Shown piece after piece: positions 1 through 64,000 of a stretch of 64,000 nt of DNA. This DNA comes from Raoultibacter timonensis. GTDB lineage: Bacteria; Actinomycetota; Coriobacteriia; Coriobacteriales; Eggerthellaceae. Below the pieces are notes generated by a model. The model was not told the DNA's origin. It saw nothing but the letters and a program-made list of their open reading frames with translations, and did not search any database. The stretch covers positions 845,540 through 909,539 of the forward strand of contig NZ_LT964681.1 in the NCBI RefSeq assembly GCF_900240215.1, read 5' to 3'. The translations under genes were made by a program, and so were the position numbers. Within the stretch, counting starts at the first letter, position 1. Each line of letters begins with the position of its first letter.

Positions 1-261
1 GAGTCGCAGATAGGCGATATCGGAAACCGGTGGGAGCAGCTGCTCGGAAGCAGGCCCGCGCTCTTTGCCGCTTCGCCGTACGGCCCCGCCGAACCGAGAA
101 TCGCTGCAGCCGAAGCCATCGGACGCACCGACGCCGGCGCCATCGTACTCGACTGCATCGGCTACTCGACCGCCATGGCGCGCGATATCGAACGAGCAAG
201 CGGCAAGACCGTCGTGCTGCCGCGCGCCATCGTCGCCGAAGCGGCTAAGGAACTGCTATGA
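1..261 (+). CDS. AroM family protein, C-terminal part
   Basis: Frame 1 is open from the first base and stops with TGA at 259-261, giving the last 86 residues of a longer protein. The segment contains a DCIGYS motif followed by a hydrophilic helix and an 'LPRAIVAEAAKELL' end, which resembles the C-terminus of AroM-family proteins (Asp/Glu racemase-like fold, function unproven). The start lies outside the window. The following M29-like gene supports the call, since AroM-like genes are often found beside M29-type peptidases and peptide transport genes. The assignment comes from memory of the family, not from a search. Confidence 0.6.
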   Translation, partial: ESQIGDIGNRWEQLLGSRPALFAASPYGPAEPRIAAAEAIGRTDAGAIVLDCIGYSTAMARDIERASGKTVVLPRAIVAEAAKELL

Positions 262-370
262 TCTGCAGAGGCCAGGCTATGGTTGCCTGCGTCGCCCGAG
301 GCATCCGAACCGCTGCTTGGTTTTGCAACCGACGAACGACAGCGCACGTTTCCCGAGCCGCGAAACACCA

Positions 371-386
371 TGTTTCACGTGAAACA
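371..386. promoter_or_regulatory. parS site 1 (ParB binding)
   Basis: A perfect 16-bp palindrome, TGTTTCACGTGAAACA, equal to the consensus ParB-binding site. It sits between the AroM-like gene and the M29-like gene, just upstream of the latter's ribosome binding site. It is followed at 387-394 by TTTGTTCG, a flank nearly shared by all three parS copies in the window. Confidence 0.93.
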
Positions 387-421
387 TTTGTTCGCTATCA
401 CAACACAAGAGGAGCCCGTAT

Positions 422-1366
422 ATGGAACTGACCGAACGCGCCAAGCGCATCATCATCGACAGCCTCTGCCTTGCCGAGGATGAAACCCTGCTCGTCGTTA
501 CCGACGATCCCACCGCCGAGGTGGGCGCGCTTTTCTACCGAGCCGCCCAAGAACTTGGCCGTAAGGCGCTCCTCGTGCAGATGCCCGAACTCGACGTTGC
601 CGGGCAGGAGCCTCCCGCAGCGGTCGCAGCCGCCATGTGCAAAGCGGATGTGGCGCTGTGCCCCACGGCAAAATCGATCACGCATACCAATGCCCGTATC
701 GAAGCGGCGGCCGCTGGCACCCGCGTGGTCACCATGCCGGGCATCACCTTGGACATGCTGCGCGAGGGGGCCTCATGCGCCGATTACACGCGTGTCGAGA
801 AGCGCACGATACGGCTAACCGAACGGCTCGACTGTGCGAAAACCGCCCGCATCGAGAAAGACGGGCACGTCCTCGAGCTCTCTTTGGACGGACGCCCCGG
901 CATACCGAGCCCCGGCGTGTACCGCGAGTCCGGATCGAGTGGCAACTTTCCCTCGGGCGAAGCCTACATCGCCCCCGTCGAGGGCGCGGGCGGCGGCTCG
1001 ATGATAATCGACGGGTCGATGGTGGGCATCGGCAAGCTCGACAGCCCCCTCACTGCCACCATTGAAAACGGGCACCTGGTTTCGATGGACGGCGACGACA
1101 CGGGTGCTCTCGACATCCTGTTCGCCCGACCGGAAAACGGCGCGGTGGCCGAACTCGGTATCGGAACGAACGACGAGGCCATCCTTTCGGGCATCATCCT
1201 CGAAGACGAGAAGCTCTACGGCACCGTGCACATCGCCTTCGGCACGAACACTTCGTTCGGCGGAACCAACAAAGCCGATTGCCATTACGACGGCATCATC
1301 CTCGATCCCACGCTCTACCTCGACGACGAGCTCATCATCGACAAGGGCGTGTTCGTGGGCGAGTAG
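422..1366 (+). CDS. M29-type aminopeptidase / NicX-like metalloenzyme
   Basis: A 314-residue cytoplasmic protein with no signal peptide. The C-terminal half carries the metal-site pattern of the M29 aminopeptidase fold: E180 in a 'FPSGEAY' motif, E244 in 'ELGIGTN', H270 in 'GTVHIAFG', and H288/D290 in 'CHYDG'. The same fold includes 2,5-dihydroxypyridine dioxygenase (NicX), so peptidase or ring-cleaving dioxygenase activity cannot be told apart by eye. The protein is somewhat shorter than classical AmpS-type enzymes of about 400 residues, which fits the NicX-like branch. The start follows an AGAGGAG ribosome site 7 bases upstream. It probably shares a transcript with the AroM-like gene, 160 bases upstream. 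Confidence 0.72.
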   Translation: MELTERAKRIIIDSLCLAEDETLLVVTDDPTAEVGALFYRAAQELGRKALLVQMPELDVAGQEPPAAVAAAMCKADVALCPTAKSITHTNARIEAAAAGTRVVTMPGITLDMLREGASCADYTRVEKRTIRLTERLDCAKTARIEKDGHVLELSLDGRPGIPSPGVYRESGSSGNFPSGEAYIAPVEGAGGGSMIIDGSMVGIGKLDSPLTATIENGHLVSMDGDDTGALDILFARPENGAVAELGIGTNDEAILSGIILEDEKLYGTVHIAFGTNTSFGGTNKADCHYDGIILDPTLYLDDELIIDKGVFVGE

Positions 1367-1375
1367 CGGGCGCGC

Positions 1376-1406
1376 GCGGCCGGCAACCTGTTCGGATACC
1401 GGCCGC
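1376..1406 (+). terminator. Hairpin after M29-like gene
   Basis: An 8-bp GC stem (1376-1383 with 1399-1406) starts 9 bases after the stop codon and is followed by 'CATTTTA'. It has only a short T run, so it is a moderate intrinsic terminator candidate. Confidence 0.45.
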
Positions 1407-1551
1407 CATTTTACCCATTCGAGGCACTTCGCGCGGACGTCGGGCTGCATCGCCGCATCGCGCACGTGAAAAATTATGCGGATGCCGCTCGAAGGCTCGG
1501 CCTCTTTTGTACGCACGCGCACGTGCAAAAACTGCTTATCCGAAGGCTGCG

Positions 1552-2097
1552 CTATGCTTCCGAATCTTCGTCGGCGGCAAGCTCTGCACCGCGCGCCCGC
1601 ACGAGTTCGATGGCCTCCTTCGTGCTGAAGTAGTCGAGATCGATCGCCACCACGCAGGCATGCTTCCACTCCCCTTCGATCTCGGCATCGGCTGCCTCTT
1701 CGAGGCCCGGGGAGTACTTCTCAGCGAGCAGCTTGAGCCCGTGGCGCTTCTCGTCGTCGTCCGACACCACGCGCGCGATGCCGAATGCGATCACGCTGCG
1801 GAATTCGGTCGTGAACTTCTCGGGTACAATGCGATCCTGGTCGATCACGCAAAACGAAACGCGGTCGTTGCGCCCGATCGCCTCGAGTTTGTGCCCCGCT
1901 ATCGCGCAATGGAAATAAACGGTGCCGTACAGGGCTCCCGGTTCGCGCGAAGGCTCCTCGTAGGCATAGCTGATCGGCACGCCGTAGGGATAGAGCTCAT
2001 CGTGCAGGCTCAAAACGCCTGCCGTATTGCGCTTGAGTATCTCTCTGCCCTCTTCTGCAGGCAGCGCTTGCCTACTTCTGCGTATCTCTCGAAACAT
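1552..2097 (-). CDS. NimA-like pyridoxamine 5'-phosphate oxidase-fold protein
   Basis: A 181-residue protein of the FMN-binding split-barrel (PNPOx-like) family. It shows the usual N-terminal 'RRSRQALPAEEGREIL' helix, then 'GVLSLHDELYPYGVPISY', 'GTVYFHCAIAGHKLEAI' and 'VSFCVIDQD'. This pattern is typical of the NimA/nitroimidazole-reductase-related group, most members of which are uncharacterised flavin or heme binders. The start at 2097 was chosen over a longer upstream ATG because AGAAAGGA lies just before it and the family begins at this residue. It faces away from the NapG operon across a 706-base gap. The substrate is unknown. Confidence 0.8.
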   Translation of the reverse strand: MFREIRRSRQALPAEEGREILKRNTAGVLSLHDELYPYGVPISYAYEEPSREPGALYGTVYFHCAIAGHKLEAIGRNDRVSFCVIDQDRIVPEKFTTEFRSVIAFGIARVVSDDDEKRHGLKLLAEKYSPGLEEAADAEIEGEWKHACVVAIDLDYFSTKEAIELVRARGAELAADEDSEA

Positions 2098-2803
2098 GAT
2101 CGTCCTTTCTATGCGCCGCGCGCACGCGACGCGTCTGCAACCGCACGCATCGAAGCAGGTGCGATTCATTCGACATGATAAGGAGGCCATGGTACCTAAA
2201 TTTGACGCAGGAGAAAACGGGGTTAGACCGTTTTTCTCCGCCGACGAGGAAAAATACGCTTGCAAATGTACGGTTCGAAAGTCAGGGTTTCGAGCGAGCA
2301 TCGCCCCGAAGGCCGTCCGCCGTCCAGCTGCGACACGCCCGCAGGCGGCGATTCGGCCTGCTGCCCGGTTCTGCAGGTTTTTTCACATTGTGTTGCACCC
2401 GACTGCCCGAAACCGTCGCCGCAATCCGACAGGTTTTCCAGTTCAAGACGTATCACCTGATCATAGGCGTGCACTCACTTCGGTACGCCCACGGGTTTTT
2501 CCGCAAGCCGCGGACAGTGCGACAAAGGGGCCGAAATAGGGAGCCGAGCGCAGCATAATCCGCAAAAACCTGCATTTTCGAGCCGACCGCTTGCCGAAGC
2601 GACCTGCAAAGGACCCGTACCGACCGCTTGCGAGGCAAACCTCTGCCGCCGTTTTCGCGTTCGTAGTTTTCGCAACCGCAAAGCCGCAGGGTTCCACGCG
2701 TCCGATGAAGGCATCGACGCAGCAATTGACCTCTTAAGAAAGAATTAAGACAGCCCCCGTATCATGCGTGCCAACAGGCAACAGCGGTCGACAGGGGGAA
2801 ACG
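2098..2803. other. 706-base gap without a convincing gene
   Basis: The gap lies between the divergent NimA-like gene and the NapG-like operon. All six frames have short open frames, but they are Arg/Pro-rich and overlap each other. It contains an imperfect hairpin (2210-2220 with 2228-2239; stem GGAGAAAACGG against CCGTTTTTCTCC with one bulged base) and an AT-rich patch (about 2728-2748) before the operon that could hold a promoter. AAGGAGG at 2180-2186 precedes an ATG by only two bases, too close for normal initiation. Confidence 0.5.
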
Positions 2804-3421
2804 ATGGCCGGATTGTCACGCAGGGGTTTTCTCGTTTCAGCAGGGGTGCTGGCAGGACTTGTCGCTTCGGGGGGCGTCGCCAACGCGCTCGCCGAGGACA
2901 AGGCCGTGCTCAGGCCGCCGGGCGCACAATCCGAGCGCGGGTTTCTCGCCCGGTGCATGCGCTGCCAGAAGTGCGTCTCCGTCTGCCACGCCCGTGTCAT
3001 CCAACCGCTCTCGATCGCCGAAAGCATCAAGGGAGCCTCGACGCCCACGCTCGATTTCTCGCGCAACTACTGCGATTTCTGCGCCGAGGAGAACGGGGGG
3101 AGGCCCCGCTGTTCCGAAGTATGCCCCACCAAAGCCCTCCTTCCGCAGTCCGGCAAGGCCACCGTCAACGGCATCGCCGTCGTCAACGAACGGAGTTGCA
3201 TCGCCTGGGATTGGAAGGGCTGCACCGCCTGCGTCGACAAGTGTCCGCAGGACGCCATCGCGCTCGACGAGCAGGGGCGCCCCCTCGTAGACGATGCCCT
3301 GTGCGACGGATGCGGCCTGTGCGAACTCATCTGCCCGAGTTCGTCGCTGCGCTCGTACGGGGGCGGCCGCTCCGAAGCGAAGGGCATCGTCGTCGTTGCG
3401 AAGGAGCGTGAACGAGCATGA
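2804..3421 (+). CDS. NapG/MauM-like exported 4Fe-4S ferredoxin
   Basis: A 205-residue protein starting at ATG 2804, behind AGGGGGA. The N-terminus 'SRRGFLVSAG' plus a hydrophobic stretch is a Tat signal, so it acts outside the membrane or is anchored by it. Four cysteine clusters follow (CMRCQKCVSVC, CDFC...CSEVC, C...CTACVDKC, CDGCGLCELIC), as in NapG-type quinol-oxidation partners. Its stop overlaps the NapH-like start by 4 bases (ATGA), so the two are translationally coupled. In Nap systems NapGH passes electrons from quinol to a periplasmic enzyme. Here the enzyme downstream is DMSO-reductase-like, not NapA. Confidence 0.85.
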   Translation: MAGLSRRGFLVSAGVLAGLVASGGVANALAEDKAVLRPPGAQSERGFLARCMRCQKCVSVCHARVIQPLSIAESIKGASTPTLDFSRNYCDFCAEENGGRPRCSEVCPTKALLPQSGKATVNGIAVVNERSCIAWDWKGCTACVDKCPQDAIALDEQGRPLVDDALCDGCGLCELICPSSSLRSYGGGRSEAKGIVVVAKERERA

Positions 3422-4290
3422 AACCGCCCAAGCCGTCCCATCCGATTCGCCTCGTGCGCACCGGCGTTGCTGTTGCGGTGCTGGCAGCCATCGGCGCAGG
3501 CGTGGCGTTCGGCACCGATGCGGGGACCCTCTGCGCATGGTGCCCGCTCGGGTTCGCCCAAACATCGCTTGCATCTCGCGAGTTCCATGCGGCTGTTCTG
3601 GCGCCCTTGGTCGCGGTGATCGCTGCGGCAGCGCTGCTCGGCCGCGCGTTCTGCTCGTGGGGATGCCCTTCGGGTCTGGTCAAAAAACGCGGGGCGAGCC
3701 GTGCGAGATCGAGCGCCACTAAGCGAGGCGGTCAGGACAGCAAGGGGGGATGCGCGTCGCAGGGAAAATCGTGCAGTGCGTCCGCCGCACACCCGCTGCC
3801 GAGCATCGCGCTCATCGCCGCCGTGCTGCTCGCGTCGCTCATCGTCGGGTTCCCCGTTTTCTGCCTGTTCTGCCCGATCGGCCTGGTGTTCGGGCTCATG
3901 TTCGCCATCTTTCGATCGCTGACGGTGTACCAACCGAGCTGGGATCTCGTCATCTTTCCGCTCATGCTGATCATCGAGCTTCGGCTGTTCGGATCATGGT
4001 GCAGCCGCATCTGCCCGCTCGGAGCGGCTGCAAGCCTCATCGCCCGCATAAGCCCGTTCAAGCTCAAGACGAAAGCGAACCTTGGCACCTGCCGCATCGA
4101 CTCGTCCTGCCATGCCTGCTCGGAAGCCTGCCCGGAGTCACTCGAACCCCCGTCGATCGTTGTCGGATCCGACGAAACATGCACGCTGTGCCTCGAATGC
4201 GCACAAGCATGTCCGCATCGATCGCTCGCTGTCGGCATATCGCCCCGAAGAGCCGAAAAGGAGGAGCGCATGACCGAATCCACCGAATAA
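3418..4290 (+). CDS. NapH-like membrane 4Fe-4S protein
   Basis: A 290-residue integral membrane protein with about four hydrophobic helices. It has the NapH signatures CAWCPLG, CSWGCPSG, CLFCPIG and CSRICPLG (CxxCP/CxxxCP motifs near the membrane face), then two C-terminal ferredoxin-type clusters (CHACSEAC and CTLCLECAQAC). Such proteins take electrons from quinol and pass them to a NapG-type partner, which is the gene immediately upstream with a 4-base overlap. A Lys/Arg/Ser-rich hydrophilic loop at about residues 85-120 separates helices. It is the second gene of the operon that continues with the Mo-enzyme. Confidence 0.85.
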   Translation: MKPPKPSHPIRLVRTGVAVAVLAAIGAGVAFGTDAGTLCAWCPLGFAQTSLASREFHAAVLAPLVAVIAAAALLGRAFCSWGCPSGLVKKRGASRARSSATKRGGQDSKGGCASQGKSCSASAAHPLPSIALIAAVLLASLIVGFPVFCLFCPIGLVFGLMFAIFRSLTVYQPSWDLVIFPLMLIIELRLFGSWCSRICPLGAAASLIARISPFKLKTKANLGTCRIDSSCHACSEACPESLEPPSIVVGSDETCTLCLECAQACPHRSLAVGISPRRAEKEERMTESTE

Positions 4291-4327
4291 CGTACCAGCA
4301 AGACGAAAGGGAAGAAAGGATAAAGCT

Positions 4328-6913
4328 ATGAACGCAGTATCAAGACGATCGTTCGTCAAGGCGATGGCCGCTTCGGGTGCCCTCGCGACAGCCGCAGCAC
4401 TCGGTTACGAAGCCTGGAAGCCGTTCACCGCGCTTGCGGCGGACGATGCCGGCAGCGCGCAAACCGAGGGCGAAACGCAGGTCATCCGCAGCGCGTGCCG
4501 CAACTGCTATGGGCGCTGTACCATCAACGGGATCGTGAAGAACGGACGGCTCGTCCGCGTCGAGGGACGACCGGGTACTTATTCCGAGGGAACCATCTGC
4601 AGCCGCGCTTTCGCGATTCCGCAGCTTGTCAACAGCCCGCTGCGCGTCCGTTACCCCATGAAGCGCGTCGGAGAACGGGGCGAGGGGAAGTGGGAGCGCA
4701 TCACGTGGGATGAGGCGTGGGACATCATCATTCCGAAGTTCAAGGAAGTCATCGAGCAGTACGGCGGCCACACGATTCTCGCAAACAACGGGACGGGACG
4801 CGATCAGCTCAATATATCGGTGCTTCAGAAGTGCTTCTACGATATGGGCAGTGTCGGCGGGTTCGGCGTCGGCAGCATCTGCAAGATCGCCGGCGACTTC
4901 GTCCAGAAGACCACGATCGGAAACCCCTGCCAATTCACCGGCTGGAATCCCGAGGACACGAATCTCATCGTCATGTGGGCGCGCGGCATGTTCTCGTGGG
5001 GCTATTACGATTGGATCTACATCAAGAAAGCCCTCGACCGCGGTGCAAAGCTCATGGTGGTCGACCCGCGCCATACCGCCGCAGCGGCGAAATCGACGAT
5101 GTGGGTTCCGATCCGCCCAGGAAGCGACATGGCGCTCATCCTTGCGATCATCAACGAAATGATCAGCTCGGGACGCTTCGATAAGGATTTTGCGACCAAG
5201 TGGACGAACTCGTCGTTTCTGCTCAACGACGAAACCGGGTTGCTGCTCCGCGAAAGCGATCTTGCCGACGGCGGCTCAAAGGATAAGATCGCCTACTGGG
5301 ACGAGGGCACCGGATCGGTGCAGTTCTGGGATACCGTCGATCTTGCCTGGAGCGTCGACGACCCGAAGCCCGCGCTGCTCGGCTCCTACGACGTCGAAGG
5401 CATCGAGCGCCGGACGTCGCTCCAAAAGCTTGCCGACGCAGCTGCCGAATGGACGGTCGAAAAAACCGCCGAGACGACCTGGCTTACAACCGACCAAGTG
5501 AAAGACGCTATCGAGCTGTACATCGAGAGCAGCCCCGGCACCTGCTTCACGCGCGGTCAGAAAACCGACTTCAGCGATAACAGCAGCAGCGTGTCGCATG
5601 CGTTCACGATCATGATGGCGCTTGCGGGCAATTACGAGATTCCCGGCGGCAACAGCGTGAAGCCCGGCACTTCGACGAAGGGATCGGCTCTGTTCGATGC
5701 GGTGCCCCCGAAAAGCGCAGTGCGCCAGGAAATCGAAGCGAACATCGACGATTACAGCATGTGCCCGGGCAAAGCCCAGGTCTACGGCATACGCGACGGC
5801 GTCTACTCGGCGGCAACCCACGCGCTTACCACCGGAAAGCCGTTCCAACCGCGTATCTACTGGGGCATGAACTGCGAACCCATCATCAGCTGCGCCGACA
5901 GCTTGGAGGTTGCAGAAGGTCTGAAGAACATCGACTTCTCCGTTAACGTCAACCTCCTCATGTCGCCTTCGGCGGAGCTGGCCGACATCGTGCTGCCAGC
6001 CGCCCATCAAAACGAGATCGACCGCATCGAGTATCCGCAGTCGGGACACTGCTGGCCCGCCAACCATACGGCGACGATCAGGCAGCCGTTCACCGAGCCG
6101 CAGGGCGAATGCCGCGACGAGGTCGACATCCTCTTCGATCTGGCCAGCCGCCTCGACATCGATATGACGTGGAAAGACAAGTACGATTGGTTCAATTTCG
6201 CGCTCAAAGCAACCGGAATGACCTTCGAGGAATTCAGGGAAGCCGGCGAATTCGTCGACGAGATTACGTACGGCAAACACGAAAAGGGCCTTCTCCGAAA
6301 AGATATGAAACCGGGATTCGAAACCAAGACCGGGAAAGTGAACATCTTCTCCGAAGAGCTGCAGCGCTTCGGCTGGGGCGGCATTCCCGGATACCGCGAG
6401 CAGCCGCAATCGCCCTTCAGCGACCCCGACCTCGCACAGGAGTACCCCTATGTCATGCTGACGGGCGGGCGCAACCACCAGTACTTCCATAGCGAGTACC
6501 GGGAGTCGGCGTACATGCGCTCCATCAGACCGTTTCCCGTGGTGGAGATCAACCCCGAAACCGCGCACGAAAACGGTGTCGAAGAGGGCGATTGGGTATG
6601 CATCGAAACCACGATGGGGTCGATCAAGCAGGTGGCCCATCTGACCGAAGGCATCGATGCACGCGTCGTTCACTGCGACCACGACTGGTGGTTCCCCGAG
6701 AAGGGCGCACAGGACGGCCTCCACGGCGCGTTCGACAGCAACCCCAACGCGATCATCGATAACGACAAGGTGTTCGACCCCGCCGTCGGAACCGACAACT
6801 TCAGCTCGATGTGCAGAATCCACAAGTCGCCCGACGGGCCGCCCGAGGGCATCTTCACAACCCCTGAAGAGCTTTCGGCGTTTCTGAGCAACGGACAGGA
6901 GGACCAGCAATGA
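4328..6913 (+). CDS. Tat-exported molybdopterin oxidoreductase (DMSO reductase family)
   Basis: An 861-residue catalytic subunit. It has a Tat signal (SRRSFVK, residues 5-11), then a 4Fe-4S site at C57-x2-C60-x3-C64...C91 and the usual bis-MGD fold segments ('YPMKRVGERGEGKWERITWDEA', 'VVDPRHTAAA', 'MLTGGRNHQYFHSEYRE'). The Mo ligand may be the Cys in 'GSICKIAGD', but this is a guess by position. Genes for an FeS subunit, membrane anchor and TorD chaperone follow, so it is a DmsABC-like complex with NapGH-like proteins added upstream. The physiological substrate cannot be read from the sequence. A 37-base gap separates it from the NapH-like gene. Confidence 0.9.
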   Translation: MNAVSRRSFVKAMAASGALATAAALGYEAWKPFTALAADDAGSAQTEGETQVIRSACRNCYGRCTINGIVKNGRLVRVEGRPGTYSEGTICSRAFAIPQLVNSPLRVRYPMKRVGERGEGKWERITWDEAWDIIIPKFKEVIEQYGGHTILANNGTGRDQLNISVLQKCFYDMGSVGGFGVGSICKIAGDFVQKTTIGNPCQFTGWNPEDTNLIVMWARGMFSWGYYDWIYIKKALDRGAKLMVVDPRHTAAAAKSTMWVPIRPGSDMALILAIINEMISSGRFDKDFATKWTNSSFLLNDETGLLLRESDLADGGSKDKIAYWDEGTGSVQFWDTVDLAWSVDDPKPALLGSYDVEGIERRTSLQKLADAAAEWTVEKTAETTWLTTDQVKDAIELYIESSPGTCFTRGQKTDFSDNSSSVSHAFTIMMALAGNYEIPGGNSVKPGTSTKGSALFDAVPPKSAVRQEIEANIDDYSMCPGKAQVYGIRDGVYSAATHALTTGKPFQPRIYWGMNCEPIISCADSLEVAEGLKNIDFSVNVNLLMSPSAELADIVLPAAHQNEIDRIEYPQSGHCWPANHTATIRQPFTEPQGECRDEVDILFDLASRLDIDMTWKDKYDWFNFALKATGMTFEEFREAGEFVDEITYGKHEKGLLRKDMKPGFETKTGKVNIFSEELQRFGWGGIPGYREQPQSPFSDPDLAQEYPYVMLTGGRNHQYFHSEYRESAYMRSIRPFPVVEINPETAHENGVEEGDWVCIETTMGSIKQVAHLTEGIDARVVHCDHDWWFPEKGAQDGLHGAFDSNPNAIIDNDKVFDPAVGTDNFSSMCRIHKSPDGPPEGIFTTPEELSAFLSNGQEDQQ

Positions 6914-7476
6914 CGACCCACCGCATGATCGTCGATCTCGACCGGTGCATCGGGTGCCATTCGTGCACCGCGGCGTGCATCCAGGAGAACGAAATCGACC
7001 TCGGCCGCTTTTACACCAAAGTGATCAACGTCGGACCGACCGGCACGTACCCGAACGTCGAAGAGTACTACCTGCCGGTGAAATGCCAGCATTGCGAAAC
7101 GCCGACCTGCGTGAAGGTATGCCCCACCGGTGCCTCGTACCGACGAGAAGACGGCATCGTGCTCGTCGATCACAACAAGTGCATCGGCTGCGAATACTGC
7201 ATCATGGCATGCCCCTACGGCGTGCGGTCGCGCAACGACCGCCTCGGCGTTATCGAGAAATGCACGCTGTGCGCGCACTTGGTCGACGATGGGAAGAACC
7301 CGGCATGCGTCGATATCTGCCCGGGCCATGCTCGCATTTTCGGAGATGCCGACGATCCGGCTTCCGAGGTCGCCCAAAAGCTCGCCTCTGCCGGTGACAG
7401 CCTGCACCGTCTTGCCGACGTAGGCAACACCCCCGGCGAAGCGTTTCTGTTGGCCAATCAGACATGGAGGAGCTAG
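6910..7476 (+). CDS. DmsB-like four-cluster ferredoxin subunit
   Basis: A 188-residue protein without a signal peptide, which fits export as a complex with the Tat-bearing catalytic subunit. It contains four cluster motifs: CIGCHSCTAAC, CQHCETPTCVKVC, CIGCEYCIMAC and CTLC...CVDIC. These carry electrons between the membrane anchor and the Mo-enzyme. The start overlaps the end of the Mo-subunit gene by 4 bases (ATGA), as expected for tightly coupled subunits. Confidence 0.92.
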   Translation: MTTHRMIVDLDRCIGCHSCTAACIQENEIDLGRFYTKVINVGPTGTYPNVEEYYLPVKCQHCETPTCVKVCPTGASYRREDGIVLVDHNKCIGCEYCIMACPYGVRSRNDRLGVIEKCTLCAHLVDDGKNPACVDICPGHARIFGDADDPASEVAQKLASAGDSLHRLADVGNTPGEAFLLANQTWRS

Positions 7477-7478
7477 CA

Positions 7479-8351
7479 ATGGATATTCAGTGGCCTTTAC
7501 TCGTATTCGGCGTGCTCGCGGGCCTGAGCATGGGATGCCTCGGCTTCGTGTGCGCTTTCATTCTGGCGGGGAAAGCCGAATCCCTGCGGATGCCCGGCGT
7601 CGTGATCGCTCTTGCAGCGATCGCTGCGGGAGGCCTCGCCTCGGCGTTTCACTTGGGAAACCCCGATAGGATCCTCTACATTCTCGGCAACCTTCAGTCG
7701 GGCATCACCCAGGAGCTGCTCGCAACGGCGGTGGCAGGCGTACTGATCGTCGCCCTCTGCATCGCCTTGGTGAAGAAGGCGTCGCCCGCCGTGCTCAAGA
7801 CGCTTGCGGTTTTGGGGTTGATCGCCGCCATCGCGCTTCCGTTCATCACGGGCGAAGCGTACGTGCAGGGGGCGCGCCCCGCATGGAACACGCTGTTCCT
7901 CCCGATCATGTACGTCGGTGCGGCGTTCGCCATGGGAGCCCTTACCATGACGGTGCTTTCCCGCATCAAGCACGTCGACGATGCCGACCGCACCCTGATC
8001 GGCAGAGCATCCTTCGTCGCGGCGATCATATGCACCGTCACCGTGGTGCTGTACGTTTCGGCGGTTGCGCTGGCCCCCTACCCCGATCCCTCCCGCTCGA
8101 TCGATCGGCTGCTGAGCGGCGATCTGGCCCTGCTGTTCTGGGGCGCGGCTGTTGCACTCGGGTTGATCGTGCCGCTTGCGCTCACGGCGATGCAGGCGTT
8201 CGGGAAGCAGCCGCAGGCGAAAGGCGGCACCGCCGTCCTTTCCCGCCCGAGCGTGCTGTTCGTCGGGCTCGTCTGCCTCGTTGCCGGATCGGTGGCCATC
8301 AGATCGATCATGTACCTGCTCGGCAGCAGCGTCCAATCGTTCATCTACTAG
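7479..8351 (+). CDS. DmsC-like membrane anchor subunit
   Basis: A 290-residue, very hydrophobic protein with about eight transmembrane helices, matching DmsC-type quinol-oxidising anchors in length and in position after the FeS gene. The start at ATG 7479 was chosen because GGAGG lies 8 bases upstream; an in-frame ATG 15 bases earlier lacks a site. The 'GGLASAFHLGNPDRILYILGN' stretch resembles DmsC. With NapG/NapH-like proteins in the same operon there are two possible quinol entry points. Confidence 0.85.
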   Translation: MDIQWPLLVFGVLAGLSMGCLGFVCAFILAGKAESLRMPGVVIALAAIAAGGLASAFHLGNPDRILYILGNLQSGITQELLATAVAGVLIVALCIALVKKASPAVLKTLAVLGLIAAIALPFITGEAYVQGARPAWNTLFLPIMYVGAAFAMGALTMTVLSRIKHVDDADRTLIGRASFVAAIICTVTVVLYVSAVALAPYPDPSRSIDRLLSGDLALLFWGAAVALGLIVPLALTAMQAFGKQPQAKGGTAVLSRPSVLFVGLVCLVAGSVAIRSIMYLLGSSVQSFIY

Positions 8352-8364
8352 GCGAGGAGGCCCC

Positions 8365-9060
8365 ATGTCTCACTACTGCACCGCAGAAGAGCTCGAGCAG
8401 CTATCCGCCGCACGGGAAAGCATATACGCTTTCACCGGCCAGGCGTTCAGCAAAGAGGCGGACGAACGGCTCTGGCAGGCGGTCGAGGACATCGCCGCAG
8501 CGCACACCGAATCGAACAGCGACGCCTCAGGGGGATTCGCCCGGTTGGCGCGCTATGCGGCCCGCTGCGAAGATGCGCCTCTTACCGAGCTCGCCGTCGA
8601 CTATGCGGCCACGTTCCTTGGCATCGGGCCTCGCCATGATGGCGCGTTTCCCTACGAATCGGTGTACACGAGCGATGAGAAGCTGCTCAAACAGGAAGCG
8701 TTCGACGAAATGAACGCCGTGTTGCGCAGCAAGCGCATCGCGCTTGCCATCGACATGGTTTCCGACGAAGACCATGTTTCGACCGAGCTCGCCTTGCTTG
8801 CCCGCTACGCACACGACGTGCACCGCCTCCTGGGCAAGGGGGATACCGACGGCGCTTGGAGCGTCGAATCGGAGCGCATCGGCTTTCTCCTCGGCCATGC
8901 CATGCGGTGGATCCCCGATTTCTGCGCCGATGTCAAGCGCTGTGCGAAGACCGATTTCTATCGCGCGATCGCAGACATCGCCAGCGATTTTCTTATGCTC
9001 GACGCCTCGATCGTCGAAGGCGAGCCGCAAGCGACCCCGTCGAAGGCCGGAGCGGCGTAA
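8365..9060 (+). CDS. TorD/DmsD-family Mo-enzyme chaperone
   Basis: A 231-residue soluble, helix-rich protein. It resembles the TorD family: an N-terminal helix pair, 'LAVDYAATFLGIGPRHDGAFPYESVYTSDEKLL' (family pattern of Y-x-x-F-x-G then P-Y-E-S), and a C-terminal 'DHVSTELALLARYA' helix. Such proteins bind the Tat signal of the Mo subunit and hold it for cofactor insertion. It is the last gene of the operon, 13 bases after the anchor gene, with GAGGAGG before its ATG. A strong hairpin follows. Confidence 0.88.
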   Translation: MSHYCTAEELEQLSAARESIYAFTGQAFSKEADERLWQAVEDIAAAHTESNSDASGGFARLARYAARCEDAPLTELAVDYAATFLGIGPRHDGAFPYESVYTSDEKLLKQEAFDEMNAVLRSKRIALAIDMVSDEDHVSTELALLARYAHDVHRLLGKGDTDGAWSVESERIGFLLGHAMRWIPDFCADVKRCAKTDFYRAIADIASDFLMLDASIVEGEPQATPSKAGAA

Positions 9061-9065
9061 CCGTC

Positions 9066-9099
9066 GTTGCCGTCTGCCGTTCTCGCGGCAGACGGCAAC
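9066..9099 (+). terminator. Perfect 14-bp hairpin closing the Mo-enzyme operon
   Basis: The stem GTTGCCGTCTGCCG (9066-9079) pairs perfectly with 9086-9099 around a 6-base loop. No T run follows, so it may act as an attenuator or RNA-stabilising hairpin rather than a full terminator. Confidence 0.6.
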
Positions 9100-9197
9100 C
9101 CCCGTAAACGTTCGGATCGCACCTGCCCGCCGTCCCTCGTTTGACTGCCGCAGCAACGGATGGTACAACAGGATGGAGCACCGCGAAGGAGGATGCC

Positions 9198-9878
9198 ATG
9201 AGGCTTTTGGTCGCCGAAGACGACGCTTCTCTGCTCCAAGCAATTTCTGAAGCCCTCGGCAAGGAAGGCTTCGAGGTGGACAGCGTCGGCGACGGCGCCG
9301 ATACGTACTTTTTCGCAGCGCAAGGCATCTACGACTTGCTTGTGCTCGACATAACGATGCCCAGCATGTCGGGGCTCGAAATCGTCAAGGAGCTGCGCTC
9401 CAACGCTGTCGACACCCCCGTCCTGTTCGTCACCGCACGCGACACCATAGCCGATCGCGTTACGGGGCTCGGCATCGGAGCCGACGATTACCTCGTCAAA
9501 CCGTTTGCCCTGGCCGAGCTGATCGCGCGCGTGCATGCGCTGCTGCGCCGGAGCGCCGGCGAAGCGACCAAGCGGGTTCTCGCACACGGTGCCTTCGAAC
9601 TCGATCTTCTCAGCCGCGAAGCCCGCTACAACGGATGCGACCTCAACCTTACCATGAAGGAATTCGAGCTTCTCGAGTTCCTCATCATCAACAAGGGGTC
9701 CATTCTCACTCGAAGCCAAATATCCAATCGGCTCTGGGGCTTCGATACCGACATCGGTTTCGGCATTCTCGATGTGCACATGCACAACCTTCGCAAGAAG
9801 CTCGCTGCTGCATCGTGCGAAGACAACATCAAAACCATCCGCGGTGTCGGATACCAGTTCAAGGCCGAGGGACGCTGA
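9198..9878 (+). CDS. OmpR/PhoB-family response regulator
   Basis: A 226-residue protein with an N-terminal receiver (acidic E7-D8-D9, phospho-acceptor D51 in 'VLDITMP', the 'VTAR' switch Thr, and Lys in 'DDYLVKPF'). A C-terminal winged helix follows ('LNLTMKEFELLEFLIINKGSILTRSQISNRLWG', 'VDVHMHNLRKKL'-type recognition region, 'IKTIRGVGYQF'). GAAGGAGG lies before ATG 9198. The sensor kinase gene starts 2 bases after its stop. Its position directly after the Mo-enzyme operon makes that operon a plausible target, but nothing in the sequence proves this. Confidence 0.95.
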   Translation: MRLLVAEDDASLLQAISEALGKEGFEVDSVGDGADTYFFAAQGIYDLLVLDITMPSMSGLEIVKELRSNAVDTPVLFVTARDTIADRVTGLGIGADDYLVKPFALAELIARVHALLRRSAGEATKRVLAHGAFELDLLSREARYNGCDLNLTMKEFELLEFLIINKGSILTRSQISNRLWGFDTDIGFGILDVHMHNLRKKLAAASCEDNIKTIRGVGYQFKAEGR

Positions 9879-9880
9879 GC

Positions 9881-11167
9881 ATGGGCAAGCAACGCATATA
9901 CTCTGCAGGCGAATCGTCACGGCGCATTACGCGAAAGCTCACGCTTGCGAACCTGATCATGCTCGTTATCCTGTTTGCGCTGTGCATCGTATTTCTCAAC
10001 GTGTTTACGCAAACGAGCATGACGGCCCGAACCGACGAGAAGCTCGAACGCGATCTTGCCGGATTCTCCCAATCACACCTATCATCCGAATCGCATTCGC
10101 AGAGGCTGCCTTCGGGTTTGCTCCCCCTCATCTTCTTCTTCGATGCGCAAGAGGGCTACATCAACCCCCATCCCGCCGATTACATGGTTGCCGAGCACAT
10201 GGACGAAATCCTCTCTCGCAATCTGCCCGAAGGTTATTCGACGCAAGTAATTGGAGATCGGAGCTATCGGATATACCGCGTCGTATACGACGAGACGTTG
10301 GTGTTCTGGGAGCAGGACGAATCGTACAACGTCACCGAAACGGTCTCGTTTCTCGATATCACCTCCGAAAAGGCCATGATAGACTCGCTGCGCTTCGCCA
10401 GTGCCGGCTGCCTGATTGCAAGCATTCTCATCTTCGGCGTTTTCAGCTATTGGCGTGCGCGCAAAACCATCGTCCCCATCAACGAAGCATGGGAGAAGCA
10501 GCGGCAGTTTGCGGCCGACACTTCGCACGAACTGCGCAACCCGCTCGCCTCGATCCAAACCAACGCAGAGCTGCTACTCGCGAACCCCGATCGTACGGTC
10601 GAGCAGGAAAGCAAGCATGTTGCAGCCATTCTCGACAGTTCCCACCACATGGCTTCGATGATCTCAACGTTGCTCACCCTTGCCCGCGCCGACGCCGACC
10701 AAGACGAGTTTTCCTACAGCAGCGTCGACCTCAGCGAGGTTGCCGAAAGCATGTACGAGCAATTCGCACAGATCGCCAGTGCGCGCGATATACGCGTTAT
10801 CGCCCATATAGAACCAGGAGTGCGTTTAACAGGAGATCGGGAGCGGATCGGCGAGCTGCTTTCGATTCTGCTCGACAATGCCATCCGCTACACCGAGCCG
10901 GGCGGCACCGTCACAATCTCCTGCACCCTCGACAAAAGCCGACCCGTTGTGAGCATCGAGGACACGGGCATCGGCATAGCCGACGATGAGATCGATTCCG
11001 TTTTCCAAAGGTTCTACCGCAACGACAAGGCCCGTTTCATCAATCCCGAAGGAACCGGGCTCGGCCTGGCGATAGCCCGCTGGATCGTTGACCGCCACGA
11101 TGCCGAGCTCACCGTTTCGAGCGTTCTCGGCGAGGGAACCCGCTTCACCATTACGTTTCATGAATGA
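9881..11167 (+). CDS. Two-component sensor histidine kinase
   Basis: A 428-residue protein. TM1 is at about 22-45, an extracytoplasmic sensor region of about 125 residues has no recognised motif, and TM2 is at about 173-190. A HisKA box with H216 in 'DTSHELRNPLASI' is followed by an HATPase domain with N box ('LLDNAIRY'), G1 ('EDTGIGIAD') and G2 ('GTGLGLAIA'). It is translated with the OmpR-type regulator just upstream. The sensor domain contains several acidic and aromatic residues, but the ligand is unknown. A hairpin follows its stop. Confidence 0.95.
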   Translation: MGKQRIYSAGESSRRITRKLTLANLIMLVILFALCIVFLNVFTQTSMTARTDEKLERDLAGFSQSHLSSESHSQRLPSGLLPLIFFFDAQEGYINPHPADYMVAEHMDEILSRNLPEGYSTQVIGDRSYRIYRVVYDETLVFWEQDESYNVTETVSFLDITSEKAMIDSLRFASAGCLIASILIFGVFSYWRARKTIVPINEAWEKQRQFAADTSHELRNPLASIQTNAELLLANPDRTVEQESKHVAAILDSSHHMASMISTLLTLARADADQDEFSYSSVDLSEVAESMYEQFAQIASARDIRVIAHIEPGVRLTGDRERIGELLSILLDNAIRYTEPGGTVTISCTLDKSRPVVSIEDTGIGIADDEIDSVFQRFYRNDKARFINPEGTGLGLAIARWIVDRHDAELTVSSVLGEGTRFTITFHE

Positions 11168-11206
11168 GCGCGGGCACGTGATCCGAGCGCATGCCCTCTG
11201 CACAAA

Positions 11207-11228
11207 GGAGCCGCCCGAAGGCGGCTCC
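11207..11228. terminator. Hairpin between convergent kinase and cydB genes
   Basis: The 9-bp stem GGAGCCGCC with a CGAA loop and GGCGGCTCC lies between the convergent stops at 11167 and 11261. It could serve both directions; the T run is weak on each side. Confidence 0.55.
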
Positions 11229-11260
11229 CGTAGGTGCTTTGGCCGTGCGAAGCGAATCTC

Positions 11261-12295
11261 CTAGTAGTGCTTCAGATCCTCGTCCTTCACCCTGCCGCGG
11301 AACGTGCGGTAGATGATGACGTGGTAGACGAGCACGAGCGGCAGGCCCACGCACGTGATGATGGTCATCCACATGAGGGCGAGCTCGGAGCCCGCGGCGC
11401 TCATGAGCGTGATGGACGGGCCGATGCTGTCGGGCGATGCCACCACGAAGTTCGGAAACATCGACGCAGCCAGCAGCGCCACGAGGAAGAACGCTCCTGC
11501 CGACTGGCACAGAAACGCCCACAAGTCGGATCCCTTCCGCATCATAACCATCGATCCGACGATGCCCACGAGCACGATCGCCGCGAACAGGAAGCGCAGC
11601 ACGGAAAGCTCGGGCACCATAGCGGGCTGGATGATGAAATGACCGTAGATCGAAACGATCACGAACAGCACGAGCGCTGCAATCTGGATCGGGAACGCAA
11701 CCTTCACGGCACGATCGCGCAGCGCGGAGGGCTTCGGCGATTTGAGCGCGAGCCAGGTAGCGCCCTGCGCGAGGAACATCGAGAGTCCGAGCAAACCAGT
11801 GAGCAGCGTGAACGGAGTGATCAACCCCAGAAGCGGAATGCCGATGTAATCGCCGCCCGCGCTCATGGGAATGCCCGCGTAGATGTTGCCGACCGCAACG
11901 CCGAACAGAAGCGACGGAAGAGCCGACCCGATGAAGAAGAGCTTGTCCCAGACGCTGCCCCATTTGGGATCGTAGCCGCGGAACTCAACGGAGACCGCAC
12001 GGACGATCAGGCTGAACAGCACGAGCATGATGGCCAGGTAGAACCCGGAGAACGTAGTCGCATAGGCGGGAGCGAACGCGGCGAAGAGCGCGCCTCCGGC
12101 CGTGAGCAGCCACACCTCGTTGCCGTCCCATACCGGACCGATGCTCCTGCGCACGATCGCCTTTTCCTTATCGTTTTTAGCCACGAACGGGTACAGGGTG
12201 CCCGCGCCGAGATCGAACCCGTCGAGCACGAAGTAGCCGCCGATGAGAACGAAGATCAGGATGAACCAGAGAACTTGGAAGAATGTCATTTCCAC
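11261..12295 (-). CDS. cydB: Cytochrome bd oxidase subunit II
   Basis: A 344-residue membrane protein with about eight to nine helices. The N-terminus 'LWFILIFVLIGGYFVLDGFDLGAGTLYPFV' and the 'RRSIGPVWDGNEVWLLTAGGALFAAFAPAYAT' segment are hallmarks of CydB. It starts 2 bases after the cydA stop, so the two form one transcript. With CydA it makes the high-affinity quinol oxidase that reduces oxygen to water, giving oxygen tolerance to an otherwise anaerobic organism. No cydDC or cydX gene is next to it. Confidence 0.96.
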   Translation of the reverse strand: MEMTFFQVLWFILIFVLIGGYFVLDGFDLGAGTLYPFVAKNDKEKAIVRRSIGPVWDGNEVWLLTAGGALFAAFAPAYATTFSGFYLAIMLVLFSLIVRAVSVEFRGYDPKWGSVWDKLFFIGSALPSLLFGVAVGNIYAGIPMSAGGDYIGIPLLGLITPFTLLTGLLGLSMFLAQGATWLALKSPKPSALRDRAVKVAFPIQIAALVLFVIVSIYGHFIIQPAMVPELSVLRFLFAAIVLVGIVGSMVMMRKGSDLWAFLCQSAGAFFLVALLAASMFPNFVVASPDSIGPSITLMSAAGSELALMWMTIITCVGLPLVLVYHVIIYRTFRGRVKDEDLKHY

Positions 12296-12297
12296 GA

Positions 12298-13779
12298 CTA
12301 CTCACCACCTTTCGACGCCGAAGCCTTGTCGTCGCTTACCGTCGAAGCAGCCTTCGCCTCGTCGGAATCGTCCGTTTCGGCACCGAGGATGCCGACGCCT
12401 GCGGGGGCGAGAACCGGCCCCTGCTTGATGAAGTGCATCACGATGCGCACCCATGCCACTGCGATGAACGCGTACACAAGCACGAACAGCAGCAAGGTGA
12501 TAAGTATCTCAACCGACGAGACCGATTGCGATACGCCGTTGTAGGTGAGCAAGCTCACGCCGTCAGGGCCCGTCGTCGACGGATAGACCACCCACGGCTG
12601 GCGTCCAACTTCGGTGGTGAACCAACCGGTCTGGATCGCGATGAACGGGAACACCGGCGAAATGAGCAGCAACGTTTGCAGCCAGCGCATGTTCTTGACC
12701 TTGCCCTTGCGGAACGAGAACACGAGCGCGAGGATCACGCACACCATGATGAGGCCGTACATGGCAACCATGATGTGGTAGCTCTGGAACACAGCGTTCA
12801 CCGGTAGCGAATCGACGTCGAGATCGGCGTACTGCTCGGTTTCGGCGAGGTCGTTCAGGCCGAGGAACTCGGTATCCCATGTACCGGTTGCAAGGAAGCT
12901 TGTGCCGCCGGGAATGTAGAACGGGGTGAGCACCTCGCCCGATTCCTCGTCGACCCAGCCGAACGCATAGAGCGGGGGAACCTCCGATTCGTACATGCCT
13001 TCCATCATGGCGAGCTTGGTAGGCTGCTCTTCGGCAACCACTACCGCTGCGGAATGCGCGAACACGATCATGAGGCAGCTCGACACGATACCGACGGCCG
13101 CGCCGATCTTCATCGTCTTCATGGCGAACTCGGTATGCTTGCCCTTGCGCAGATAGTACGCGGCAACGGCAATGGCGAAGAACGCGCCCATGATAATGAG
13201 GGCGTCAACCGTATGGGTGTAGCGGGGTATGGTGGACGGGTTGAAGGCCGCCGCGAAGAAGTCGGTGATGACCGCCCTCGTGCCGTCGGCGTTGAGTTCG
13301 GCACCCGCAGGCGTCTGCATCCACGAATTGGCGATCAGGATCCACAGCGCCGAAAGCGCCGACCCGATGAACACCAGCCAAGACGACACCAGATAGAACT
13401 TCGGCGAAACCTTGTCGCGGCCGAACAGCAGCACGCCCAAGAACACCGACTCGAGGAAGAAGGCGAGCAGCGCCTCCGCCGCGAGCGGCGCACCGAAGAT
13501 GTCACCGACGAAGCGGGCGTAATCCGCCCAGTTGGTTCCGAAGGAGAATTCCATCGTGATGCCTGTGGCCACACCGACCACAAACGTCGCGGTGAAAATC
13601 TTCACCCAGAACTTGGCCGCAGCAGCGTCTTTCTCGCTGCGAGACCGATAGTACCTCGTCTCGTTGATGGCTAGGATCAATGCAATTCCGATGGACAGCG
13701 GCACAAAGAAGAAGTGATACCCTGCGGTCAGGTAAAACTGAATTCGCGCCAACATTGTCGGATCAGAAAAGATCTCCAT
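12298..13779 (-). CDS. cydA: Cytochrome bd oxidase subunit I
   Basis: A 493-residue membrane protein of usual CydA length. It shows 'RIQFYLTAGYHFFFVPLSIG' with the heme-ligand His (H22), a second His in 'PRYTHTVDALI', the Q-loop segment 'AEEQPTKLAMMEGMYE', and 'GWFTTEVGRQPWVVY'. It carries the quinol site and hemes b558, b595 and d. The C-terminus has an Asp/Ser/Ala-rich tail not needed for catalysis. The start at 13779 follows AAGGGGGTG. Upstream lies a long AT-rich region with an inverted repeat that may hold the oxygen-responsive control. Confidence 0.96.
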   Translation of the reverse strand: MEIFSDPTMLARIQFYLTAGYHFFFVPLSIGIALILAINETRYYRSRSEKDAAAAKFWVKIFTATFVVGVATGITMEFSFGTNWADYARFVGDIFGAPLAAEALLAFFLESVFLGVLLFGRDKVSPKFYLVSSWLVFIGSALSALWILIANSWMQTPAGAELNADGTRAVITDFFAAAFNPSTIPRYTHTVDALIIMGAFFAIAVAAYYLRKGKHTEFAMKTMKIGAAVGIVSSCLMIVFAHSAAVVVAEEQPTKLAMMEGMYESEVPPLYAFGWVDEESGEVLTPFYIPGGTSFLATGTWDTEFLGLNDLAETEQYADLDVDSLPVNAVFQSYHIMVAMYGLIMVCVILALVFSFRKGKVKNMRWLQTLLLISPVFPFIAIQTGWFTTEVGRQPWVVYPSTTGPDGVSLLTYNGVSQSVSSVEILITLLLFVLVYAFIAVAWVRIVMHFIKQGPVLAPAGVGILGAETDDSDEAKAASTVSDDKASASKGGE

Positions 13780-13936
13780 CGCACACCCCCTTTTTGATCA
13801 AGCGTTGAACCCGCTTTCGCTACCCGTGCGATGAGACGTCTGACTCGCTCCCAACGCACCGGTTACGAATACCAGCGGCGTTTCCCCTTGGAAACTTTGT
13901 CGACATTCTAGCACCGAAACCGCTCCTTGCGTCCGT

Positions 13937-13961
13937 AAATGATACTTTTTTTATATCATTT
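13937..13961. promoter_or_regulatory. AT-rich inverted repeat upstream of cydA
   Basis: AAATGATA (13937-13944) and TATCATTT (13954-13961) form a perfect 8-bp inverted repeat with a T-rich 9-base centre, about 160 bases upstream of cydA. It could be an operator for a redox or oxygen regulator. The spacing does not fit the classical FNR half-site layout. Confidence 0.4.
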
Positions 13962-14139
13962 AGAGTATTTTCTCTTACGAACAGCCGCGATGCGCAGATG
14001 TCGATACCATCATACGCCTGCGAAAATAGGTTTCTCAAGGGGGTCGTCCGTTGGATACTGCGAGGTAGTGCGGCTGTTACCTGCTCGTTATCTTGCCTCA
14101 TAACAGATTGCGGGATTCGTAGTTTTCGATTCCCACCAG

Positions 14140-14155
14140 TGTTTCACGTGAAACA
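14140..14155. promoter_or_regulatory. parS site 2 (ParB binding)
   Basis: A perfect TGTTTCACGTGAAACA palindrome in the intergenic region before the subtilase gene. The following 14156-14163, TTTGTTCG, is identical to the flank of site 1. Confidence 0.93.
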
Positions 14156-14412
14156 TTTGTTCGTATTGTTGCCTACAGCACACCTATTGCCCACAAATCG
14201 TTAGCACGGAGGCACATCGATATAAGCTGTATCCTGCCGAATACTTCGTCCATTTATGGAAGATCTTAAGTAAATTATGCTACTATTACCGCTATCGTTT
14301 TATTGCTTGTTCCTGCGAACGAATGCCCTCGTTCGACCGATAGCTCCGGCAGCGTTTTGCCAGTAGCCGAGCTGCGGGTTTGATCGCAGGCACGACATCC
14401 ATTGGAGGACCC

Positions 14413-17400
14413 ATGACCGCACGCCGTCCCCTTTCCGCTATCATCGCAGTCTTTCTCGCCTTTGTTCTCGCATTCGGACTCGTTCCGCTCGTTTCGGGCT
14501 CGACGCAGTACGCCGAAGCGACCGAAGGAAGCCAACCCCTCGACCTCGTCGAGGGCACGTACGCCGAAGGGGAGGCGCTCGTGCTGCTCGCCGACTCGGC
14601 AGGAGGCGTATCCGCTCGCTCAAACGTTCTCGACGGATACACGATCGAGAACACGTGGGACTTCACGGTGTCCGACGAAGCAGCCGACCCCACCTCCGAT
14701 GCGATCGCCCGCCCGCTCTCCCTTCTCGATGAAGAGCCCGATTCGCTCTCCATCGCACTCGTGAAGAAAGACGGCGCCGACACGGCGACCATGATCGCCG
14801 AGCTCGAAGCCATGCCCGACGTACTCGCAGCCGAGCCGAACTACCTGCGCACCATCTCATCATACGACCCCGCCTCCGACCCGTTCTATGAAACGGGCCA
14901 ATGGTCGCTCGGCAACGGCACCACCTCGCACCCCGCCGCAAAAGGCATCGACTTCGAGGCGGCGTTCGATGCGCTCGAAGCGGCTGGCAAAACGACGAGT
15001 GCCCCAACGACAAGTTCCCCCATCGTGGCCGTCATCGACACGGGTGTCGATTACACCAATCCCGATCTCGCGGGCGTTATGTGGAACAATCCGGGAACCA
15101 TCGGGCTTGAGGGGCAGCATGGCTACGACTTCGGCAACTACGACGACGATCCCATGCCCGACGGCACCGATTACGTCACGTCGCACGGTACGCATTGCGC
15201 AGGCTCCATCGCCGCACAAACCGGCAACGGCGAAGGCCTCTCCGGCACTTCGGCCAATCAGGCGCGCATCATGGGCCTCAAGGTGAGCGACGCCACTGCA
15301 GGCATTTACGACGATTCGTGCATCGGAGCATTCGCCTATGTGCTCAAAGCCAAGATGGCGGGCGAGAACGTCGTCGCCACGAACTGCTCGTGGGGCGGAC
15401 CGAGCTACTCCGCCATCATCGATTTCGCCATCGACCAGATCGGCCGCGCGGGCGTCATCACCTTCATCGCCGCAGGAAACGACGGCATGGACGTTGGGCC
15501 GACCCCGAACCATCCCGCCGATACCACAAGCCCTTACGCCATCGTCGTGGCATCTGCCGATCCCGACGGAACGCTTTCGAACTTCACCAACTACAACGAG
15601 ACCATCGTCGATGTGGCCATCGGCGGCTCGTCGATCCTCTCGACGCTCTCGGCAAATGTGGGCGAGCATTACATCTCGTCGGTCGGCGCAACGGCGCAAC
15701 CGGGCACCCCGACGACGCAGAAAGCCGTGAACTATGCGCTGCACAACTTCGACGGCTACGCCAATATCGACGAGGTCGAACACCACCTTAACCTCGTGGC
15801 CGCGTATTACAATCCGGACGGAAGCGCCAATCCGGGAGTGCCCGTTACGCTCGATCTCGTTTCAGGGGGCTTTCAGCAGAACGGGCATTCGAAGCAGCTC
15901 TCGGTAACCGCCGACTTCGAGCCGGACGGCTTCGTCGAGCTCTCCCTAAACATACCCAACCCTTTCGCCGGCCTCTCGGCTGCAGACGTGCCCGAAGACC
16001 TCTACCTCGGCTTCATGGGCAAACGGCAAACTCCTGCGTCGGGCGTGCTCTCGGCCCAGGCGGCCGTCAAGCTCGTCGGCGACACGGGTTCCGTCGAGAT
16101 CGCAGCGATGCCAAGCCATCAGTACTCCGATGTCACCTACAAGATCGCCGACCCTGCCGCCCTTGCCGGCGGATCTCCGACACTCGAGGTCAAGCTGGTT
16201 TTGCTGCCTGCCAACCAAGAGACGCAGACCACCACGCTCTTCCTCGACGACCTCGGCCTCGGGACTCCAACCGGCAATTACGGCATCATGAGCGGAACCT
16301 CGATGGCAACCCCGACGCTCGCGGGCTGCTATGCGGCGCTGTGTTCGCTGTACGGCGATGTCGAATCGCCCCTCGAGCTTCGCGGGCGACTCATCGGCAG
16401 CACCGAGAGCCTCGTTTCCACCGAGCAGGGCAAGATCGCCTCGGGCGGGCGGTTCGTCTTCGACGAGGCCGTGCAGGCGGCGGGCACCCTTAATCCCACA
16501 AGCTACGCCCTCACTTTCGAGGATGGTGCGGCAACGCTTCACGGACGGGCACTTGACGGAGCGACTGTCACCATCGACAACACGCCTGCATCGGCAACGG
16601 CAGCGCCTGACGGCATGACGACCTCCTTCGATGCATCGGCCTATGCCGACAACGCTTACCATCGCGTCAACGTGGAAAAGAACGGCCACACCTACAAGGC
16701 GCGCTACTTCTTCCCCGACGACACTGCGGAAACGCAGCTTCTCGAACGCATAAGCGACGTTCCCTTCGAGCTTTCCTCGAGCATGCTCAACTACCAGCGT
16801 CTGCTCACCGACGGCGACGTTGTCTACTTTGCCGGAGATTCGGGCGAAGCGGTATATTCCTACAACGTATCTACGGACGCATGGACGAACCTGCCCTCGG
16901 CAGAAGGTATCGAGAGCGGACACGCAAGCAACCTGTACTACCTTGCGGCAAACGGCGAACTCTACGCCGTCGATACCTATTACACGACTAACGACCCGCA
17001 GGCGGAAAACCCCATCTACACGATGCTCGCCTGGCTGTATCGCTACGATGCGGCGACAGGCGCGTGGGAGAGCCTTGGCGATCCGTTCGCCGTGGACGGG
17101 CTCGCTTCTGCCGATGCGGTTCAGGCGGGTACCTACAACGGCCGAATAGCTTTGGCAAGCTCGAGCATCTCCGAGGAAGACACCTTGTTCGGATTGCTTC
17201 TGATCGACCCCGTAGCCATGACGTCCGAGGTGATCGGAGGCCCGACCGACACCGATGGCACCGTCTGCGATTTCGGCTACATGACGCAGCTCGGCGATTT
17301 CCTCATCTCGTTCGGCACCGCCGAAGAGGGCATTTCGCAGACGAGGCAGTTCGTTCCCTATGTGTTTGACGGAACCGCATGGACGGAGAAGAGTCCCTCG

Positions 17401-18123
17401 AACGACATTCCCGCCATCGACAGCCCCGCGCTCTGCCGCTACCATCCGGTAGCCGACGGCGAACGCATCCACTTCATCGGCGATTCGCTCACTTCGTACG
17501 GCACGCTGTTCTCGTACGACCCTGCAGCCGATGCATGGGAGACGAGCCCCTACTCGGCCGATCCTGCCAAGCCGGTGCTCGGGGCAACCGTACTCGGTGA
17601 TTCGTACTACGCGATTCTCTCCGATTCGCCCGAATCGCCTCTGGACACCTCGTCTGTTTCCGACGGCATCGCACCCGCCGCTGCGGCGACCGCCGGTCTC
17701 TACCGCATGCCCTCTGCGAGCAATCTGCACGAAGTTGCCGTAACCGCAAGCGGCGGCGGTACCGCTTCGGGCGGGAACTGGGCAGAAGCCAGCAGCGTAC
17801 TCGTCGGCGACAGCTTTACCGCGAGCGCCTTACCGAAAGCCGGGTACTCCTTCAGCGGCTGGTACGCGCCTGACAATACGCTGCTTTCGGGCGATGCCGT
17901 ATGGACCTTCCCTGTGACCGGAGCTGCCACCATCGAAGCGCGCTTCTCCTACACCGGCGGACCGGGCGGCGATCCCGACCCCGGCGGCTCGGACAAGCCA
18001 GGATCGACGTTAGCGAAGGTGGGAGATCCGCACACGATCCTCCTCGCCGCCATCGGCCTTGCAAGCCTCGCGGCACTCGCGCTCAGCTTCGACGTCCGCC
18101 GTCGAAGCAAAAGCGGACGGTAG
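14413..18123 (+). CDS. Large secreted subtilisin-like (S8) protease
   Basis: A 1236-residue surface protein. It has a Sec signal (residues 1-36), a propeptide-like stretch to about 150, and an S8 catalytic domain with D209 ('AVIDTGVDYTNPDL'), H258 ('SHGTHCAG') and S630 ('MSGTSMATP'). A beta-rich insert of roughly 200 residues lies between the oxyanion-Asn region and the Ser. Residues from about 780 to 1090 carry several kelch-like segments ('YNVSTDAWTNLP', 'YDAATGAWESLG', 'YDPAADAWETSP'). Next is an InlB-type repeat ('GYSFSGWYAPDN'), a Gly/Pro/Asp linker, a weak sortase-like 'LAKVGD', a TM helix and an RRRSKSGR tail. ATG 14413 follows GGAGG. It is probably wall- or membrane-anchored and degrades or processes proteins outside the cell. 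Confidence 0.92.
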   Translation: MTARRPLSAIIAVFLAFVLAFGLVPLVSGSTQYAEATEGSQPLDLVEGTYAEGEALVLLADSAGGVSARSNVLDGYTIENTWDFTVSDEAADPTSDAIARPLSLLDEEPDSLSIALVKKDGADTATMIAELEAMPDVLAAEPNYLRTISSYDPASDPFYETGQWSLGNGTTSHPAAKGIDFEAAFDALEAAGKTTSAPTTSSPIVAVIDTGVDYTNPDLAGVMWNNPGTIGLEGQHGYDFGNYDDDPMPDGTDYVTSHGTHCAGSIAAQTGNGEGLSGTSANQARIMGLKVSDATAGIYDDSCIGAFAYVLKAKMAGENVVATNCSWGGPSYSAIIDFAIDQIGRAGVITFIAAGNDGMDVGPTPNHPADTTSPYAIVVASADPDGTLSNFTNYNETIVDVAIGGSSILSTLSANVGEHYISSVGATAQPGTPTTQKAVNYALHNFDGYANIDEVEHHLNLVAAYYNPDGSANPGVPVTLDLVSGGFQQNGHSKQLSVTADFEPDGFVELSLNIPNPFAGLSAADVPEDLYLGFMGKRQTPASGVLSAQAAVKLVGDTGSVEIAAMPSHQYSDVTYKIADPAALAGGSPTLEVKLVLLPANQETQTTTLFLDDLGLGTPTGNYGIMSGTSMATPTLAGCYAALCSLYGDVESPLELRGRLIGSTESLVSTEQGKIASGGRFVFDEAVQAAGTLNPTSYALTFEDGAATLHGRALDGATVTIDNTPASATAAPDGMTTSFDASAYADNAYHRVNVEKNGHTYKARYFFPDDTAETQLLERISDVPFELSSSMLNYQRLLTDGDVVYFAGDSGEAVYSYNVSTDAWTNLPSAEGIESGHASNLYYLAANGELYAVDTYYTTNDPQAENPIYTMLAWLYRYDAATGAWESLGDPFAVDGLASADAVQAGTYNGRIALASSSISEEDTLFGLLLIDPVAMTSEVIGGPTDTDGTVCDFGYMTQLGDFLISFGTAEEGISQTRQFVPYVFDGTAWTEKSPSNDIPAIDSPALCRYHPVADGERIHFIGDSLTSYGTLFSYDPAADAWETSPYSADPAKPVLGATVLGDSYYAILSDSPESPLDTSSVSDGIAPAAAATAGLYRMPSASNLHEVAVTASGGGTASGGNWAEASSVLVGDSFTASALPKAGYSFSGWYAPDNTLLSGDAVWTFPVTGAATIEARFSYTGGPGGDPDPGGSDKPGSTLAKVGDPHTILLAAIGLASLAALALSFDVRRRSKSGR

Positions 18124-18138
18124 ACATACTCGAAGAAT

Positions 18139-18169
18139 ACGGGCGGCCGCATCGACGACCGCCCGTTTT
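18139..18169 (+). terminator. Intrinsic terminator after the S8 protease
   Basis: The 8-bp stem ACGGGCGG (18139-18146) pairs with CCGCCCGT (18159-18166) and continues into TTT. It begins 15 bases after the protease stop codon. Confidence 0.65.
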
Positions 18170-18309
18170 GCCGCCTTGAAGCACCTGCCGTCGCACAGAG
18201 CAAACCAGGGCTCGCTGTGCGCGGATTACCGCGCGGGTTTTGCTGACTCGCGCGCTGCGGATGCCGTCGTGCGAAAACCCGGCGCCCGAGCCTTCGCCTT
18301 CGCCTTCGC

Positions 18310-19599
18310 CTAGAGCAGCTTATCGAGCTCCGCATCCACCATCGTAAGGCGTTTGGCAGCCGGATGCTCGACGAGCAATCCGCGCGACACAACCATGCTC
18401 GGCGTGCGAAGGACAGTAAGGTCTTCGAGGGGATTGGCGTCGTAGAGAGCGATGTCGGCGCACTTGCCCGCTTCGACGCTTCCCGTTTCCTCGGCAATAC
18501 CTGCAATGCGGGCGTTCAGCAGCGTAGCTGTATGCAATGCGTACGCGGGCGAGACGCCGACATGCTTCGCGAAATAGCACACCTCGCGCCACATGTCGTA
18601 CTGGGTCACGAACGGGCAGCTCGAATCGGTACCGAGTCCCACAGAAATGCCCGCGTCGAGAGCATCGCGGGCGCCCTGGACGATGCCCTCGAACACCACG
18701 TTGGCGTTGAACTGGGTGAATTCGTTCATGAGCGTCACGCTCGGATCGAGTTTGCACAGGGGGATGGCAGGCGAGATCGTGCAGATGTCGGCCGACCCCG
18801 TTTGCTTGTACAGCTCGATGATCTCGGGCGTTGCGGGAGCTCCATGCTCGACGGTATCGACTCCCCCGCTGAGCGCCACCCGTACGCCTTCGGTGCTTTC
18901 GGTATGGCTCGCCACGTAGAAGCCGAGCTTATGGGCCTCATCGCATACTGCCGCCGTCTGCTCGAGACTCATTTTGAGCTCGCCCGGCTCGCCTTTCACC
19001 TTGGCATCCATCACGCCACCCGTTACGCATATCTTGATGAAATCGACGCCGTGCTCCTTGTGGCTGCGAACGAGCGCGCGCAACTCCTCGGGATCGGTCG
19101 CCGTCTGCGCGAACGTTCCATCACCGTGCCCGCCCGGAACCGTGATCGCCGGACCCGATACGAGCAGACGCGGACCCCGCACCGCCCCTGCGTTGATACG
19201 GTCACGCAAACGCACGTCGGACCAATGGAAATCTCCCACTGCACGCACCGTGGTTACGCCCGAAGCAAGTTGCGCCTGGGCTCCCGATTTCACCATCGAA
19301 TCGAGCACCTTCGCACCGAGCGCAGTTTTGGTGATTTTGATGAGCATCTGCGCACCGCCGCCGCCCGAAAGCGCCTTGCTCGGCTTGCCCGTGCCGAACA
19401 GGTGCACATGCAGGTTGATCAAGCCGGGAATGGCGTACTTGCCCGCACAATCGATGCGCTGGAAGCCGGGTTCCACCTCGCCATGATCGGTAATTGCGGC
19501 GATAGAGCCGTCGCGCACGTAGATATCGACGCCCTCTCGCAGATTTTCCTCATCCGATGTTCCATCGAACAGGTTGCAGTTTGAAAGCACGTAGTCCAT
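18310..19599 (-). CDS. Imidazolonepropionase-like amidohydrolase
   Basis: A 429-residue cytoplasmic metal-dependent hydrolase of the amidohydrolase superfamily. Metal-binding motifs are the 'LHVH' pair (about 62-65), Lys in 'VDFIKICVTGG', 'ASHTES', 'VEHGAP' and the catalytic Asp in 'GLGTDSS'. The N- and C-terminal beta segments ('AIPGLINLH' and 'GSVEAGKCADIALYDANPLEDL') complete the composite domain. Related enzymes hydrolyse imidazolone, iminopeptide or dipeptide-like substrates (prolidase-like members included), so the exact substrate is open. It stands alone between convergent and codirectional neighbours and carries no signal peptide. Confidence 0.88.
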   Translation of the reverse strand: MDYVLSNCNLFDGTSDEENLREGVDIYVRDGSIAAITDHGEVEPGFQRIDCAGKYAIPGLINLHVHLFGTGKPSKALSGGGGAQMLIKITKTALGAKVLDSMVKSGAQAQLASGVTTVRAVGDFHWSDVRLRDRINAGAVRGPRLLVSGPAITVPGGHGDGTFAQTATDPEELRALVRSHKEHGVDFIKICVTGGVMDAKVKGEPGELKMSLEQTAAVCDEAHKLGFYVASHTESTEGVRVALSGGVDTVEHGAPATPEIIELYKQTGSADICTISPAIPLCKLDPSVTLMNEFTQFNANVVFEGIVQGARDALDAGISVGLGTDSSCPFVTQYDMWREVCYFAKHVGVSPAYALHTATLLNARIAGIAEETGSVEAGKCADIALYDANPLEDLTVLRTPSMVVSRGLLVEHPAAKRLTMVDAELDKLL

Positions 19600-19687
19600 G
19601 AGCCAGCCTCGTTTCCGTGAATGCCTTGCAGCGCCAGTATACCGCGCAAACCGCAGCGCCGCAGACGGAGGAAAGCAGATGTGTTGA

Positions 19688-21232
19688 TTACCGCCGCGCG
19701 TCCACCATATCGATAAGTTGTTGACGAGAGTGGATGTAGAGTTTCTTGTAGATATTCTTCACATGCTCGCGAATCGTGTTCTCGGAAACGAAGAGCTTTT
19801 TCGCAATGCTCGCCCGCGTATGACCTTGCGCGAGGTAGACAAGCACTTCGGCCTCGCGAACAGAAAGCTGATGCGTCGCCGCAATGCGTTCGCAGCGTTG
19901 TTCGAGAGTCTCGCGTTCCGAGACAGAGGTGTCGTCGGGCGCTACGCCTTCGCCCGCAGTACTCTTTTCCACTTCCGTCTCCGATTTCGAACCGGTTGCG
20001 ACCGATGCGCCAGACACTGCTTCGCCGCCGTCCCATCGAGGCGGCTTCTCTCCTTCCCCAACATGGGATACCCTCATGGTCACGCGGTTTCCTACCAGCA
20101 GGATCGCGCCGAGCACCACGAGTACGGCGACGAGCACAATGCTGTTCAGGAGCGCCTGGGTACCGCCGCCCGCCAAGGGAAGAATGTTCTGTCCCGAGAA
20201 CACGCCAGCCGCATAGCCCCACCAAAGCACGGTCCATACCGCAGGAAACAGCATGGGCAGACTCACGATGCGGCATCGATCGATGTTGATGAGCACGAGG
20301 AACACGCACAGCCGTAGAAACGTCCAGGAGAGAATTGTAGGAGAAAGCCACACGTCTGCATGATCGAGGTTGACGATGTTGAGCAGTATCACCGCCACCA
20401 AGCACGGTGCAAACACCTTGATGAGCGTAATCGGTTCGATGCGCGACCTGAATGCAATCGACGCAACGAAACATACCAACGACAGGACGATGGCTGCCAA
20501 CGCTGCATTGCCGTTGAGCTCGCGCATGGACTCTTCGGTAGCAACATCGGCCGTCGTGCCCGCCACGATTCCGAGCGCCACAGCAAAGATCGCCAAACCG
20601 ATGCCAAGTTTCACGAACTCCTTGGTATTGGATGGCCGAACGAGCAGCGGCCGTTCATCGAGAGGCTTTGAACGAACAGCGAGCACGTAGCAGACCCACG
20701 ATCCAATGCCGCACGCCACTACGATGACAGGTATCGTGAAGTAGCCGCTGTGCATTGCCGCATAATCGATCACGCTTGCCAAGAAGAACGCGCAGCACAC
20801 GCCAACGAGCGTATCGGCCGACGTGCGCTCGGCGAACACGGTTGCCCACACAAACGCAACGGTTGCAGCCGAAAAGCCAAGCGCTGCAGCGGCAACGTAA
20901 ATACCCCAAAGCGGCAGCAGCGTTTGAGCAACGAGCACGCAGGCAACGCAGGCGGCAACCGTTGTGATAAACGATAAGCCGATCGACCATGCCGGCGTAA
21001 ACGTTCCGGCATCGCGACGGTAGCTGATAAAGCAGAGTGCCAGCAGAAAAGCCACGCTCATGCTGCCGACGAGAAGCGGGGAAAGTATCTGTCCCGAAGA
21101 GCTGGGGAACAAAAACGTAAGCGAGGCGTTCTGCCAAACGAGAAACAGAGCGAATCCAATCGTCAACGGACTCGCGCAGATCATTGCGATTCGCCGCGCT
21201 CCGCCCAGCTCGGTTGTACGTGCCTCATCCAT
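19688..21232 (-). CDS. Membrane-bound LuxR-type regulator (first copy)
   Basis: A 514-residue protein with about 12 hydrophobic helices in residues 20-390, an acidic linker, and a C-terminal LuxR winged-helix/HTH ('SVREAEVLVYLAQGHTRASIAKKLFVSENTIREHVKNI'). This design (polytopic membrane sensor joined to a LuxR DNA-binding domain) is abundant in Eggerthellaceae beside flavoprotein reductases. It is divergent from the FAD reductase at 21366, its likely target. ATG 21232 was chosen because GGAGGTGG precedes it and family members begin here; a longer frame runs into the neighbour's promoter. Two motifs shared with the second LuxR/reductase pair lie in the gap. Confidence 0.9.
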   Translation of the reverse strand: MDEARTTELGGARRIAMICASPLTIGFALFLVWQNASLTFLFPSSSGQILSPLLVGSMSVAFLLALCFISYRRDAGTFTPAWSIGLSFITTVAACVACVLVAQTLLPLWGIYVAAAALGFSAATVAFVWATVFAERTSADTLVGVCCAFFLASVIDYAAMHSGYFTIPVIVVACGIGSWVCYVLAVRSKPLDERPLLVRPSNTKEFVKLGIGLAIFAVALGIVAGTTADVATEESMRELNGNAALAAIVLSLVCFVASIAFRSRIEPITLIKVFAPCLVAVILLNIVNLDHADVWLSPTILSWTFLRLCVFLVLINIDRCRIVSLPMLFPAVWTVLWWGYAAGVFSGQNILPLAGGGTQALLNSIVLVAVLVVLGAILLVGNRVTMRVSHVGEGEKPPRWDGGEAVSGASVATGSKSETEVEKSTAGEGVAPDDTSVSERETLEQRCERIAATHQLSVREAEVLVYLAQGHTRASIAKKLFVSENTIREHVKNIYKKLYIHSRQQLIDMVDARR

Positions 21233-21273
21233 GCGTTTTTCCACCTCCGCAAGCAGTATAGGACAAAACCACC

Positions 21274-21301
21274 CGTTTTTGGTAAGGCACCTCTTGGTAG
21301 G
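21274..21301. promoter_or_regulatory. Putative LuxR operator, first copy
   Basis: CGTTTTTGGTA (21274-21284) and CCTCTTGGTAGG (21290-21301) lie between the divergent LuxR and FAD-reductase genes. Both have close counterparts in the other LuxR/reductase gap (41682-41717). Two TGGTA repeats are 15 bases apart here. Confidence 0.5.
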
Positions 21302-21365
21302 GTGAAGCCGTCCGAAGTGAAGAAATCGGATGCAACCGACACGACGATTCCAAGGGGGGATCATC

Positions 21366-23291
21366 ATGAAAGTAACCCAAGGTGTATCGAGGCGCTCGTT
21401 CCTCAAAGGCGCCGCGCTCGCCGGCGCCAGCGCAGCCGCCGCCGGCATGATCGCAGGATGCGCGCCCGGTAAAACGAGCGAAACCGCCGACGCGGAAACA
21501 ACGCAGGCCGCCGCGAGCAACAACAACTCGGCTGCGAGCGTTGACGGCGCTGCCAATCCATCATGGCTCGGCGAAAAGCCCACGGTCGACGAGGCCGATG
21601 TGACGAGTACCGTCGATACCGAACTACTCGTAATCGGCGGTGGCAACAGCGGCGTATGCGCCGCCCGCCGTGCGGCGGAACTCGGCATGAAAGTCGTCGT
21701 CATGGAAAAGCAGCCCGAGGACACCTGGGCTCCCATCGGCTGCGACTGCGGCACGATCAATTCGAAAGCCTACCTCGAAACCGGCGCCGAAGAGATCGAC
21801 GAAATGCAGGTCCTCAACGAATGGCAGCTGCGCAGCTACTGCCGCTCAATGCCCTCGATCGCAAAGATGTATGCAACGCGCTCGGGCGAAGTCACCGACT
21901 GGATCAGAGAAGCGGCGCCGCAAGAGGAGCTCGACGAGTTCTCCGTGTTCTACAGCTTCCCGAACGGCAGGCGCGCCGTCGCTATCAACCACAGCGGCTA
22001 CACCTCGTTTCCCGGTACCATATCGTATCGCGATTTCAACGATACCCTCGGCAAAGGCCAGAACCAGCCCGCATGGGGAACCGTGCTTCAGCACAGCATC
22101 GATATAGCCAAGGAAAACGGTGCGGAGTGGCTGTACAGCACCACGGCCGTCGTGCTTATCCAGAACGAAGATGGCGATGTGACGGGTGCATACGGCAAGG
22201 GTTCCGACGGCTACGTGAAGGTTAACGCCGAAGCCGTGCTGCTCGCATGCGGCGACTTCTCCGGCAACGGCGAAATGGTGCTCGCTCTGAACGACGAGGT
22301 GCGCGAGCTCGCCGAAGCGAGCGGCCTCGATACTACCGACCCCTCCGGATTCATGGGCATGGGGCAAGACGGCATGGGCCACAAGCTCGCCTGCTGGGCA
22401 GGCGGCGTAATCGAGCCCGGTCCGCGCGCAGCAATGAACTTCGGCAACGGCATGGGTGTGCCCGGCCTCACCGCCATCGGCAACTACCCGGTGTTCGGCC
22501 CTGACGGCAAGCGCTTCTTCAACGATGCGCAGTTACAGTTCGGCGGTCTCGGATTCATGGCCCGACGCGAACGCGGCGAGCTCATGTGCACGATCGCCGA
22601 CGGAAAGTGGGAAGAGAACATCCAGAACCAGGGATACGAGCACAACATGTCCTCGACCACCTGCGCCCGCGAATGGGATCTCGTGAAAGAAGACCTCGCC
22701 AACTACAAGACGGGACCCGACGGCTTCGAGGTGTACGGGTTCACCGGCTACGGCATGAGCAAATCGAAGATGTATGCCGCCGAAACGCTTGAAGAGCTCG
22801 CCGACATCCTCGGATACGAAGGCGAAGCGAAGCAGGGTCTGCTCGACGAGATCGCGCATTACAACGAGATGTGCGCTGCAGGCAAAGACACCGATTGGGG
22901 TCGCGACGCAGACCTCATGAACCCGCTCGATACGCCGCCGTTCTTCGGCATGGCGGGCAATACCGACAAGGGTCGCATCTCGAGCGGCATGGTGCAGATG
23001 TCGGGCGTACTCGTAACCGACAACTTCGAAGTGCGTCGCCTCGACGACAGCATCATCAAAGGCCTCTACGCCTGCGGCAACGATTGCGGCGGTCGCTACG
23101 CCATCCAATACCATACGCTGACAGCCGGAAACTCGGTTGGTATTGCGACAACCCAGGGTTACGTTGCCGGCGAACACATCGCCCAGCACCTCGAAGAGGA
23201 CAAGGCAGCAGCCGACGTCTACGCCGAGAAGCTCGCGAAGATGGCCGAAGAAGCAGCCAACAACCCGGCCGGTGGCCCTCCCGGCCTGTAG
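21366..23291 (+). CDS. Tat-exported FAD-dependent reductase (first copy)
   Basis: A 641-residue flavoprotein of the fumarate-reductase/urocanate-reductase/3-ketosteroid-dehydrogenase superfamily. A Tat motif (SRRSFLKG, 8-15) is followed by a lipobox-like Cys (C32 in 'MIAGC') and a low-complexity linker. The FAD Rossmann motif GGGNSG is at 91-96, and the family C-terminal motif is 'GLYACGNDCGGRYAIQYHTLTAGNSVGIATTQGYVAGE'. There is no heme or FMN-binding domain, so electrons must come from a separate donor. GGGGGGATC precedes ATG 21366. It is divergent from the LuxR regulator. The acceptor substrate is unknown; relatives in this family reduce host, dietary or drug molecules. Confidence 0.9.
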   Translation: MKVTQGVSRRSFLKGAALAGASAAAAGMIAGCAPGKTSETADAETTQAAASNNNSAASVDGAANPSWLGEKPTVDEADVTSTVDTELLVIGGGNSGVCAARRAAELGMKVVVMEKQPEDTWAPIGCDCGTINSKAYLETGAEEIDEMQVLNEWQLRSYCRSMPSIAKMYATRSGEVTDWIREAAPQEELDEFSVFYSFPNGRRAVAINHSGYTSFPGTISYRDFNDTLGKGQNQPAWGTVLQHSIDIAKENGAEWLYSTTAVVLIQNEDGDVTGAYGKGSDGYVKVNAEAVLLACGDFSGNGEMVLALNDEVRELAEASGLDTTDPSGFMGMGQDGMGHKLACWAGGVIEPGPRAAMNFGNGMGVPGLTAIGNYPVFGPDGKRFFNDAQLQFGGLGFMARRERGELMCTIADGKWEENIQNQGYEHNMSSTTCAREWDLVKEDLANYKTGPDGFEVYGFTGYGMSKSKMYAAETLEELADILGYEGEAKQGLLDEIAHYNEMCAAGKDTDWGRDADLMNPLDTPPFFGMAGNTDKGRISSGMVQMSGVLVTDNFEVRRLDDSIIKGLYACGNDCGGRYAIQYHTLTAGNSVGIATTQGYVAGEHIAQHLEEDKAAADVYAEKLAKMAEEAANNPAGGPPGL

Positions 23292-23619
23292 GTTTCAGGC
23301 TCTATCGCTTGCAGCGCGAACCCTCTCGTCCCTTGCGCCGCACGACGACGAGCTTCTAGAATCGCACACTCTAGAATTTGAAACCGGCGGAAGCGAAACC
23401 ATCTTCGCTTCCGCCGGTTCTCCCAGGACCCCAGAATCGCAGGACAGGCCGAAAGGCCACAGCACCGATGCCCGAGTCCCCAATTCGCCGCAATCCATCC
23501 AGTCATGTGCCCAATGTTTGGCAGATGGGAATTGGATCGATCGCTAGACTTGGATCGGAGATCATCGACGATCACCTATCGATCGATTATGCATACCGAT
23601 TCCGAAAGGGCCGCTTGGC
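23292..23619. other. 328-base gap with two hairpins
   Basis: It contains a 7-bp inverted repeat TTCTAGA/TCTAGAA (23354-23376), the strong terminator hairpin at 23382-23419, and then an AT-richer stretch before the next gene that may hold its promoter. No gene-like open frame is evident. Confidence 0.6.
23382..23419 (+). terminator. 16-bp perfect hairpin after FAD reductase
   Basis: The stem AACCGGCGGAAGCGAA (23382-23397) pairs perfectly with 23404-23419 around ACCATC. It is very stable but lacks a T run. Confidence 0.65.
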
Positions 23620-24321
23620 ATGGAATATCTTGTTGCGCTGCTTGGCACAACGGCGTTCGTCGTCGCCTCGAGCCTCCTCTTCAAAATGCGTTCGGCACCG
23701 CTTTACATAGCAGCGGCAGCCCTGATAGCACTGTATGCGGCAGGTTCGTACGGGATGCTGCCCGCTCCTCTTTGGAAAGCCGTTTTTCCGCTCGTCCGCA
23801 AGGGGCTTATCGCGCTATCCCTTTTCACCATCGTCATGTTCATCGGCGTTTTCAGGGAATCGTCAGCGGCAAGAAACATTCTGCAGCCGCTGCGTAAAGA
23901 TCTCGCTGTAACGGCGTCTGCGCTTGCGATCCTCCACATTGCCGCGCAAGTTCAATCGTACCTTCCCAACCTGTTGGCTATGCTCGGAGATTCGCCCCTG
24001 CACGCGATGCAGCTTGCCACCGTATCGGCTCTTCTTGCTCTCGGTGCAATCTTGACCGTCACATCGTTCGAGCGCATCCGGAAGCTCATGCCAGGGAAAA
24101 CATGGAAGCGGCTCCAGAGGGCCTCCTACGTGTTTTTCGCCCTTATCGCCATCCATATCGTGCTCGTCCTGGCACCAGCAGCGGCGGCCGAAAAGGCAGC
24201 GGCCTGGGAGAGCATAGTCGTCTACCTCGGCGTGGCCCTCATCTACACCATCCTGCGTATTCGAAAATCACGTTTCGACGACCAGCGCATCGCATCTCGC
24301 CGGACAATCGCCTCCAAATGA
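23620..24321 (+). CDS. Ferric-reductase-like transmembrane cytochrome b
   Basis: A 233-residue protein with about six membrane helices. Candidate heme-ligating His are in 'AILHIAAQ' and 'IAIHIVLV', the two-helix arrangement seen in ferric-reductase-like/MsrQ transmembrane domains. It has no FAD/NAD domain, so it would be a membrane electron carrier rather than a complete reductase. GAAAGGG precedes ATG 23620. The DmsAB-like pair follows 153 bases later in the same direction and lacks its own anchor gene, so this protein is a candidate quinol-side partner. That link is inference from position only. Confidence 0.7.
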   Translation: MEYLVALLGTTAFVVASSLLFKMRSAPLYIAAAALIALYAAGSYGMLPAPLWKAVFPLVRKGLIALSLFTIVMFIGVFRESSAARNILQPLRKDLAVTASALAILHIAAQVQSYLPNLLAMLGDSPLHAMQLATVSALLALGAILTVTSFERIRKLMPGKTWKRLQRASYVFFALIAIHIVLVLAPAAAAEKAAAWESIVVYLGVALIYTILRIRKSRFDDQRIASRRTIASK

Positions 24322-24332
24322 TGCGTTCCATG

Positions 24333-24352
24333 TGACCAATTCTGGGCAGAAG
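24333..24352 (+). promoter_or_regulatory. TGACCAATT motif upstream of Mo-enzyme
   Basis: A 20-base element beginning TGACCAATTCTGGGCA. It matches 17 of 20 bases with 28959-28978, upstream of the MFS gene and next to the Crp-family gene. It could be a shared operator. Confidence 0.45.
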
Positions 24353-24474
24353 AGCACGCCTCGCCCTTCCTATACTTGTTCGGTCCGCAGTGGGGGGAAG
24401 CGAATTGCATGCGCACAGGAGCGTTTTACGCGCCGAAGGCAAACCGACTGCGGCCATCAGACGATAGGAGGAAC

Positions 24475-26916
24475 ATGGAAAAGAAAACGGACACTTCACC
24501 GTTGGAGTACGTGAAGGACGGCAAGTTCACCCGCCGAACCTTCGTGAAGGGCGCGGGATGGATCACCGTCACCTCGGCTTTGGGATTCGGCCTTGCCAGC
24601 TGCGCTCCGGACAGCGAACCGCCGGCAAAGGAGGACGCAACATCAACCACCGACCCGAATGAGGGCATCACCTATGCACACGCATGTTGCAATCTCAATT
24701 GCACATCGCACTGTCATCTCAAAGCCCATATCAAAGACGGCAAGATCGTCACAGTCACCCCGGGTGATACGCCGGGCCGCGAAGACTACGCGAACGCCTG
24801 CCTGCGAGGCATGGCGCTCAGCCAGAAAACTCAGGATGAAAATGCGCGCGTCATGTACCCGATGAAGCGTACGGGAGAACGCGGTTCGGGCGAATTCGAA
24901 CGCATTTCGTGGGATCAGGCAATCGAGGAGATTTCACAAAAGTTGCTTGAGACCAAAGAGAAGTACGGCGAGAAATCGGCAGCGTTCTACTCGTTTACCG
25001 GCAATTCGGGCAACCTCTCGATGAGCGCACCCACGCGATTCGCGGGCACCTTCGGCGGCACCGTGTTCGACATCGAAGGAATCATGGGCGATCAGGGCGC
25101 AAGCATGGGCATGATTCTCGCCTACGGCGTGAAGCGCGGCTCTCACGACACGCGCGACTACCTCAATTCCAACATGATCGTCCTGTGGGGACGCAACGTG
25201 GCAGACACGCACACCTCCGAATTCCGCTACCTTGTACAGGCTCGCGAAAAAGGAGCGAAGATAGTCGTGGTCGACCCGCGGCTGTGCTCGTCGGCCGCCA
25301 TTGCCGACCAGTGGATCCCCATCAAACCCCAAACTGATCCGGCGCTCGCCCTCGGCATGATGAACGTCATTATCGGCAACGATCTCCATGACAAAGAATG
25401 GTTGATCGCACACAGCGTAGCCCCCTTCTTGGTGAAGGAATCAGACGGCAGCTACCTCATGGACGGCGAAGACTGGATGATATGGGACACCGCTTCGAAC
25501 AGCGCCAAAAAGTACACCGACGAAAGCGCAACACCCGCCCTCTCGGGCACGTTCGATGCAGAGGGCGAAGCGGTGCGGACGGCATTCGACCACTTGGTCG
25601 ACGAGGTTTCCAAATACACGCTTCCCGTAACAGCTGAAATCACCGGACTATCCGAAGAAGTCATCGAAACGTTCGCTCTCGAGTACGCCAACGCAAAACC
25701 AGCAGGCATCCGCATGGGCCAGGGCATGCAGCGCGTTTGGAATTCGTTCGCACCGTTCCGCACCGTCGCAGTACTCGCAGCAATCACTGGGTATATAGGC
25801 GTTGAGGGCGGCGGCGCATCGCATATGGGCGGTATCACGGCAGCCGAGCCCCATCCCGAGATCGAAGCGCCAGCGCTCGGCAACCCCGATTGGTCGAACA
25901 CCGGCGACAAGAAAGCCACCATGGTCAGAACGTCTACCATGTACGACCAGATCATGAACAAAGATCCCTATCCCCTCGATTTCCTGTGGTTCGCGAACTC
26001 GAACTTCGTCAACATGAGCCCCGATGCGAACAAAGTCATCAACGAAGTACTGCCCAATGTTTCCACGATCGTGACGGTGGATCCGTATTGGACCTGGACG
26101 GCCAAGCAGTCAGACTACGTGCTGCCTGCATGCAACTACTGGGAAAAATGGGATGTCGAAGACCGTACCCCTTGGGTCATCGTCAGCAAGCCCAAGATCA
26201 CGCCCATGGGCGAAAGCAAGTCGGACGTCGAAATCATGTCGCTGCTCGCACAGAAAGTAGGCCTCGAGGCATACTGGAACAAAACCGATGAGGAATGGGC
26301 GCGCGGCTTCTTCAACTACGAGCATCCCGCATGGGAGGGCTTCGATTTCGACAAAGTAGCCGAAGAGGGCATTTTCGCCCGCGCGGATGCGATCTTCGAG
26401 CCGCTGATCTTCCGGCCTGACAGCACGTTTCCCACCCCCTCGACGCGCTTCCAACTCTACAACGAAGAGCTCGTCCCCTACGAGCAGGAGGTTCCCACCT
26501 ACGTACCGATGCTCGAAGACCCCGCAGGCGAGCTCGGCCAAAAGTATCCACTCGTATACCTGCAATTCCACGACCGCTTGAACGTGCACTCACAGCACAT
26601 CCTCATTCCCGAGCTCAGCATCGTGCAAAGCGAACCGATGCTTGAGATGAACCCCGTTGATGCCGAAGCCCGAGGGATTAAGCACGGCGATGTCGTTCTC
26701 ATCAAGAACGATCGCGGCGAATGCAAGATGAAGGCGTTCCTCACCGAAGGCATCCACCCCGGCGCTGTCGCAACGGCAAGCGGATGGACGCCCGAGCAAT
26801 TCATCGAGGGCAACTACCAGATGCTCACCCATTTCACCATCAACCCGACCGAAGAGTTCATAGGCCAAACCAGTACAGCTTTCTATGACGTATTGGTCGA
26901 AGTAGAGAAAGCGTAG
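24475..26916 (+). CDS. Tat-exported DmsA-like molybdopterin oxidoreductase
   Basis: An 813-residue catalytic subunit. It has a Tat signal (TRRTFVKG, 19-26), the DmsA-type 4Fe-4S site C72-x3-C76-x3-C80...C109, bis-MGD fold segments ('YPMKRTGERGSGEFERISWDQA', 'VVDPRLCSSAAIADQWIPIKP', 'LPACNYWEKWDVEDR'), and a C-terminal dinucleotide-cofactor barrel. The Mo ligand may be Ser in 'GDQGASMGM', by position relative to DmsA. AGGAGG precedes ATG 24475; an earlier in-frame ATG lacks a site. The FeS subunit gene follows 8 bases after the stop. No DmsC-like anchor or chaperone gene follows. The substrate is unknown (S-oxide, N-oxide or another oxo compound). Confidence 0.9.
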   Translation: MEKKTDTSPLEYVKDGKFTRRTFVKGAGWITVTSALGFGLASCAPDSEPPAKEDATSTTDPNEGITYAHACCNLNCTSHCHLKAHIKDGKIVTVTPGDTPGREDYANACLRGMALSQKTQDENARVMYPMKRTGERGSGEFERISWDQAIEEISQKLLETKEKYGEKSAAFYSFTGNSGNLSMSAPTRFAGTFGGTVFDIEGIMGDQGASMGMILAYGVKRGSHDTRDYLNSNMIVLWGRNVADTHTSEFRYLVQAREKGAKIVVVDPRLCSSAAIADQWIPIKPQTDPALALGMMNVIIGNDLHDKEWLIAHSVAPFLVKESDGSYLMDGEDWMIWDTASNSAKKYTDESATPALSGTFDAEGEAVRTAFDHLVDEVSKYTLPVTAEITGLSEEVIETFALEYANAKPAGIRMGQGMQRVWNSFAPFRTVAVLAAITGYIGVEGGGASHMGGITAAEPHPEIEAPALGNPDWSNTGDKKATMVRTSTMYDQIMNKDPYPLDFLWFANSNFVNMSPDANKVINEVLPNVSTIVTVDPYWTWTAKQSDYVLPACNYWEKWDVEDRTPWVIVSKPKITPMGESKSDVEIMSLLAQKVGLEAYWNKTDEEWARGFFNYEHPAWEGFDFDKVAEEGIFARADAIFEPLIFRPDSTFPTPSTRFQLYNEELVPYEQEVPTYVPMLEDPAGELGQKYPLVYLQFHDRLNVHSQHILIPELSIVQSEPMLEMNPVDAEARGIKHGDVVLIKNDRGECKMKAFLTEGIHPGAVATASGWTPEQFIEGNYQMLTHFTINPTEEFIGQTSTAFYDVLVEVEKA

Positions 26917-26924
26917 GTGCAATC

Positions 26925-27497
26925 ATGGCAAATACGGTTCAATACGGCATGGTCATCGACACGACCCGCTGCATGGGTTGCCAAACCTGCGTGGTGAGCT
27001 GCAAGGTCTCCAACCAGACTCCCGAGGGACTGTACTGGGGACGTGTGCGCAACCGTGACGGTGAGATCGTCTACCAGGCAACGGGCACTTTTCCCGATGC
27101 GAAACTTGCGTTCAGACCCGAGCTTTGCAACCACTGCGCATCTCCGCTGTGCTTTGCTAACTGCCCGGCTGGCGCGATCGAAAAACGCGAGGAGGACGGT
27201 GCTGTCATCATCGATCCCGAAGCATGCATCGGGTGCGGAACATGCGTAACCGCCTGTCCGTACGAAATACCCCAGATGGACGAAACGACCAAAACCGCCT
27301 CGAAGTGCAACCTGTGCTACGAGCGCGCCGCCGCAGGCGAACAGCCATGGTGTGTGCTCTCCTGCCCCGGCAAAGCGCGTATCTTCGGAGACATCAACGA
27401 TCCGGAAAGCGATATCTCCCGGTACATAGCCGAAAAGGGCGCCGTTCCCTTCCACGAGGAGTACGAGACCGGCCCCTCGGTGTACTACGTGCTCTGA
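26925..27497 (+). CDS. DmsB-like four-cluster ferredoxin subunit
   Basis: A 190-residue protein without a signal peptide. Cluster motifs are CMGCQTCVVSC, CNHCASPLCFANC, CIGCGTCVTAC and CNLC...CVLSC. It pairs with the Mo-enzyme just upstream and would carry electrons from a membrane donor to it. It ends the operon, with an intrinsic terminator 60 bases after its stop. Confidence 0.92.
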   Translation: MANTVQYGMVIDTTRCMGCQTCVVSCKVSNQTPEGLYWGRVRNRDGEIVYQATGTFPDAKLAFRPELCNHCASPLCFANCPAGAIEKREEDGAVIIDPEACIGCGTCVTACPYEIPQMDETTKTASKCNLCYERAAAGEQPWCVLSCPGKARIFGDINDPESDISRYIAEKGAVPFHEEYETGPSVYYVL

Positions 27498-27557
27498 ACC
27501 CGTCCTGACAGGCTGCACGGCAAACGCAACCCGAAAGATGGAACATCCCTTTTCGGA

Positions 27558-27582
27558 GAAGCCCGCTTCGGCGGGCTTCTTT
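27558..27582. terminator. Intrinsic terminator between convergent genes
   Basis: GAAGCCCGC (27558-27566), a TTCG tetraloop and GCGGGCTTC (27571-27579) are followed by TTT. It lies between the DmsB-like gene and the convergent MFS gene and probably serves the plus-strand operon. Confidence 0.8.
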
Positions 27583-27632
27583 CATGGGGCCAAGCATGAT
27601 CGGGTTCGTCGACACAGCAACGCATCAGCCCA

Positions 27633-28895
27633 TCAGCAGCGAACGGCCTTCTTCGCTGCCAGCAATACGCACGCGCATACGACGGCGAACATCGCCTGCC
27701 CGATAAACACGAACTCGGGAGTTACCGCTATGGCGAACAGCCATCCGAACAGGGTCGAAGCGCATGCGATGCCAAGGTCGACGACGTTTTGCTGCACCGA
27801 AAGAGCCGAGGCGCGAAACCGTTCGTCCACGCTTGCAGAAATGGTCGATAGAACAACGATCGTCGAACCCGAAGATCCCATGCCTGCAAGAAAACCCGCG
27901 GCAAGCAGAACGAGGGGCTCGACGCGAACGAGCGCGATCAGGCCGATTCCGATCCCCATGCAGCTGAGCGTCGCCGAAAGCACGACGCGTCGATTGCATG
28001 TATCGGCAATCCATCCCGCGAGAGGATTCGCAATAAGCCCACCGATGCTGAAGCACGAAAAGAACAGCCCGGCGTTGATGGGGATCTGTTCACCCTCGAC
28101 AAACGTTACGACAAAATTCATCGACAGGCCGTATCCAAGCGAAACGACCGCCGTCACGCACAAAAGCACGATGAGACTGCGCTGCCCCGAAGCAAAAGCC
28201 ATGCGCAGGGTCCTCGCAGTGCCCAAATCATCCCATTCGCCAGATTCGACCTTCTCGCTCGATGAACCATCGCTCGGCAGGACCGGCGCCTCGACAATGC
28301 GCACGCGATGCGGCGCGAAGCAGAACGAAAGAGCGAATGCCGCCGCCGAGCAACCCGCTAGAATCAGGAAACAAGCCGCGTACCCGCTTATCTCGACAAT
28401 CGCCAATGCAGCGAGGGGGCCGAACAGGAGCGAAGCTGCGGTGGCGAATCGATAAGAGCCGATGTAGAGACCGTCTTTTCCTGCAGGCGATATCGAAGCA
28501 ACGGCTGCTACAGCACAGGGCCAAAACGCCGAAAGCCCCACCGCCTGAACGCTTCGGATGAGCAGAAGCTGCCAGAAGGTCGTACTGAGCGCAAGCAGCA
28601 GGCTCGAAACAACAAACGAGGCAGCACCTATGACCATGACGAAACGGGTTCCGCGGCGATCGGCCAAAGGACCGAAGTAGAACCGCATGACCACGGCAAC
28701 GAGTAGAAACACCGTTCCCTGTAGACCCGCCTCAACCATCGTCGCACCGATGCTGAGCGAATAGGACGGCAGGAGGGTCATAAGAATATTGTTGCACCCA
28801 TACATGAAAAATCCTGCAAGCGAAAGCCCCACAAGCGGCACGACGCCTTTGTGAGCAGGCTTATGCTCCGCCGCACTCGGCTGCATCGTCTTCAT
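27633..28895 (-). CDS. MFS transporter (first copy)
   Basis: A 420-residue polytopic membrane protein with about 12 helices and the MFS loop-2-type motif 'GPLADRRGTRFVM', repeated in the second half as 'NPLAGWIADTCNRR'. It resembles drug/metabolite permeases of the major facilitator superfamily; the substrate cannot be told. ATG 28895 was preferred over an upstream ATG (29000) because the family starts near 'HKPAHKGVVPL'. GGAGG lies 12 bases upstream, slightly far. The element at 28959-28978, shared with the Mo-enzyme promoter, sits 64 bases before the start, which suggests joint control. Confidence 0.85.
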   Translation of the reverse strand: MKTMQPSAAEHKPAHKGVVPLVGLSLAGFFMYGCNNILMTLLPSYSLSIGATMVEAGLQGTVFLLVAVVMRFYFGPLADRRGTRFVMVIGAASFVVSSLLLALSTTFWQLLLIRSVQAVGLSAFWPCAVAAVASISPAGKDGLYIGSYRFATAASLLFGPLAALAIVEISGYAACFLILAGCSAAAFALSFCFAPHRVRIVEAPVLPSDGSSSEKVESGEWDDLGTARTLRMAFASGQRSLIVLLCVTAVVSLGYGLSMNFVVTFVEGEQIPINAGLFFSCFSIGGLIANPLAGWIADTCNRRVVLSATLSCMGIGIGLIALVRVEPLVLLAAGFLAGMGSSGSTIVVLSTISASVDERFRASALSVQQNVVDLGIACASTLFGWLFAIAVTPEFVFIGQAMFAVVCACVLLAAKKAVRC

Positions 28896-28958
28896 CGTAT
28901 CCGGTATCCTCCCATACGCCCCTGATACCAGAGTATATCCGCCGAAAGACGCTCGGTC

Positions 28959-28978
28959 TGACCAATTTTGTGCATAAG
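28959..28978. promoter_or_regulatory. TGACCAATT motif upstream of MFS gene
   Basis: TGACCAATTTTGTGCATAAG matches 17 of 20 bases of the element at 24333. It lies between the MFS start and the end of the Crp-family gene, in the MFS promoter region. Confidence 0.45.
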
Positions 28979-29035
28979 GAGTTCCGGGAGGAACACACAA
29001 TCCGCTTCAGACACGCACCGAACTTGCGATATCGG

Positions 29036-29767
29036 CTACTCGCTCGCTTCGAGCATCGTAATTCGCTCTAGGCGATCCATATCGAGTATCTCAATGCTGT
29101 TACGCCGCTTCTTCACAATACCCTGTTCCTGCAGACGCGAAATAGAAGAGGTAACCGAGTTCCTGCTTATTCCCAAAATGTTCGCGATATCGCTGTTGTT
29201 GTACTTCACGATAAGGGGCTCACCTGCACCATCGACCGCTTCGGCACCGCGATCGCCTCCGCGCGATTCCAACTCGTCGCGCCCAAGACTAAGCAAAAGC
29301 ATGGGGATGCGCTGGGCGGTCGCATAGAAAGCCGACGAGACCGTTTCGTTCGTAAGCACGGAAATCAAGCTGTACAGATACTTCACGATCATATCGGTGA
29401 ATTCAGGGCACGTATGCATTGCCGTAAAGAACGACTCCTTTGGAATGGCGATAAGTTCGCTATCGACGCATGCGCACGCAGTTGCAATGGGCAAGCACGA
29501 ATCGCTGAGAATCTGGAAACCGAAAAAGTCGCCTTTCTTGCAGAAGTAAAGCGTCTTTTTTCGCCCATCGCGCTCGAGCTTGTATATCTCGACCATTCCC
29601 TCGACTACGAAATGCGCGGTCTTGTGAGGTTCCGAACCCCATCCGAATATGCCGCCTTTCGGAACATGTCTCACGAAATAGTCGACACCTGCGCGATCCA
29701 GTATGTTGATAAGCTCGTCTTTCTGAGGGAGATCGGATGCTATATCTCCCTTGTCAGGCCAAAACAT
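29036..29767 (-). CDS. Crp/Fnr-family transcription regulator
   Basis: A 243-residue protein with an N-terminal cyclic-nucleotide-type beta barrel ('VPKGGIFGWGSEPHKTAHFVVEGMVEIYKLERDGRKKTLYFCKKGDFFGF'), a long dimer helix, and a C-terminal winged helix ('NNSDIANILGISRNSVTSSISRLQEQGIVKKRRNSIEILD'). The N-terminal FNR cysteine set is absent, so it is unlikely to be an oxygen-sensing FNR. It is in the same direction as the MFS gene, 140 bases upstream of it, and near the DmsAB-like operon, so it is a candidate to bind the shared TGACCAATT element. Confidence 0.9.
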   Translation of the reverse strand: MFWPDKGDIASDLPQKDELINILDRAGVDYFVRHVPKGGIFGWGSEPHKTAHFVVEGMVEIYKLERDGRKKTLYFCKKGDFFGFQILSDSCLPIATACACVDSELIAIPKESFFTAMHTCPEFTDMIVKYLYSLISVLTNETVSSAFYATAQRIPMLLLSLGRDELESRGGDRGAEAVDGAGEPLIVKYNNSDIANILGISRNSVTSSISRLQEQGIVKKRRNSIEILDMDRLERITMLEASE

Positions 29768-30131
29768 GATCCGCCCTATTCGCGTGTACCACGATATCCT
29801 CCCACTGTTCAGCCCGTCGAGCGTACAGCTGTATCCCCCGACATGATGATCGCGTTCGACGATTCTTGCAGAATCCGCATGGCGATTATTCTATCGCATA
29901 AATGAGACCCCGGTTCCAACGTCGGAAAGAGAGCGGCCCTCGTGGTACCGCAAGAATCGGCGCAAGAACGGGTTTTGCGCTCGAATGCACGATAGGGAGC
30001 CACCGCTGAAAAACGATGGCTCACCTTCGTACGTTTCAGACATTCCCAATATAAGACCATGTCCAATGATTGATACGAATCCTTAGTATGCGATTGTCGG
30101 ACTTCCTGAAACCCGCGGGACCACTTGCCGA
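29768..30131. other. 364-base gap without a convincing gene
   Basis: It lies between two minus-strand genes and holds the probable promoter of the Crp-family gene. A short palindromic patch 'GCGATTATTCTATCGC' is at about 29882-29897. A 108-codon open frame across it has poor start context and no recognisable protein pattern. Confidence 0.5.
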
Positions 30132-31148
30132 TCACACGCTCTTCAAAAGCCGTTCAAATACCCGTCGATAGCGAAGGCGCTCCTTGAAGCCTAGCCGATC
30201 GGCCGCTTTTCGGTACAGGGTGTCCAGCTCGCGCCGCCGGGCGGACGCCGCTTCATCGAGTTCGACAACCTGCTCGGTGATGGCTTCGGGATTCGCGCTT
30301 TCTCGAATATACCGATCGATGTCGCCGATGTTCGACCACAACAAGCCGTCGAAAACCGAGATCGTCGATGGACCGAACGAGAGCGTTGCCGGGCCGTCTT
30401 CTTCCCCGATGGGCGCATACAGATTCTCATGGTACGGATCGTCGGCGCCTGCGCGCATAAACCGAGTCGGCGTCGTTGGACGAAACCCGTGCGCGTCGAG
30501 CCAAACTGTCGCGTGTTCGAACAACTGCGCTGCGTCATCGTCGCCTTGGGCGCACAGCCAGCCCTCGCGCAAAGGCACCAGTTCGAAACCGTCAACGGCG
30601 GAGCGCAGCGCAGTACGCAGCGTCTTTTCAAGAGAGGCTTTCGTCTGACCGTTGATTCCGAGAGCCACCTGCATGACAATACGATCAAGCCCCATCTGTT
30701 CGAGCAGAACCGAGGTTTTTTTCATCTCCGTTTCACCCGACGGAACGCCCAGAATATCAGCTTCGGCAAAATCTGAAGTAAAGTAACGAAACTCGAGACA
30801 AGGGACACCGAACGCCCTGAGGTCGTTCGCCTGGCCGACCGAAAGCAATCCGGGATCGAAGCCGGCATGCACGGTCGTAGCTGGTGCTATGGGGAAAATG
30901 CGGCCGATTTCGCACAAAAAATCGCGCATATCGGCTTCCGGAATCGTGCTCATCGATCCCGTGCCGAACGTAACTGACGCTATTTCGAGCAGCGGCGCAT
31001 CTTCGGCGAATCCGCGCATTTCCGCAAGCACGGCATTAAGGTACGATCGCTTCACCGAGGATGCCACGTTTGCGTACGTCGGCGCAGTATCCCAATCGGC
31101 ATTGCCGACTACAAACGGAATGCTGATAAACAGATTGCACTGCTGCAT
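30132..31148 (-). CDS. HemW/coproporphyrinogen-oxidase-like protein lacking the radical SAM cysteines
   Basis: A 338-residue protein whose layout follows HemW-type radical SAM proteins. The N-terminus 'LFISIPFVVGNADWD' corresponds to the family's HIPFC-x3-C-x2-C motif but has no cysteine there. 'VTFGTGSMSTI' corresponds to FGGGTPSLL, 'VHAGFDPGLLS' to the E-x-N-P-g segment, and 'ALGINGQTKASLEKTL' to the lGlPgQT motif. The C-terminus also resembles the HemW C-terminal domain. It therefore cannot bind the usual 4Fe-4S cluster and is probably not a radical enzyme; a heme-binding or chaperone role is possible. AAGGAG precedes ATG 31148. It lies downstream of the FAD reductase at 31333, after a terminator. 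Confidence 0.6.
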   Translation of the reverse strand: MQQCNLFISIPFVVGNADWDTAPTYANVASSVKRSYLNAVLAEMRGFAEDAPLLEIASVTFGTGSMSTIPEADMRDFLCEIGRIFPIAPATTVHAGFDPGLLSVGQANDLRAFGVPCLEFRYFTSDFAEADILGVPSGETEMKKTSVLLEQMGLDRIVMQVALGINGQTKASLEKTLRTALRSAVDGFELVPLREGWLCAQGDDDAAQLFEHATVWLDAHGFRPTTPTRFMRAGADDPYHENLYAPIGEEDGPATLSFGPSTISVFDGLLWSNIGDIDRYIRESANPEAITEQVVELDEAASARRRELDTLYRKAADRLGFKERLRYRRVFERLLKSV

Positions 31149-31268
31149 GGTTTTACCGCTCCTTGCGTTCGTTCCCATCTTCTCGCAGCATAGCGTAGCG
31201 GATGGATCCTCGCCACAAACGGGTGGTTTGTCGGATTAATGGTTCTGCTTTTACGGATGGTGGCTCAG

Positions 31269-31302
31269 AAAAAAAGGCGAAGCGTCTGCTCTGACGCTTC
31301 GC
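31269..31302 (-). terminator. Intrinsic terminator after second FAD reductase
   Basis: A 10-bp stem (31277-31286 with 31293-31302) is followed on the minus strand by a run of seven T (complement of A at 31269-31275). It is 31 bases past the reductase stop, so this gene is transcribed apart from the HemW-like gene. Confidence 0.85.
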
Positions 31303-31332
31303 TTTTGAGGAAGGCTATGTTCGTTCGGCTTC

Positions 31333-32949
31333 CTACCCCTGTATGTACGCTCGTGCGTTGTTTGCTGCTTCACGGCCCGAATTGACCTGATTGCCAAAGG
31401 CGGTGCCGGGCATATTGATCGTGTACACGTTGCGGTAGAGCATACTGCCATCATTGCCGATCGCGTAAAGTCCGGGGATGGTCTTCTTGCTTTCGTCGAG
31501 AACCTCGCGACGCTTGTTGGTCCAGATGCCTCCCGTCGTGAAGAAGAACGAGTAGCCGATCTTGGCGATATAGAACGGCCCCTGCGCGATCGGTTCCAAA
31601 AATTCTGCAGCCTTTCCGTAGTCGGTATCCTCGCCCTTTTCACACATTTTGTTATAGCGTTCGACGGTAGCAGCCAAGGTCTTTGCATCCAGATCGAACT
31701 TCTCCGCAAGCTCTTCGATAGAGTCCGCTTGGTAGAGCGAATTCCCGAGGTTCTCCTCGAGGGATTTTTTGAATACTTCGACATCGGCATCGGATAGACC
31801 AAAATACTTATCGAAAATCGCCTGATCGAAAATGCAGTAATTCTCTGCATTGTCCTTCATCGCATGGAAGGGCATGACCATACTTATATCGCGGAGGTTC
31901 TCACTGTTAAAGCGATCGGCGTACTCGTTCACCCAAAGGACCGGGCCGCCCGAAGCGATGCCCCAATATCCGTTGATCGGATTGGCTGCATCTTCCATGC
32001 TGACGACCGGTAGCGCTTCGATGAAGCCGAGGACGCTTTGCGACGCATAGGGCAACGAATCCTTTGCACCCACTTCCATACACATCTTGTAGGCGTCGCC
32101 TGCGGCGTTACTCGACCCGACGATATGCAGCGATTCGGTATTCCAGCCCTGCTTTTCGAGCAATTCCGGACTACCGCCGAAACCGCCGGTAGCGAGCACT
32201 ACCGCCTTGGCATTGTACTGGATCACTCCTTCAGGGCCTTCTGCGTACACGCCGACAACTGCACCATCGTCCATGATCAGAGAAACAGCGGCCGTTTCCA
32301 GATGAGGCTCGATGCCCAGTTCGTCCATCTTCGCCTTCATCGGCTCGACGTAGCCGACCCCCGCCTTGCCGTCTTTCCACCAGTGAAATGTCTGAAACAG
32401 CCCACCGTGATAATCGTCGATAACACCGCTGAAAAGACAACCCATGTCCAAAAGCCAATCGATGTTCTCGGCAGACTTTTCGCATAAGTCCATCCACAAA
32501 GCTCCGTTGGGGCGATACTGCCCGCGCTCAAGCTCCGCCATGACGACATCGGCCGGCTCTATCTCGATGCCCGCTTCTTTCTGCGGCGTCGAATCGATGG
32601 CAAAGATGCCTTCCACGAAATTTGCGTTGCCTCCAACCATCGTGCCTTTCTCAATGACGATAAAATCGGTTCCATTCTGCGCCGACTGCACAGCGCATGC
32701 GATTCCCGATCCGCCGCAGCCGACAATGAGAAGATCGGTATCGTACACTTTGTCGATTGATTCGGGAACCCACCGCTGATCGCCCCCGGAAGCAGAGGTG
32801 CTTGCGCTCGAATCTTCCGAACCTTTGGATTGTGAACTGGGAGAACATGCAGCAAGCGTGCCGAGACCGGCAACAACTCCGAAAGCCGATGCTCCCGCGA
32901 GGAAGTTCCTTCTTGTGATTCCAAGAGACTTTTTGTTCGTATCTGGCAT
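31333..32949 (-). CDS. Tat-exported FAD-dependent reductase (second copy)
   Basis: A 538-residue flavoprotein of the fumarate-reductase-like superfamily. It has a Tat signal (TRRNFLAG, 12-19), a lipobox-type Cys (C35 in 'TLAAC'), a Ser-rich linker, the FAD motif GCGGSG (77-82) and a C-terminal 'GLYAIGNDGSMLYRNVYTINMPGTAFGNQVNSGREAANNA' that matches the FAD-binding end. No heme or FMN domain is present. It lies 102 bases downstream of the double-MarR gene in the same direction, and the gap contains the repeated operator-like elements. Its substrate is unknown. Confidence 0.9.
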   Translation of the reverse strand: MPDTNKKSLGITRRNFLAGASAFGVVAGLGTLAACSPSSQSKGSEDSSASTSASGGDQRWVPESIDKVYDTDLLIVGCGGSGIACAVQSAQNGTDFIVIEKGTMVGGNANFVEGIFAIDSTPQKEAGIEIEPADVVMAELERGQYRPNGALWMDLCEKSAENIDWLLDMGCLFSGVIDDYHGGLFQTFHWWKDGKAGVGYVEPMKAKMDELGIEPHLETAAVSLIMDDGAVVGVYAEGPEGVIQYNAKAVVLATGGFGGSPELLEKQGWNTESLHIVGSSNAAGDAYKMCMEVGAKDSLPYASQSVLGFIEALPVVSMEDAANPINGYWGIASGGPVLWVNEYADRFNSENLRDISMVMPFHAMKDNAENYCIFDQAIFDKYFGLSDADVEVFKKSLEENLGNSLYQADSIEELAEKFDLDAKTLAATVERYNKMCEKGEDTDYGKAAEFLEPIAQGPFYIAKIGYSFFFTTGGIWTNKRREVLDESKKTIPGLYAIGNDGSMLYRNVYTINMPGTAFGNQVNSGREAANNARAYIQG

Positions 32950-32998
32950 AGTGAGACCCTTTCTCCCTCAGCCCCGTGTGGGCTGTCTACGACCAGAA

Positions 32999-33023
32999 TA
33001 CGTCATTTACACATTATGTCAAT
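32999..33023. promoter_or_regulatory. Putative MarR operator in FAD-reductase promoter
   Basis: Direct repeats TACGTCATT (32999-33007) and TATGTCAAT (33015-33023) are spaced 16 bases start to start, 50 bases upstream of the reductase start. The same pair with the same spacing occurs upstream of the regulator gene (33960-33984). A further TTGTCAAT lies at about 33056. Confidence 0.65.
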
Positions 33024-33051
33024 AGAACAATTATTCAATTGTGCAATTTGT

Positions 33052-33945
33052 CTATTTGTCAATTAGAGTTTCGTACATCTCCCTATGCCATCGATCCATT
33101 TGCTCGACAGCGTTTGCATCGAGATCGGAGTAGAGTTCGCTCGTCGCCTCGCCAAGCTTTTTGGTTATCTTCGCTTCGAGAGAGCGCCCCTTCTCGGAAA
33201 CGGAAAAAGAAGCGTCGCGTTTTTCGGCGCTATCCTGATGGGCCACAACGTAACCCCCTGATTCGAGCTTCGCTTTCCCCCTCGATATCGCTGCCCTATC
33301 CATGAGAAGCCTGGCTGCAATGTCGTATGACCTCAAAGGCTCATCCGAATTTGCCAACAGGTTCAGCATCCTGTATTCGGGCGTGGATATTCCCCCCGCT
33401 TCCTTGATGATCTTATCCCACATCTTCGGAAGAACCTTCATATTGACTATGAACTCCGGCGATATCGGAAGGACTTGCTTCTCGAACGAAGCCGTATGCA
33501 GGCTATTCGACGAATTCAGCTTCTTGTTCACGTAGCTGCCGATCAGTACGGCTTCCCTGATATCCTCATCTGTCATGGTTTTCCAAAACGAAGCCTTCAT
33601 GTCTTCGTAAATATCCTCCGTCGCCTGCTTTGTGGTACTGACTCCCTTTTCGGTGATAGACATATCGGTCGCACGACGATCTTGGGCGTTGATGGTCTTG
33701 ACGATCAGCCCTTGGTTTTTGAGGTTCGAGACGGCCACCGAAATCGAATTGTGCTTGAGATGCAAGAACCCGCCGACAGAAAGCCCCTTAGAGACGCCTC
33801 CCGATAGCTCTATTGAACGCAGAATCGAAAATTCGGTAGGTGATAGACCGTACTTCGACGATAAGATTATCTTGATATGCTTTTCATGCTCAATGATCAC
33901 CGTCATCATCTGGTAGCTGAATGAAACCTTTCTTTCGGCAGCCAT
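33052..33945 (-). CDS. Fused double-domain MarR-family regulator
   Basis: A 297-residue protein with two complete MarR-type winged-helix units. Residues 1-140 contain 'LSPTEFSILRSIEL...HNSISVAVSNLKNQGLIVKTINAQDRRATDMSITEKG'. Residues 150-297 contain 'ISTPEYRMLNLLANSDEPLRSYDIAARLLMDRAAISRGKAKLESGGYVV...KRDASFSVSEKG'. Ordinary MarR proteins are about 140-150 residues and act as homodimers, so this is a covalent dimer of unlike halves. It lies upstream of and in the same direction as the FAD reductase. Matching repeats lie in both promoter regions, which suggests it controls the reductase and itself. Confidence 0.85.
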   Translation of the reverse strand: MAAERKVSFSYQMMTVIIEHEKHIKIILSSKYGLSPTEFSILRSIELSGGVSKGLSVGGFLHLKHNSISVAVSNLKNQGLIVKTINAQDRRATDMSITEKGVSTTKQATEDIYEDMKASFWKTMTDEDIREAVLIGSYVNKKLNSSNSLHTASFEKQVLPISPEFIVNMKVLPKMWDKIIKEAGGISTPEYRMLNLLANSDEPLRSYDIAARLLMDRAAISRGKAKLESGGYVVAHQDSAEKRDASFSVSEKGRSLEAKITKKLGEATSELYSDLDANAVEQMDRWHREMYETLIDK

Positions 33946-33959
33946 TGCGCTCTCCCTAG

Positions 33960-33984
33960 TATGTCAATTTTACAATACGTCAAT
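33960..33984. promoter_or_regulatory. Putative MarR operator in its own promoter
   Basis: TATGTCAAT (33960-33968) and TACGTCAAT (33976-33984), 16 bases apart start to start, lie 15 bases upstream of the MarR start. They mirror the pair upstream of the FAD reductase. Confidence 0.65.
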
Positions 33985-34124
33985 TGAAATCAGCTTTACG
34001 GTACCAGAAAGAGCGCTCACGCGTAACCGAGCCTGAACATCCTGCGGTGAAAATCTCGCAACAACTCCACGCTGCAAACGGCGAAAAGCCCGAAGATGGG
34101 CAAAATAACTTCTCTATAGGCATT

Positions 34125-34146
34125 TTGCCGTTCGACCGAACGGCAA
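34125..34146 (-). terminator. Hairpin after hypD
   Basis: A perfect 10-bp stem, TTGCCGTTCG (34125-34134) with CGAACGGCAA (34137-34146). It starts 13 bases past the hypD stop on the minus strand; the loop is only 2 bases in this pairing. Confidence 0.55.
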
Positions 34147-34159
34147 CCTACACGCACCC

Positions 34160-35236
34160 TCAGTAGTAGCGGTAGTACGCGGCGCAGCTGCCTTCGCTCG
34201 ATACCATGCAGGGACCGACGGGGTTCTCCGGCGAACAGACCTTGCGGAACAGCGGGCACTCGTTCGGCGCCATGATGCCGCGCAGCACATCGCCGCAGCG
34301 GCAGCCTTTCGGATCCTGCGTCGGCTCGATTTCGGGATCGAAGCGCAGCACGGCATCGAACTCGCGGTACTCGGGGCGAATGCGATAGCCCGAATCGGGG
34401 ATCTCGCCCAAACCGCGCCAGATGGCGGGACACGTTTCGAACACCTCGTCGATGGCGGCCATCGCCGTCGGATTGCCTTCGGCCATGACGCCGCGGGCAT
34501 AGGCGATCTCGATCTCGGCGCGACCCTCGTGAAGCTGCCGCATGATCATGGCGATTCCCTGCAGCACATCGACCGGCTCGAATCCGGTAATCACCCCGGC
34601 GATGCCGTACTTTTCGGCCAAGAACCGATAGGGCTCCATGCCGATGATGGTGCTCACATGGCCGGGGAGGATGAGCGCATCCACTTTGAGCTCGGGGTCG
34701 TTCACGATGGTTTCGAGCGCCCCGGGCATGTTCTTGTGGGCGGCGAAGACCGAGAAGTTCTTGAGGCCCATGGCCTTCGCGCGCTTGATCGACATGGCGA
34801 CAAGCGGCGTCGTCGTCTCGAAGCCCACACCCACGAAGACGATCTCACGATCGGGGCAGTCCTGGGCAAGATTGAGCGCGTCGAGCGGGGAGTACACGAT
34901 TTGGATCGAACGGCCGGCGGCTTGCTCTTTCAGCAAGCTCGAGGTCGAACCGGGCACGCGCGTCATATCGCCGAACGTGGCGATCGTCACGTTCTCGACG
35001 CGTGCGAGCGCGATGACCGTATCGATATCGCGGTTCGACGTCACGCACACCGGGCAACCGGGCCCCGATGCAAGGCGGATGCCCTCGGGCATGAGGTTGC
35101 GGATGCCGTTACGCGCGATGGCGACCGTATGGGTTCCGCACACTTCCATAAGCGTCGCCTGCTCGGGGGCGAGCGATCCGATGGAATCGATAAGCCCGCG
35201 GGCGAGTTTCGGATCCTTGAACTGGGAGAGATCCAT
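34160..35236 (-). CDS. hypD: Hydrogenase maturation protein HypD
   Basis: A 358-residue protein of normal HypD length. It shows 'MEVCGTHTVAIARNGIRNLMP', 'GPGCPVCVT', 'GFETTTPL' and the C-terminal cluster region 'GCRCGDVLRGIMAPNECPLF'. HypD carries a 4Fe-4S cluster and, with HypC, assembles the Fe(CN)2CO group of NiFe hydrogenases. The gene starts 2 bases after the hypC stop. It shows that the organism makes an NiFe hydrogenase; no structural hydrogenase gene is in the window. Confidence 0.97.
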   Translation of the reverse strand: MDLSQFKDPKLARGLIDSIGSLAPEQATLMEVCGTHTVAIARNGIRNLMPEGIRLASGPGCPVCVTSNRDIDTVIALARVENVTIATFGDMTRVPGSTSSLLKEQAAGRSIQIVYSPLDALNLAQDCPDREIVFVGVGFETTTPLVAMSIKRAKAMGLKNFSVFAAHKNMPGALETIVNDPELKVDALILPGHVSTIIGMEPYRFLAEKYGIAGVITGFEPVDVLQGIAMIMRQLHEGRAEIEIAYARGVMAEGNPTAMAAIDEVFETCPAIWRGLGEIPDSGYRIRPEYREFDAVLRFDPEIEPTQDPKGCRCGDVLRGIMAPNECPLFRKVCSPENPVGPCMVSSEGSCAAYYRYY

Positions 35237-35238
35237 GG

Positions 35239-35544
35239 CTACAGCCCCAACGAGCCGAGAGAGCCACCCCCGCCGAGGGATGGCGCCGAGGCGCCTTGCG
35301 GTGCCTCTTGCGGAACGTCGTCCATTGCAAGCTCGGGAAACTGCTTGATGAGATCGATGGTCTCCTGGGCGTACTGCTCATCGACCACCTCGATGGCGAA
35401 GCCCGCGTGCACGAGCACGAAATTGCCGACGCCCGCCTGCGGAGTCAGATCGAGGGATATATCACGGGTTACACCGAGGATGTCGACGGTCGCCATATGG
35501 TCGTCTTTGAGCTCGGTGATCCTCGCAGGAATTGCCAAACACAT
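35239..35544 (-). CDS. hypC: Hydrogenase maturation chaperone HypC
   Basis: A 101-residue protein beginning MCLAIPA. The Cys at position 2 is the essential Fe-binding residue of HypC. It continues with 'DILGVTRDISLDL' and 'GNFVLVHAGFAIEVVD', typical of HypC/HupF. A Gly/Ser-rich tail ('SLGGGGSLGSLGL') makes it longer than most HypC proteins of about 75-90 residues. AAGAAGG precedes the ATG. It lies between hypF (88 bases upstream) and hypD. Confidence 0.95.
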   Translation of the reverse strand: MCLAIPARITELKDDHMATVDILGVTRDISLDLTPQAGVGNFVLVHAGFAIEVVDEQYAQETIDLIKQFPELAMDDVPQEAPQGASAPSLGGGGSLGSLGL

Positions 35545-35632
35545 AACTGCCTTCTTTCAGAAGCGGCGCGACCGCATCCGCTGCGCGATCGCAGCAAATA
35601 GCGCATCGCGCACCGCACTACGCTTATCCGTG

Positions 35633-38227
35633 TTACAAGCGCAATCCTACCACAGCCTGCCCGAAGGAGATGCAGCCATCGCTCGGCGGCAGATCGCGGT
35701 TGACGGCGACCGTGAATCCCTGATCGGCCAGCGCCGGAATCGCGTGCTCCATAAGATAGCGGTTCAAGAATACGCCTCCCGAAAGCGCCACGATCTCGAT
35801 GCCGTACGTTGCGCGAATCAGCCGCGCGCCCTGCACGATCGCCGTCACGAACGCATCGTGGAACCGCCGCGCGATCAACCCGATCGGCACCCCAGCCGCT
35901 TTGTCGTCGAGCAACGCCTCGAATACGGGAGCGGCATCGTAGAGCACGACCGATGTGTCGAGCGCCGTGCTTTCAGCCGTCGCCGTGTTCTTGACGATGT
36001 CGATCGCGTAGCGCTCGGCCGCATCGGCTTCGGCCTCGGCGTCGAATGTTTCACGTGAAACATCTGTTCGTTTTTCGCGGTTGGCCGCTCTATCGCCGAT
36101 CGCCGCCTCGAGCAGGATAGCTCCCTCCCCTTCGTACTTCGGCGCAATGCAGATGCCGAGCATGGCCGACGCCGCATCGAACAGACGGCCGACCGACGAG
36201 GTGAGCGGCGTGTTGAGTCCGCGGTCGATCATCTGGCCGCACACCTCTGCCGCCTCGCCAAGCTGTTCGAGAAGGCCCTTCGCCGCAGGATGGTCGAGCA
36301 GGTCGAACGCCCAGAGCACGCCGTAGGCCATCCGCAGCGGGTTCTTGATGGCCGCAGCGCCGCCGGGCATGGGAACGTAGGCGAAGTTCGCAAACCGTTC
36401 GTACGCAGAAAGGTTGCTGAGCAGCACTTCCCCGCCCCAGATAGTGCCGTCGGCCCCAAAACCCGTTCCGTCGAATGCGAAGCCCGCAACCGGCCCGGCC
36501 AGCTTGTTTTCCGCCATGACCGATACGATATGGGCATGGTGATGCTGCACCTCGTACACGGGCAGATCCTGCTCATGGGCCCACTTGCTCGTCAGATACT
36601 CTGGGTGCATATCGCACGCGATGCGCTCGGGCGCAATCTCGAACAGCCGCTCGTAGAGCGCCTTTGCGGCAAGCCAGGCGTCGTAGGTCTCGGCGTTTTC
36701 CATATCGCCGATATGCTGCGAAACGAACGCTTCGCCGTCACGCGTGAGGCAGAAGGTGTTCTTCTGCTCGGGACCCGTCGCGAACAGCGATGCGGGTTCG
36801 GCTTCGGCCTCATCGGGCGCATCGGCGGCGGCGTTGGCCTCCCGCGTTTCGCCGGCCTCGTCCACGGCGATCTCGGGCAGCGCAAGCGGCATCGGCGCAT
36901 ATCCGCGAGCGCGTCGCACGAACTGGATCACCGGACCTGCCGCGCCGAGATCGAGCACGCGCACGACCGAGTCGTCGTAGCGCGCACGAATCGCACGGTT
37001 GTTCCCGAGGATGGCGTCGGCAATGCCGCCGAGCACGCGATACGCCTCCCCGTCATCGGTGACGATGGGTTCGTCGTGAATGTTGCCCGACGTCATCACC
37101 AGCATACCGTCGTAATCGTTCAGCAGCAGATGCTGCACCGGCGTATAGGGAAGCATGACGCCGAGCTCGGCAAGGCCGTCGGCAAGCCCCGGGGCGAACC
37201 CGGCGTCGGCCCGCTTTTTCAACAGTACGATCGGGCGCTGGGAGCCCGTGAGCAGGCGCTCCTCCGCGTCGTTCACTTCGCATACGCGGCGAACGGCTGC
37301 GATGTCTTTCATCATGACCGCGAACGCCTTGCCCTCTCGACGCTTGCGGCGGCGCAACTCGGCAACCGCCTTCTCGTTATCGGCATCGCACACCAGGTGA
37401 AAACCGCCGAGGCCCTTGACGGCGAGGATCTTGCCGTCGCGCAGGAACCGTACCGCCTTCGCGAATATCGCATCGCTCTCTTCGCGCGTAGTGCCCCATT
37501 CGACGTTCTGGCCGCCCGCCGACTCGGCTGCGTCCGCCTCGACGTTCTGCGCCAAACCACCCGCGGTATCGGCAGAAGCGCCGTCCGAGCTTGAAGCGTC
37601 CGCTGTATCGCTCGAAGCGCCGTCCGAGGCCGAAGCACTTGCCGCATCGGTTTCGCGCCAACTCACCTTCGGACCGCACTCGAAGCAGGCGTTCGGCTGG
37701 GCATGGAATCGCCGGTCGAGCGGCTCGTCATACTCGCTCTGGCACCGAGGGCACATCGGGAATTCCTTCATCGACGTGTTCTTGCGATCGTAGGGGAGCT
37801 TCTCGATGATCGTGAACCGCGGCCCGCAGTTCGTGCAGTTGATAAACGGGTAGCGGTACCGCCGATCGTTGGGGTTCATAAGCTCGCGGGCGCAATCCTC
37901 GCACGTTGCCAAATCGGGCGAAATGAGCGTGGTCTTCTCCACGGCTCCAGCATCCGAAAACCGTATCTCGAAGGTATCGAAGCCCTCGAGCGGCACCTCC
38001 TTGAGCGACAGCTCGTCAACCTGCGAAGCGGCGGGCGGGTTTTCCGAAAGCTCGATCACGAACTCGTCGAGCAGCTTGCCCTCGCCCTCTGCGTGGATGA
38101 ACACACCGTCGGTTGCATTGAGAACCCAACCGTTGATCAGGTATTTTTTCGCCATACGGTAAACAAAGGGGCGGAATCCCACCCCTTGTACGATTCCGCG
38201 GACTTGAATGTCTAGAGCCTCGATCAT
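35633..38227 (-). CDS. hypF: Carbamoyltransferase HypF
   Basis: An 864-residue protein that makes the cyanide ligands of NiFe hydrogenase from carbamoyl phosphate. The domain order is: acylphosphatase (1-92, 'GFRPFVYR'), two zinc-finger pairs (C109-x2-C112...C131-x2-C134; C159-x2-C162...C181-x2-C184), YrdC-like (about 250-400), and Kae1-like (about 480-864, with 'HHHAHIVSVMAEN'). HypF is usually about 750 residues. The excess comes from Ala/Asp/Ser-rich inserts at about 194-245 and 445-480, and from a stretch near 722-727 encoded by a parS site. It is the first gene of hypF-hypC-hypD; hypA, hypB and hypE are absent here. Confidence 0.95.
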   Translation of the reverse strand: MIEALDIQVRGIVQGVGFRPFVYRMAKKYLINGWVLNATDGVFIHAEGEGKLLDEFVIELSENPPAASQVDELSLKEVPLEGFDTFEIRFSDAGAVEKTTLISPDLATCEDCARELMNPNDRRYRYPFINCTNCGPRFTIIEKLPYDRKNTSMKEFPMCPRCQSEYDEPLDRRFHAQPNACFECGPKVSWRETDAASASASDGASSDTADASSSDGASADTAGGLAQNVEADAAESAGGQNVEWGTTREESDAIFAKAVRFLRDGKILAVKGLGGFHLVCDADNEKAVAELRRRKRREGKAFAVMMKDIAAVRRVCEVNDAEERLLTGSQRPIVLLKKRADAGFAPGLADGLAELGVMLPYTPVQHLLLNDYDGMLVMTSGNIHDEPIVTDDGEAYRVLGGIADAILGNNRAIRARYDDSVVRVLDLGAAGPVIQFVRRARGYAPMPLALPEIAVDEAGETREANAAADAPDEAEAEPASLFATGPEQKNTFCLTRDGEAFVSQHIGDMENAETYDAWLAAKALYERLFEIAPERIACDMHPEYLTSKWAHEQDLPVYEVQHHHAHIVSVMAENKLAGPVAGFAFDGTGFGADGTIWGGEVLLSNLSAYERFANFAYVPMPGGAAAIKNPLRMAYGVLWAFDLLDHPAAKGLLEQLGEAAEVCGQMIDRGLNTPLTSSVGRLFDAASAMLGICIAPKYEGEGAILLEAAIGDRAANREKRTDVSRETFDAEAEADAAERYAIDIVKNTATAESTALDTSVVLYDAAPVFEALLDDKAAGVPIGLIARRFHDAFVTAIVQGARLIRATYGIEIVALSGGVFLNRYLMEHAIPALADQGFTVAVNRDLPPSDGCISFGQAVVGLRL
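36047..36062. promoter_or_regulatory. parS site 3, inside hypF
   Basis: A perfect TGTTTCACGTGAAACA within the hypF coding sequence, read on the minus strand as 'DVSRETF'. It is followed by TCTGTTCG at 36063-36070, one base different from the flank of sites 1 and 2. Confidence 0.92.
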
Positions 38228-38285
38228 CGCAAAATCCTTCTAGGGACGCGAATCCGCAACGCGGTGCAGCACGACGGCGCGGATC

Positions 38286-40013
38286 CTATTCTTTTTCCGC
38301 CGCCTCCTGCTCGAGTTCTTCGAGCACTTCGACCACCAGCTCGGACAGCGCGCGTAGCGTGACGCCCGAATGATCGGGGAGATGTATATGGATGCAGCGG
38401 CGCCCGCGGTCGGCAAGCGTCATCAGGTCACCCGCCGCTTGGGCTTTCGCCAACGCGCCGAGGCTTTCCGCCTCCTGATCGAGCGGAATATCTTTGAGCT
38501 CGTCGGCAGACAGGATGAGGAACACGCCGTCGTTCGGCCCGCCTTTTTGCAGCTGGCCTGTGGAATGCAGGTAACGGGGACCGACCTCGAGGCACGAGAC
38601 GACGCGGCAGGTGACGCCCACGCCATGGCGAATCGTCTCAAGCGCCTCGCGACGCCCCTCGCCAGTGAACGGGAGAAACGCATTTACAGCGAAGTAGTCG
38701 CCCGGCTTGATGCTGCCGAGCAGCGCCCTGAGCGCTCCGCGCAGATCGGATACGCCGTCGAACATCGGGGCAACCGTAACCTCAACCTCACCGGTATGCA
38801 CATCGCCGATGTAATCCTCGGCAAAATCGGGGGCTGGCTGGCCGTCGCGCAAAATGCCGAGCACCGCCTGCTTTGCCGAAGCCACATCGGGCTGGTCGAA
38901 CGGGCATACGCGCATGAGGTAGCCGCACATCGCGATGGCGTACTCCCACATGACGAAATGCTCGGCAAGCTCGGCTGCGTTGTCGATCTTGAAGTTGAGG
39001 CGGGGTATGGCAGGATCAAGGTACGCAAGGCTCATCTCGAAGTTCTTGCGCTCGTCCCACAGATCGGTTCTCGTCTGATAAACGATCGCCGTGCGATCGC
39101 CCGTATCCTTGTTGAGCAGCAGCGCGTCGAGCTCGATGTTGGGAAGGATCCCCTGGCCGCCTTTGCCGAGGCTTTCGGCAACGAGCTGCTCGATCCACAG
39201 GCCGAGCACGCGACCGCGCTTCGGCGTAAGGAACGAGAACTTGTTGCGACCCTGCAGGTAGTTGTCGTACAGGAAGGCCGCAAGGCCGACGGCGGGATTG
39301 TCGATGGCGTCTTCGCTGCAGCGACGCTCCGCTTCGATCGCATGGTCCATGAGTTCGCGCAAGTCGATGCCCACAAGCGCTGCGGGCAAAAGCCCGAATA
39401 CCGAGAGCGCGGAGAACCGTCCGCCAACCGTCGGCTCGCCCGGGAACACTGCGGCCCAGCCCTCTTCCTTCGCCTGCTTATCAAGCTCGGAACCGGGATC
39501 GGTGATGGCGACGAGCCGCTTGACGAGGTCCTCTTCGCTCACGCACTCGGCAAGCTCGTTACGCACGGCGCGCAGCGCGAGCCTCGGCTCGATGGTGCCG
39601 CCGCTCTTCGACGAGATGATGAACAGCGTTGTTTCGGGTTTCACCTCGGCCAAGATGCCGCGTACGCGAACCGGGGAATCGGAATCGAGCGTCTTGAACG
39701 AGACCATCCCCGAATCGACCTTGTTGTACTTGGTGATGGTCATAGGCGCCTGCGTCGAGCCGCCTTGGCCGATCAGCACGACGGTTTTCAGCCCGCCGGC
39801 GATCGCATCGTCGGCAAATGCCTGGATATCCCCAAGGGGATACGGGGGGTTGCTGGCCAAATCGGTCCAGCCCATGTATTCAGCAGCGCATGCGCTTGCG
39901 TCATCAGAAAACTCGTAGAGACTCGCATCCTTCGCAAGGATTCTGCTGGCTACCTTTTCTTTCACCAGCATCTTTGCAGAGGGGTAGAGCTTCTCAACTT
40001 CACCGACTAACAT
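38286..40013 (-). CDS. pgi: Glucose-6-phosphate isomerase
   Basis: A 575-residue cytoplasmic enzyme with two SIS-type sugar-isomerase domains ('VVLIGQGGSTQAPM', 'TLFIISSKSGGTIEPRLALRAV', 'PTVGGRFSALSVFGLLPAALVGIDLRELMD'). It interconverts glucose-6-phosphate and fructose-6-phosphate. The SKSGGT and VGGRFSALS segments match the active-site region of the actinobacterial-type isomerase, which in some lineages is fused to transaldolase; here it stands alone. AAGAAGG precedes the ATG. It lies 58 bases upstream of hypF in the same direction, so a shared transcript is possible without functional link. Confidence 0.92.
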   Translation of the reverse strand: MLVGEVEKLYPSAKMLVKEKVASRILAKDASLYEFSDDASACAAEYMGWTDLASNPPYPLGDIQAFADDAIAGGLKTVVLIGQGGSTQAPMTITKYNKVDSGMVSFKTLDSDSPVRVRGILAEVKPETTLFIISSKSGGTIEPRLALRAVRNELAECVSEEDLVKRLVAITDPGSELDKQAKEEGWAAVFPGEPTVGGRFSALSVFGLLPAALVGIDLRELMDHAIEAERRCSEDAIDNPAVGLAAFLYDNYLQGRNKFSFLTPKRGRVLGLWIEQLVAESLGKGGQGILPNIELDALLLNKDTGDRTAIVYQTRTDLWDERKNFEMSLAYLDPAIPRLNFKIDNAAELAEHFVMWEYAIAMCGYLMRVCPFDQPDVASAKQAVLGILRDGQPAPDFAEDYIGDVHTGEVEVTVAPMFDGVSDLRGALRALLGSIKPGDYFAVNAFLPFTGEGRREALETIRHGVGVTCRVVSCLEVGPRYLHSTGQLQKGGPNDGVFLILSADELKDIPLDQEAESLGALAKAQAAGDLMTLADRGRRCIHIHLPDHSGVTLRALSELVVEVLEELEQEAAEKE

Positions 40014-40141
40014 TGGGACCTTCTTTCTGCGAAAGTTCCCCTATTCTATCAGACACGCTCAGGATAGGGTCCATCTCCGCATATCCTCCCGAATGGGACG
40101 TTATTTCCTAGTTCTGACGTGGTATTTCGTCGTAGACGCAC

Positions 40142-41614
40142 TCACCCCTCGTGCGCAGGTTCGTCGATTACCTCGATCTCGTTTTCGATCTGCTCGAGTA
40201 GCAGGTACAGCTCGGCCTGCGAATGGACTTCGAGCTTCGCGTAGATGTTGCGCATGTGGGTCTTCACCGTCGATTGGCTTACGACGAGCTTTTTTGCGAT
40301 GTAGGGCGCATGGTACTTTTGGGCAAGGAGGACGAGGATCTCGCCTTCTCGGGCGGTGAGTCCGAACCGCTTTATCAGTACCGCACATGAATCTTTTTCC
40401 GGAACCTCCAGAGCAGCCGACTCCCCGGTATCGGATGTGGCCGAAACCAGGTTCTTCTGAATCATGAGAAAGGCCAATATGCCGCCTGCGATAAACGTCA
40501 CCAGCACGATCACCGAAGCTATCGCAGCGAACGTAGCTGCGGGCAGCATTGCGTACAGCGCAGACGAAGCCGCTCGCGCAAAAATCATCAAGGCGAACGA
40601 CAGCAACAGGGGAAGCAGCGGATTGATCCGATCGGAAAACAAAAACGGCGTGGCAAACAGATAGAACAGCGTCACCTTGTACGTCGCATCGATGATGAGC
40701 AGGTAGATGAACCACAGATCGGCCGACGCCTGCGATGCGTAGAACGCGAGAAACGTGATAGGCAATACGAACAGCTCGAACACGAGAATGAAATTACGAT
40801 TCCAGACCCGCAAAACCACGAGAAGGGCCACAGCCCCCGCGATAAGCACACCGCATCCTATGCTGAGCTGGATCAAAAACGTCACGAGCGAGTCGCTTTG
40901 AAACGGCATCCAGACCGACTGGATGGATACGAACGGCCCGCGGCAAAGCAGTGGCAACGCGATCAGGCCGAAAGCCACAACCGTCTCCCTTTTGCTTCCG
41001 CACGAGAATCGCGGAAGGGGGCGAGCGAGCTCGTCATCGAGTTTCTCGTATTCCGCCGCGCCGTCAACCGAGACGATTTTGGGTTCGTAGACGATGAAGC
41101 ACGCGCCCGCAACCAACGGAAGCGCACAGACGAGGGCGTACGAAATGCCCTGGTCGAGCACCGACAGGACAAGGGTGATACAACCCGACGCAAGGCAAGC
41201 GGCCGCAAACACCAGCGCTGACCTTCGCGCACCTAGCTCGGCGAGGCGTTCGCCCCAAAACAGCAGAAGGCAAGCGCTCCCGATTCGGTACAACGACTGC
41301 GTCGCCAGCACAGCCCCATCGTTCGGCAACTCTGCTCCGGATACCGCCAACAGCGAGAATGCGGCCGCAACCACGGCAATCCCCACGCGAGCGATCTTCG
41401 GTGAGGAAATGCGCAGCGTCTTTTTCGCGCCGTACCCCGCGGCGAGCGCAAGGATGAAGGCAACCTCGACAAAATACGGAGCAGGGGCGAACATGGAGAA
41501 ATTGACATGGTGAACGGCGGGCATTCGTTGGATCTCAAGCACCAAGAGCGCGCACGCAAAGCCGATGACGGCTACCCCTATGTGCAGAGATGTGCGTGCG
41601 AAGCGTTTGATCAT
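40142..41614 (-). CDS. Membrane-bound LuxR-type regulator (second copy)
   Basis: A 490-residue protein with about 12 hydrophobic helices in residues 5-410 and a C-terminal LuxR domain ('LTAREGEILVLLAQKYHAPYIAKKLVVSQSTVKTHMRNIYAKLEVHSQAELYLLLE'). It has the same plan as the protein at 19688 but low sequence similarity in the membrane part. ATG 41614 was chosen because GGAGGAAAG precedes it; the upstream ATG at 41632 has no ribosome site. It is divergent from the FAD reductase at 41839, the likely target. The N-terminal membrane domain probably senses a small ligand directly or through a partner. Confidence 0.9.
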   Translation of the reverse strand: MIKRFARTSLHIGVAVIGFACALLVLEIQRMPAVHHVNFSMFAPAPYFVEVAFILALAAGYGAKKTLRISSPKIARVGIAVVAAAFSLLAVSGAELPNDGAVLATQSLYRIGSACLLLFWGERLAELGARRSALVFAAACLASGCITLVLSVLDQGISYALVCALPLVAGACFIVYEPKIVSVDGAAEYEKLDDELARPLPRFSCGSKRETVVAFGLIALPLLCRGPFVSIQSVWMPFQSDSLVTFLIQLSIGCGVLIAGAVALLVVLRVWNRNFILVFELFVLPITFLAFYASQASADLWFIYLLIIDATYKVTLFYLFATPFLFSDRINPLLPLLLSFALMIFARAASSALYAMLPAATFAAIASVIVLVTFIAGGILAFLMIQKNLVSATSDTGESAALEVPEKDSCAVLIKRFGLTAREGEILVLLAQKYHAPYIAKKLVVSQSTVKTHMRNIYAKLEVHSQAELYLLLEQIENEIEVIDEPAHEG

Positions 41615-41681
41615 CTTTCCTCCCGAAGACATATATACCAGAAAACGGCTGTCGAAACGCTCGTTCGAAGCAACTTCATAC

Positions 41682-41717
41682 CGTTTGTGGTAGGAAAAAA
41701 TCTATCCTCGTTGGTAG
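41682..41717. promoter_or_regulatory. Putative LuxR operator, second copy
   Basis: CGTTTGTGGTA (41682-41692) and CCTCGTTGGTAGG (ending 41717) lie between the divergent LuxR and reductase genes. They match CGTTTTTGGTA and CCTCTTGGTAGG at 21274-21301. The TGGTA units are 24 bases apart here. Confidence 0.5.
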
Positions 41718-41838
41718 GTTTGATATGCGGATTTGGCATTCGCGCAACCGAGTCGAAAACTCGTCGCGAGCAATCGACTATCGGAAGCCCGCCGCAATCT
41801 GAAGGCAAAAGGAACACCAAGGAAGGGATGGTTCTGTC

Positions 41839-43521
41839 ATGGAACTCAATCGACGCGATTTTCTCAAAGGCGCGCTCGTCGCCGGGGCGGCAGCCGCAAG
41901 CGCGAGCATGGTCGCCTGCTCGCCGGCAGGCGACGGCAATGCAAGCGCTGCACCCGATGCGGGAGGCGTGCAGTACCCCGACGGGCTAACCGCACAAGAC
42001 TTCGAGGTTTCGGCAGCGGAGATAACCCCCATCACCGAGTTCTCCGAAGAGAAAACCTACGACGTCGTTGTCGTGGGCGCCGGCACGGGCGGCGTTCCCG
42101 CGGCGCTTTCCGCCCTCGAGGAGGGCGCAACCGTCGCCCTGCTGCAAAAGGAATCGAAAGCCATCGCGCAGGGCGGAACGTGCTCGGGTGTTTTACTCGA
42201 CGAAAGCGACGAGCAGGGAATCGCAAACTACCTGCAGGGTTACCTGGAAGACTGCCGCTGGCGCGCCGATCGAGGCCTTGCTGAAACGTACTGCAAGTAT
42301 TCCGGCGAATCTATCCGCTGGCTTCAGGTTCGCAGCGCCGAAGCGGGATTTCCGCCCTACAACGTTCGCCCGACTGCGGTAACCACGTACGACGACGGCA
42401 GCAAATGCTCGAGACGCAGCATCATGTTCGGCCCCAAGCCGTACAACAACGGCACCATGATCGAGCACCTTGCCGATTATGCAGCAGAACGGGGTGTCGA
42501 GATATTCTATTCGACCCCCGGCGTTCAGCTGATAACCGATGAATCGGGAGCCGTAACGGGCATCGTCGGCAAGCAGGGCAACAGCTACATCAAGTTCAAC
42601 GCCACGAAGGGCGTCATCCTCTCGACCGGCGATTACCAGAACAACCAAAGCCTTGTCGAGCGCTATTGCCCCGACGTCAAGGAATTCGACCGCAAGCAGG
42701 TCAACAAGACAGGCGACGGCATCCTCATGAGCATGGCGGTCGGCGCGGGTTTCGTTCCCGTCGGCCACTCCCACATGATGCACGATTTCGATTCGGGCCC
42801 CATGTACAACGAGCCGTTCCTCAACGTCAACGAAAACGGCGAGCGCTTCATGAACGAAGACTGCGTGTTCGAGGAAATCAACTGCGTCCTACGCAACCAG
42901 CCGAAACCCGGCTGGTACTCGCAGATTTTCGATGACGACTATTTCGAAACCGTCACCGAATGGGGCGGCAAGCCGACCGAAAAAGAAAAGATGAAGCCCT
43001 ACATGCCCGACGTCGAGATGGATCGTTCTGCCGAAAGCGGCGCGAACGTTATCGAAGGCCTCATCGACACGTACTGCTGCGACACCCTCGACGAACTGGC
43101 TGAAAAGCTCGGTATTCCCGCCAATGCCCTGAAGAAATCGGTTGAACGCTACAACGAGCTCTGCGACGCGGGATTCGACGCCGATTTCGGCAAGGCGCAG
43201 AAGTACCTCAAGAAGATCGAGAAGGCGCCGTTCTGGGGCATCCACAAACATGTACGCGTTTCCGCCCTGTGCGCCGGGGTCACCGTGAATGAGAACTACC
43301 AAGCCCTGAACAAAGAGGGCGCCGTTATCCCGAATCTCTGGGTAACCGGCTTCAGCGCGGGCCAGCTGTGCGGCAGCCCCGACTGGTCGATGTATCAGGG
43401 CGGCATGTCGGCAGGCCATTGCATCATGACCGGTCGCATCTGCGGAATCCAAGCCGCAACAGGCGGCAAGCTGGAAGCCTCCAAGCCCGTCACGGAAGAA
43501 GACGTTCTGGCCATCGCGTAA
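41839..43521 (+). CDS. Tat-exported FAD-dependent reductase (third copy)
   Basis: A 560-residue flavoprotein of the fumarate-reductase-like superfamily. It has a Tat signal (NRRDFLKG, 4-11), a lipobox-like Cys (C27 in 'MVAC'), the FAD motif GAGTGG (80-85), and a C-terminal 'NLWVTGFSAGQLCGSPDWSMYQGGMSAGHCIMTGRI' as in FAD-binding domain 2 proteins. No heme or FMN domain is present. It is divergent from the membrane LuxR regulator and followed 162 bases later by an MFS gene, so a system for uptake and reduction or efflux of one compound is possible. The substrate is unknown. Confidence 0.9.
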   Translation: MELNRRDFLKGALVAGAAAASASMVACSPAGDGNASAAPDAGGVQYPDGLTAQDFEVSAAEITPITEFSEEKTYDVVVVGAGTGGVPAALSALEEGATVALLQKESKAIAQGGTCSGVLLDESDEQGIANYLQGYLEDCRWRADRGLAETYCKYSGESIRWLQVRSAEAGFPPYNVRPTAVTTYDDGSKCSRRSIMFGPKPYNNGTMIEHLADYAAERGVEIFYSTPGVQLITDESGAVTGIVGKQGNSYIKFNATKGVILSTGDYQNNQSLVERYCPDVKEFDRKQVNKTGDGILMSMAVGAGFVPVGHSHMMHDFDSGPMYNEPFLNVNENGERFMNEDCVFEEINCVLRNQPKPGWYSQIFDDDYFETVTEWGGKPTEKEKMKPYMPDVEMDRSAESGANVIEGLIDTYCCDTLDELAEKLGIPANALKKSVERYNELCDAGFDADFGKAQKYLKKIEKAPFWGIHKHVRVSALCAGVTVNENYQALNKEGAVIPNLWVTGFSAGQLCGSPDWSMYQGGMSAGHCIMTGRICGIQAATGGKLEASKPVTEEDVLAIA

Positions 43522-43547
43522 CCTCGACTCCCCTCCTCCCGTTGCTA

Positions 43548-43579
43548 GAGGGCCGAGCGATCCTGTTCGCTCGGCCCTC
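43548..43579 (+). terminator. 13-bp hairpin after third FAD reductase
   Basis: GAGGGCCGAGCGA (43548-43560) pairs perfectly with TCGCTCGGCCCTC (43567-43579) around TCCTGT, 27 bases past the stop. No T run follows. Confidence 0.6.
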
Positions 43580-43683
43580 GCAGCGCGCATCAAGGGTTTC
43601 TGCGGCCAGATCGGCTGGCCCGCAGCCGCTCGTTAGTCCGCAACCGCCCGCGATCGCCGTCGCCGATTGCTTCTGGTGATACC

Positions 43684-44913
43684 ATGTGTCGTATCGAATC
43701 AAGAGAATGGATGCTCGTGGTACCCGAAGACGCAAAGCAAACCCTCCGGACGAAAGACTTCGTTCTCATTGCCGCGGTGAACTTCCTCATCTTCAGCAGT
43801 TGGCAGACGTTTCCCTTCGTGCTGCCCGTCTACCTGCAATCCCTCGGTGCGAACGATGCCGCACTCGGCTGGGTGACCGCGATCACCACGGTATCGGCAT
43901 TGCTCGTTCGTCCGTTCTGCGGCATTATCCTCGATCGATTCGGAAGAAAGGGCATCTTTTTAGCGGGCATCGCGTTCATGGGCCTCGCATCGGCATCGTT
44001 CGCCTTCATCCCCGTTGTCGGCATCATATTAGCGCTGCGCTTCGTCCATGGGCTCGCATGGGGCATCACGAGTACTTCGAGCTCGACGGTAGCGAGCGAC
44101 ATCATACCGCCGAAACGCTTCGGCGAAGGCATGGGGCTCTTCGCGCTTTCGGCAAGCCTCGCGTTCGCCATTGCGCCCGGCGTTGCGCTCGAACTGTTTC
44201 ACGCGAACGGCATGGTGCCCGTCGTGATGGTGGCCGTCGCAACGCTGGCCTTGGCGTTCGCTTTCGCCAGCACACTCAAATACCGCACGTTGAAAAAACC
44301 GGCATCGCTGCATCTCGCAAGCATGTTCAACCGATCGTCGGTACTGCCGGCGCTGATCATGCTCTTCATGGGCGCAACATACGGTTCGCTGGTCACGTTC
44401 CTGGCTATCCACGCCTCGTCGCAGGGCGTCGAAAACGTTGGGTTCTTCTTCACCGCCTACGCGATCGCCGTCGCGCTTTCGCGCCCCTTTCTCGGTCGCA
44501 TCGTCGATCGAAAAGGGTACGCGCCGATCCTGTTGCCGGGAATCGTGCTCGTCATAGTGGGGCTTGTGGTTTTATCCCAAGCGCACTCGCTTGGGATGTT
44601 CGTGCTGACCGCTTTTCTCTACGGTTTCGGGTTCGCCGGTTGCAATTCGACGCTGCAAACCATGGCGGTCGCCGACGCCGAGCCCGAGCACCGCGGTGCA
44701 GCGAACGCTACCTTCCTCATCGGCTTCGACGGCGGCATCGGTATCGGATCGGTCGTTTCGGGCTGGATCGCGGCATCGCTCGGCTATGCGGGCATGTACC
44801 TTTGCTTCGCCGCGCTGCCGCTCGTATCGGCTGCGTTGTTTCTCGTGTTCGCACGCAACCGCAAGCCACCCAACCTTGCGCAGGAAGCGAAGGCCGCTCG
44901 GCAACCCCGTTAA
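43684..44913 (+). CDS. MFS transporter (second copy)
   Basis: A polytopic protein of 409 residues if the ATG at 43684 is used, or 400 from the ATG at 43711. Neither has a strong ribosome site (GGTGAT and AAGAG respectively). It has about 12 helices with the MFS loop motif 'GIILDRFGRKGIFLAG' and its second-half copy 'GRIVDRKGYAPIL'. The closest visible resemblance is to staphyloferrin/opine or general drug-type MFS exporters, but no substrate can be named. It is downstream of and in the same direction as the third FAD reductase, separated by a hairpin, and may supply or remove its substrate. Confidence 0.87.
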   Translation: MCRIESREWMLVVPEDAKQTLRTKDFVLIAAVNFLIFSSWQTFPFVLPVYLQSLGANDAALGWVTAITTVSALLVRPFCGIILDRFGRKGIFLAGIAFMGLASASFAFIPVVGIILALRFVHGLAWGITSTSSSTVASDIIPPKRFGEGMGLFALSASLAFAIAPGVALELFHANGMVPVVMVAVATLALAFAFASTLKYRTLKKPASLHLASMFNRSSVLPALIMLFMGATYGSLVTFLAIHASSQGVENVGFFFTAYAIAVALSRPFLGRIVDRKGYAPILLPGIVLVIVGLVVLSQAHSLGMFVLTAFLYGFGFAGCNSTLQTMAVADAEPEHRGAANATFLIGFDGGIGIGSVVSGWIAASLGYAGMYLCFAALPLVSAALFLVFARNRKPPNLAQEAKAARQPR

Positions 44914-45171
44914 GGACGACTGCGCGCGCAGCCGCAAGCCTCCGCGAACTCCGAGGCTACACAGCGCTTTAACCATTAGTTGTACCGCTGCGCGACCTCT
45001 CCCTCACCCAGTTACTCGCATATACAATGGTGGAAAGGCACACGAAGCCGCATACGCACGTCTGTCATCGAATCCCCTGATACCGCCGCCCGAGCGATAC
45101 GAGCGTGCACATCAGAGCGGACGAGCCGACGTATGCATGCGGCTTCATAACGTTCATCAGGAGGATTGCAC

Positions 45172-46002
45172 ATGAGAGGTGTAAGACGGGGTGCGCTTGT
45201 GTTCGCCGCCGTGCTTCTTGCTTTTGCGCTGGCACCGCTGTCCGGCTGTACCGGCAATACCGACAAAGCCAACGCTTCGGGCAGCAGCACGTTGCGCGTC
45301 GGCGTTCGCAGCGACGTTATGAACTTCGGCTATCTCAACGAAGATACGAACAACTACTACGGCTTGGAGATCGACATCGCCGAAGAACTGGCCGATCGGC
45401 TCGGTTACGCAGACGTCGAATTCGTAAGTGTCTTGCCCGAGACGCGCAAGGAGATGCTTCTCGACGGCGAGGTCGATTGCCTCGTTGCCTGCTACTCCAT
45501 ATCCGATACGCGTCTTGAGAATTTCGATTTCTCGCCTGCCTACTACAACGACGCCGCCATCATGATGGTGGAGAACAGTTCGCTCATCACCGATATCGAT
45601 CAACTTAAGGGCATGACGTTCGGCACCATGTCGGGATCGAACACCGCTCCGCAGCTCGCAATCAAGCTCACCGAGATGGGCTTCACCAACGGCGAGGTCG
45701 TCTCCCAAAGCGAAGATGGGGCGGGCGCGCAGTTCGATACGTTCTACCTCCAGCAGATTCCCTCATACCAGGAACTCAGCCAGGCGCTTGAGAGGGGAAC
45801 CATCGATGTGGCATGCATGGACGGAAGCATCGCCAAAACGTACCTCACCGACGATCGCAGCCTTCTCGACACCGAGATCGCAAACCAGCAATACGGCGTT
45901 GCCACGCAAAAGGGCTCTGTCTTAAGCCAGCCGGTCGCAGACGCCATCCAGGCAATGCTCGATGACGGAACCATCGACGCGCTGATCGACAAATGGGATT
46001 AG
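45172..46002 (+). CDS. Amino-acid-type substrate-binding lipoprotein
   Basis: A 276-residue SBP_bac_3-type periplasmic-binding-fold protein. It has a lipoprotein signal ('LAPLSGC', lipid-bearing C26), then 'LRVGVRSDVMNFGY', 'YGLEIDIAEELADRLGY', 'LLDGEVDCLVACYSISDTR' and 'FSPAYYNDAAIMM', the usual polar amino acid binding pattern. GGAGG precedes ATG 45172. No permease or ATPase gene is nearby. Instead, a Cache-Cache-MscS channel gene starts 14 bases after its stop. A role as ligand-presenting partner of that channel, not as an importer component, is inferred from position. The 258 bases before it show no other gene. Confidence 0.88.
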   Translation: MRGVRRGALVFAAVLLAFALAPLSGCTGNTDKANASGSSTLRVGVRSDVMNFGYLNEDTNNYYGLEIDIAEELADRLGYADVEFVSVLPETRKEMLLDGEVDCLVACYSISDTRLENFDFSPAYYNDAAIMMVENSSLITDIDQLKGMTFGTMSGSNTAPQLAIKLTEMGFTNGEVVSQSEDGAGAQFDTFYLQQIPSYQELSQALERGTIDVACMDGSIAKTYLTDDRSLLDTEIANQQYGVATQKGSVLSQPVADAIQAMLDDGTIDALIDKWD

Positions 46003-46016
46003 GAACGGTGCATCGC

Positions 46017-49000
46017 ATGTCAAGAAAACTCAAGGTGAAAACAGCCATCCTCATCGTCGTAGCAGTGGCGAGCTTGGCCGTCATGGCCGTATCGCTTACC
46101 ACGATGCAAAGCAGCCTCTCGCTCGACAGCTATACCGACGAGATGGAGCAGGAGGCGAGCGATCTCAAAATCCTTCTTGCCGAAGCGAACGAAGAGACCG
46201 AGCAGAACACCGTCACCTACGACGAAATATACCAATCGAAAGCCGAAAGCGTCGCTTTCATGGCGAACAACAACGTCGGATTCGAAGCAACCGACGCGAA
46301 GATGGCGGAGTATTGCGAGCTGCTCGACGTCGATAACGTCATGGTCGTCGACCGCGACGGAACGATCGTCGCCAGAGCATATAATTCCCCCCCCCAGAAC
46401 TTCTCCTCAAGCCGATTCAACCAACTCAGAACCGTATTCGATGACGGCGAACCCTCTGCCGCGGTGGAAGTGGAGCTGCCCGAACAGGATTGGTGGGATC
46501 GCTACTACGCCGCCCGCATCGACGATTCCACGATGGTCGTGATCGAGCAGAATCCCGAGGAGCTCTACCAACTTATCGCGGACACGGGATCGACGGCAAG
46601 CGTGCTCAAGAACATCAGCATCGGCCAGCACGGCTATATGTTTGCGGTGTCGGGCCGCGATTACTTGATCGAGTACCACCCGCTGTCGAACCTCGTCGGA
46701 AGCGACGCCCTCGACGGCGGGATCGATGTGACCGACCTTGAAGACGGCGCTTTCACCTGGATGACCCTCGACGGCGAAAAGCTCTATTGCGGCGTGAGCA
46801 AGATCGACGATGCATACTACATCGCTGCGGTTCCCGAAAGCGACATGACCGCGTCGCGCAACGTGACGGTTGGCGTTATCCTCTTCGTGTTCTTTGCGGT
46901 CATGACGATCATCATCACGTACGGCATCTTCGTAATGCAGGAAGACGAACGCCGAGGACACGATTTCGAAGACTACAGCCCTGTCGGGCCTTTGCGCTAC
47001 AACAAGACCATCGGCAAGAAGGCGGCCGTACTGTCGCTGGTGGGATTCCTGGGCATTCTCGTCATATCCTTCTATATGCAAACCCTGTTCGCACTCTCCT
47101 CGGAATCCGTCGCCAACAACGAGCGTGTCAACGAGATCGAAGGCACCATCCAGCGCGCAGAGGCCCGAGCAGGCGAGCTCACCGCACAATACGGCGAACG
47201 TTACCTGAGCAAATGCGAGACGGCCGCCTACATCATCGAGCGCAATCCCGCTCTTGCAACCAGGGACAAACTGCAAGAGCTGGCAGACGTTCTTCAGATC
47301 AAGAGCGTGTTCGTATTCGATGCGGCGGGAACCCTGACGGCAACGAATTCCACGTATACGAACTTTGTGCTGAGCGACGATCCTACCGACCAATCCTACG
47401 AGTTTCGCCAGCTGCTGCAAGGCGTGGAGTACGTTATCCAAGAGCCCCAAGCCGATGAAATCTCAGGCGAGATGGCTCAATACATCGGCGTAGCCCTGTA
47501 CGATGCCGAAGGAGGCACCGACGGCTTCGTACAAATCGGCATCCGTCCGACCCGCCTCGAAAACCTGCTCGCCAGCGTCCAGATCGAAAGCATCCTCGAC
47601 GGCGTGAAAGTGGGCACCGACGGATTCGCCTTCGCCGTGGACAAGGCCGACAACACCTTTGCGTACTTCCCCGACGATCGCTTGCTCGGCAAGGAAGCCT
47701 TGGCTCACGGCATGACCGAATCCCAGCTCAAAGACGGCTACTGCGATTATATAACCATCGATTCCAAGCAATACTACGCCTCGTCGCTCGAGACGGACAA
47801 TTACTATCTCTACGTTGCCGGTACCGAAGGCGAGCTCATGGAAGAGCGCGTACCCCTCACGCTCATAACGGGCGGCATCGCGCTTGCGTGCCTCGTCATC
47901 ATTTTCCTGCTGCTTGCATTCGACCGCGAGTTTTCATTCGCAGGCAAGCCGAAGAACGGGACGGATGCCGAACAGCGCATGATCGACGTGAAGATGCCCA
48001 GCGGGCGCACGATCAAAACGGAATCGGCGGCAAGCCGCTGGATCAACAGGTCGTTCAAGTGGAACGAGAAAACCGCAGAGCAGAAGATTCTCTCGGTCGC
48101 CCAATGGCTCGCTGCGATATCGGTGCTTGCGGTATTTGTAGCCGTAGTGTTCCAGGATCGCATCTTCGGCAGCGGCTCCATCTTCTCCTACATCTTGAGC
48201 GGCGAATGGCAGCGCGGGTTGAACATCTTCGCTATCACCGCCTGCATCATGTTTGCCTGCGTGGCCATGACCGTTGCCACCATCGTCCAAAAGCTCCTGC
48301 GTCTGCTTTCGGGCGTACTCGGAGCACGTGGCGAAACCGTATGCAGGTTAGTGGGGAGCTTCATCAAATACGGAACCATCATCGGCATGCTGTACTACTG
48401 CCTGGCGCTCATCGGCGTTGATACGACGACGCTGCTCGCCTCAGCCGGCATCCTGTCGATCGCAATCAGCTTTGGCGCGAAAGAGCTCGTGTCCGACATC
48501 CTCTCGGGGCTGTTCATCATCTTCGAGGGCGAGTTCCGCGTCGGCGACATCATCATGGTCGGCGATTGGCGCGGCACGGTTGTCGAAATCGGCGTGCGCA
48601 CCACCAAGATCGAAGACGGTTCCAAGAACATCAAGGTCATCCGCAACAGCAACGTGAGCGACGTCATCAACATGACCAAGCAATCGTCCTACGCTTCATG
48701 CGACGTGGGCATCGAGTACGGTGAATCGTTGGAACGCGTGGAGAACATCCTCGCGCAGGAGCTCCCCTTCATCCGCAAGCGCCTGCCGGCCATCCAGGAC
48801 GGCCCGTTCTACAAGGGCGTCGTCTCGCTCGGCGACAACAGCGTGAACATCCGCATCGTCGTCCAGTGCGACGAATCGGACCGCATACAGCTCGAACGCG
48901 ACCTGAACCGCGAGATGAAGCTCCTCTTCGACAAGTACGATATCAGCATTCCGTACCCGCAGGTGGTACTCAACCAACCCGTCGAGTACCGCAAGGCGAC

Positions 49001-49091
49001 TGAAGCCGAAAAGCGCACAGCCGACCTCTTCAACGAAGAGCAGAAGAACGCCGCAAAAGACCTCGGCAACGAGGAGGACGAAGAGCGGTAG
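46017..49091 (+). CDS. Double-Cache sensor fused to an MscS-type channel
   Basis: A 1024-residue membrane protein. TM1 is at 8-32, a first extracellular Cache-like domain at about 35-280, TM2 at 285-307, TM3 at 336-360, a second Cache-like domain at 362-612, and TM4 at 614-636. Then come TM5 (about 692-713), TM6 (735-760) and the MscS pore helix with beta domain ('LLASAGILSIAISFGAKELVSDILSGLFIIFEGEFRVGDIIMVGDWRGTVVEIG', about 803-860). The two Cache units align with each other ('SVLKNISIGQHGYMFAV' and 'SILDGVKVGTDGFAFAV'), so the sensor is duplicated. Start ATG 46017 is likeliest, although the ribosome site is weak. A run of nine C at 46387-46395 lies at codon 124. Ligand-gated channel opening is inference. 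Confidence 0.88.
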   Translation: MSRKLKVKTAILIVVAVASLAVMAVSLTTMQSSLSLDSYTDEMEQEASDLKILLAEANEETEQNTVTYDEIYQSKAESVAFMANNNVGFEATDAKMAEYCELLDVDNVMVVDRDGTIVARAYNSPPQNFSSSRFNQLRTVFDDGEPSAAVEVELPEQDWWDRYYAARIDDSTMVVIEQNPEELYQLIADTGSTASVLKNISIGQHGYMFAVSGRDYLIEYHPLSNLVGSDALDGGIDVTDLEDGAFTWMTLDGEKLYCGVSKIDDAYYIAAVPESDMTASRNVTVGVILFVFFAVMTIIITYGIFVMQEDERRGHDFEDYSPVGPLRYNKTIGKKAAVLSLVGFLGILVISFYMQTLFALSSESVANNERVNEIEGTIQRAEARAGELTAQYGERYLSKCETAAYIIERNPALATRDKLQELADVLQIKSVFVFDAAGTLTATNSTYTNFVLSDDPTDQSYEFRQLLQGVEYVIQEPQADEISGEMAQYIGVALYDAEGGTDGFVQIGIRPTRLENLLASVQIESILDGVKVGTDGFAFAVDKADNTFAYFPDDRLLGKEALAHGMTESQLKDGYCDYITIDSKQYYASSLETDNYYLYVAGTEGELMEERVPLTLITGGIALACLVIIFLLLAFDREFSFAGKPKNGTDAEQRMIDVKMPSGRTIKTESAASRWINRSFKWNEKTAEQKILSVAQWLAAISVLAVFVAVVFQDRIFGSGSIFSYILSGEWQRGLNIFAITACIMFACVAMTVATIVQKLLRLLSGVLGARGETVCRLVGSFIKYGTIIGMLYYCLALIGVDTTTLLASAGILSIAISFGAKELVSDILSGLFIIFEGEFRVGDIIMVGDWRGTVVEIGVRTTKIEDGSKNIKVIRNSNVSDVINMTKQSSYASCDVGIEYGESLERVENILAQELPFIRKRLPAIQDGPFYKGVVSLGDNSVNIRIVVQCDESDRIQLERDLNREMKLLFDKYDISIPYPQVVLNQPVEYRKATEAEKRTADLFNEEQKNAAKDLGNEEDEER
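46387..46395. repeat. C9 homopolymer inside the Cache-MscS gene
   Basis: Nine consecutive C encode part of 'NSPPQN'. Slippage by one base would end the protein early, so the tract could switch the channel on and off. Confidence 0.6.
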
Positions 49092-49150
49092 CGCACGTTC
49101 GCGCCGATCCGCATGCAAGCGCGGGTCGGCGCTTTAAAAGCGCAACAACA

Positions 49151-49181
49151 AGGGGTCGGCGCTATAAAAACGCCGACCCCT
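49151..49181. terminator. Hairpin between convergent MscS and LytTR genes
   Basis: AGGGGTCGGCG (49151-49161) pairs with CGCCGACCCCT (49171-49181) around an AT-rich loop. A partial repeat of the left arm (GGGTCGGCGCTTTA) lies about 30 bases upstream, as if the hairpin arm had been copied. Confidence 0.65.
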
Positions 49182-49204
49182 CGAACAATCACTTCTTTTT
49201 GCTT

Positions 49205-49918
49205 TTACAGCCCGAGCGCCTTCTTGAGTGCGGAAACGCGGCGGCGCGAAACGGGGATCTTCTCATCGGTGCCGTCGAGCGTGAGCAGCAGCGTGCCGCC
49301 CGAAACCGATTCTATCTCCTCGACAAGCGAGAGGTTCACGAGGTAGCCGCGATGCACGCGGAAGAACCCGTGCCCGTCCAAGCGCTTCTCGAGCTGAGCC
49401 AAGCTCACCGTCGAAAAATAGCGGTCGGTATCGGTTTGCAGGTACGCGTAATCGTCGCGCGCCATGACGAAGCGGATCTTGTCGATGCCGATAAGAATCT
49501 TCTTGCCGCCCTTTTCAACCGGGATGCGCTCGGAACGCTGCGCCTTGACGTGCAGCGAAACATGTTCGCGCACACGAGCGATAGCCTGCGAAAGGCGCTC
49601 GGTCTCAACGGGTTTCACCAGATAATCGATCGCGTTCACCTTGAAGGCGTCGAGCGCGAATTCGCTGTAGGCCGTTACGAACACAACGGCGGGCGGAAAC
49701 TTCAGATGCTGCAAAGCTTCGGCTAGTTGCAGACCGGTGGCCTCGGGCATGTTCACGTCGAGAAACATGACATCGCATGGATACTCTTTGAGCTTCTCGA
49801 TGGCCTCGCGCACGCTGGCAGCCTCGGCAACCACTTCGGTCTGGCCGAGCTCGTCAAGCAGGTATTTGAGTTCTGACCGCGCGGGCGCTTCGTCGTCTAC
49901 GATCATTGCTTTCAACAT
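49205..49918 (-). CDS. LytTR-family response regulator
   Basis: A 237-residue protein with an N-terminal receiver (D8-D9, phospho-acceptor D54 in 'FLDVNMP', Lys in 'AIDYLVKPV') and a C-terminal LytTR DNA-binding domain ('IRFVMARDDYAYLQTDTDRYFSTVSLAQLEKRL...FFRVHRGYLVNLSLVEEI'). GGAGG precedes ATG 49918; a longer frame is less likely. No histidine kinase gene is adjacent, so its partner sits elsewhere. LytTR regulators often control surface or cell-wall functions. Its neighbour on one side is the MscS gene and on the other the third Mo-enzyme cluster. Confidence 0.93.
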   Translation of the reverse strand: MLKAMIVDDEAPARSELKYLLDELGQTEVVAEAASVREAIEKLKEYPCDVMFLDVNMPEATGLQLAEALQHLKFPPAVVFVTAYSEFALDAFKVNAIDYLVKPVETERLSQAIARVREHVSLHVKAQRSERIPVEKGGKKILIGIDKIRFVMARDDYAYLQTDTDRYFSTVSLAQLEKRLDGHGFFRVHRGYLVNLSLVEEIESVSGGTLLLTLDGTDEKIPVSRRRVSALKKALGL

Positions 49919-50131
49919 GGGGCCTCCAAATCGCTGCGCAAGGCTGATGTAACAAGTCCCATTATAGAGCAAGTTGAGCCGATCACATGAGAATCACGCG
50001 CAACGCGAAGAATCGGGAATGAGGCGGGCGGTAAGCGGAGGGAAACAGGCCGGTGGCGATTGGGCGACTGCCGCGAAGTCGTGCTACACGCAGTGGCGTC
50101 GATTAGCACCAAAACGCCCTTGCAAACACCA

Positions 50132-50167
50132 GAGGCGGTCGGCCATGCAACGCACACCGACCGCCTC
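50132..50167 (-). terminator. Hairpin after TorD-like gene
   Basis: GAGGCGGTCGG (50132-50142) pairs with CCGACCGCCTC (50157-50167). It is 38 bases beyond the stop of the minus-strand Mo-enzyme operon. Confidence 0.55.
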
Positions 50168-50204
50168 CCGGGCATCATCGCCAAGCCAGCGAACACCTCA
50201 GTAT

Positions 50205-51068
50205 CTAGGCTACCTCGACGAGTTCGTTTTCTTCGATGCCGACAAGCCTGATTTCGTTCAACCGAGCGAGGATGTTTTCAACCGCCGCGAACGCCGAGGG
50301 CGCTTCATAAGACATGTTGCAAGCAACAGCAGCTTCGGCGGAAGAGCCGCCGAGCCAAACAAGGGTTTCTGCCAAAAAAACCTCATCCAACCGGGCAAAA
50401 GCCTGCATCCCTTGGATGAGCTGCGGATACAAGCAAGCCGTCTTCGCGTTGCGAGCGAGCTTTGCGTATTCGGGAATCCAGTTGTTCAAATGGTCTCGAA
50501 CGAACCTGTACTGATCCCCCAGCAAAACGCCGAGATCGCCGAAGCGCCTATCCCGAAAAGCGGTCAGCGATCGATCCGCCAGATGGCCCATAAACGCGCA
50601 CATGGTCGAAACGTGATCGTCGGGTACGTGCTGGAACAGCTTTACCTGAAGACCGTATGATCGGTACGCCTCCCGAATCGTCAGCGTGCTTTTCTGAAAG
50701 ACAGTTGCATCGTGGCTGATGTAGGGAGCCTCCCACGGATAGGCCGGAAGATCGGCAGGCCCCTCGAAAAAGAGCGCATATTCCGTAAATGCCTCATCGA
50801 GAAACGAAGCATCCCTCGCCCTATCGGAAAGGCCGCTGATAAAAACCTCGAGTTTTCCCATTGTTTCGTCTGCATGCGCGTACTCGTTGACTACATCAAC
50901 GGTTATCGTCGAAGCCATCGACTCCAAAAGCAGCGAATTCGGCTCTCCTCCGAAAGCCTTATGAAACAAGGCGAACAAATAGCATCTGCTTACCAGCAGA
51001 GCCTCGAGGGACAGCAGCTCATCGCGAACCGCTGTCTCCTCGATTGCCGAATCCGACTTCTCGCTCAT
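50205..51068 (-). CDS. TorD-family chaperone for the third Mo-enzyme
   Basis: A 287-residue soluble helical protein. It matches the TorD pattern: 'RCYLFALFHKAFGGEPN', 'FTEYALFFEGPADLPAYPWEAPYISHDATVFQKSTL', 'DDHVSTMCAFMGHLA', and 'LGDQYRFVRDHLNNWIPEYAKL'. GGGAG precedes ATG 51068, which overlaps the FeS-subunit stop by 4 bases (ATGA). It is the last gene of the minus-strand operon and would guard the Tat signal of the Mo subunit encoded upstream. Confidence 0.88.
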   Translation of the reverse strand: MSEKSDSAIEETAVRDELLSLEALLVSRCYLFALFHKAFGGEPNSLLLESMASTITVDVVNEYAHADETMGKLEVFISGLSDRARDASFLDEAFTEYALFFEGPADLPAYPWEAPYISHDATVFQKSTLTIREAYRSYGLQVKLFQHVPDDHVSTMCAFMGHLADRSLTAFRDRRFGDLGVLLGDQYRFVRDHLNNWIPEYAKLARNAKTACLYPQLIQGMQAFARLDEVFLAETLVWLGGSSAEAAVACNMSYEAPSAFAAVENILARLNEIRLVGIEENELVEVA

Positions 51069-51643
51069 AGCACTATCTCCCGATAATCTTCCCCCATCGC
51101 AGCGTCGGATGGTTTTATAAGAAGATTCGGAGCTGTAATATCCGCACCACCAAGGCACGGCAACTCGCTCACCAGATCGCTCCCGTACTTCGATTTCAAT
51201 TCGTCCGTATCGCCGAAATCGAGCGCGCGAGTCATGCAAGCGTCGACGCAGACGGGATTCATACCGGCCTCCCGAAGTGCTTTGCAGCTATCGCATTTGA
51301 TGATCAGGTCCTTTTCTTCAGAATATTGCGGCGCACCGTAAGGGCACGACGACATGCAGGTTTTGCAGCCGATGCACACGTCGTCATCATGTAGTACAAT
51401 CCCGTCGGCACTTTTATACATGGCTCCCGTCGGGCAGTTTGCAACACACGCAGGATTCTCGCAGTGGTTGCACGACACCGAAGTGTGGTACATCGTAGCA
51501 GAGGGATACGCACCCGCCTCGAACGTTACCACCCTCCTCGTCTGCGGTCCAGCCTGCTCGAGACCCAAGCGATCCTTGCATGCCACTTGGCAGACACGGC
51601 ACCCGATGCAGCGGGTCTGATCAAAATAAAAGCCTTCGCTCAT
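51065..51643 (-). CDS. DmsB-like four-cluster ferredoxin subunit (third Mo-enzyme)
   Basis: A 192-residue protein without a signal peptide. Cluster motifs are CIGCRVCQVAC, CNHCENPACVANC, CIGCKTCMSSC and CDSC...CVDAC. It is expected to link the Mo catalytic subunit to an anchor. It starts 3 bases after the stop of the Mo-subunit gene and overlaps the chaperone gene by 4 bases. Confidence 0.92.
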   Translation of the reverse strand: MSEGFYFDQTRCIGCRVCQVACKDRLGLEQAGPQTRRVVTFEAGAYPSATMYHTSVSCNHCENPACVANCPTGAMYKSADGIVLHDDDVCIGCKTCMSSCPYGAPQYSEEKDLIIKCDSCKALREAGMNPVCVDACMTRALDFGDTDELKSKYGSDLVSELPCLGGADITAPNLLIKPSDAAMGEDYREIVL

Positions 51644-51646
51644 GAT

Positions 51647-54376
51647 CTACTCCTCCGTCCAAAGAACAGGTTCCCTCATGCAATCAGCTGGCAACGGCTC
51701 GCCGTCGTATTTTTCAAAATCGACAAGACAGCTGTTATAGCCGTTCATATGGGGGAAGAACTCGTCTTGCGTGTTCGCATCAACCAACATGTTCTCGTTG
51801 CCGCCGAAATCGATGCCCGTTTCGGGATCGAGATACGTCCGCGGCCCATGAGGCATAGCTATACCACCCGGCATGATGAGGTTGGTTACACTCGCTTGGC
51901 GGAGAACCTTGCCGGCATCGTTGAACACCAGCACCGTATCTCCGGTTTCGATCCCCTTGGCAGCGGCATCCTCCGCGCTGATGAACACAGGATTTTGGAA
52001 CGCTTCTTGAGTCCACACGTTCTCGTCGTAGTTTGTGTGGGCTCGCCTGAGATAATGAGGTTGGTACATAAGGAACGGATAGGTTCCGCTCTCCTTGGCC
52101 TCCCAATTGGAAAAACTGTTTTCGTAAGTCGAAGGATGATACGTCGGATACGGCTTGAGTTCTTCTTGAGCATACCCGATTCCATTGATGCTATCGGCTT
52201 TCGCCTGGCAATAGATCTCCATCTTGCCGCTTGCGGATCCTCGCGGATTAGCCTCGGGATCGTCGATGAAATCCTTATAGCCGATATAGCCGAGGTTGTC
52301 GCCCTGTTCGCGCGGCACAATGTACATGCCCTGCTTGAGGAGATCTTGCAGGGAGATCACGCCTTCCTGCGGCTCGCCTTCCACATCCCATGCATCGATA
52401 TCGTCTTGGGTGATCGTAACGAGCGTCTTGTAGGTGACTCCGTCGACATCGATCACCTCGGCTCCGGCGATCTTGTCGTAATAGGACTGGATGTCGCTGA
52501 TCGGATACAGCTCGCTCGGATCGAGATCGAGTAGTTTCGCAAGCTCGCTGAAGATCCACGTCTCGTTCTTCGCTTCGTACATAGGCGCAATGATGGGCTG
52601 CGTCACAAGGATCATATCGCGACTGCACTGGAAACGCGAAAGACGCATCGTGCTTGTCGTAGCAACATCCAATTCGCCCTTGCTCTTATCGAGGCTGCCT
52701 TCCCACGGCGTCGTGCACGGCAAAAGAATGTCGGCGTACTGGCTTGTCAGCGTATAGCGGTAGTGAACGTCAACCACCATGTCCATCTTCTTGAAGACTT
52801 TGATGCCGCGATTGATGTCCTCGGTCGCTTGAAGAGGATTATGGAAATCGTTCACGATGATTTTCGGGTCAAACCGGATCTCTTCCTGAGGAAGAAAATT
52901 GTTATCGATCGGGCCCTTGCGGTAGCCGCCGCGATTGTAGTACACGCCCTCATCGAGGCTCCTCCAGATTTCCGGTTTGCAAATCTCTGGTCGCTCGAGC
53001 GGATTGGGGACCGTAGCGCTTTTGCTCGGATTTCCCAGCTTGACAAGGCGAGGACCGCCGTTGGCCGATTCGGTATTGAACACGCTCCCGCATGCGTTGC
53101 CAGGACGTCCCAGATGACCTCCCATGCAGGCCACAGTCATGAACAATTGCGGCAAATCGATCGTGCCTTTATACCGAGACGGCGCGTAGCTGTGAAGCAG
53201 CGTCACGTTGTCCTGCTTTCCGACCTTCTGCGCATACCAGGTGATATCCTCTACCGGCGTTCCGCAGATCTCGGTCGCCCACTCGGGCGTCTTCGGCTGC
53301 CCATCATACGTACCGAGCACGTATTCCCTGAAATTCTCATCCAAAGCAGCGCCTTCAGGCATGGATTCTGCATCGAACCCGACGCAGTACGTGTGCAGGA
53401 AATCCCAATCGACAATACTTTCGCCCGATTCGTCGAGTCGCAGCATCTCGTAAGCGACTGCCAGAAGAAATGCCGTATCGGTACCGGGCCGCACGCGAAT
53501 CCAGCGAGCGTCCAGCATGGCAGCGGATACATTGTAGTCGGGCCCCACGAATACGAATTCCGTCCCGTTTTCTTTGGCAAGGCGATAGTAGTACGAAGGA
53601 TTGCCCCCGTTGTGCCAAGCGGGGTTGATGCCGTACAGCACGATAGTATCGGCGTTGAGCATATCGAGACGGTCGTTGATGAGCAGCGCATCGGGAAAGC
53701 CATTGCCAACGGTGGTGCCCATTTGGATCGGTGCCAGATACCAATTGCCGTACGATTCGGTGCTGTTCCACTCGACTCTGCCCCCGAGCAGGTTCAATAC
53801 CTGCCACTCCGTTCCCATGCACACAACCGAACGAGGTCCGTAATCGGCATAGACGCGCTTCAGTTCCTCGGCAACGTATCCGAGCGCTTCTTCCCAGCTG
53901 ATGCGCTCCCATCCTTCTTCGCCGCGCAAGTCGCCATGGGCGTTTTCTCCGCCGCCCGGCTGCCAGCTTTTGCGCTTCATGGGATACTTCAAACGGTTGG
54001 CGTTGAACACGTGCTGGCGCAACGAATGGCCGCGCGGGCACGAACGCTGCTGCGGCGTTTCAAGCGTATCTTCTTGATCGTCGTTTGTTTTCTGGCGCAG
54101 CACAACGCCGTCTTTGACAAACGCTTTGTTGACGCAGCGGCCTCCGCAGTTCGCCCAGCACTCAACCGTTACCCATGAGCCTTCGTCGCCAAGAATCGCC
54201 GTATCCGATTCCACGACATGCGGGTTCATTCCATCGGCGTCGGTTTCTTTGGCACCCGCTTCGCTGCCTCCGTTCGGCGCACAACCGATAAGGCCCATCG
54301 CTGCGACGGCTGCCGTAGCAGCGGCACCGCCCTTGAGAAAATCGCGGCGGCGGATACTTCCATCCAGTAAAGACAT
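51647..54376 (-). CDS. Tat-exported molybdopterin oxidoreductase (third)
   Basis: A 909-residue catalytic subunit. It has a Tat signal (RRRDFLKG, 9-16), a Cys that fits a lipobox-like region (C32), the 4Fe-4S site C73-x3-C77-x3-C81...C113, and a bis-MGD fold ('RLKYPMKRKSWQPGGGENAHGDLRGEEGWERISW', 'VGPDYNVSAAMLDARWIRVRPGTDTAF', 'ILLPCTTPWEGSLDKSKGELD'). It is longer than the other two in the window. AAGGGGGG precedes ATG 54376. The order Mo subunit, FeS subunit, TorD is complete, but the anchor (NrfD-like) is on the other strand at 54544, sharing the promoter gap. The acceptor is unknown. Confidence 0.9.
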   Translation of the reverse strand: MSLLDGSIRRRDFLKGGAAATAAVAAMGLIGCAPNGGSEAGAKETDADGMNPHVVESDTAILGDEGSWVTVECWANCGGRCVNKAFVKDGVVLRQKTNDDQEDTLETPQQRSCPRGHSLRQHVFNANRLKYPMKRKSWQPGGGENAHGDLRGEEGWERISWEEALGYVAEELKRVYADYGPRSVVCMGTEWQVLNLLGGRVEWNSTESYGNWYLAPIQMGTTVGNGFPDALLINDRLDMLNADTIVLYGINPAWHNGGNPSYYYRLAKENGTEFVFVGPDYNVSAAMLDARWIRVRPGTDTAFLLAVAYEMLRLDESGESIVDWDFLHTYCVGFDAESMPEGAALDENFREYVLGTYDGQPKTPEWATEICGTPVEDITWYAQKVGKQDNVTLLHSYAPSRYKGTIDLPQLFMTVACMGGHLGRPGNACGSVFNTESANGGPRLVKLGNPSKSATVPNPLERPEICKPEIWRSLDEGVYYNRGGYRKGPIDNNFLPQEEIRFDPKIIVNDFHNPLQATEDINRGIKVFKKMDMVVDVHYRYTLTSQYADILLPCTTPWEGSLDKSKGELDVATTSTMRLSRFQCSRDMILVTQPIIAPMYEAKNETWIFSELAKLLDLDPSELYPISDIQSYYDKIAGAEVIDVDGVTYKTLVTITQDDIDAWDVEGEPQEGVISLQDLLKQGMYIVPREQGDNLGYIGYKDFIDDPEANPRGSASGKMEIYCQAKADSINGIGYAQEELKPYPTYHPSTYENSFSNWEAKESGTYPFLMYQPHYLRRAHTNYDENVWTQEAFQNPVFISAEDAAAKGIETGDTVLVFNDAGKVLRQASVTNLIMPGGIAMPHGPRTYLDPETGIDFGGNENMLVDANTQDEFFPHMNGYNSCLVDFEKYDGEPLPADCMREPVLWTEE

Positions 54377-54543
54377 AAATCCCCCTTTGCCTTGGTTCCA
54401 TAGTAGCGGGTACGAGTCCGTTTGCCCATCAGCAAGCCTGCAGGAACGTGCTCGGTGCATGGCTCTACCCGACATGGTGTCATACTATACCGATTCACCA
54501 ATTCAGTCAATGGGTATTCCACTTTGGCTCGAAATGACTGATA

Positions 54544-55482
54544 ATGGGAGAAGTTCATAAGACGCTGAGAACAGGAGTACCCGAGCACCTCATGGAAACA
54601 TCCTTCTTCGGTTCCCTGGTGATTGCATACCTGTTCCTCGGCGGGGCATCCGCTGGCGCGTTCTTCGTCATGTCCGCCTGGAGCCTCGGATTCTATCGTT
54701 CCGACACCGCCGCACGCCACCACATGCGCCTTCGCACTGCATTCAAAGCGCTTAAGGGGCGCGTATACACCATCAGCCTTATCATGCTCGCGGTTTCGCT
54801 TGCCTGCCTCGTGTTCGATCTGCAATATCCCGATCGTGCGCTTCTGCTCTTTTTTCGCCCCCGACCGACACCCATGACATTCGGCGCTTACGCGCTTGCC
54901 GTCGAGGCCATCCTGGGATTGCTCCTCGCGCTTGCCAATGTGTTCAAGATTCCCTTCCTCGATGGACGAGTAAAGCGCGTGCTCGAAGCTCTCTGCGCGA
55001 TCTGCTCTATCGCTGTAATGGGATATACAGGTGTGCTCCTGGCAAGTCAGGCTGCTGTTCCCCTCTGGCACGAGTGGTCGCTCGTTGCCCTGTTTTTCTT
55101 CTCCGCCCTTTCGTCGGGCGTATCGGTCGTACTTTTAATCGACTACTTCATCCAGGGTCAAACGCTGCTCCTGCGCGCGGCGAGACCTCTGCAGAAAGCA
55201 CACTTAACCTGCCTTGTACTCGAAGGCATCTCGCTTGCGTTCTTCGTCCATGCCACCCTCGCTAAACCGGCAGCGGCAAACTCGGTCGAGCTGCTCATGG
55301 ATCCCGCCATGCTGTCAACCGCCGTTGTCGGCGTAATCGGCATGGGCATACTCGTGCCGTTCGCACTCGAGCTGAACTCGCTCATGCACAAAGACTGCCG
55401 CACCATCCCCGTATCCGACGTCATCTGCCTTATCGGCAGTTTCTGTTTGCGCTACTGCGTGGTCATATGCGGGGTGCACTGA
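54544..55482 (+). CDS. NrfD/PsrC-like membrane anchor
   Basis: A 312-residue membrane protein with about eight to nine helices. The N-terminus 'AYLFLGGASAGAFFVMSAWSLGF' is the NrfD-family helix-1 pattern. Such proteins form the quinol site of Mo-enzyme complexes. It is divergent from the third Mo-enzyme gene, with 167 bases between starts, so they probably share regulation. The start at 54544 has no clear ribosome site. An internal ATG at 54592 is a realistic alternative, because AGGAG lies upstream of it. Confidence 0.82.
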   Translation: MGEVHKTLRTGVPEHLMETSFFGSLVIAYLFLGGASAGAFFVMSAWSLGFYRSDTAARHHMRLRTAFKALKGRVYTISLIMLAVSLACLVFDLQYPDRALLLFFRPRPTPMTFGAYALAVEAILGLLLALANVFKIPFLDGRVKRVLEALCAICSIAVMGYTGVLLASQAAVPLWHEWSLVALFFFSALSSGVSVVLLIDYFIQGQTLLLRAARPLQKAHLTCLVLEGISLAFFVHATLAKPAAANSVELLMDPAMLSTAVVGVIGMGILVPFALELNSLMHKDCRTIPVSDVICLIGSFCLRYCVVICGVH

Positions 55483-55530
55483 TGAAAGCGCCGCATCGAG
55501 CAACGCAGCGCGAAAGGAGCCAGTACCATT

Positions 55531-55977
55531 TTGACCGCTGAGAAACAACCGAGCCTTTTCGTCGTAGATGAAACGTCCGATCTGCCCATCTGGGTGCAGC
55601 TTCGGAATCGTTTCGCCTACCTCGTTCGAACCGGATATTTCAAACCCGGAGAGCAACTGCCAAGCGTGCGCAGTCTGGCAGCCGATGCCAAGATCAACTA
55701 CAACACCGTGACCAAAGCATATCGCGATCTCGAGCTTGAGAACCTGATCGTTTCCGTTCGGGGTCGCGGTATGTACGTCCAGAAGAACATCCCCGGCGAA
55801 GCCGAACCCGCAGAAATCGCCGTCGATGTGCAGCTCGAAGACTGTATACGCCAGTATCGGGCACTCGGACTCACCTACGAAGACATCAGAGCGCGATTCT
55901 CCAGTATCGCGCAGGACATGGCGGACAAGACCGCAGCAGCGCAAGAGGAGAGAATGGAGTACACCGATGAGGGGTAA
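55531..55977 (+). CDS. GntR-family regulator (YtrA-like, short)
   Basis: A 148-residue protein starting at TTG 55531, behind AAAGGAG at a spacing of 11. It has a winged helix ('PIWVQLRNRFAYLVRTGYFKPGEQLPSVRSLAADAKINYNTVTKAYRDLELENLI') and a short C-terminal helix region, the YtrA-subfamily plan with no large ligand domain. It lies 48 bases after the NrfD-like gene and overlaps the SPFH gene by 11 bases, so it probably regulates that membrane-associated pair. Confidence 0.9.
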   Translation: MTAEKQPSLFVVDETSDLPIWVQLRNRFAYLVRTGYFKPGEQLPSVRSLAADAKINYNTVTKAYRDLELENLIVSVRGRGMYVQKNIPGEAEPAEIAVDVQLEDCIRQYRALGLTYEDIRARFSSIAQDMADKTAAAQEERMEYTDEG

Positions 55978-56935
55978 CAGACAGAAGAGCGCGGCGCCGA
56001 TGGGCTCACGTCGCATCGAGCGCCAGGAACCTTTGCAGATAGAGAATTACAATTCGCCCAAAACCCGCCATACCGACGAAAACGCCGGCATCATTTTCTC
56101 CGCGTTTCTCTTCGTGGTCGTTGCACTCGCCGTAGGAGCTTTCGGAGCCTATGCCCTCGGCGGTATCAACATCTGGATCGTTGCGCTCGCCATCGCCCTC
56201 GCCGTGCTGGCCGTGTTCTCCATTCGCATTGCGCCGCAATGGGAGAAGGTCGTGATCTTACGGCTGGGAAAATTCAACCGAACCGTCGGCCCAGGACTCT
56301 ACTGGACCATTCCCTTCATCGAGCACATAGCGCTGCGCGCCGACCAGCGCGTCATGCTCACCGGCTTCAGCGCCGAAGAAACCCTCACGGCCGACCTCGT
56401 TCCCGTCAACGTGGACGCTGCCGTATTCTGGATGGTGTGGGATGCCGAAAAGGCCTGCATGGAGGTCGAGGATTACTACGACTCCGTAGCGCTTGCCGCG
56501 CAGGCAGCCTTGCGCGACGCTATCGGCCGCAAGAACGTTACCGATGTTGCCATTCACCGCATTCAGCTCGACGAGGAGCTGAAGGCCTCGATCGAAGACA
56601 AGACAAGCATCTGGGGCGTTTCAATCCTATTCGTGGAAATCCGCGACATCGTCATCCCGAAAGAGCTGCAAGAAGCCATGTCGGCCGAAGCCCGCGCCGA
56701 GCGCGAAAAAGACGCCCGCGTCATGCTTGCTGAGGTCGAGGAGGACATCGCCGCCATGCTGCACAACGCAAGCGACATCTACCGGAACGACGAGATAGCG
56801 CTCAAACTACGGCAGATGCACCTCTTGAACGAGGGCATCAAAGAGTCGAAGGGTGCCGTTGTAGTCCCGAGCGCCTACGCGGAAGGTTTCACCGACGACA
56901 GCGCAGAGGCGCTGGGGAAGATCGCCGGCACGTAA
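55967..56935 (+). CDS. SPFH/stomatin-like (slipin) membrane protein
   Basis: A 322-residue protein. The cytoplasmic N-terminus is basic, two hydrophobic helices lie at about 36-82, then the SPFH domain ('SIRIAPQWEKVVILRLGKFNRTVGPGLYWTIPFIEHIALRADQRV', 'AEETLTADLVPVNVDAAVFWMVWDAEKACMEVEDY') and a coiled C-terminal helix ('EAMSAEARAEREKDARVMLAEVEED'). Slipins oligomerise on the membrane and organise lipid domains or proteases. ATG 55967 lies inside the end of the GntR gene with GGAG 7 bases upstream. No NfeD-type partner gene follows. Confidence 0.9.
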   Translation: MRGNRQKSAAPMGSRRIERQEPLQIENYNSPKTRHTDENAGIIFSAFLFVVVALAVGAFGAYALGGINIWIVALAIALAVLAVFSIRIAPQWEKVVILRLGKFNRTVGPGLYWTIPFIEHIALRADQRVMLTGFSAEETLTADLVPVNVDAAVFWMVWDAEKACMEVEDYYDSVALAAQAALRDAIGRKNVTDVAIHRIQLDEELKASIEDKTSIWGVSILFVEIRDIVIPKELQEAMSAEARAEREKDARVMLAEVEEDIAAMLHNASDIYRNDEIALKLRQMHLLNEGIKESKGAVVVPSAYAEGFTDDSAEALGKIAGT

Positions 56936-57310
56936 CCCCGCCCACTTCGATCCGCCGGAAGCCGGCGGCGGCGCGAGAGGTACGCCGACAGCAGCGCAGC
57001 GATAAAACGGCGGGCGCGCCGGCGTGGGTTCATGATGGAACCGCCCGCAGCTAGCAGAAAGTTGGCAAAAAAACGAAGTAATTCGTCGTCGTTCGACATC
57101 CGCTCTATAGCCGATTCCGAGGCCATGCCACTGATCTGGGACGGTTCCAAAGCTTCGGGGCGGATACCCTCGGTTTCGCGGCTCTGGGTGCTCCGAGCGA
57201 CGAATTACTGTATTTTTCTGACACGATCCGACACCTTGCCGCTCGCCTCCGAACCGCTTTCGACGCCCTGCGCGCATGCCGCCGTCGGCACCCGAAGACA
57301 GCAGGCAAGC
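56936..57310. other. 375-base gap between convergent genes
   Basis: It lies between the SPFH gene and the convergent formamidase gene. A minus-strand frame of about 91 codons (57150-56875) overlaps the SPFH end, starts with TTG without a ribosome site, and has no recognisable pattern. No clear terminator was seen. Confidence 0.45.
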
Positions 57311-58210
57311 TTACGAAAGCTCGAAGCTGTATGCGTCGAGCACGTATTTCGGCACCATGAAGCGCACGGTCTTCTCGGGGTCGACCATCTGACACACTTG
57401 CACGTCAGCCGTGAGCGAGAACAGCATGACGAGTTCGTCTTCTGCGGTATTCGTCGCTTCGCTTACCATGCGCACCATGTCGTGCACCGCGATCGATGCG
57501 GCCTCGTCGAGCGTTTCCGCCGAAGCGATCACGCCCACATGGGTCTCGTTTTCGATCAGCGGGTTTTTCACCCGCATGGCAGGCAGCGCCGTCAGCCGCA
57601 CGGTCGCCCATCCGGCAACCTCGGCGCCCGATACGCTGATCTCGCCGTCGCCCATGGCGGCGTGCATGTCGCCGCAACCGAACAGCGCGCCTTCTGCCGC
57701 CACGGGAAAATACAACGTCGCTCCCGTGGTGATGGCGGTGTTGTCCATGTTGCCGCCATGCGTGCCGGGTGTGCCGCAGTTGACCGGTTCGCCCGCGGGC
57801 GCCACGCCGATCACGCCGATCATGGGATTGAGCGGAATGGAAAGCCTATCGTTCCAGATGAGCTTATCGCCTTCGATGGCGCACAAGCGCGTGCTCCACG
57901 CATCGAACCTATCGCCGCACACGCCCTCGTCTTTGCCCGTGCACGACGAGGTCTGAGCATCGAGTTCGATATTGAGGATTTCGACCTTGAGAGCGCCGCC
58001 CGGCTTCGCGCCCCGTACGTAGATCGGGCCCGTTGCGGGGTTGATCGCATCCCAATCGATCTCGTCGAGCACGTCGTCGGGAGTCTGCACCTGGTTGCCG
58101 AAGCAATCTTTCGTACGAATACGAACGGTTTCGCCCGATTCGACTGTCATCGCCGGCTCCAAGTCCCGAGCAAAGGCAAACAGCGTCTTCTCGTCGCTCA
58201 GCTCTTTCAT
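57311..58210 (-). CDS. Acetamidase/formamidase family protein
   Basis: A 299-residue cytoplasmic protein. It shows the FmdA/AmdA pattern: 'GETVRIRTKDCFGNQV', 'INPATGPIYVRGAKPGGALKVEILNIE', 'PLNPMIGVIGVAPAG', 'GTHGGNMDNTAITTGATLYFPVAAEGALFGCGDMHAAMGDGEISVSGAEVAG'. These zinc-dependent enzymes hydrolyse formamide or acetamide to ammonia and the acid. It is shorter than fungal-type formamidases of about 400 residues but normal for bacterial members. GGAAGGA precedes ATG 58210. It stands alone, not in an operon with the CWB2 gene upstream. Confidence 0.92.
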   Translation of the reverse strand: MKELSDEKTLFAFARDLEPAMTVESGETVRIRTKDCFGNQVQTPDDVLDEIDWDAINPATGPIYVRGAKPGGALKVEILNIELDAQTSSCTGKDEGVCGDRFDAWSTRLCAIEGDKLIWNDRLSIPLNPMIGVIGVAPAGEPVNCGTPGTHGGNMDNTAITTGATLYFPVAAEGALFGCGDMHAAMGDGEISVSGAEVAGWATVRLTALPAMRVKNPLIENETHVGVIASAETLDEAASIAVHDMVRMVSEATNTAEDELVMLFSLTADVQVCQMVDPEKTVRFMVPKYVLDAYSFELS

Positions 58211-58357
58211 GTTCAGCGTCCTTCCAATCAAACACCTACCTGCGAAAAGCGCGCAGTTTGCTGCGCTCGACTCAAGCATACCCCTCACAGCGACGATGCG
58301 CCACACCGACATCCGGCGTGGCGCATCGAACGCGCATGAACTTCGGTGCGGTTCGCG

Positions 58358-61294
58358 TTAATTCAGATCGAACGCAACCGAATCGTCGGGCTTCCAAGAA
58401 GGCTGGTCGAACTGAATGGCTTTCACGTAGGAACGCATGGTATCGACGGCAACTGCGTTTTCGTCGCCGAAGAAGCGTATCTCGTTAATTTCCGCTTCAG
58501 CAGCTGCAATAGCCGAAAGCACGCCTGGATGAACAACTGCGGTTGAGGTGAGCAGGATCACCGATCCGTGCATGCCCTGCAACGCTCCACCGGCAAGCGC
58601 ATCGGAATGCGAATCGGAACGCGTTATTGCCAGCTTGTCATAGGAAAGCTGCTCGGTTCCGCGCGATGGATCGGTAGCCCATTCGGCGATCTTGACCGAA
58701 GTATCTACGCGATCAATACCGCCGAGACGCACAACATCGGAAGCCGAAAGCCCTGAAGCCGAAATCGCCTGTTCAACAACCGAAGCGGGTACGGAGAGTT
58801 CGCTGCCGAGCACAAGAACCCGCGTGAATCCGCCGCGCGCCAAGGCATCGAGCGTGCCCTGGGTAAGCCCCTGCTCGGAAAAATCGGTCAGGAAGATGGG
58901 GCTGTTGGTATAAGCCGCCCACGAGGAGACCGATAGAGAATCGGGAAAATCCATAGAGCGAGCAATGATTGCCGTATCGGAAGAACGGGTTTCGATTTCG
59001 CCATAAATAAGCTCGGCGGTCTGCATGCGCGTCGCCCCCGCAAGACGCTCGATCTGAGCAGTGGGTAGAATCTGTGCGATCTCAGCTTCGACCGACGCCG
59101 ACACTGAAGGGGTATCGCCGATGATATACACCTTGGACGCCGACGTAGCCGCGACAAGGGCTTCACGGGTCGATGATGGAAGGGAGCTTGGGTCGGTTAG
59201 CATAATCGGAGCGTTGCCGCTAGCACCCGAAAGAGAGCTTGCGGCGAGAGCGTCGGGGAAATTGTAGTTGTGCCCTGAAGCCACAATAAGTACCGGCTCA
59301 GTCGAAATGTCCCGATCGTACGTTGCCACCTGCTGTGCAGTTTTGTAGCGCTCGTTGCCGAACAGGCGAGCAATAGAAAGCACTTCTGTGGGATCCTCGG
59401 CCTTCCACTGCGCGTACAGGGTCACCGCCGAACCGTCACTCGGAAGCGCCACCGTCTCGCCCTCGCGGTAGATCTGAGCCGACGGGTCTTCGGCATCAGC
59501 TGTGGTAGTCCAGTAGAGGAACTGGTCGGTTCCCTTCGAGAATCCGAGCTCGGCTGCCGTTTTTGCGGCATACGTCGACGAGGTGAGCACCGTTTCGGAG
59601 AAATCGCCACCCGTGCCGCCGTTCGCATCGTAGGCAATCGTCGAGAGAACGATTTGCGGTCCGAGCACCTGGTTCACATCGTAGTTGTTGTACGCATAGG
59701 CCACGTACTGCGTCGACTTCGTATCGGTCAGAATGTTCGTTCCGTGCGTCGCGATGAGCGCCGGATCGGTCAGGTCGTGCAGCGTAGCCGCCGTGTTGCC
59801 CGAGAAGACCGTCGCTGCATCGGCGTGCAGCGTCGCAAGCGTCGCATCCTGCATGTGCACGCCGCCGCCGTCTTCGGTTGCCACGTTATCGGAGACGGTC
59901 GTGCCTTCGAGCTTGATCTGCGAGTTGTAGGTCTTGTACTGGCCGCCGAACAGGCCGCCGCCGTTTGTTGCGGTGTTGCCGCTGATTTCGGAATCGGCTA
60001 TGGTCACCGAAGTGGGAAGCGTTCCCGAAACGGCGCTGCTCACGTACACGCCGCCGCCCTCGTCGGTCGCCGTGTTGTCGATGATCGTGCAGTCCGAGAT
60101 CTCGTAGTCGGTAAACGTGCTGAACGTGACGCCACCGCCGCGTGTGGCGGTATTGCCTTCGATCAGGGTGCCGGTCATCGTGAACGCGGTTGCCGCGTTG
60201 TCGTACAGGCTCAAGCCGAGGCCGCCGCCGCTCGATTGGTTCGATCCGCTCGATTCGTTGCCGGTGAAGACGCAGTCGGTGATGGTGATATCGCAGTAGC
60301 GGTCGGAGAACAATCCCCCGCCGCTCCACAAGGCCTTGTTGTTGGTGAACGTGCATTTGTCGAACACGACGGTAGCGTAGTCCTTGATAGCGATGCCGCC
60401 CGCCTGAGAATCGAGGCTCTCGTTGTCGTCGAACGTCACGTTGGTGAACGTCGCCTGGACGTTCTGCGTGGTTGACGAGCCGATGATGTGCATGGCCCCG
60501 CCCGTGCCGCGCGCGGTGTTTCCCTCGAGGACGGTATCGGACATCGTGAACACCGTGTTGCGCCGCAGCGAGATGGCTCCGGCGGAATGGGGGTTGGTCG
60601 CGTTGGCGACGTTATCCTTGAACAGGCAGTTGTCGCTAATCGTCAGCGTTACCGCATCGGCTGCCGTGTTGCCGTACGTGTTGATGGCACCGCCGTCGCG
60701 GCCCGAAGGAGCGCTGCAGTTCTGCATGGTCGTGCGCTCGAGCGCAAGGGCACCCTTGTTGATCAGGTTGATGCCGCCCGCCGTGGTGCCGCCGTCGAGC
60801 ACGGTGTCGACGATGGTGACGTTGGCCAGCGACAATACCTGGAAGTGTCTGCTCGAAGCAGCCGTGAGCGTGTTGCCGTTGCCTTGGATGAGAATTTCGC
60901 AGGGCTTGTCGATATCGATCGCGCTGTCGAACGCGAAGTCCTGGCCGATGATGATCGTGCCTTTGGGGTCGCTATCGCTCGTGATTGCGGTGATCGCAGC
61001 CTGCAGCTCGCCGAAATTCGTTACCGTAACATCGGCCACGGCGAGCGCGCCGATGCCATCGCCGACGGCAGATTGGGAGTTCGAACCGCTCTGAGCCTGC
61101 GGAACGGCTGTAGCATCCGCTGCCAGCCCAAGCTCGTCTGTCGTCGCAGCGGTCTCACCCGCAGCAACCTCTTCGGCACGCTCGCCCCCATCGACAGGAT
61201 CGGCATACGCCGCGCCCGCAAAGGGTACAAGCGATACAGCGAGGAGCGCCGCGAGGAAAAACGCAAGCGGTTTCCGCATTGGTGTTGATTCCAT
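58358..61294 (-). CDS. Beta-helix surface protein with CWB2 repeats (first)
   Basis: A 978-residue secreted protein. It has a Sec signal (about 11-37), a right-handed beta-helix region of repeating 'GNTA...GGGV' turns (about 65-560), and a Listeria-Bacteroides (InlB-type) repeat ('IAYDANGGTGGDFSETV...VTLYAQWKAED', about 565-630). Three tandem cell-wall-binding 2 repeats follow (about 635-960: 'SIARLFGNERYKTAQQVATYDRD', 'VYIIGDTPSVS', 'LAGATRMQTAELIY', 'RLGGIDRVDTSVKIAEWA'). CWB2 repeats hold proteins on wall polymers. ATG 61294 follows AAAGGAACAAGG. The function may be adhesion or polysaccharide binding. A paralogue lies 95 bases upstream in the same direction. Confidence 0.9.
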   Translation of the reverse strand: MESTPMRKPLAFFLAALLAVSLVPFAGAAYADPVDGGERAEEVAAGETAATTDELGLAADATAVPQAQSGSNSQSAVGDGIGALAVADVTVTNFGELQAAITAITSDSDPKGTIIIGQDFAFDSAIDIDKPCEILIQGNGNTLTAASSRHFQVLSLANVTIVDTVLDGGTTAGGINLINKGALALERTTMQNCSAPSGRDGGAINTYGNTAADAVTLTISDNCLFKDNVANATNPHSAGAISLRRNTVFTMSDTVLEGNTARGTGGAMHIIGSSTTQNVQATFTNVTFDDNESLDSQAGGIAIKDYATVVFDKCTFTNNKALWSGGGLFSDRYCDITITDCVFTGNESSGSNQSSGGGLGLSLYDNAATAFTMTGTLIEGNTATRGGGVTFSTFTDYEISDCTIIDNTATDEGGGVYVSSAVSGTLPTSVTIADSEISGNTATNGGGLFGGQYKTYNSQIKLEGTTVSDNVATEDGGGVHMQDATLATLHADAATVFSGNTAATLHDLTDPALIATHGTNILTDTKSTQYVAYAYNNYDVNQVLGPQIVLSTIAYDANGGTGGDFSETVLTSSTYAAKTAAELGFSKGTDQFLYWTTTADAEDPSAQIYREGETVALPSDGSAVTLYAQWKAEDPTEVLSIARLFGNERYKTAQQVATYDRDISTEPVLIVASGHNYNFPDALAASSLSGASGNAPIMLTDPSSLPSSTREALVAATSASKVYIIGDTPSVSASVEAEIAQILPTAQIERLAGATRMQTAELIYGEIETRSSDTAIIARSMDFPDSLSVSSWAAYTNSPIFLTDFSEQGLTQGTLDALARGGFTRVLVLGSELSVPASVVEQAISASGLSASDVVRLGGIDRVDTSVKIAEWATDPSRGTEQLSYDKLAITRSDSHSDALAGGALQGMHGSVILLTSTAVVHPGVLSAIAAAEAEINEIRFFGDENAVAVDTMRSYVKAIQFDQPSWKPDDSVAFDLN

Positions 61295-61323
61295 ACCTTG
61301 TTCCTTTCTCAACTCGTGAATGC

Positions 61324-61355
61324 GAGTCGCCCCGAGACCGATCCCGGGGCGACTC
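61324..61355 (-). terminator. Hairpin between the two CWB2 genes
   Basis: GAGTCGCCCCG (61324-61334) pairs with CGGGGCGACTC (61345-61355). It is 33 bases past the stop of the upstream paralogue and 30 bases before the first CWB2 gene, so it can separate the two transcripts. Confidence 0.6.
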
Positions 61356-61388
61356 TTCCAGACAGCTATCGGTTAGCTGCCGCCTTGC

Positions 61389-64000
61389 CTACCCCAAATC
61401 GAACGCCACCGAGTTATCGGGTTTCCAGGCGTGATCTTCGAATTGGATTGCCTTCACATAGGCCTGCATGGTGCTGACGGCAACAGACTTTTCGTCACCG
61501 AAGAAGCGGATCTCGTTAATACCGTCTTCCGCTGAACCGATAACCGACAGTACGCCAGGATGGGTGCGGTCAGTCCAGGTAAGCAGAATTACCGAACCGT
61601 GCATGCCCTGCAACGCCCCACCAGCGAGTGCGTCGGTGTGCGAGTCGGCGCGGGTAACCGCTACGTTGTCGTAGGAGAGAGCTTCTGCACCACGGGCAGG
61701 ATCGGTAGCCCATTCGGCGATCTTGACCGAAGTATCCACTCGATCGATGCCGCCGAGTCTGATCGCGTCGGAATCGGCAAGACCCGTCGCTGCAAGCGCT
61801 TGGCCGACAACGGAAGCGGGCACCGAAAGCTCGCTGCCAAGAACGAGAATTCGCTCAAAGCCGCCCGAAGCAAGCGCATCGAGCGTTCCTTGGGTCAACC
61901 CGGTTTCCGCAAAATCGGTCAGGAAGATCGGGCTTTGCGTATGTGCTGCCCAAGACGATACCGAGAGAGAATCAGGGAAGTCCATGGAACGGGCGATGAC
62001 AGCGGTTTTGGAAGCAGACGCCCCGAGCTCCTTGTACACGAGTTCAGCAGTCTGCATACGCGTCGCACCGGCAAGACGAACGATTTCAGCGGAAGGCAGC
62101 AAGGCCGCGATCTCCGCCTCAACGTTTGCCGACACCGAAGGGGTATCGCCGATGATATAGATCTTGGAAACCGAGGTTGCCGCAGCCATCACGTCGCGCG
62201 TCGCCGAAGGCAAGTAACTTGGATCGCTCATCAAGATCGGCGCGTTGCCGAGGGCACCCGAAAGGGAGCTCGCCGCAAGCGCATCGGGGAAATTGTAGTT
62301 GTGGCCGGAAGCAACGATGAGCGTAGTCTCAGTTGAGATATCACGTCCATACGTGGCAACTTGCTTGCCGGTCGTATAGCGGTCGGCACCGTAGAGACGC
62401 GCGATAGAAAGCGCCTTACCTGCAGGAGGCGCCTCATCGAGCACGTACTGGGACGGAGTAGCCGAATCGCGAACAACAGAGAGCCCGCCCGGGGTCCATT
62501 CCATGTAGATCGACTCGTCGGTAACCGCCGTCGTGCCGTCGGCGCGTTTGGCGATAAGCGATCCGACCGCCGCACCGTCCTCGAGACCCTCGACGTTGAT
62601 TCGTGCACCAGCGAGCAGGTTCTCGCCTGCGAGAATGGTAGCGTGAGTCTTCGAGTCGAAGTAGATCCCGTTGTCGGTGTCCGACGTTCCGATCTGCGTG
62701 GCGTCCTGCACGTTGAGTGTCGAAGGCGCAAATACGATCACGCCGCTTCCGAGGACGGCCGCGGTGTTGCCCGATATGACGGACCGGTCTTTCATGGTGA
62801 GCGTGGCGTTCACGGCAATGTGCACACCGCCGCTGATACCCGTAACCGAATTGTCGGTTATCGAAGCATCATCGGCAAACGTCGCTCCGCAACCGCCCGA
62901 AAGGATGATGCCACCGGCGACGAACGCTTCGTTGCCCGATATCTCCACATCATCAGAGAAGGTGAAGCTGCTGGTGGTTATGCCGATTCGTTGCGTAAGG
63001 ATCACGCCGCCGCCGATGTTGGCCGCCACATTGTCGGCAATCGAAACATTGCCGGAGACGGTTCCGTCGAAGCCGGACATGTACAGACCGCCGCAGTCAG
63101 TATCGGTTTTATTGTCGTGGATTTCCACGTTGCCGAGAATGTCTGCGTCCATAATGGCAGCGCCCTTTTCATCGCCGTTGTTGATGTACACGCCGCCAAC
63201 CTGGTTGCCATGATTGTACGCAACCTCGAGATCTCCCGACAGCGTCAGCGTTCCGTTGTCCTCGTTGTTATCGCTCGTCGTGTAGGCGATGCCGCCCCCC
63301 ACATCGGATGCGGAGTTGCCGAGAACCTTAACTGTACCGCCGATCGTGATCGGAGCGCTTCCCTTGCCTGAAACGATGCAGATGCCGCCGCCGGCTACGC
63401 CGGCGTTTCCATCGGCAGGGTCGGTGCTTCCGATCGTTCCGCCGGTAATGTTGATCGGACCAGTGCCCCACAGGTTAATGGCGCCGCCGAGGCCCAAGCC
63501 GCCTCCCGTGTTGTTCGTAAAGGCTCCCCCCGTCATGGTAAACGAGCTGCCGTACCTGACATCGCCCATGTAGCTGACAGCGCCGCCGCCGCGACTGCCC
63601 ACGTTGCCGTCGAACGTACCGCCGTAGATGTTCAGCACACCGGCAGACCAGATCGCGCCGCCAAAGTAGTTCAGATCGGTGTTGTTGAGGAACTCGCCAT
63701 CGTTGACGGTCAGCGTCGAGTTGCGACCGACGCAGAACGCACCGCCCGAACCTGCAGAGTTGTTCGAGAACGTCCCACCGTTCACGGTGATCTCAATCGA
63801 GGGAGCGCCCTCGAAATGATGCGATCCGGAAACCGCACCGCCGTGACCGCTATCCCCCTCCTGCACTGGCGCCGAATTGCCGTCGATCAGGCACCCGTCG
63901 TTGAACGCCATCGTGGCGCCTTCGCCGACCGCGTTCACGGCAGCGCCGTTGTAACGCAGGTTGTAACCGGTCGAGCTGGCCATATCGATGATGTTGTTTT
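61389..64000 (-). CDS. Beta-helix surface protein with CWB2 repeats (second, N-terminus outside window)
   Basis: 870 residues are visible and the frame stays open to the window edge, so the start and signal peptide lie beyond 64000. The visible part has a long beta-helix region of Gly/Asn/Asp-rich turns (about 1-500), no InlB-type repeat but a short 'TNESIYMEWTPGG'-like spacer, then three CWB2 repeats (about 525-860) close in sequence to those of the first protein ('SIARLYGADRYTTGKQVATYGRD', 'IYIIGDTPSVSANVEAEIA', 'RLGGIDRVDTSVKIAEWA'). The C-terminal ends 'KPDNSVAFDLG' and 'KPDDSVAFDLN' are nearly alike, which points to a tandem duplication. Confidence 0.88.
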   Translation of the reverse strand, partial: NNIIDMASSTGYNLRYNGAAVNAVGEGATMAFNDGCLIDGNSAPVQEGDSGHGGAVSGSHHFEGAPSIEITVNGGTFSNNSAGSGGAFCVGRNSTLTVNDGEFLNNTDLNYFGGAIWSAGVLNIYGGTFDGNVGSRGGGAVSYMGDVRYGSSFTMTGGAFTNNTGGGLGLGGAINLWGTGPINITGGTIGSTDPADGNAGVAGGGICIVSGKGSAPITIGGTVKVLGNSASDVGGGIAYTTSDNNEDNGTLTLSGDLEVAYNHGNQVGGVYINNGDEKGAAIMDADILGNVEIHDNKTDTDCGGLYMSGFDGTVSGNVSIADNVAANIGGGVILTQRIGITTSSFTFSDDVEISGNEAFVAGGIILSGGCGATFADDASITDNSVTGISGGVHIAVNATLTMKDRSVISGNTAAVLGSGVIVFAPSTLNVQDATQIGTSDTDNGIYFDSKTHATILAGENLLAGARINVEGLEDGAAVGSLIAKRADGTTAVTDESIYMEWTPGGLSVVRDSATPSQYVLDEAPPAGKALSIARLYGADRYTTGKQVATYGRDISTETTLIVASGHNYNFPDALAASSLSGALGNAPILMSDPSYLPSATRDVMAAATSVSKIYIIGDTPSVSANVEAEIAALLPSAEIVRLAGATRMQTAELVYKELGASASKTAVIARSMDFPDSLSVSSWAAHTQSPIFLTDFAETGLTQGTLDALASGGFERILVLGSELSVPASVVGQALAATGLADSDAIRLGGIDRVDTSVKIAEWATDPARGAEALSYDNVAVTRADSHTDALAGGALQGMHGSVILLTWTDRTHPGVLSVIGSAEDGINEIRFFGDEKSVAVSTMQAYVKAIQFEDHAWKPDNSVAFDLG

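Follow-up and report, generated by a model that had tools for sequence, protein, structure and literature searches.

A putative aspartate/glutamate-responsive MscS-type channel with extracellular dCache sensors and a partner binding lipoprotein in Raoultibacter timonensis

What would a substrate-binding lipoprotein do beside a channel, at a locus that encodes no ABC transporter? The question is raised by two genes of Raoultibacter timonensis, which lie within the window (the whole stretch of 64,000 nucleotides analysed here) and whose features are collected in Table 1. The lipoprotein gene starts with an ATG at 45172. The start of the channel gene, originally called at 45993, appears from the sequence to be better placed at 46017 (M9 of the 1032-aa form), since it follows the Shine-Dalgarno-like AGGAACGG and since the start in most relatives corresponds to M9. 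This start leaves 14 bases between the two genes of the window; the spacing is also tight in relatives. Searches for promoters, terminators and RNA families returned nothing informative.

Table 1. Features of the binding protein-channel locus (window positions; res, protein residues)
Feature	Position	Strand	Evidence
Shine-Dalgarno AGGAGG of SBP gene	45159..45164	+	sequence
Family-3 solute-binding lipoprotein (SBP) gene, 276 aa	45172..46002	+	SBP_bac_3 E 8.3e-25; closest solved relative PEB1a 2v25
Lipobox cysteine codon, LSG-C26	45247..45249	+	sequence; invariant among 28 relatives
Shine-Dalgarno-like AGGAACGG overlapping SBP stop codon	46001..46008	+	sequence
Double-dCache MscS channel gene, 1024 aa	46017..49091	+	alternative upstream start 45993 = 1032 aa
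TM1, res 4-32, entering sensor 1	46026..46112	+	hydropathy; AlphaFold helix 3-84
Sensor 1, extracellular dCache, res 33-276	46113..46844	+	AlphaFold, Foldseek, homology to sensor 2
TM2, res 277-309	46845..46943	+	hydropathy
TM3 and motif FYMQTLFALS, res 331-361 (motif 352-361)	47007..47099	+	hydropathy, conservation
Sensor 2, extracellular dCache_1, res 358-609	47088..47843	+	Pfam
TM4, res 610-643	47844..47945	+	hydropathy
Cytoplasmic linker containing the conserved segment SAASRW, res 644-688	47946..48080	+	
MscS transmembrane helices including pore helix, res 689-822	48081..48482	+	MS_channel_1st E 6.6e-8
MscS beta domain, res 824-887	48486..48677	+	MS_channel_2nd E 7e-15
MscS C-terminal alpha/beta domain, res 894-978	48696..48950	+	MS_channel_3rd E 7e-5

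A sequence-only reading of this DNA had proposed that the lipoprotein and the channel form a pair devoid of ABC transporter parts. A scan of GTDB genomes yielded 49 loci with full or partial homologues of the channel (48-74% identity), and residue conservation was scored over 28 sequences. The closest named relatives at the locus belong to Gordonibacter, Eggerthella and Enteroscipio (72-74% identity). Among the Coriobacteriia the locus is found in Gordonibacter, Eggerthella, Collinsella, Olsenella, Enorma and Senegalimassilia, and outside this class in Clostridia (Mediterraneibacter, Ruminococcus, Lachnospiraceae) and in Bifidobacterium panos. Its distribution is patchy even inside genera, with 18 carriers in a sample of 149 Coriobacteriia genomes. 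The SBP gene stands directly upstream of the channel gene in 46 of the 49 loci, spanning two phyla; of the other three, L003 begins at a contig end, and L047 and L048 are broken channel genes. With so many homologues at such identities keeping the same neighbour, the pairing is not a matter of chance. No fusion of the SBP to the channel was seen among the relatives. Relatives of the genome's amino-acid ABC permeases are absent from all 49 loci, as the sequence-only reading had it for the gene pair, and no linked permease there marks the SBP as a component of an ABC importer. An SBP gene directly upstream of a pore gene is the arrangement of transport operons, and one might imagine that the channel is an uptake pore to which the SBP passes captured amino acid for facilitated entry; an MscS pore, however, is large and passive and unable to concentrate solute, we know of no precedent for SBP-fed uptake through MscS, and we regard this explanation as very improbable.

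Distant homologues in the Lachnospiraceae are more varied. L072 has an SBP, L071 has full-length sensors and an unrelated lipoprotein in the SBP's place, and L068-L070 encode channel versions of about 950 aa that have no SBP and are missing most of the first sensor. L070 adjoins TrkH/KtrA-type (KtrAB-type) K+ uptake genes. L074 adjoins a histidine kinase that itself bears SBP domains.

The channel protein has four hydropathic transmembrane helices around its sensors and three in its MscS part. The pore helix, the beta domain and the C-terminal domain that define the MscS superfamily were all recognised by Pfam, so the core is complete, as had been claimed, although MS_channel_3rd falls below the reporting level in 11 of the 28 relatives. 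The nearest solved core is that of TtMscS (3udc, E 1.2e-34, residues 801-994 of the 1032-aa form). An AlphaFold model of the full-length channel (pLDDT 75) brings up MscS structures first in Foldseek and dCache ligand-binding domains next. Nine of the ten positions of FYMQTLFALS, the motif that closes the helix leading into sensor 2, are invariant across the 28 sequences and the two phyla, and L360 is nearly so; this would be an unusual constraint on a helix that served as a mere anchor.

For the second sensor, the Pfam domain dCache_1 covers residues 403-595 (E 1.5e-13) and is present in 28/28 relatives; on the first sensor Pfam makes no dCache call, scores being below thresholds. Sequence profiles of the two sensors compared with the PDB gave spurious WD40 matches and a weak chemotaxis ligand-binding domain match (E 0.0024), so that a comparison of folds was needed. 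Modelled alone (pLDDT 88.5), sensor 1 has as its 50 best Foldseek matches in the PDB chemoreceptor and histidine-kinase sensor domains, overwhelmingly of the tandem-Cache kind, the best being 6mni (PscC, E 3.5e-10), with moderate TM-scores of about 0.4. An hhalign comparison of the two sensors, covering 281 columns and taking in the flanking transmembrane helices, has a probability of 99.9%, an E-value of 8e-33 and 26% identity; a TM-dCache-TM unit was therefore duplicated within the protein to give its sensor half. Sensor 2 can thus be assigned by Pfam, and sensor 1 by fold, to dCache_1, a domain of two PAS-like subdomains in tandem on a long stalk helix that lies outside the cytoplasm between transmembrane helices. 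Taking sequence and model together, the channel consists of two homologous copies of the TM-dCache-TM unit ahead of a complete MscS core. The earlier description of two Cache-like sensors bracketed by membrane helices holds for the fold and for the helices, but each sensor is itself a double Cache, giving four subdomains.

Do these sensors bind amino acids themselves? The motif YxxxRxWY is the universal amino-acid motif of dCache_1 (PMC9901441). It is missing from both dCaches in every one of the 28 channels, which are thus outside the amino-acid-binding dCache_1AA family and are unlikely, from sequence, to be canonical amino-acid receptors; ligand recognition therefore probably resides in the SBP. 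The sensors might still respond to a ligand of their own or to ionic strength and gate the pore directly, with the SBP confined to scavenging or recapturing leaked amino acids. In favour, the dCache fold binds ligands directly, the best-matching structures are domains of amino-acid chemoreceptors, and L068-L070, which have a shortened first sensor and no SBP, show that this type of channel can do without the SBP. Besides the missing motif, however, a scavenger would need a transporter, yet no ABC permease is linked, and the pairing with the SBP is near-universal for the double-dCache form. We therefore hold direct sensing to be unlikely.

The pocket of the SBP refines the expectation of an amino-acid-type binding protein. 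The protein has all the marks of the SBP_bac_3 family, namely the profile match (E 8e-25), a lipobox, an arginine for the alpha-carboxylate (R114) and an aspartate for the alpha-amine (D217), in agreement with the substrate-binding lipoprotein first proposed. C26, R46, R92, S109, R114, Y199 and D217 are invariant in the 28 sequences. In mycobacterial GlnH, aspartate is held by R147, T162, S164, R169, W232 and D250 (PMC6069109), whose counterparts here are R92, C107, S109, R114, Y199 and D217, with identical spacings of 15, 2, 5 and 18 residues; the same positions align with R, T, T, R, Y and D of PEB1a. The contacts to the side-chain carboxylate (R147, T162 and the aromatic W232, a Tyr in PEB1a) are reported to be peculiar to proteins that bind acidic amino acids (PMC6069109). 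Of their counterparts here, R92 and Y199 are invariant, and position 107 (T162 of GlnH) is C in 20, T in 7 and A in 1 of the 28 sequences (C or T in 27/28), with C in Coriobacteriia and Bifidobacterium and mostly T in Clostridia. The reconstructed ancestral glutamine-type SBP, AncQR, is missing the first two arginines. As the pocket matches the acidic binders PEB1a and GlnH, unlike AncQR, aspartate or glutamate is the predicted ligand.

A third partner recurs at these loci. Clustering of the flanking genes placed an aquaporin (MIP, best E 2e-52) beside the SBP-channel pair in 18/49 loci, in several arrangements: divergent upstream in Olsenella, Enorma and relatives, upstream in the same direction in Clostridia, directly downstream in L049, and, in Bifidobacterium, on the opposite strand at a distance of 1.6 kb upstream. 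In the genome of the window the aquaporin is unlinked (contig C1, 776224-776898), as it is in most Eggerthellaceae. Among the 149 Coriobacteriia genomes an AqpZ-like aquaporin is present in 17/18 channel carriers versus 12/131 non-carriers (Fisher test, p = 9e-14; p = 3e-9 with any MIP hit), p-values that overstate the certainty because the counts ignore phylogeny. In the window's family the figures are 9/9 carriers versus 0/12 others; all 21 genomes sampled from this family carry TrkH. The better evidence is the variety of gene arrangements and the repeated agreement of presence and absence within genera (g8, g11, g12 and g15, with g13 agreeing for the most part). An effect of genome size was rejected, as the control MscL is not associated with the channel (p = 0.22). 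In the Lachnospiraceae sample the genome-level co-occurrence is not striking. The recurrence of the aquaporin points to osmotic physiology. This would also suit a plain tension-gated safety valve (MscS channels are osmotic valves gated by tension), with extracellular domains that tune tension or anchor the protein to the wall and an SBP that serves an unlinked amino-acid ABC importer; the K+ uptake genes beside the SBP-less L070 are in line with it. The amino-acid ABC permeases of the window's genome, however, already have SBPs of their own (the SBPs next closest to ours, at 39% and 29% identity, both lie beside permease genes), and a dedicated SBP-channel pairing is conserved across phyla. 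We consider the plain valve quite improbable.

Our preferred explanation, to which we give a probability of roughly 55%, is that the two proteins form an aspartate/glutamate-responsive, SBP-gated osmolyte valve of the MscS type; the contact, the ligand, the gating and its sign, and the permeants are all part of this proposal. dCache domains relay signals through their transmembrane helices, and MscS pores let small osmolytes out. The lipid-anchored SBP would capture aspartate or glutamate at the outer face of the Gram-positive-type membrane and, once closed and loaded, would dock on one or both of the dCache domains. The SBP-less variants, in which sensor 1 is largely absent, suggest that sensor as the docking site; distance correlations point instead to sensor 2. 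As in other SBP-coupled Cache receptors, movement of the stalk and transmembrane helices would follow, and would reach the MscS helices by way of TM4 and the linker. It would alter the tension or the probability of opening; external glutamate might either open or close the pore. The open pore would release small osmolytes, plausibly glutamate among them, and the presence of the aquaporin would agree with a function in balancing water and turgor. Kinases, chemoreceptors and cyclic-di-GMP enzymes are known whose sensor domains are activated by ligand-loaded SBPs (PMC9602780), and glutamate export by MscS-type channels is described in two reports (PMC6110860, PMC12541555). TtMscS is described as anion-selective (PMC5661003), and a similar selectivity here would suit glutamate as the permeant. 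Against the proposal stand L071, with its full-length sensors beside a different lipoprotein, and the unlinked aquaporin of the window's genome and of most Eggerthellaceae.

The domains, the pairing and the absence of ABC parts agree with the ligand-controlled channel of the sequence-only reading, for which the physical contact and the gating would be the inferred elements. Three points had been set beforehand as decisive against it, namely sensors other than Cache-like, no linkage and a published architecture, and none of them was encountered, the last as far as the open-access literature goes. There, searches of 5.39 million papers for Cache-MscS, dCache-mechanosensitive, SBP-MscS and aquaporin-MscS systems found no description of the layout, an absence that is provisional. 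The individual parts are of known kinds; the combination appears to be new. Known outputs of SBPs and Caches in bacteria are kinases, chemoreceptors and cyclic-nucleotide enzymes; if our proposal is right, ion or osmolyte channels would join them, MscS channels would be open to chemical signals from outside the cell, and in common gut bacteria acidic amino acids would be tied to water flow and turgor. In passages of a 2016 survey of Cache domains, the only ion-channel outputs listed are VWA_N and VGCC_alpha2, domains of calcium-channel subunits (PMC4822843). More tentatively, and with rather less than even confidence, one might see here an unrecognised class of prokaryotic ligand-gated channels, in which an Asp/Glu lipoprotein receptor, dCache adaptors, an MscS pore and an aquaporin make up a chemically controlled osmotic valve of gut anaerobes.

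How does this arrangement compare with known systems? TtMscS (3udc/3t9n) aligns over about 190 residues, comprising the pore helix, the beta domain and the C-terminal domain, but has neither the two N-terminal TM-dCache-TM units nor an SBP partner. In systems of the LuxP-LuxQ type, an SBP docks on a tandem PAS/Cache (PDC) periplasmic domain, with a histidine kinase as the output; the tandem Cache sensor is alike, whereas the SBP family and the output differ. The GluR0-like bacterial relatives of ionotropic glutamate receptors have a family-3 SBP fold fused to a K+-channel-like pore. Like the pair described here, they combine an SBP fold with a channel, but here the SBP is separate, a Cache adaptor intervenes and the pore is of the MscS type. 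MscCG of Corynebacterium and the MscS of B. methanolicus are likewise MscS-type channels and release glutamate, but their abstracts present them as tension-gated and mention no extracellular sensors or SBP partner (PMC6110860, PMC12541555). In the GlnH-GlnX-PknG system, as here, an Asp/Glu-binding lipoprotein is encoded with a membrane protein that carries two extracellular sensor modules; the sensors of GlnX are four-helix bundles and its output is a kinase, as against dCache sensors and a channel (PMC6069109). The alpha2delta subunits of animal calcium channels also have two dCache_1 domains and control an ion channel from outside, but they are separate subunits, carry the amino-acid motif in their first dCache and act on an unrelated channel (PMC9901441). 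If our preferred explanation is true, the pair described here would be a compact bacterial counterpart both to these animal calcium channels under Cache control and to channels gated by glutamate.

In two Lachnospiraceae loci the channel relative is found without its usual solute-binding partner. In one (L070:1623-6826) the genes immediately upstream of it are for K+ uptake, of the TrkH and KtrA-like types; in the other (L071:2468-6895) its sensors are full-length and it is followed, in the binding protein's place, by an unrelated lipoprotein that matches no Pfam family. A further relative (L074:1608-7599) adjoins a histidine kinase bearing N-terminal SBP_bac_3 domains.

The window's own genome carries its AqpZ-like aquaporin gene at contig C1:776224-776898, away from the pair, but across Coriobacteriia genomes this aquaporin type and the pair co-occur.

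Other genes of the window
Feature	Position	Strand	Remark
LytTR-type response regulator	49205-49972	-	convergent with channel gene
Molybdopterin oxidoreductase, Fe-S subunit, TorD/NarJ-like chaperone	50205-54475	-	
Two large surface proteins	58358-63983	-	CWB2 cell-wall-binding repeats in both

No histidine kinase was noticed beside the regulator gene, and one surface protein contains a beta-helix region. The oxidoreductase set is typical of Eggerthellaceae.
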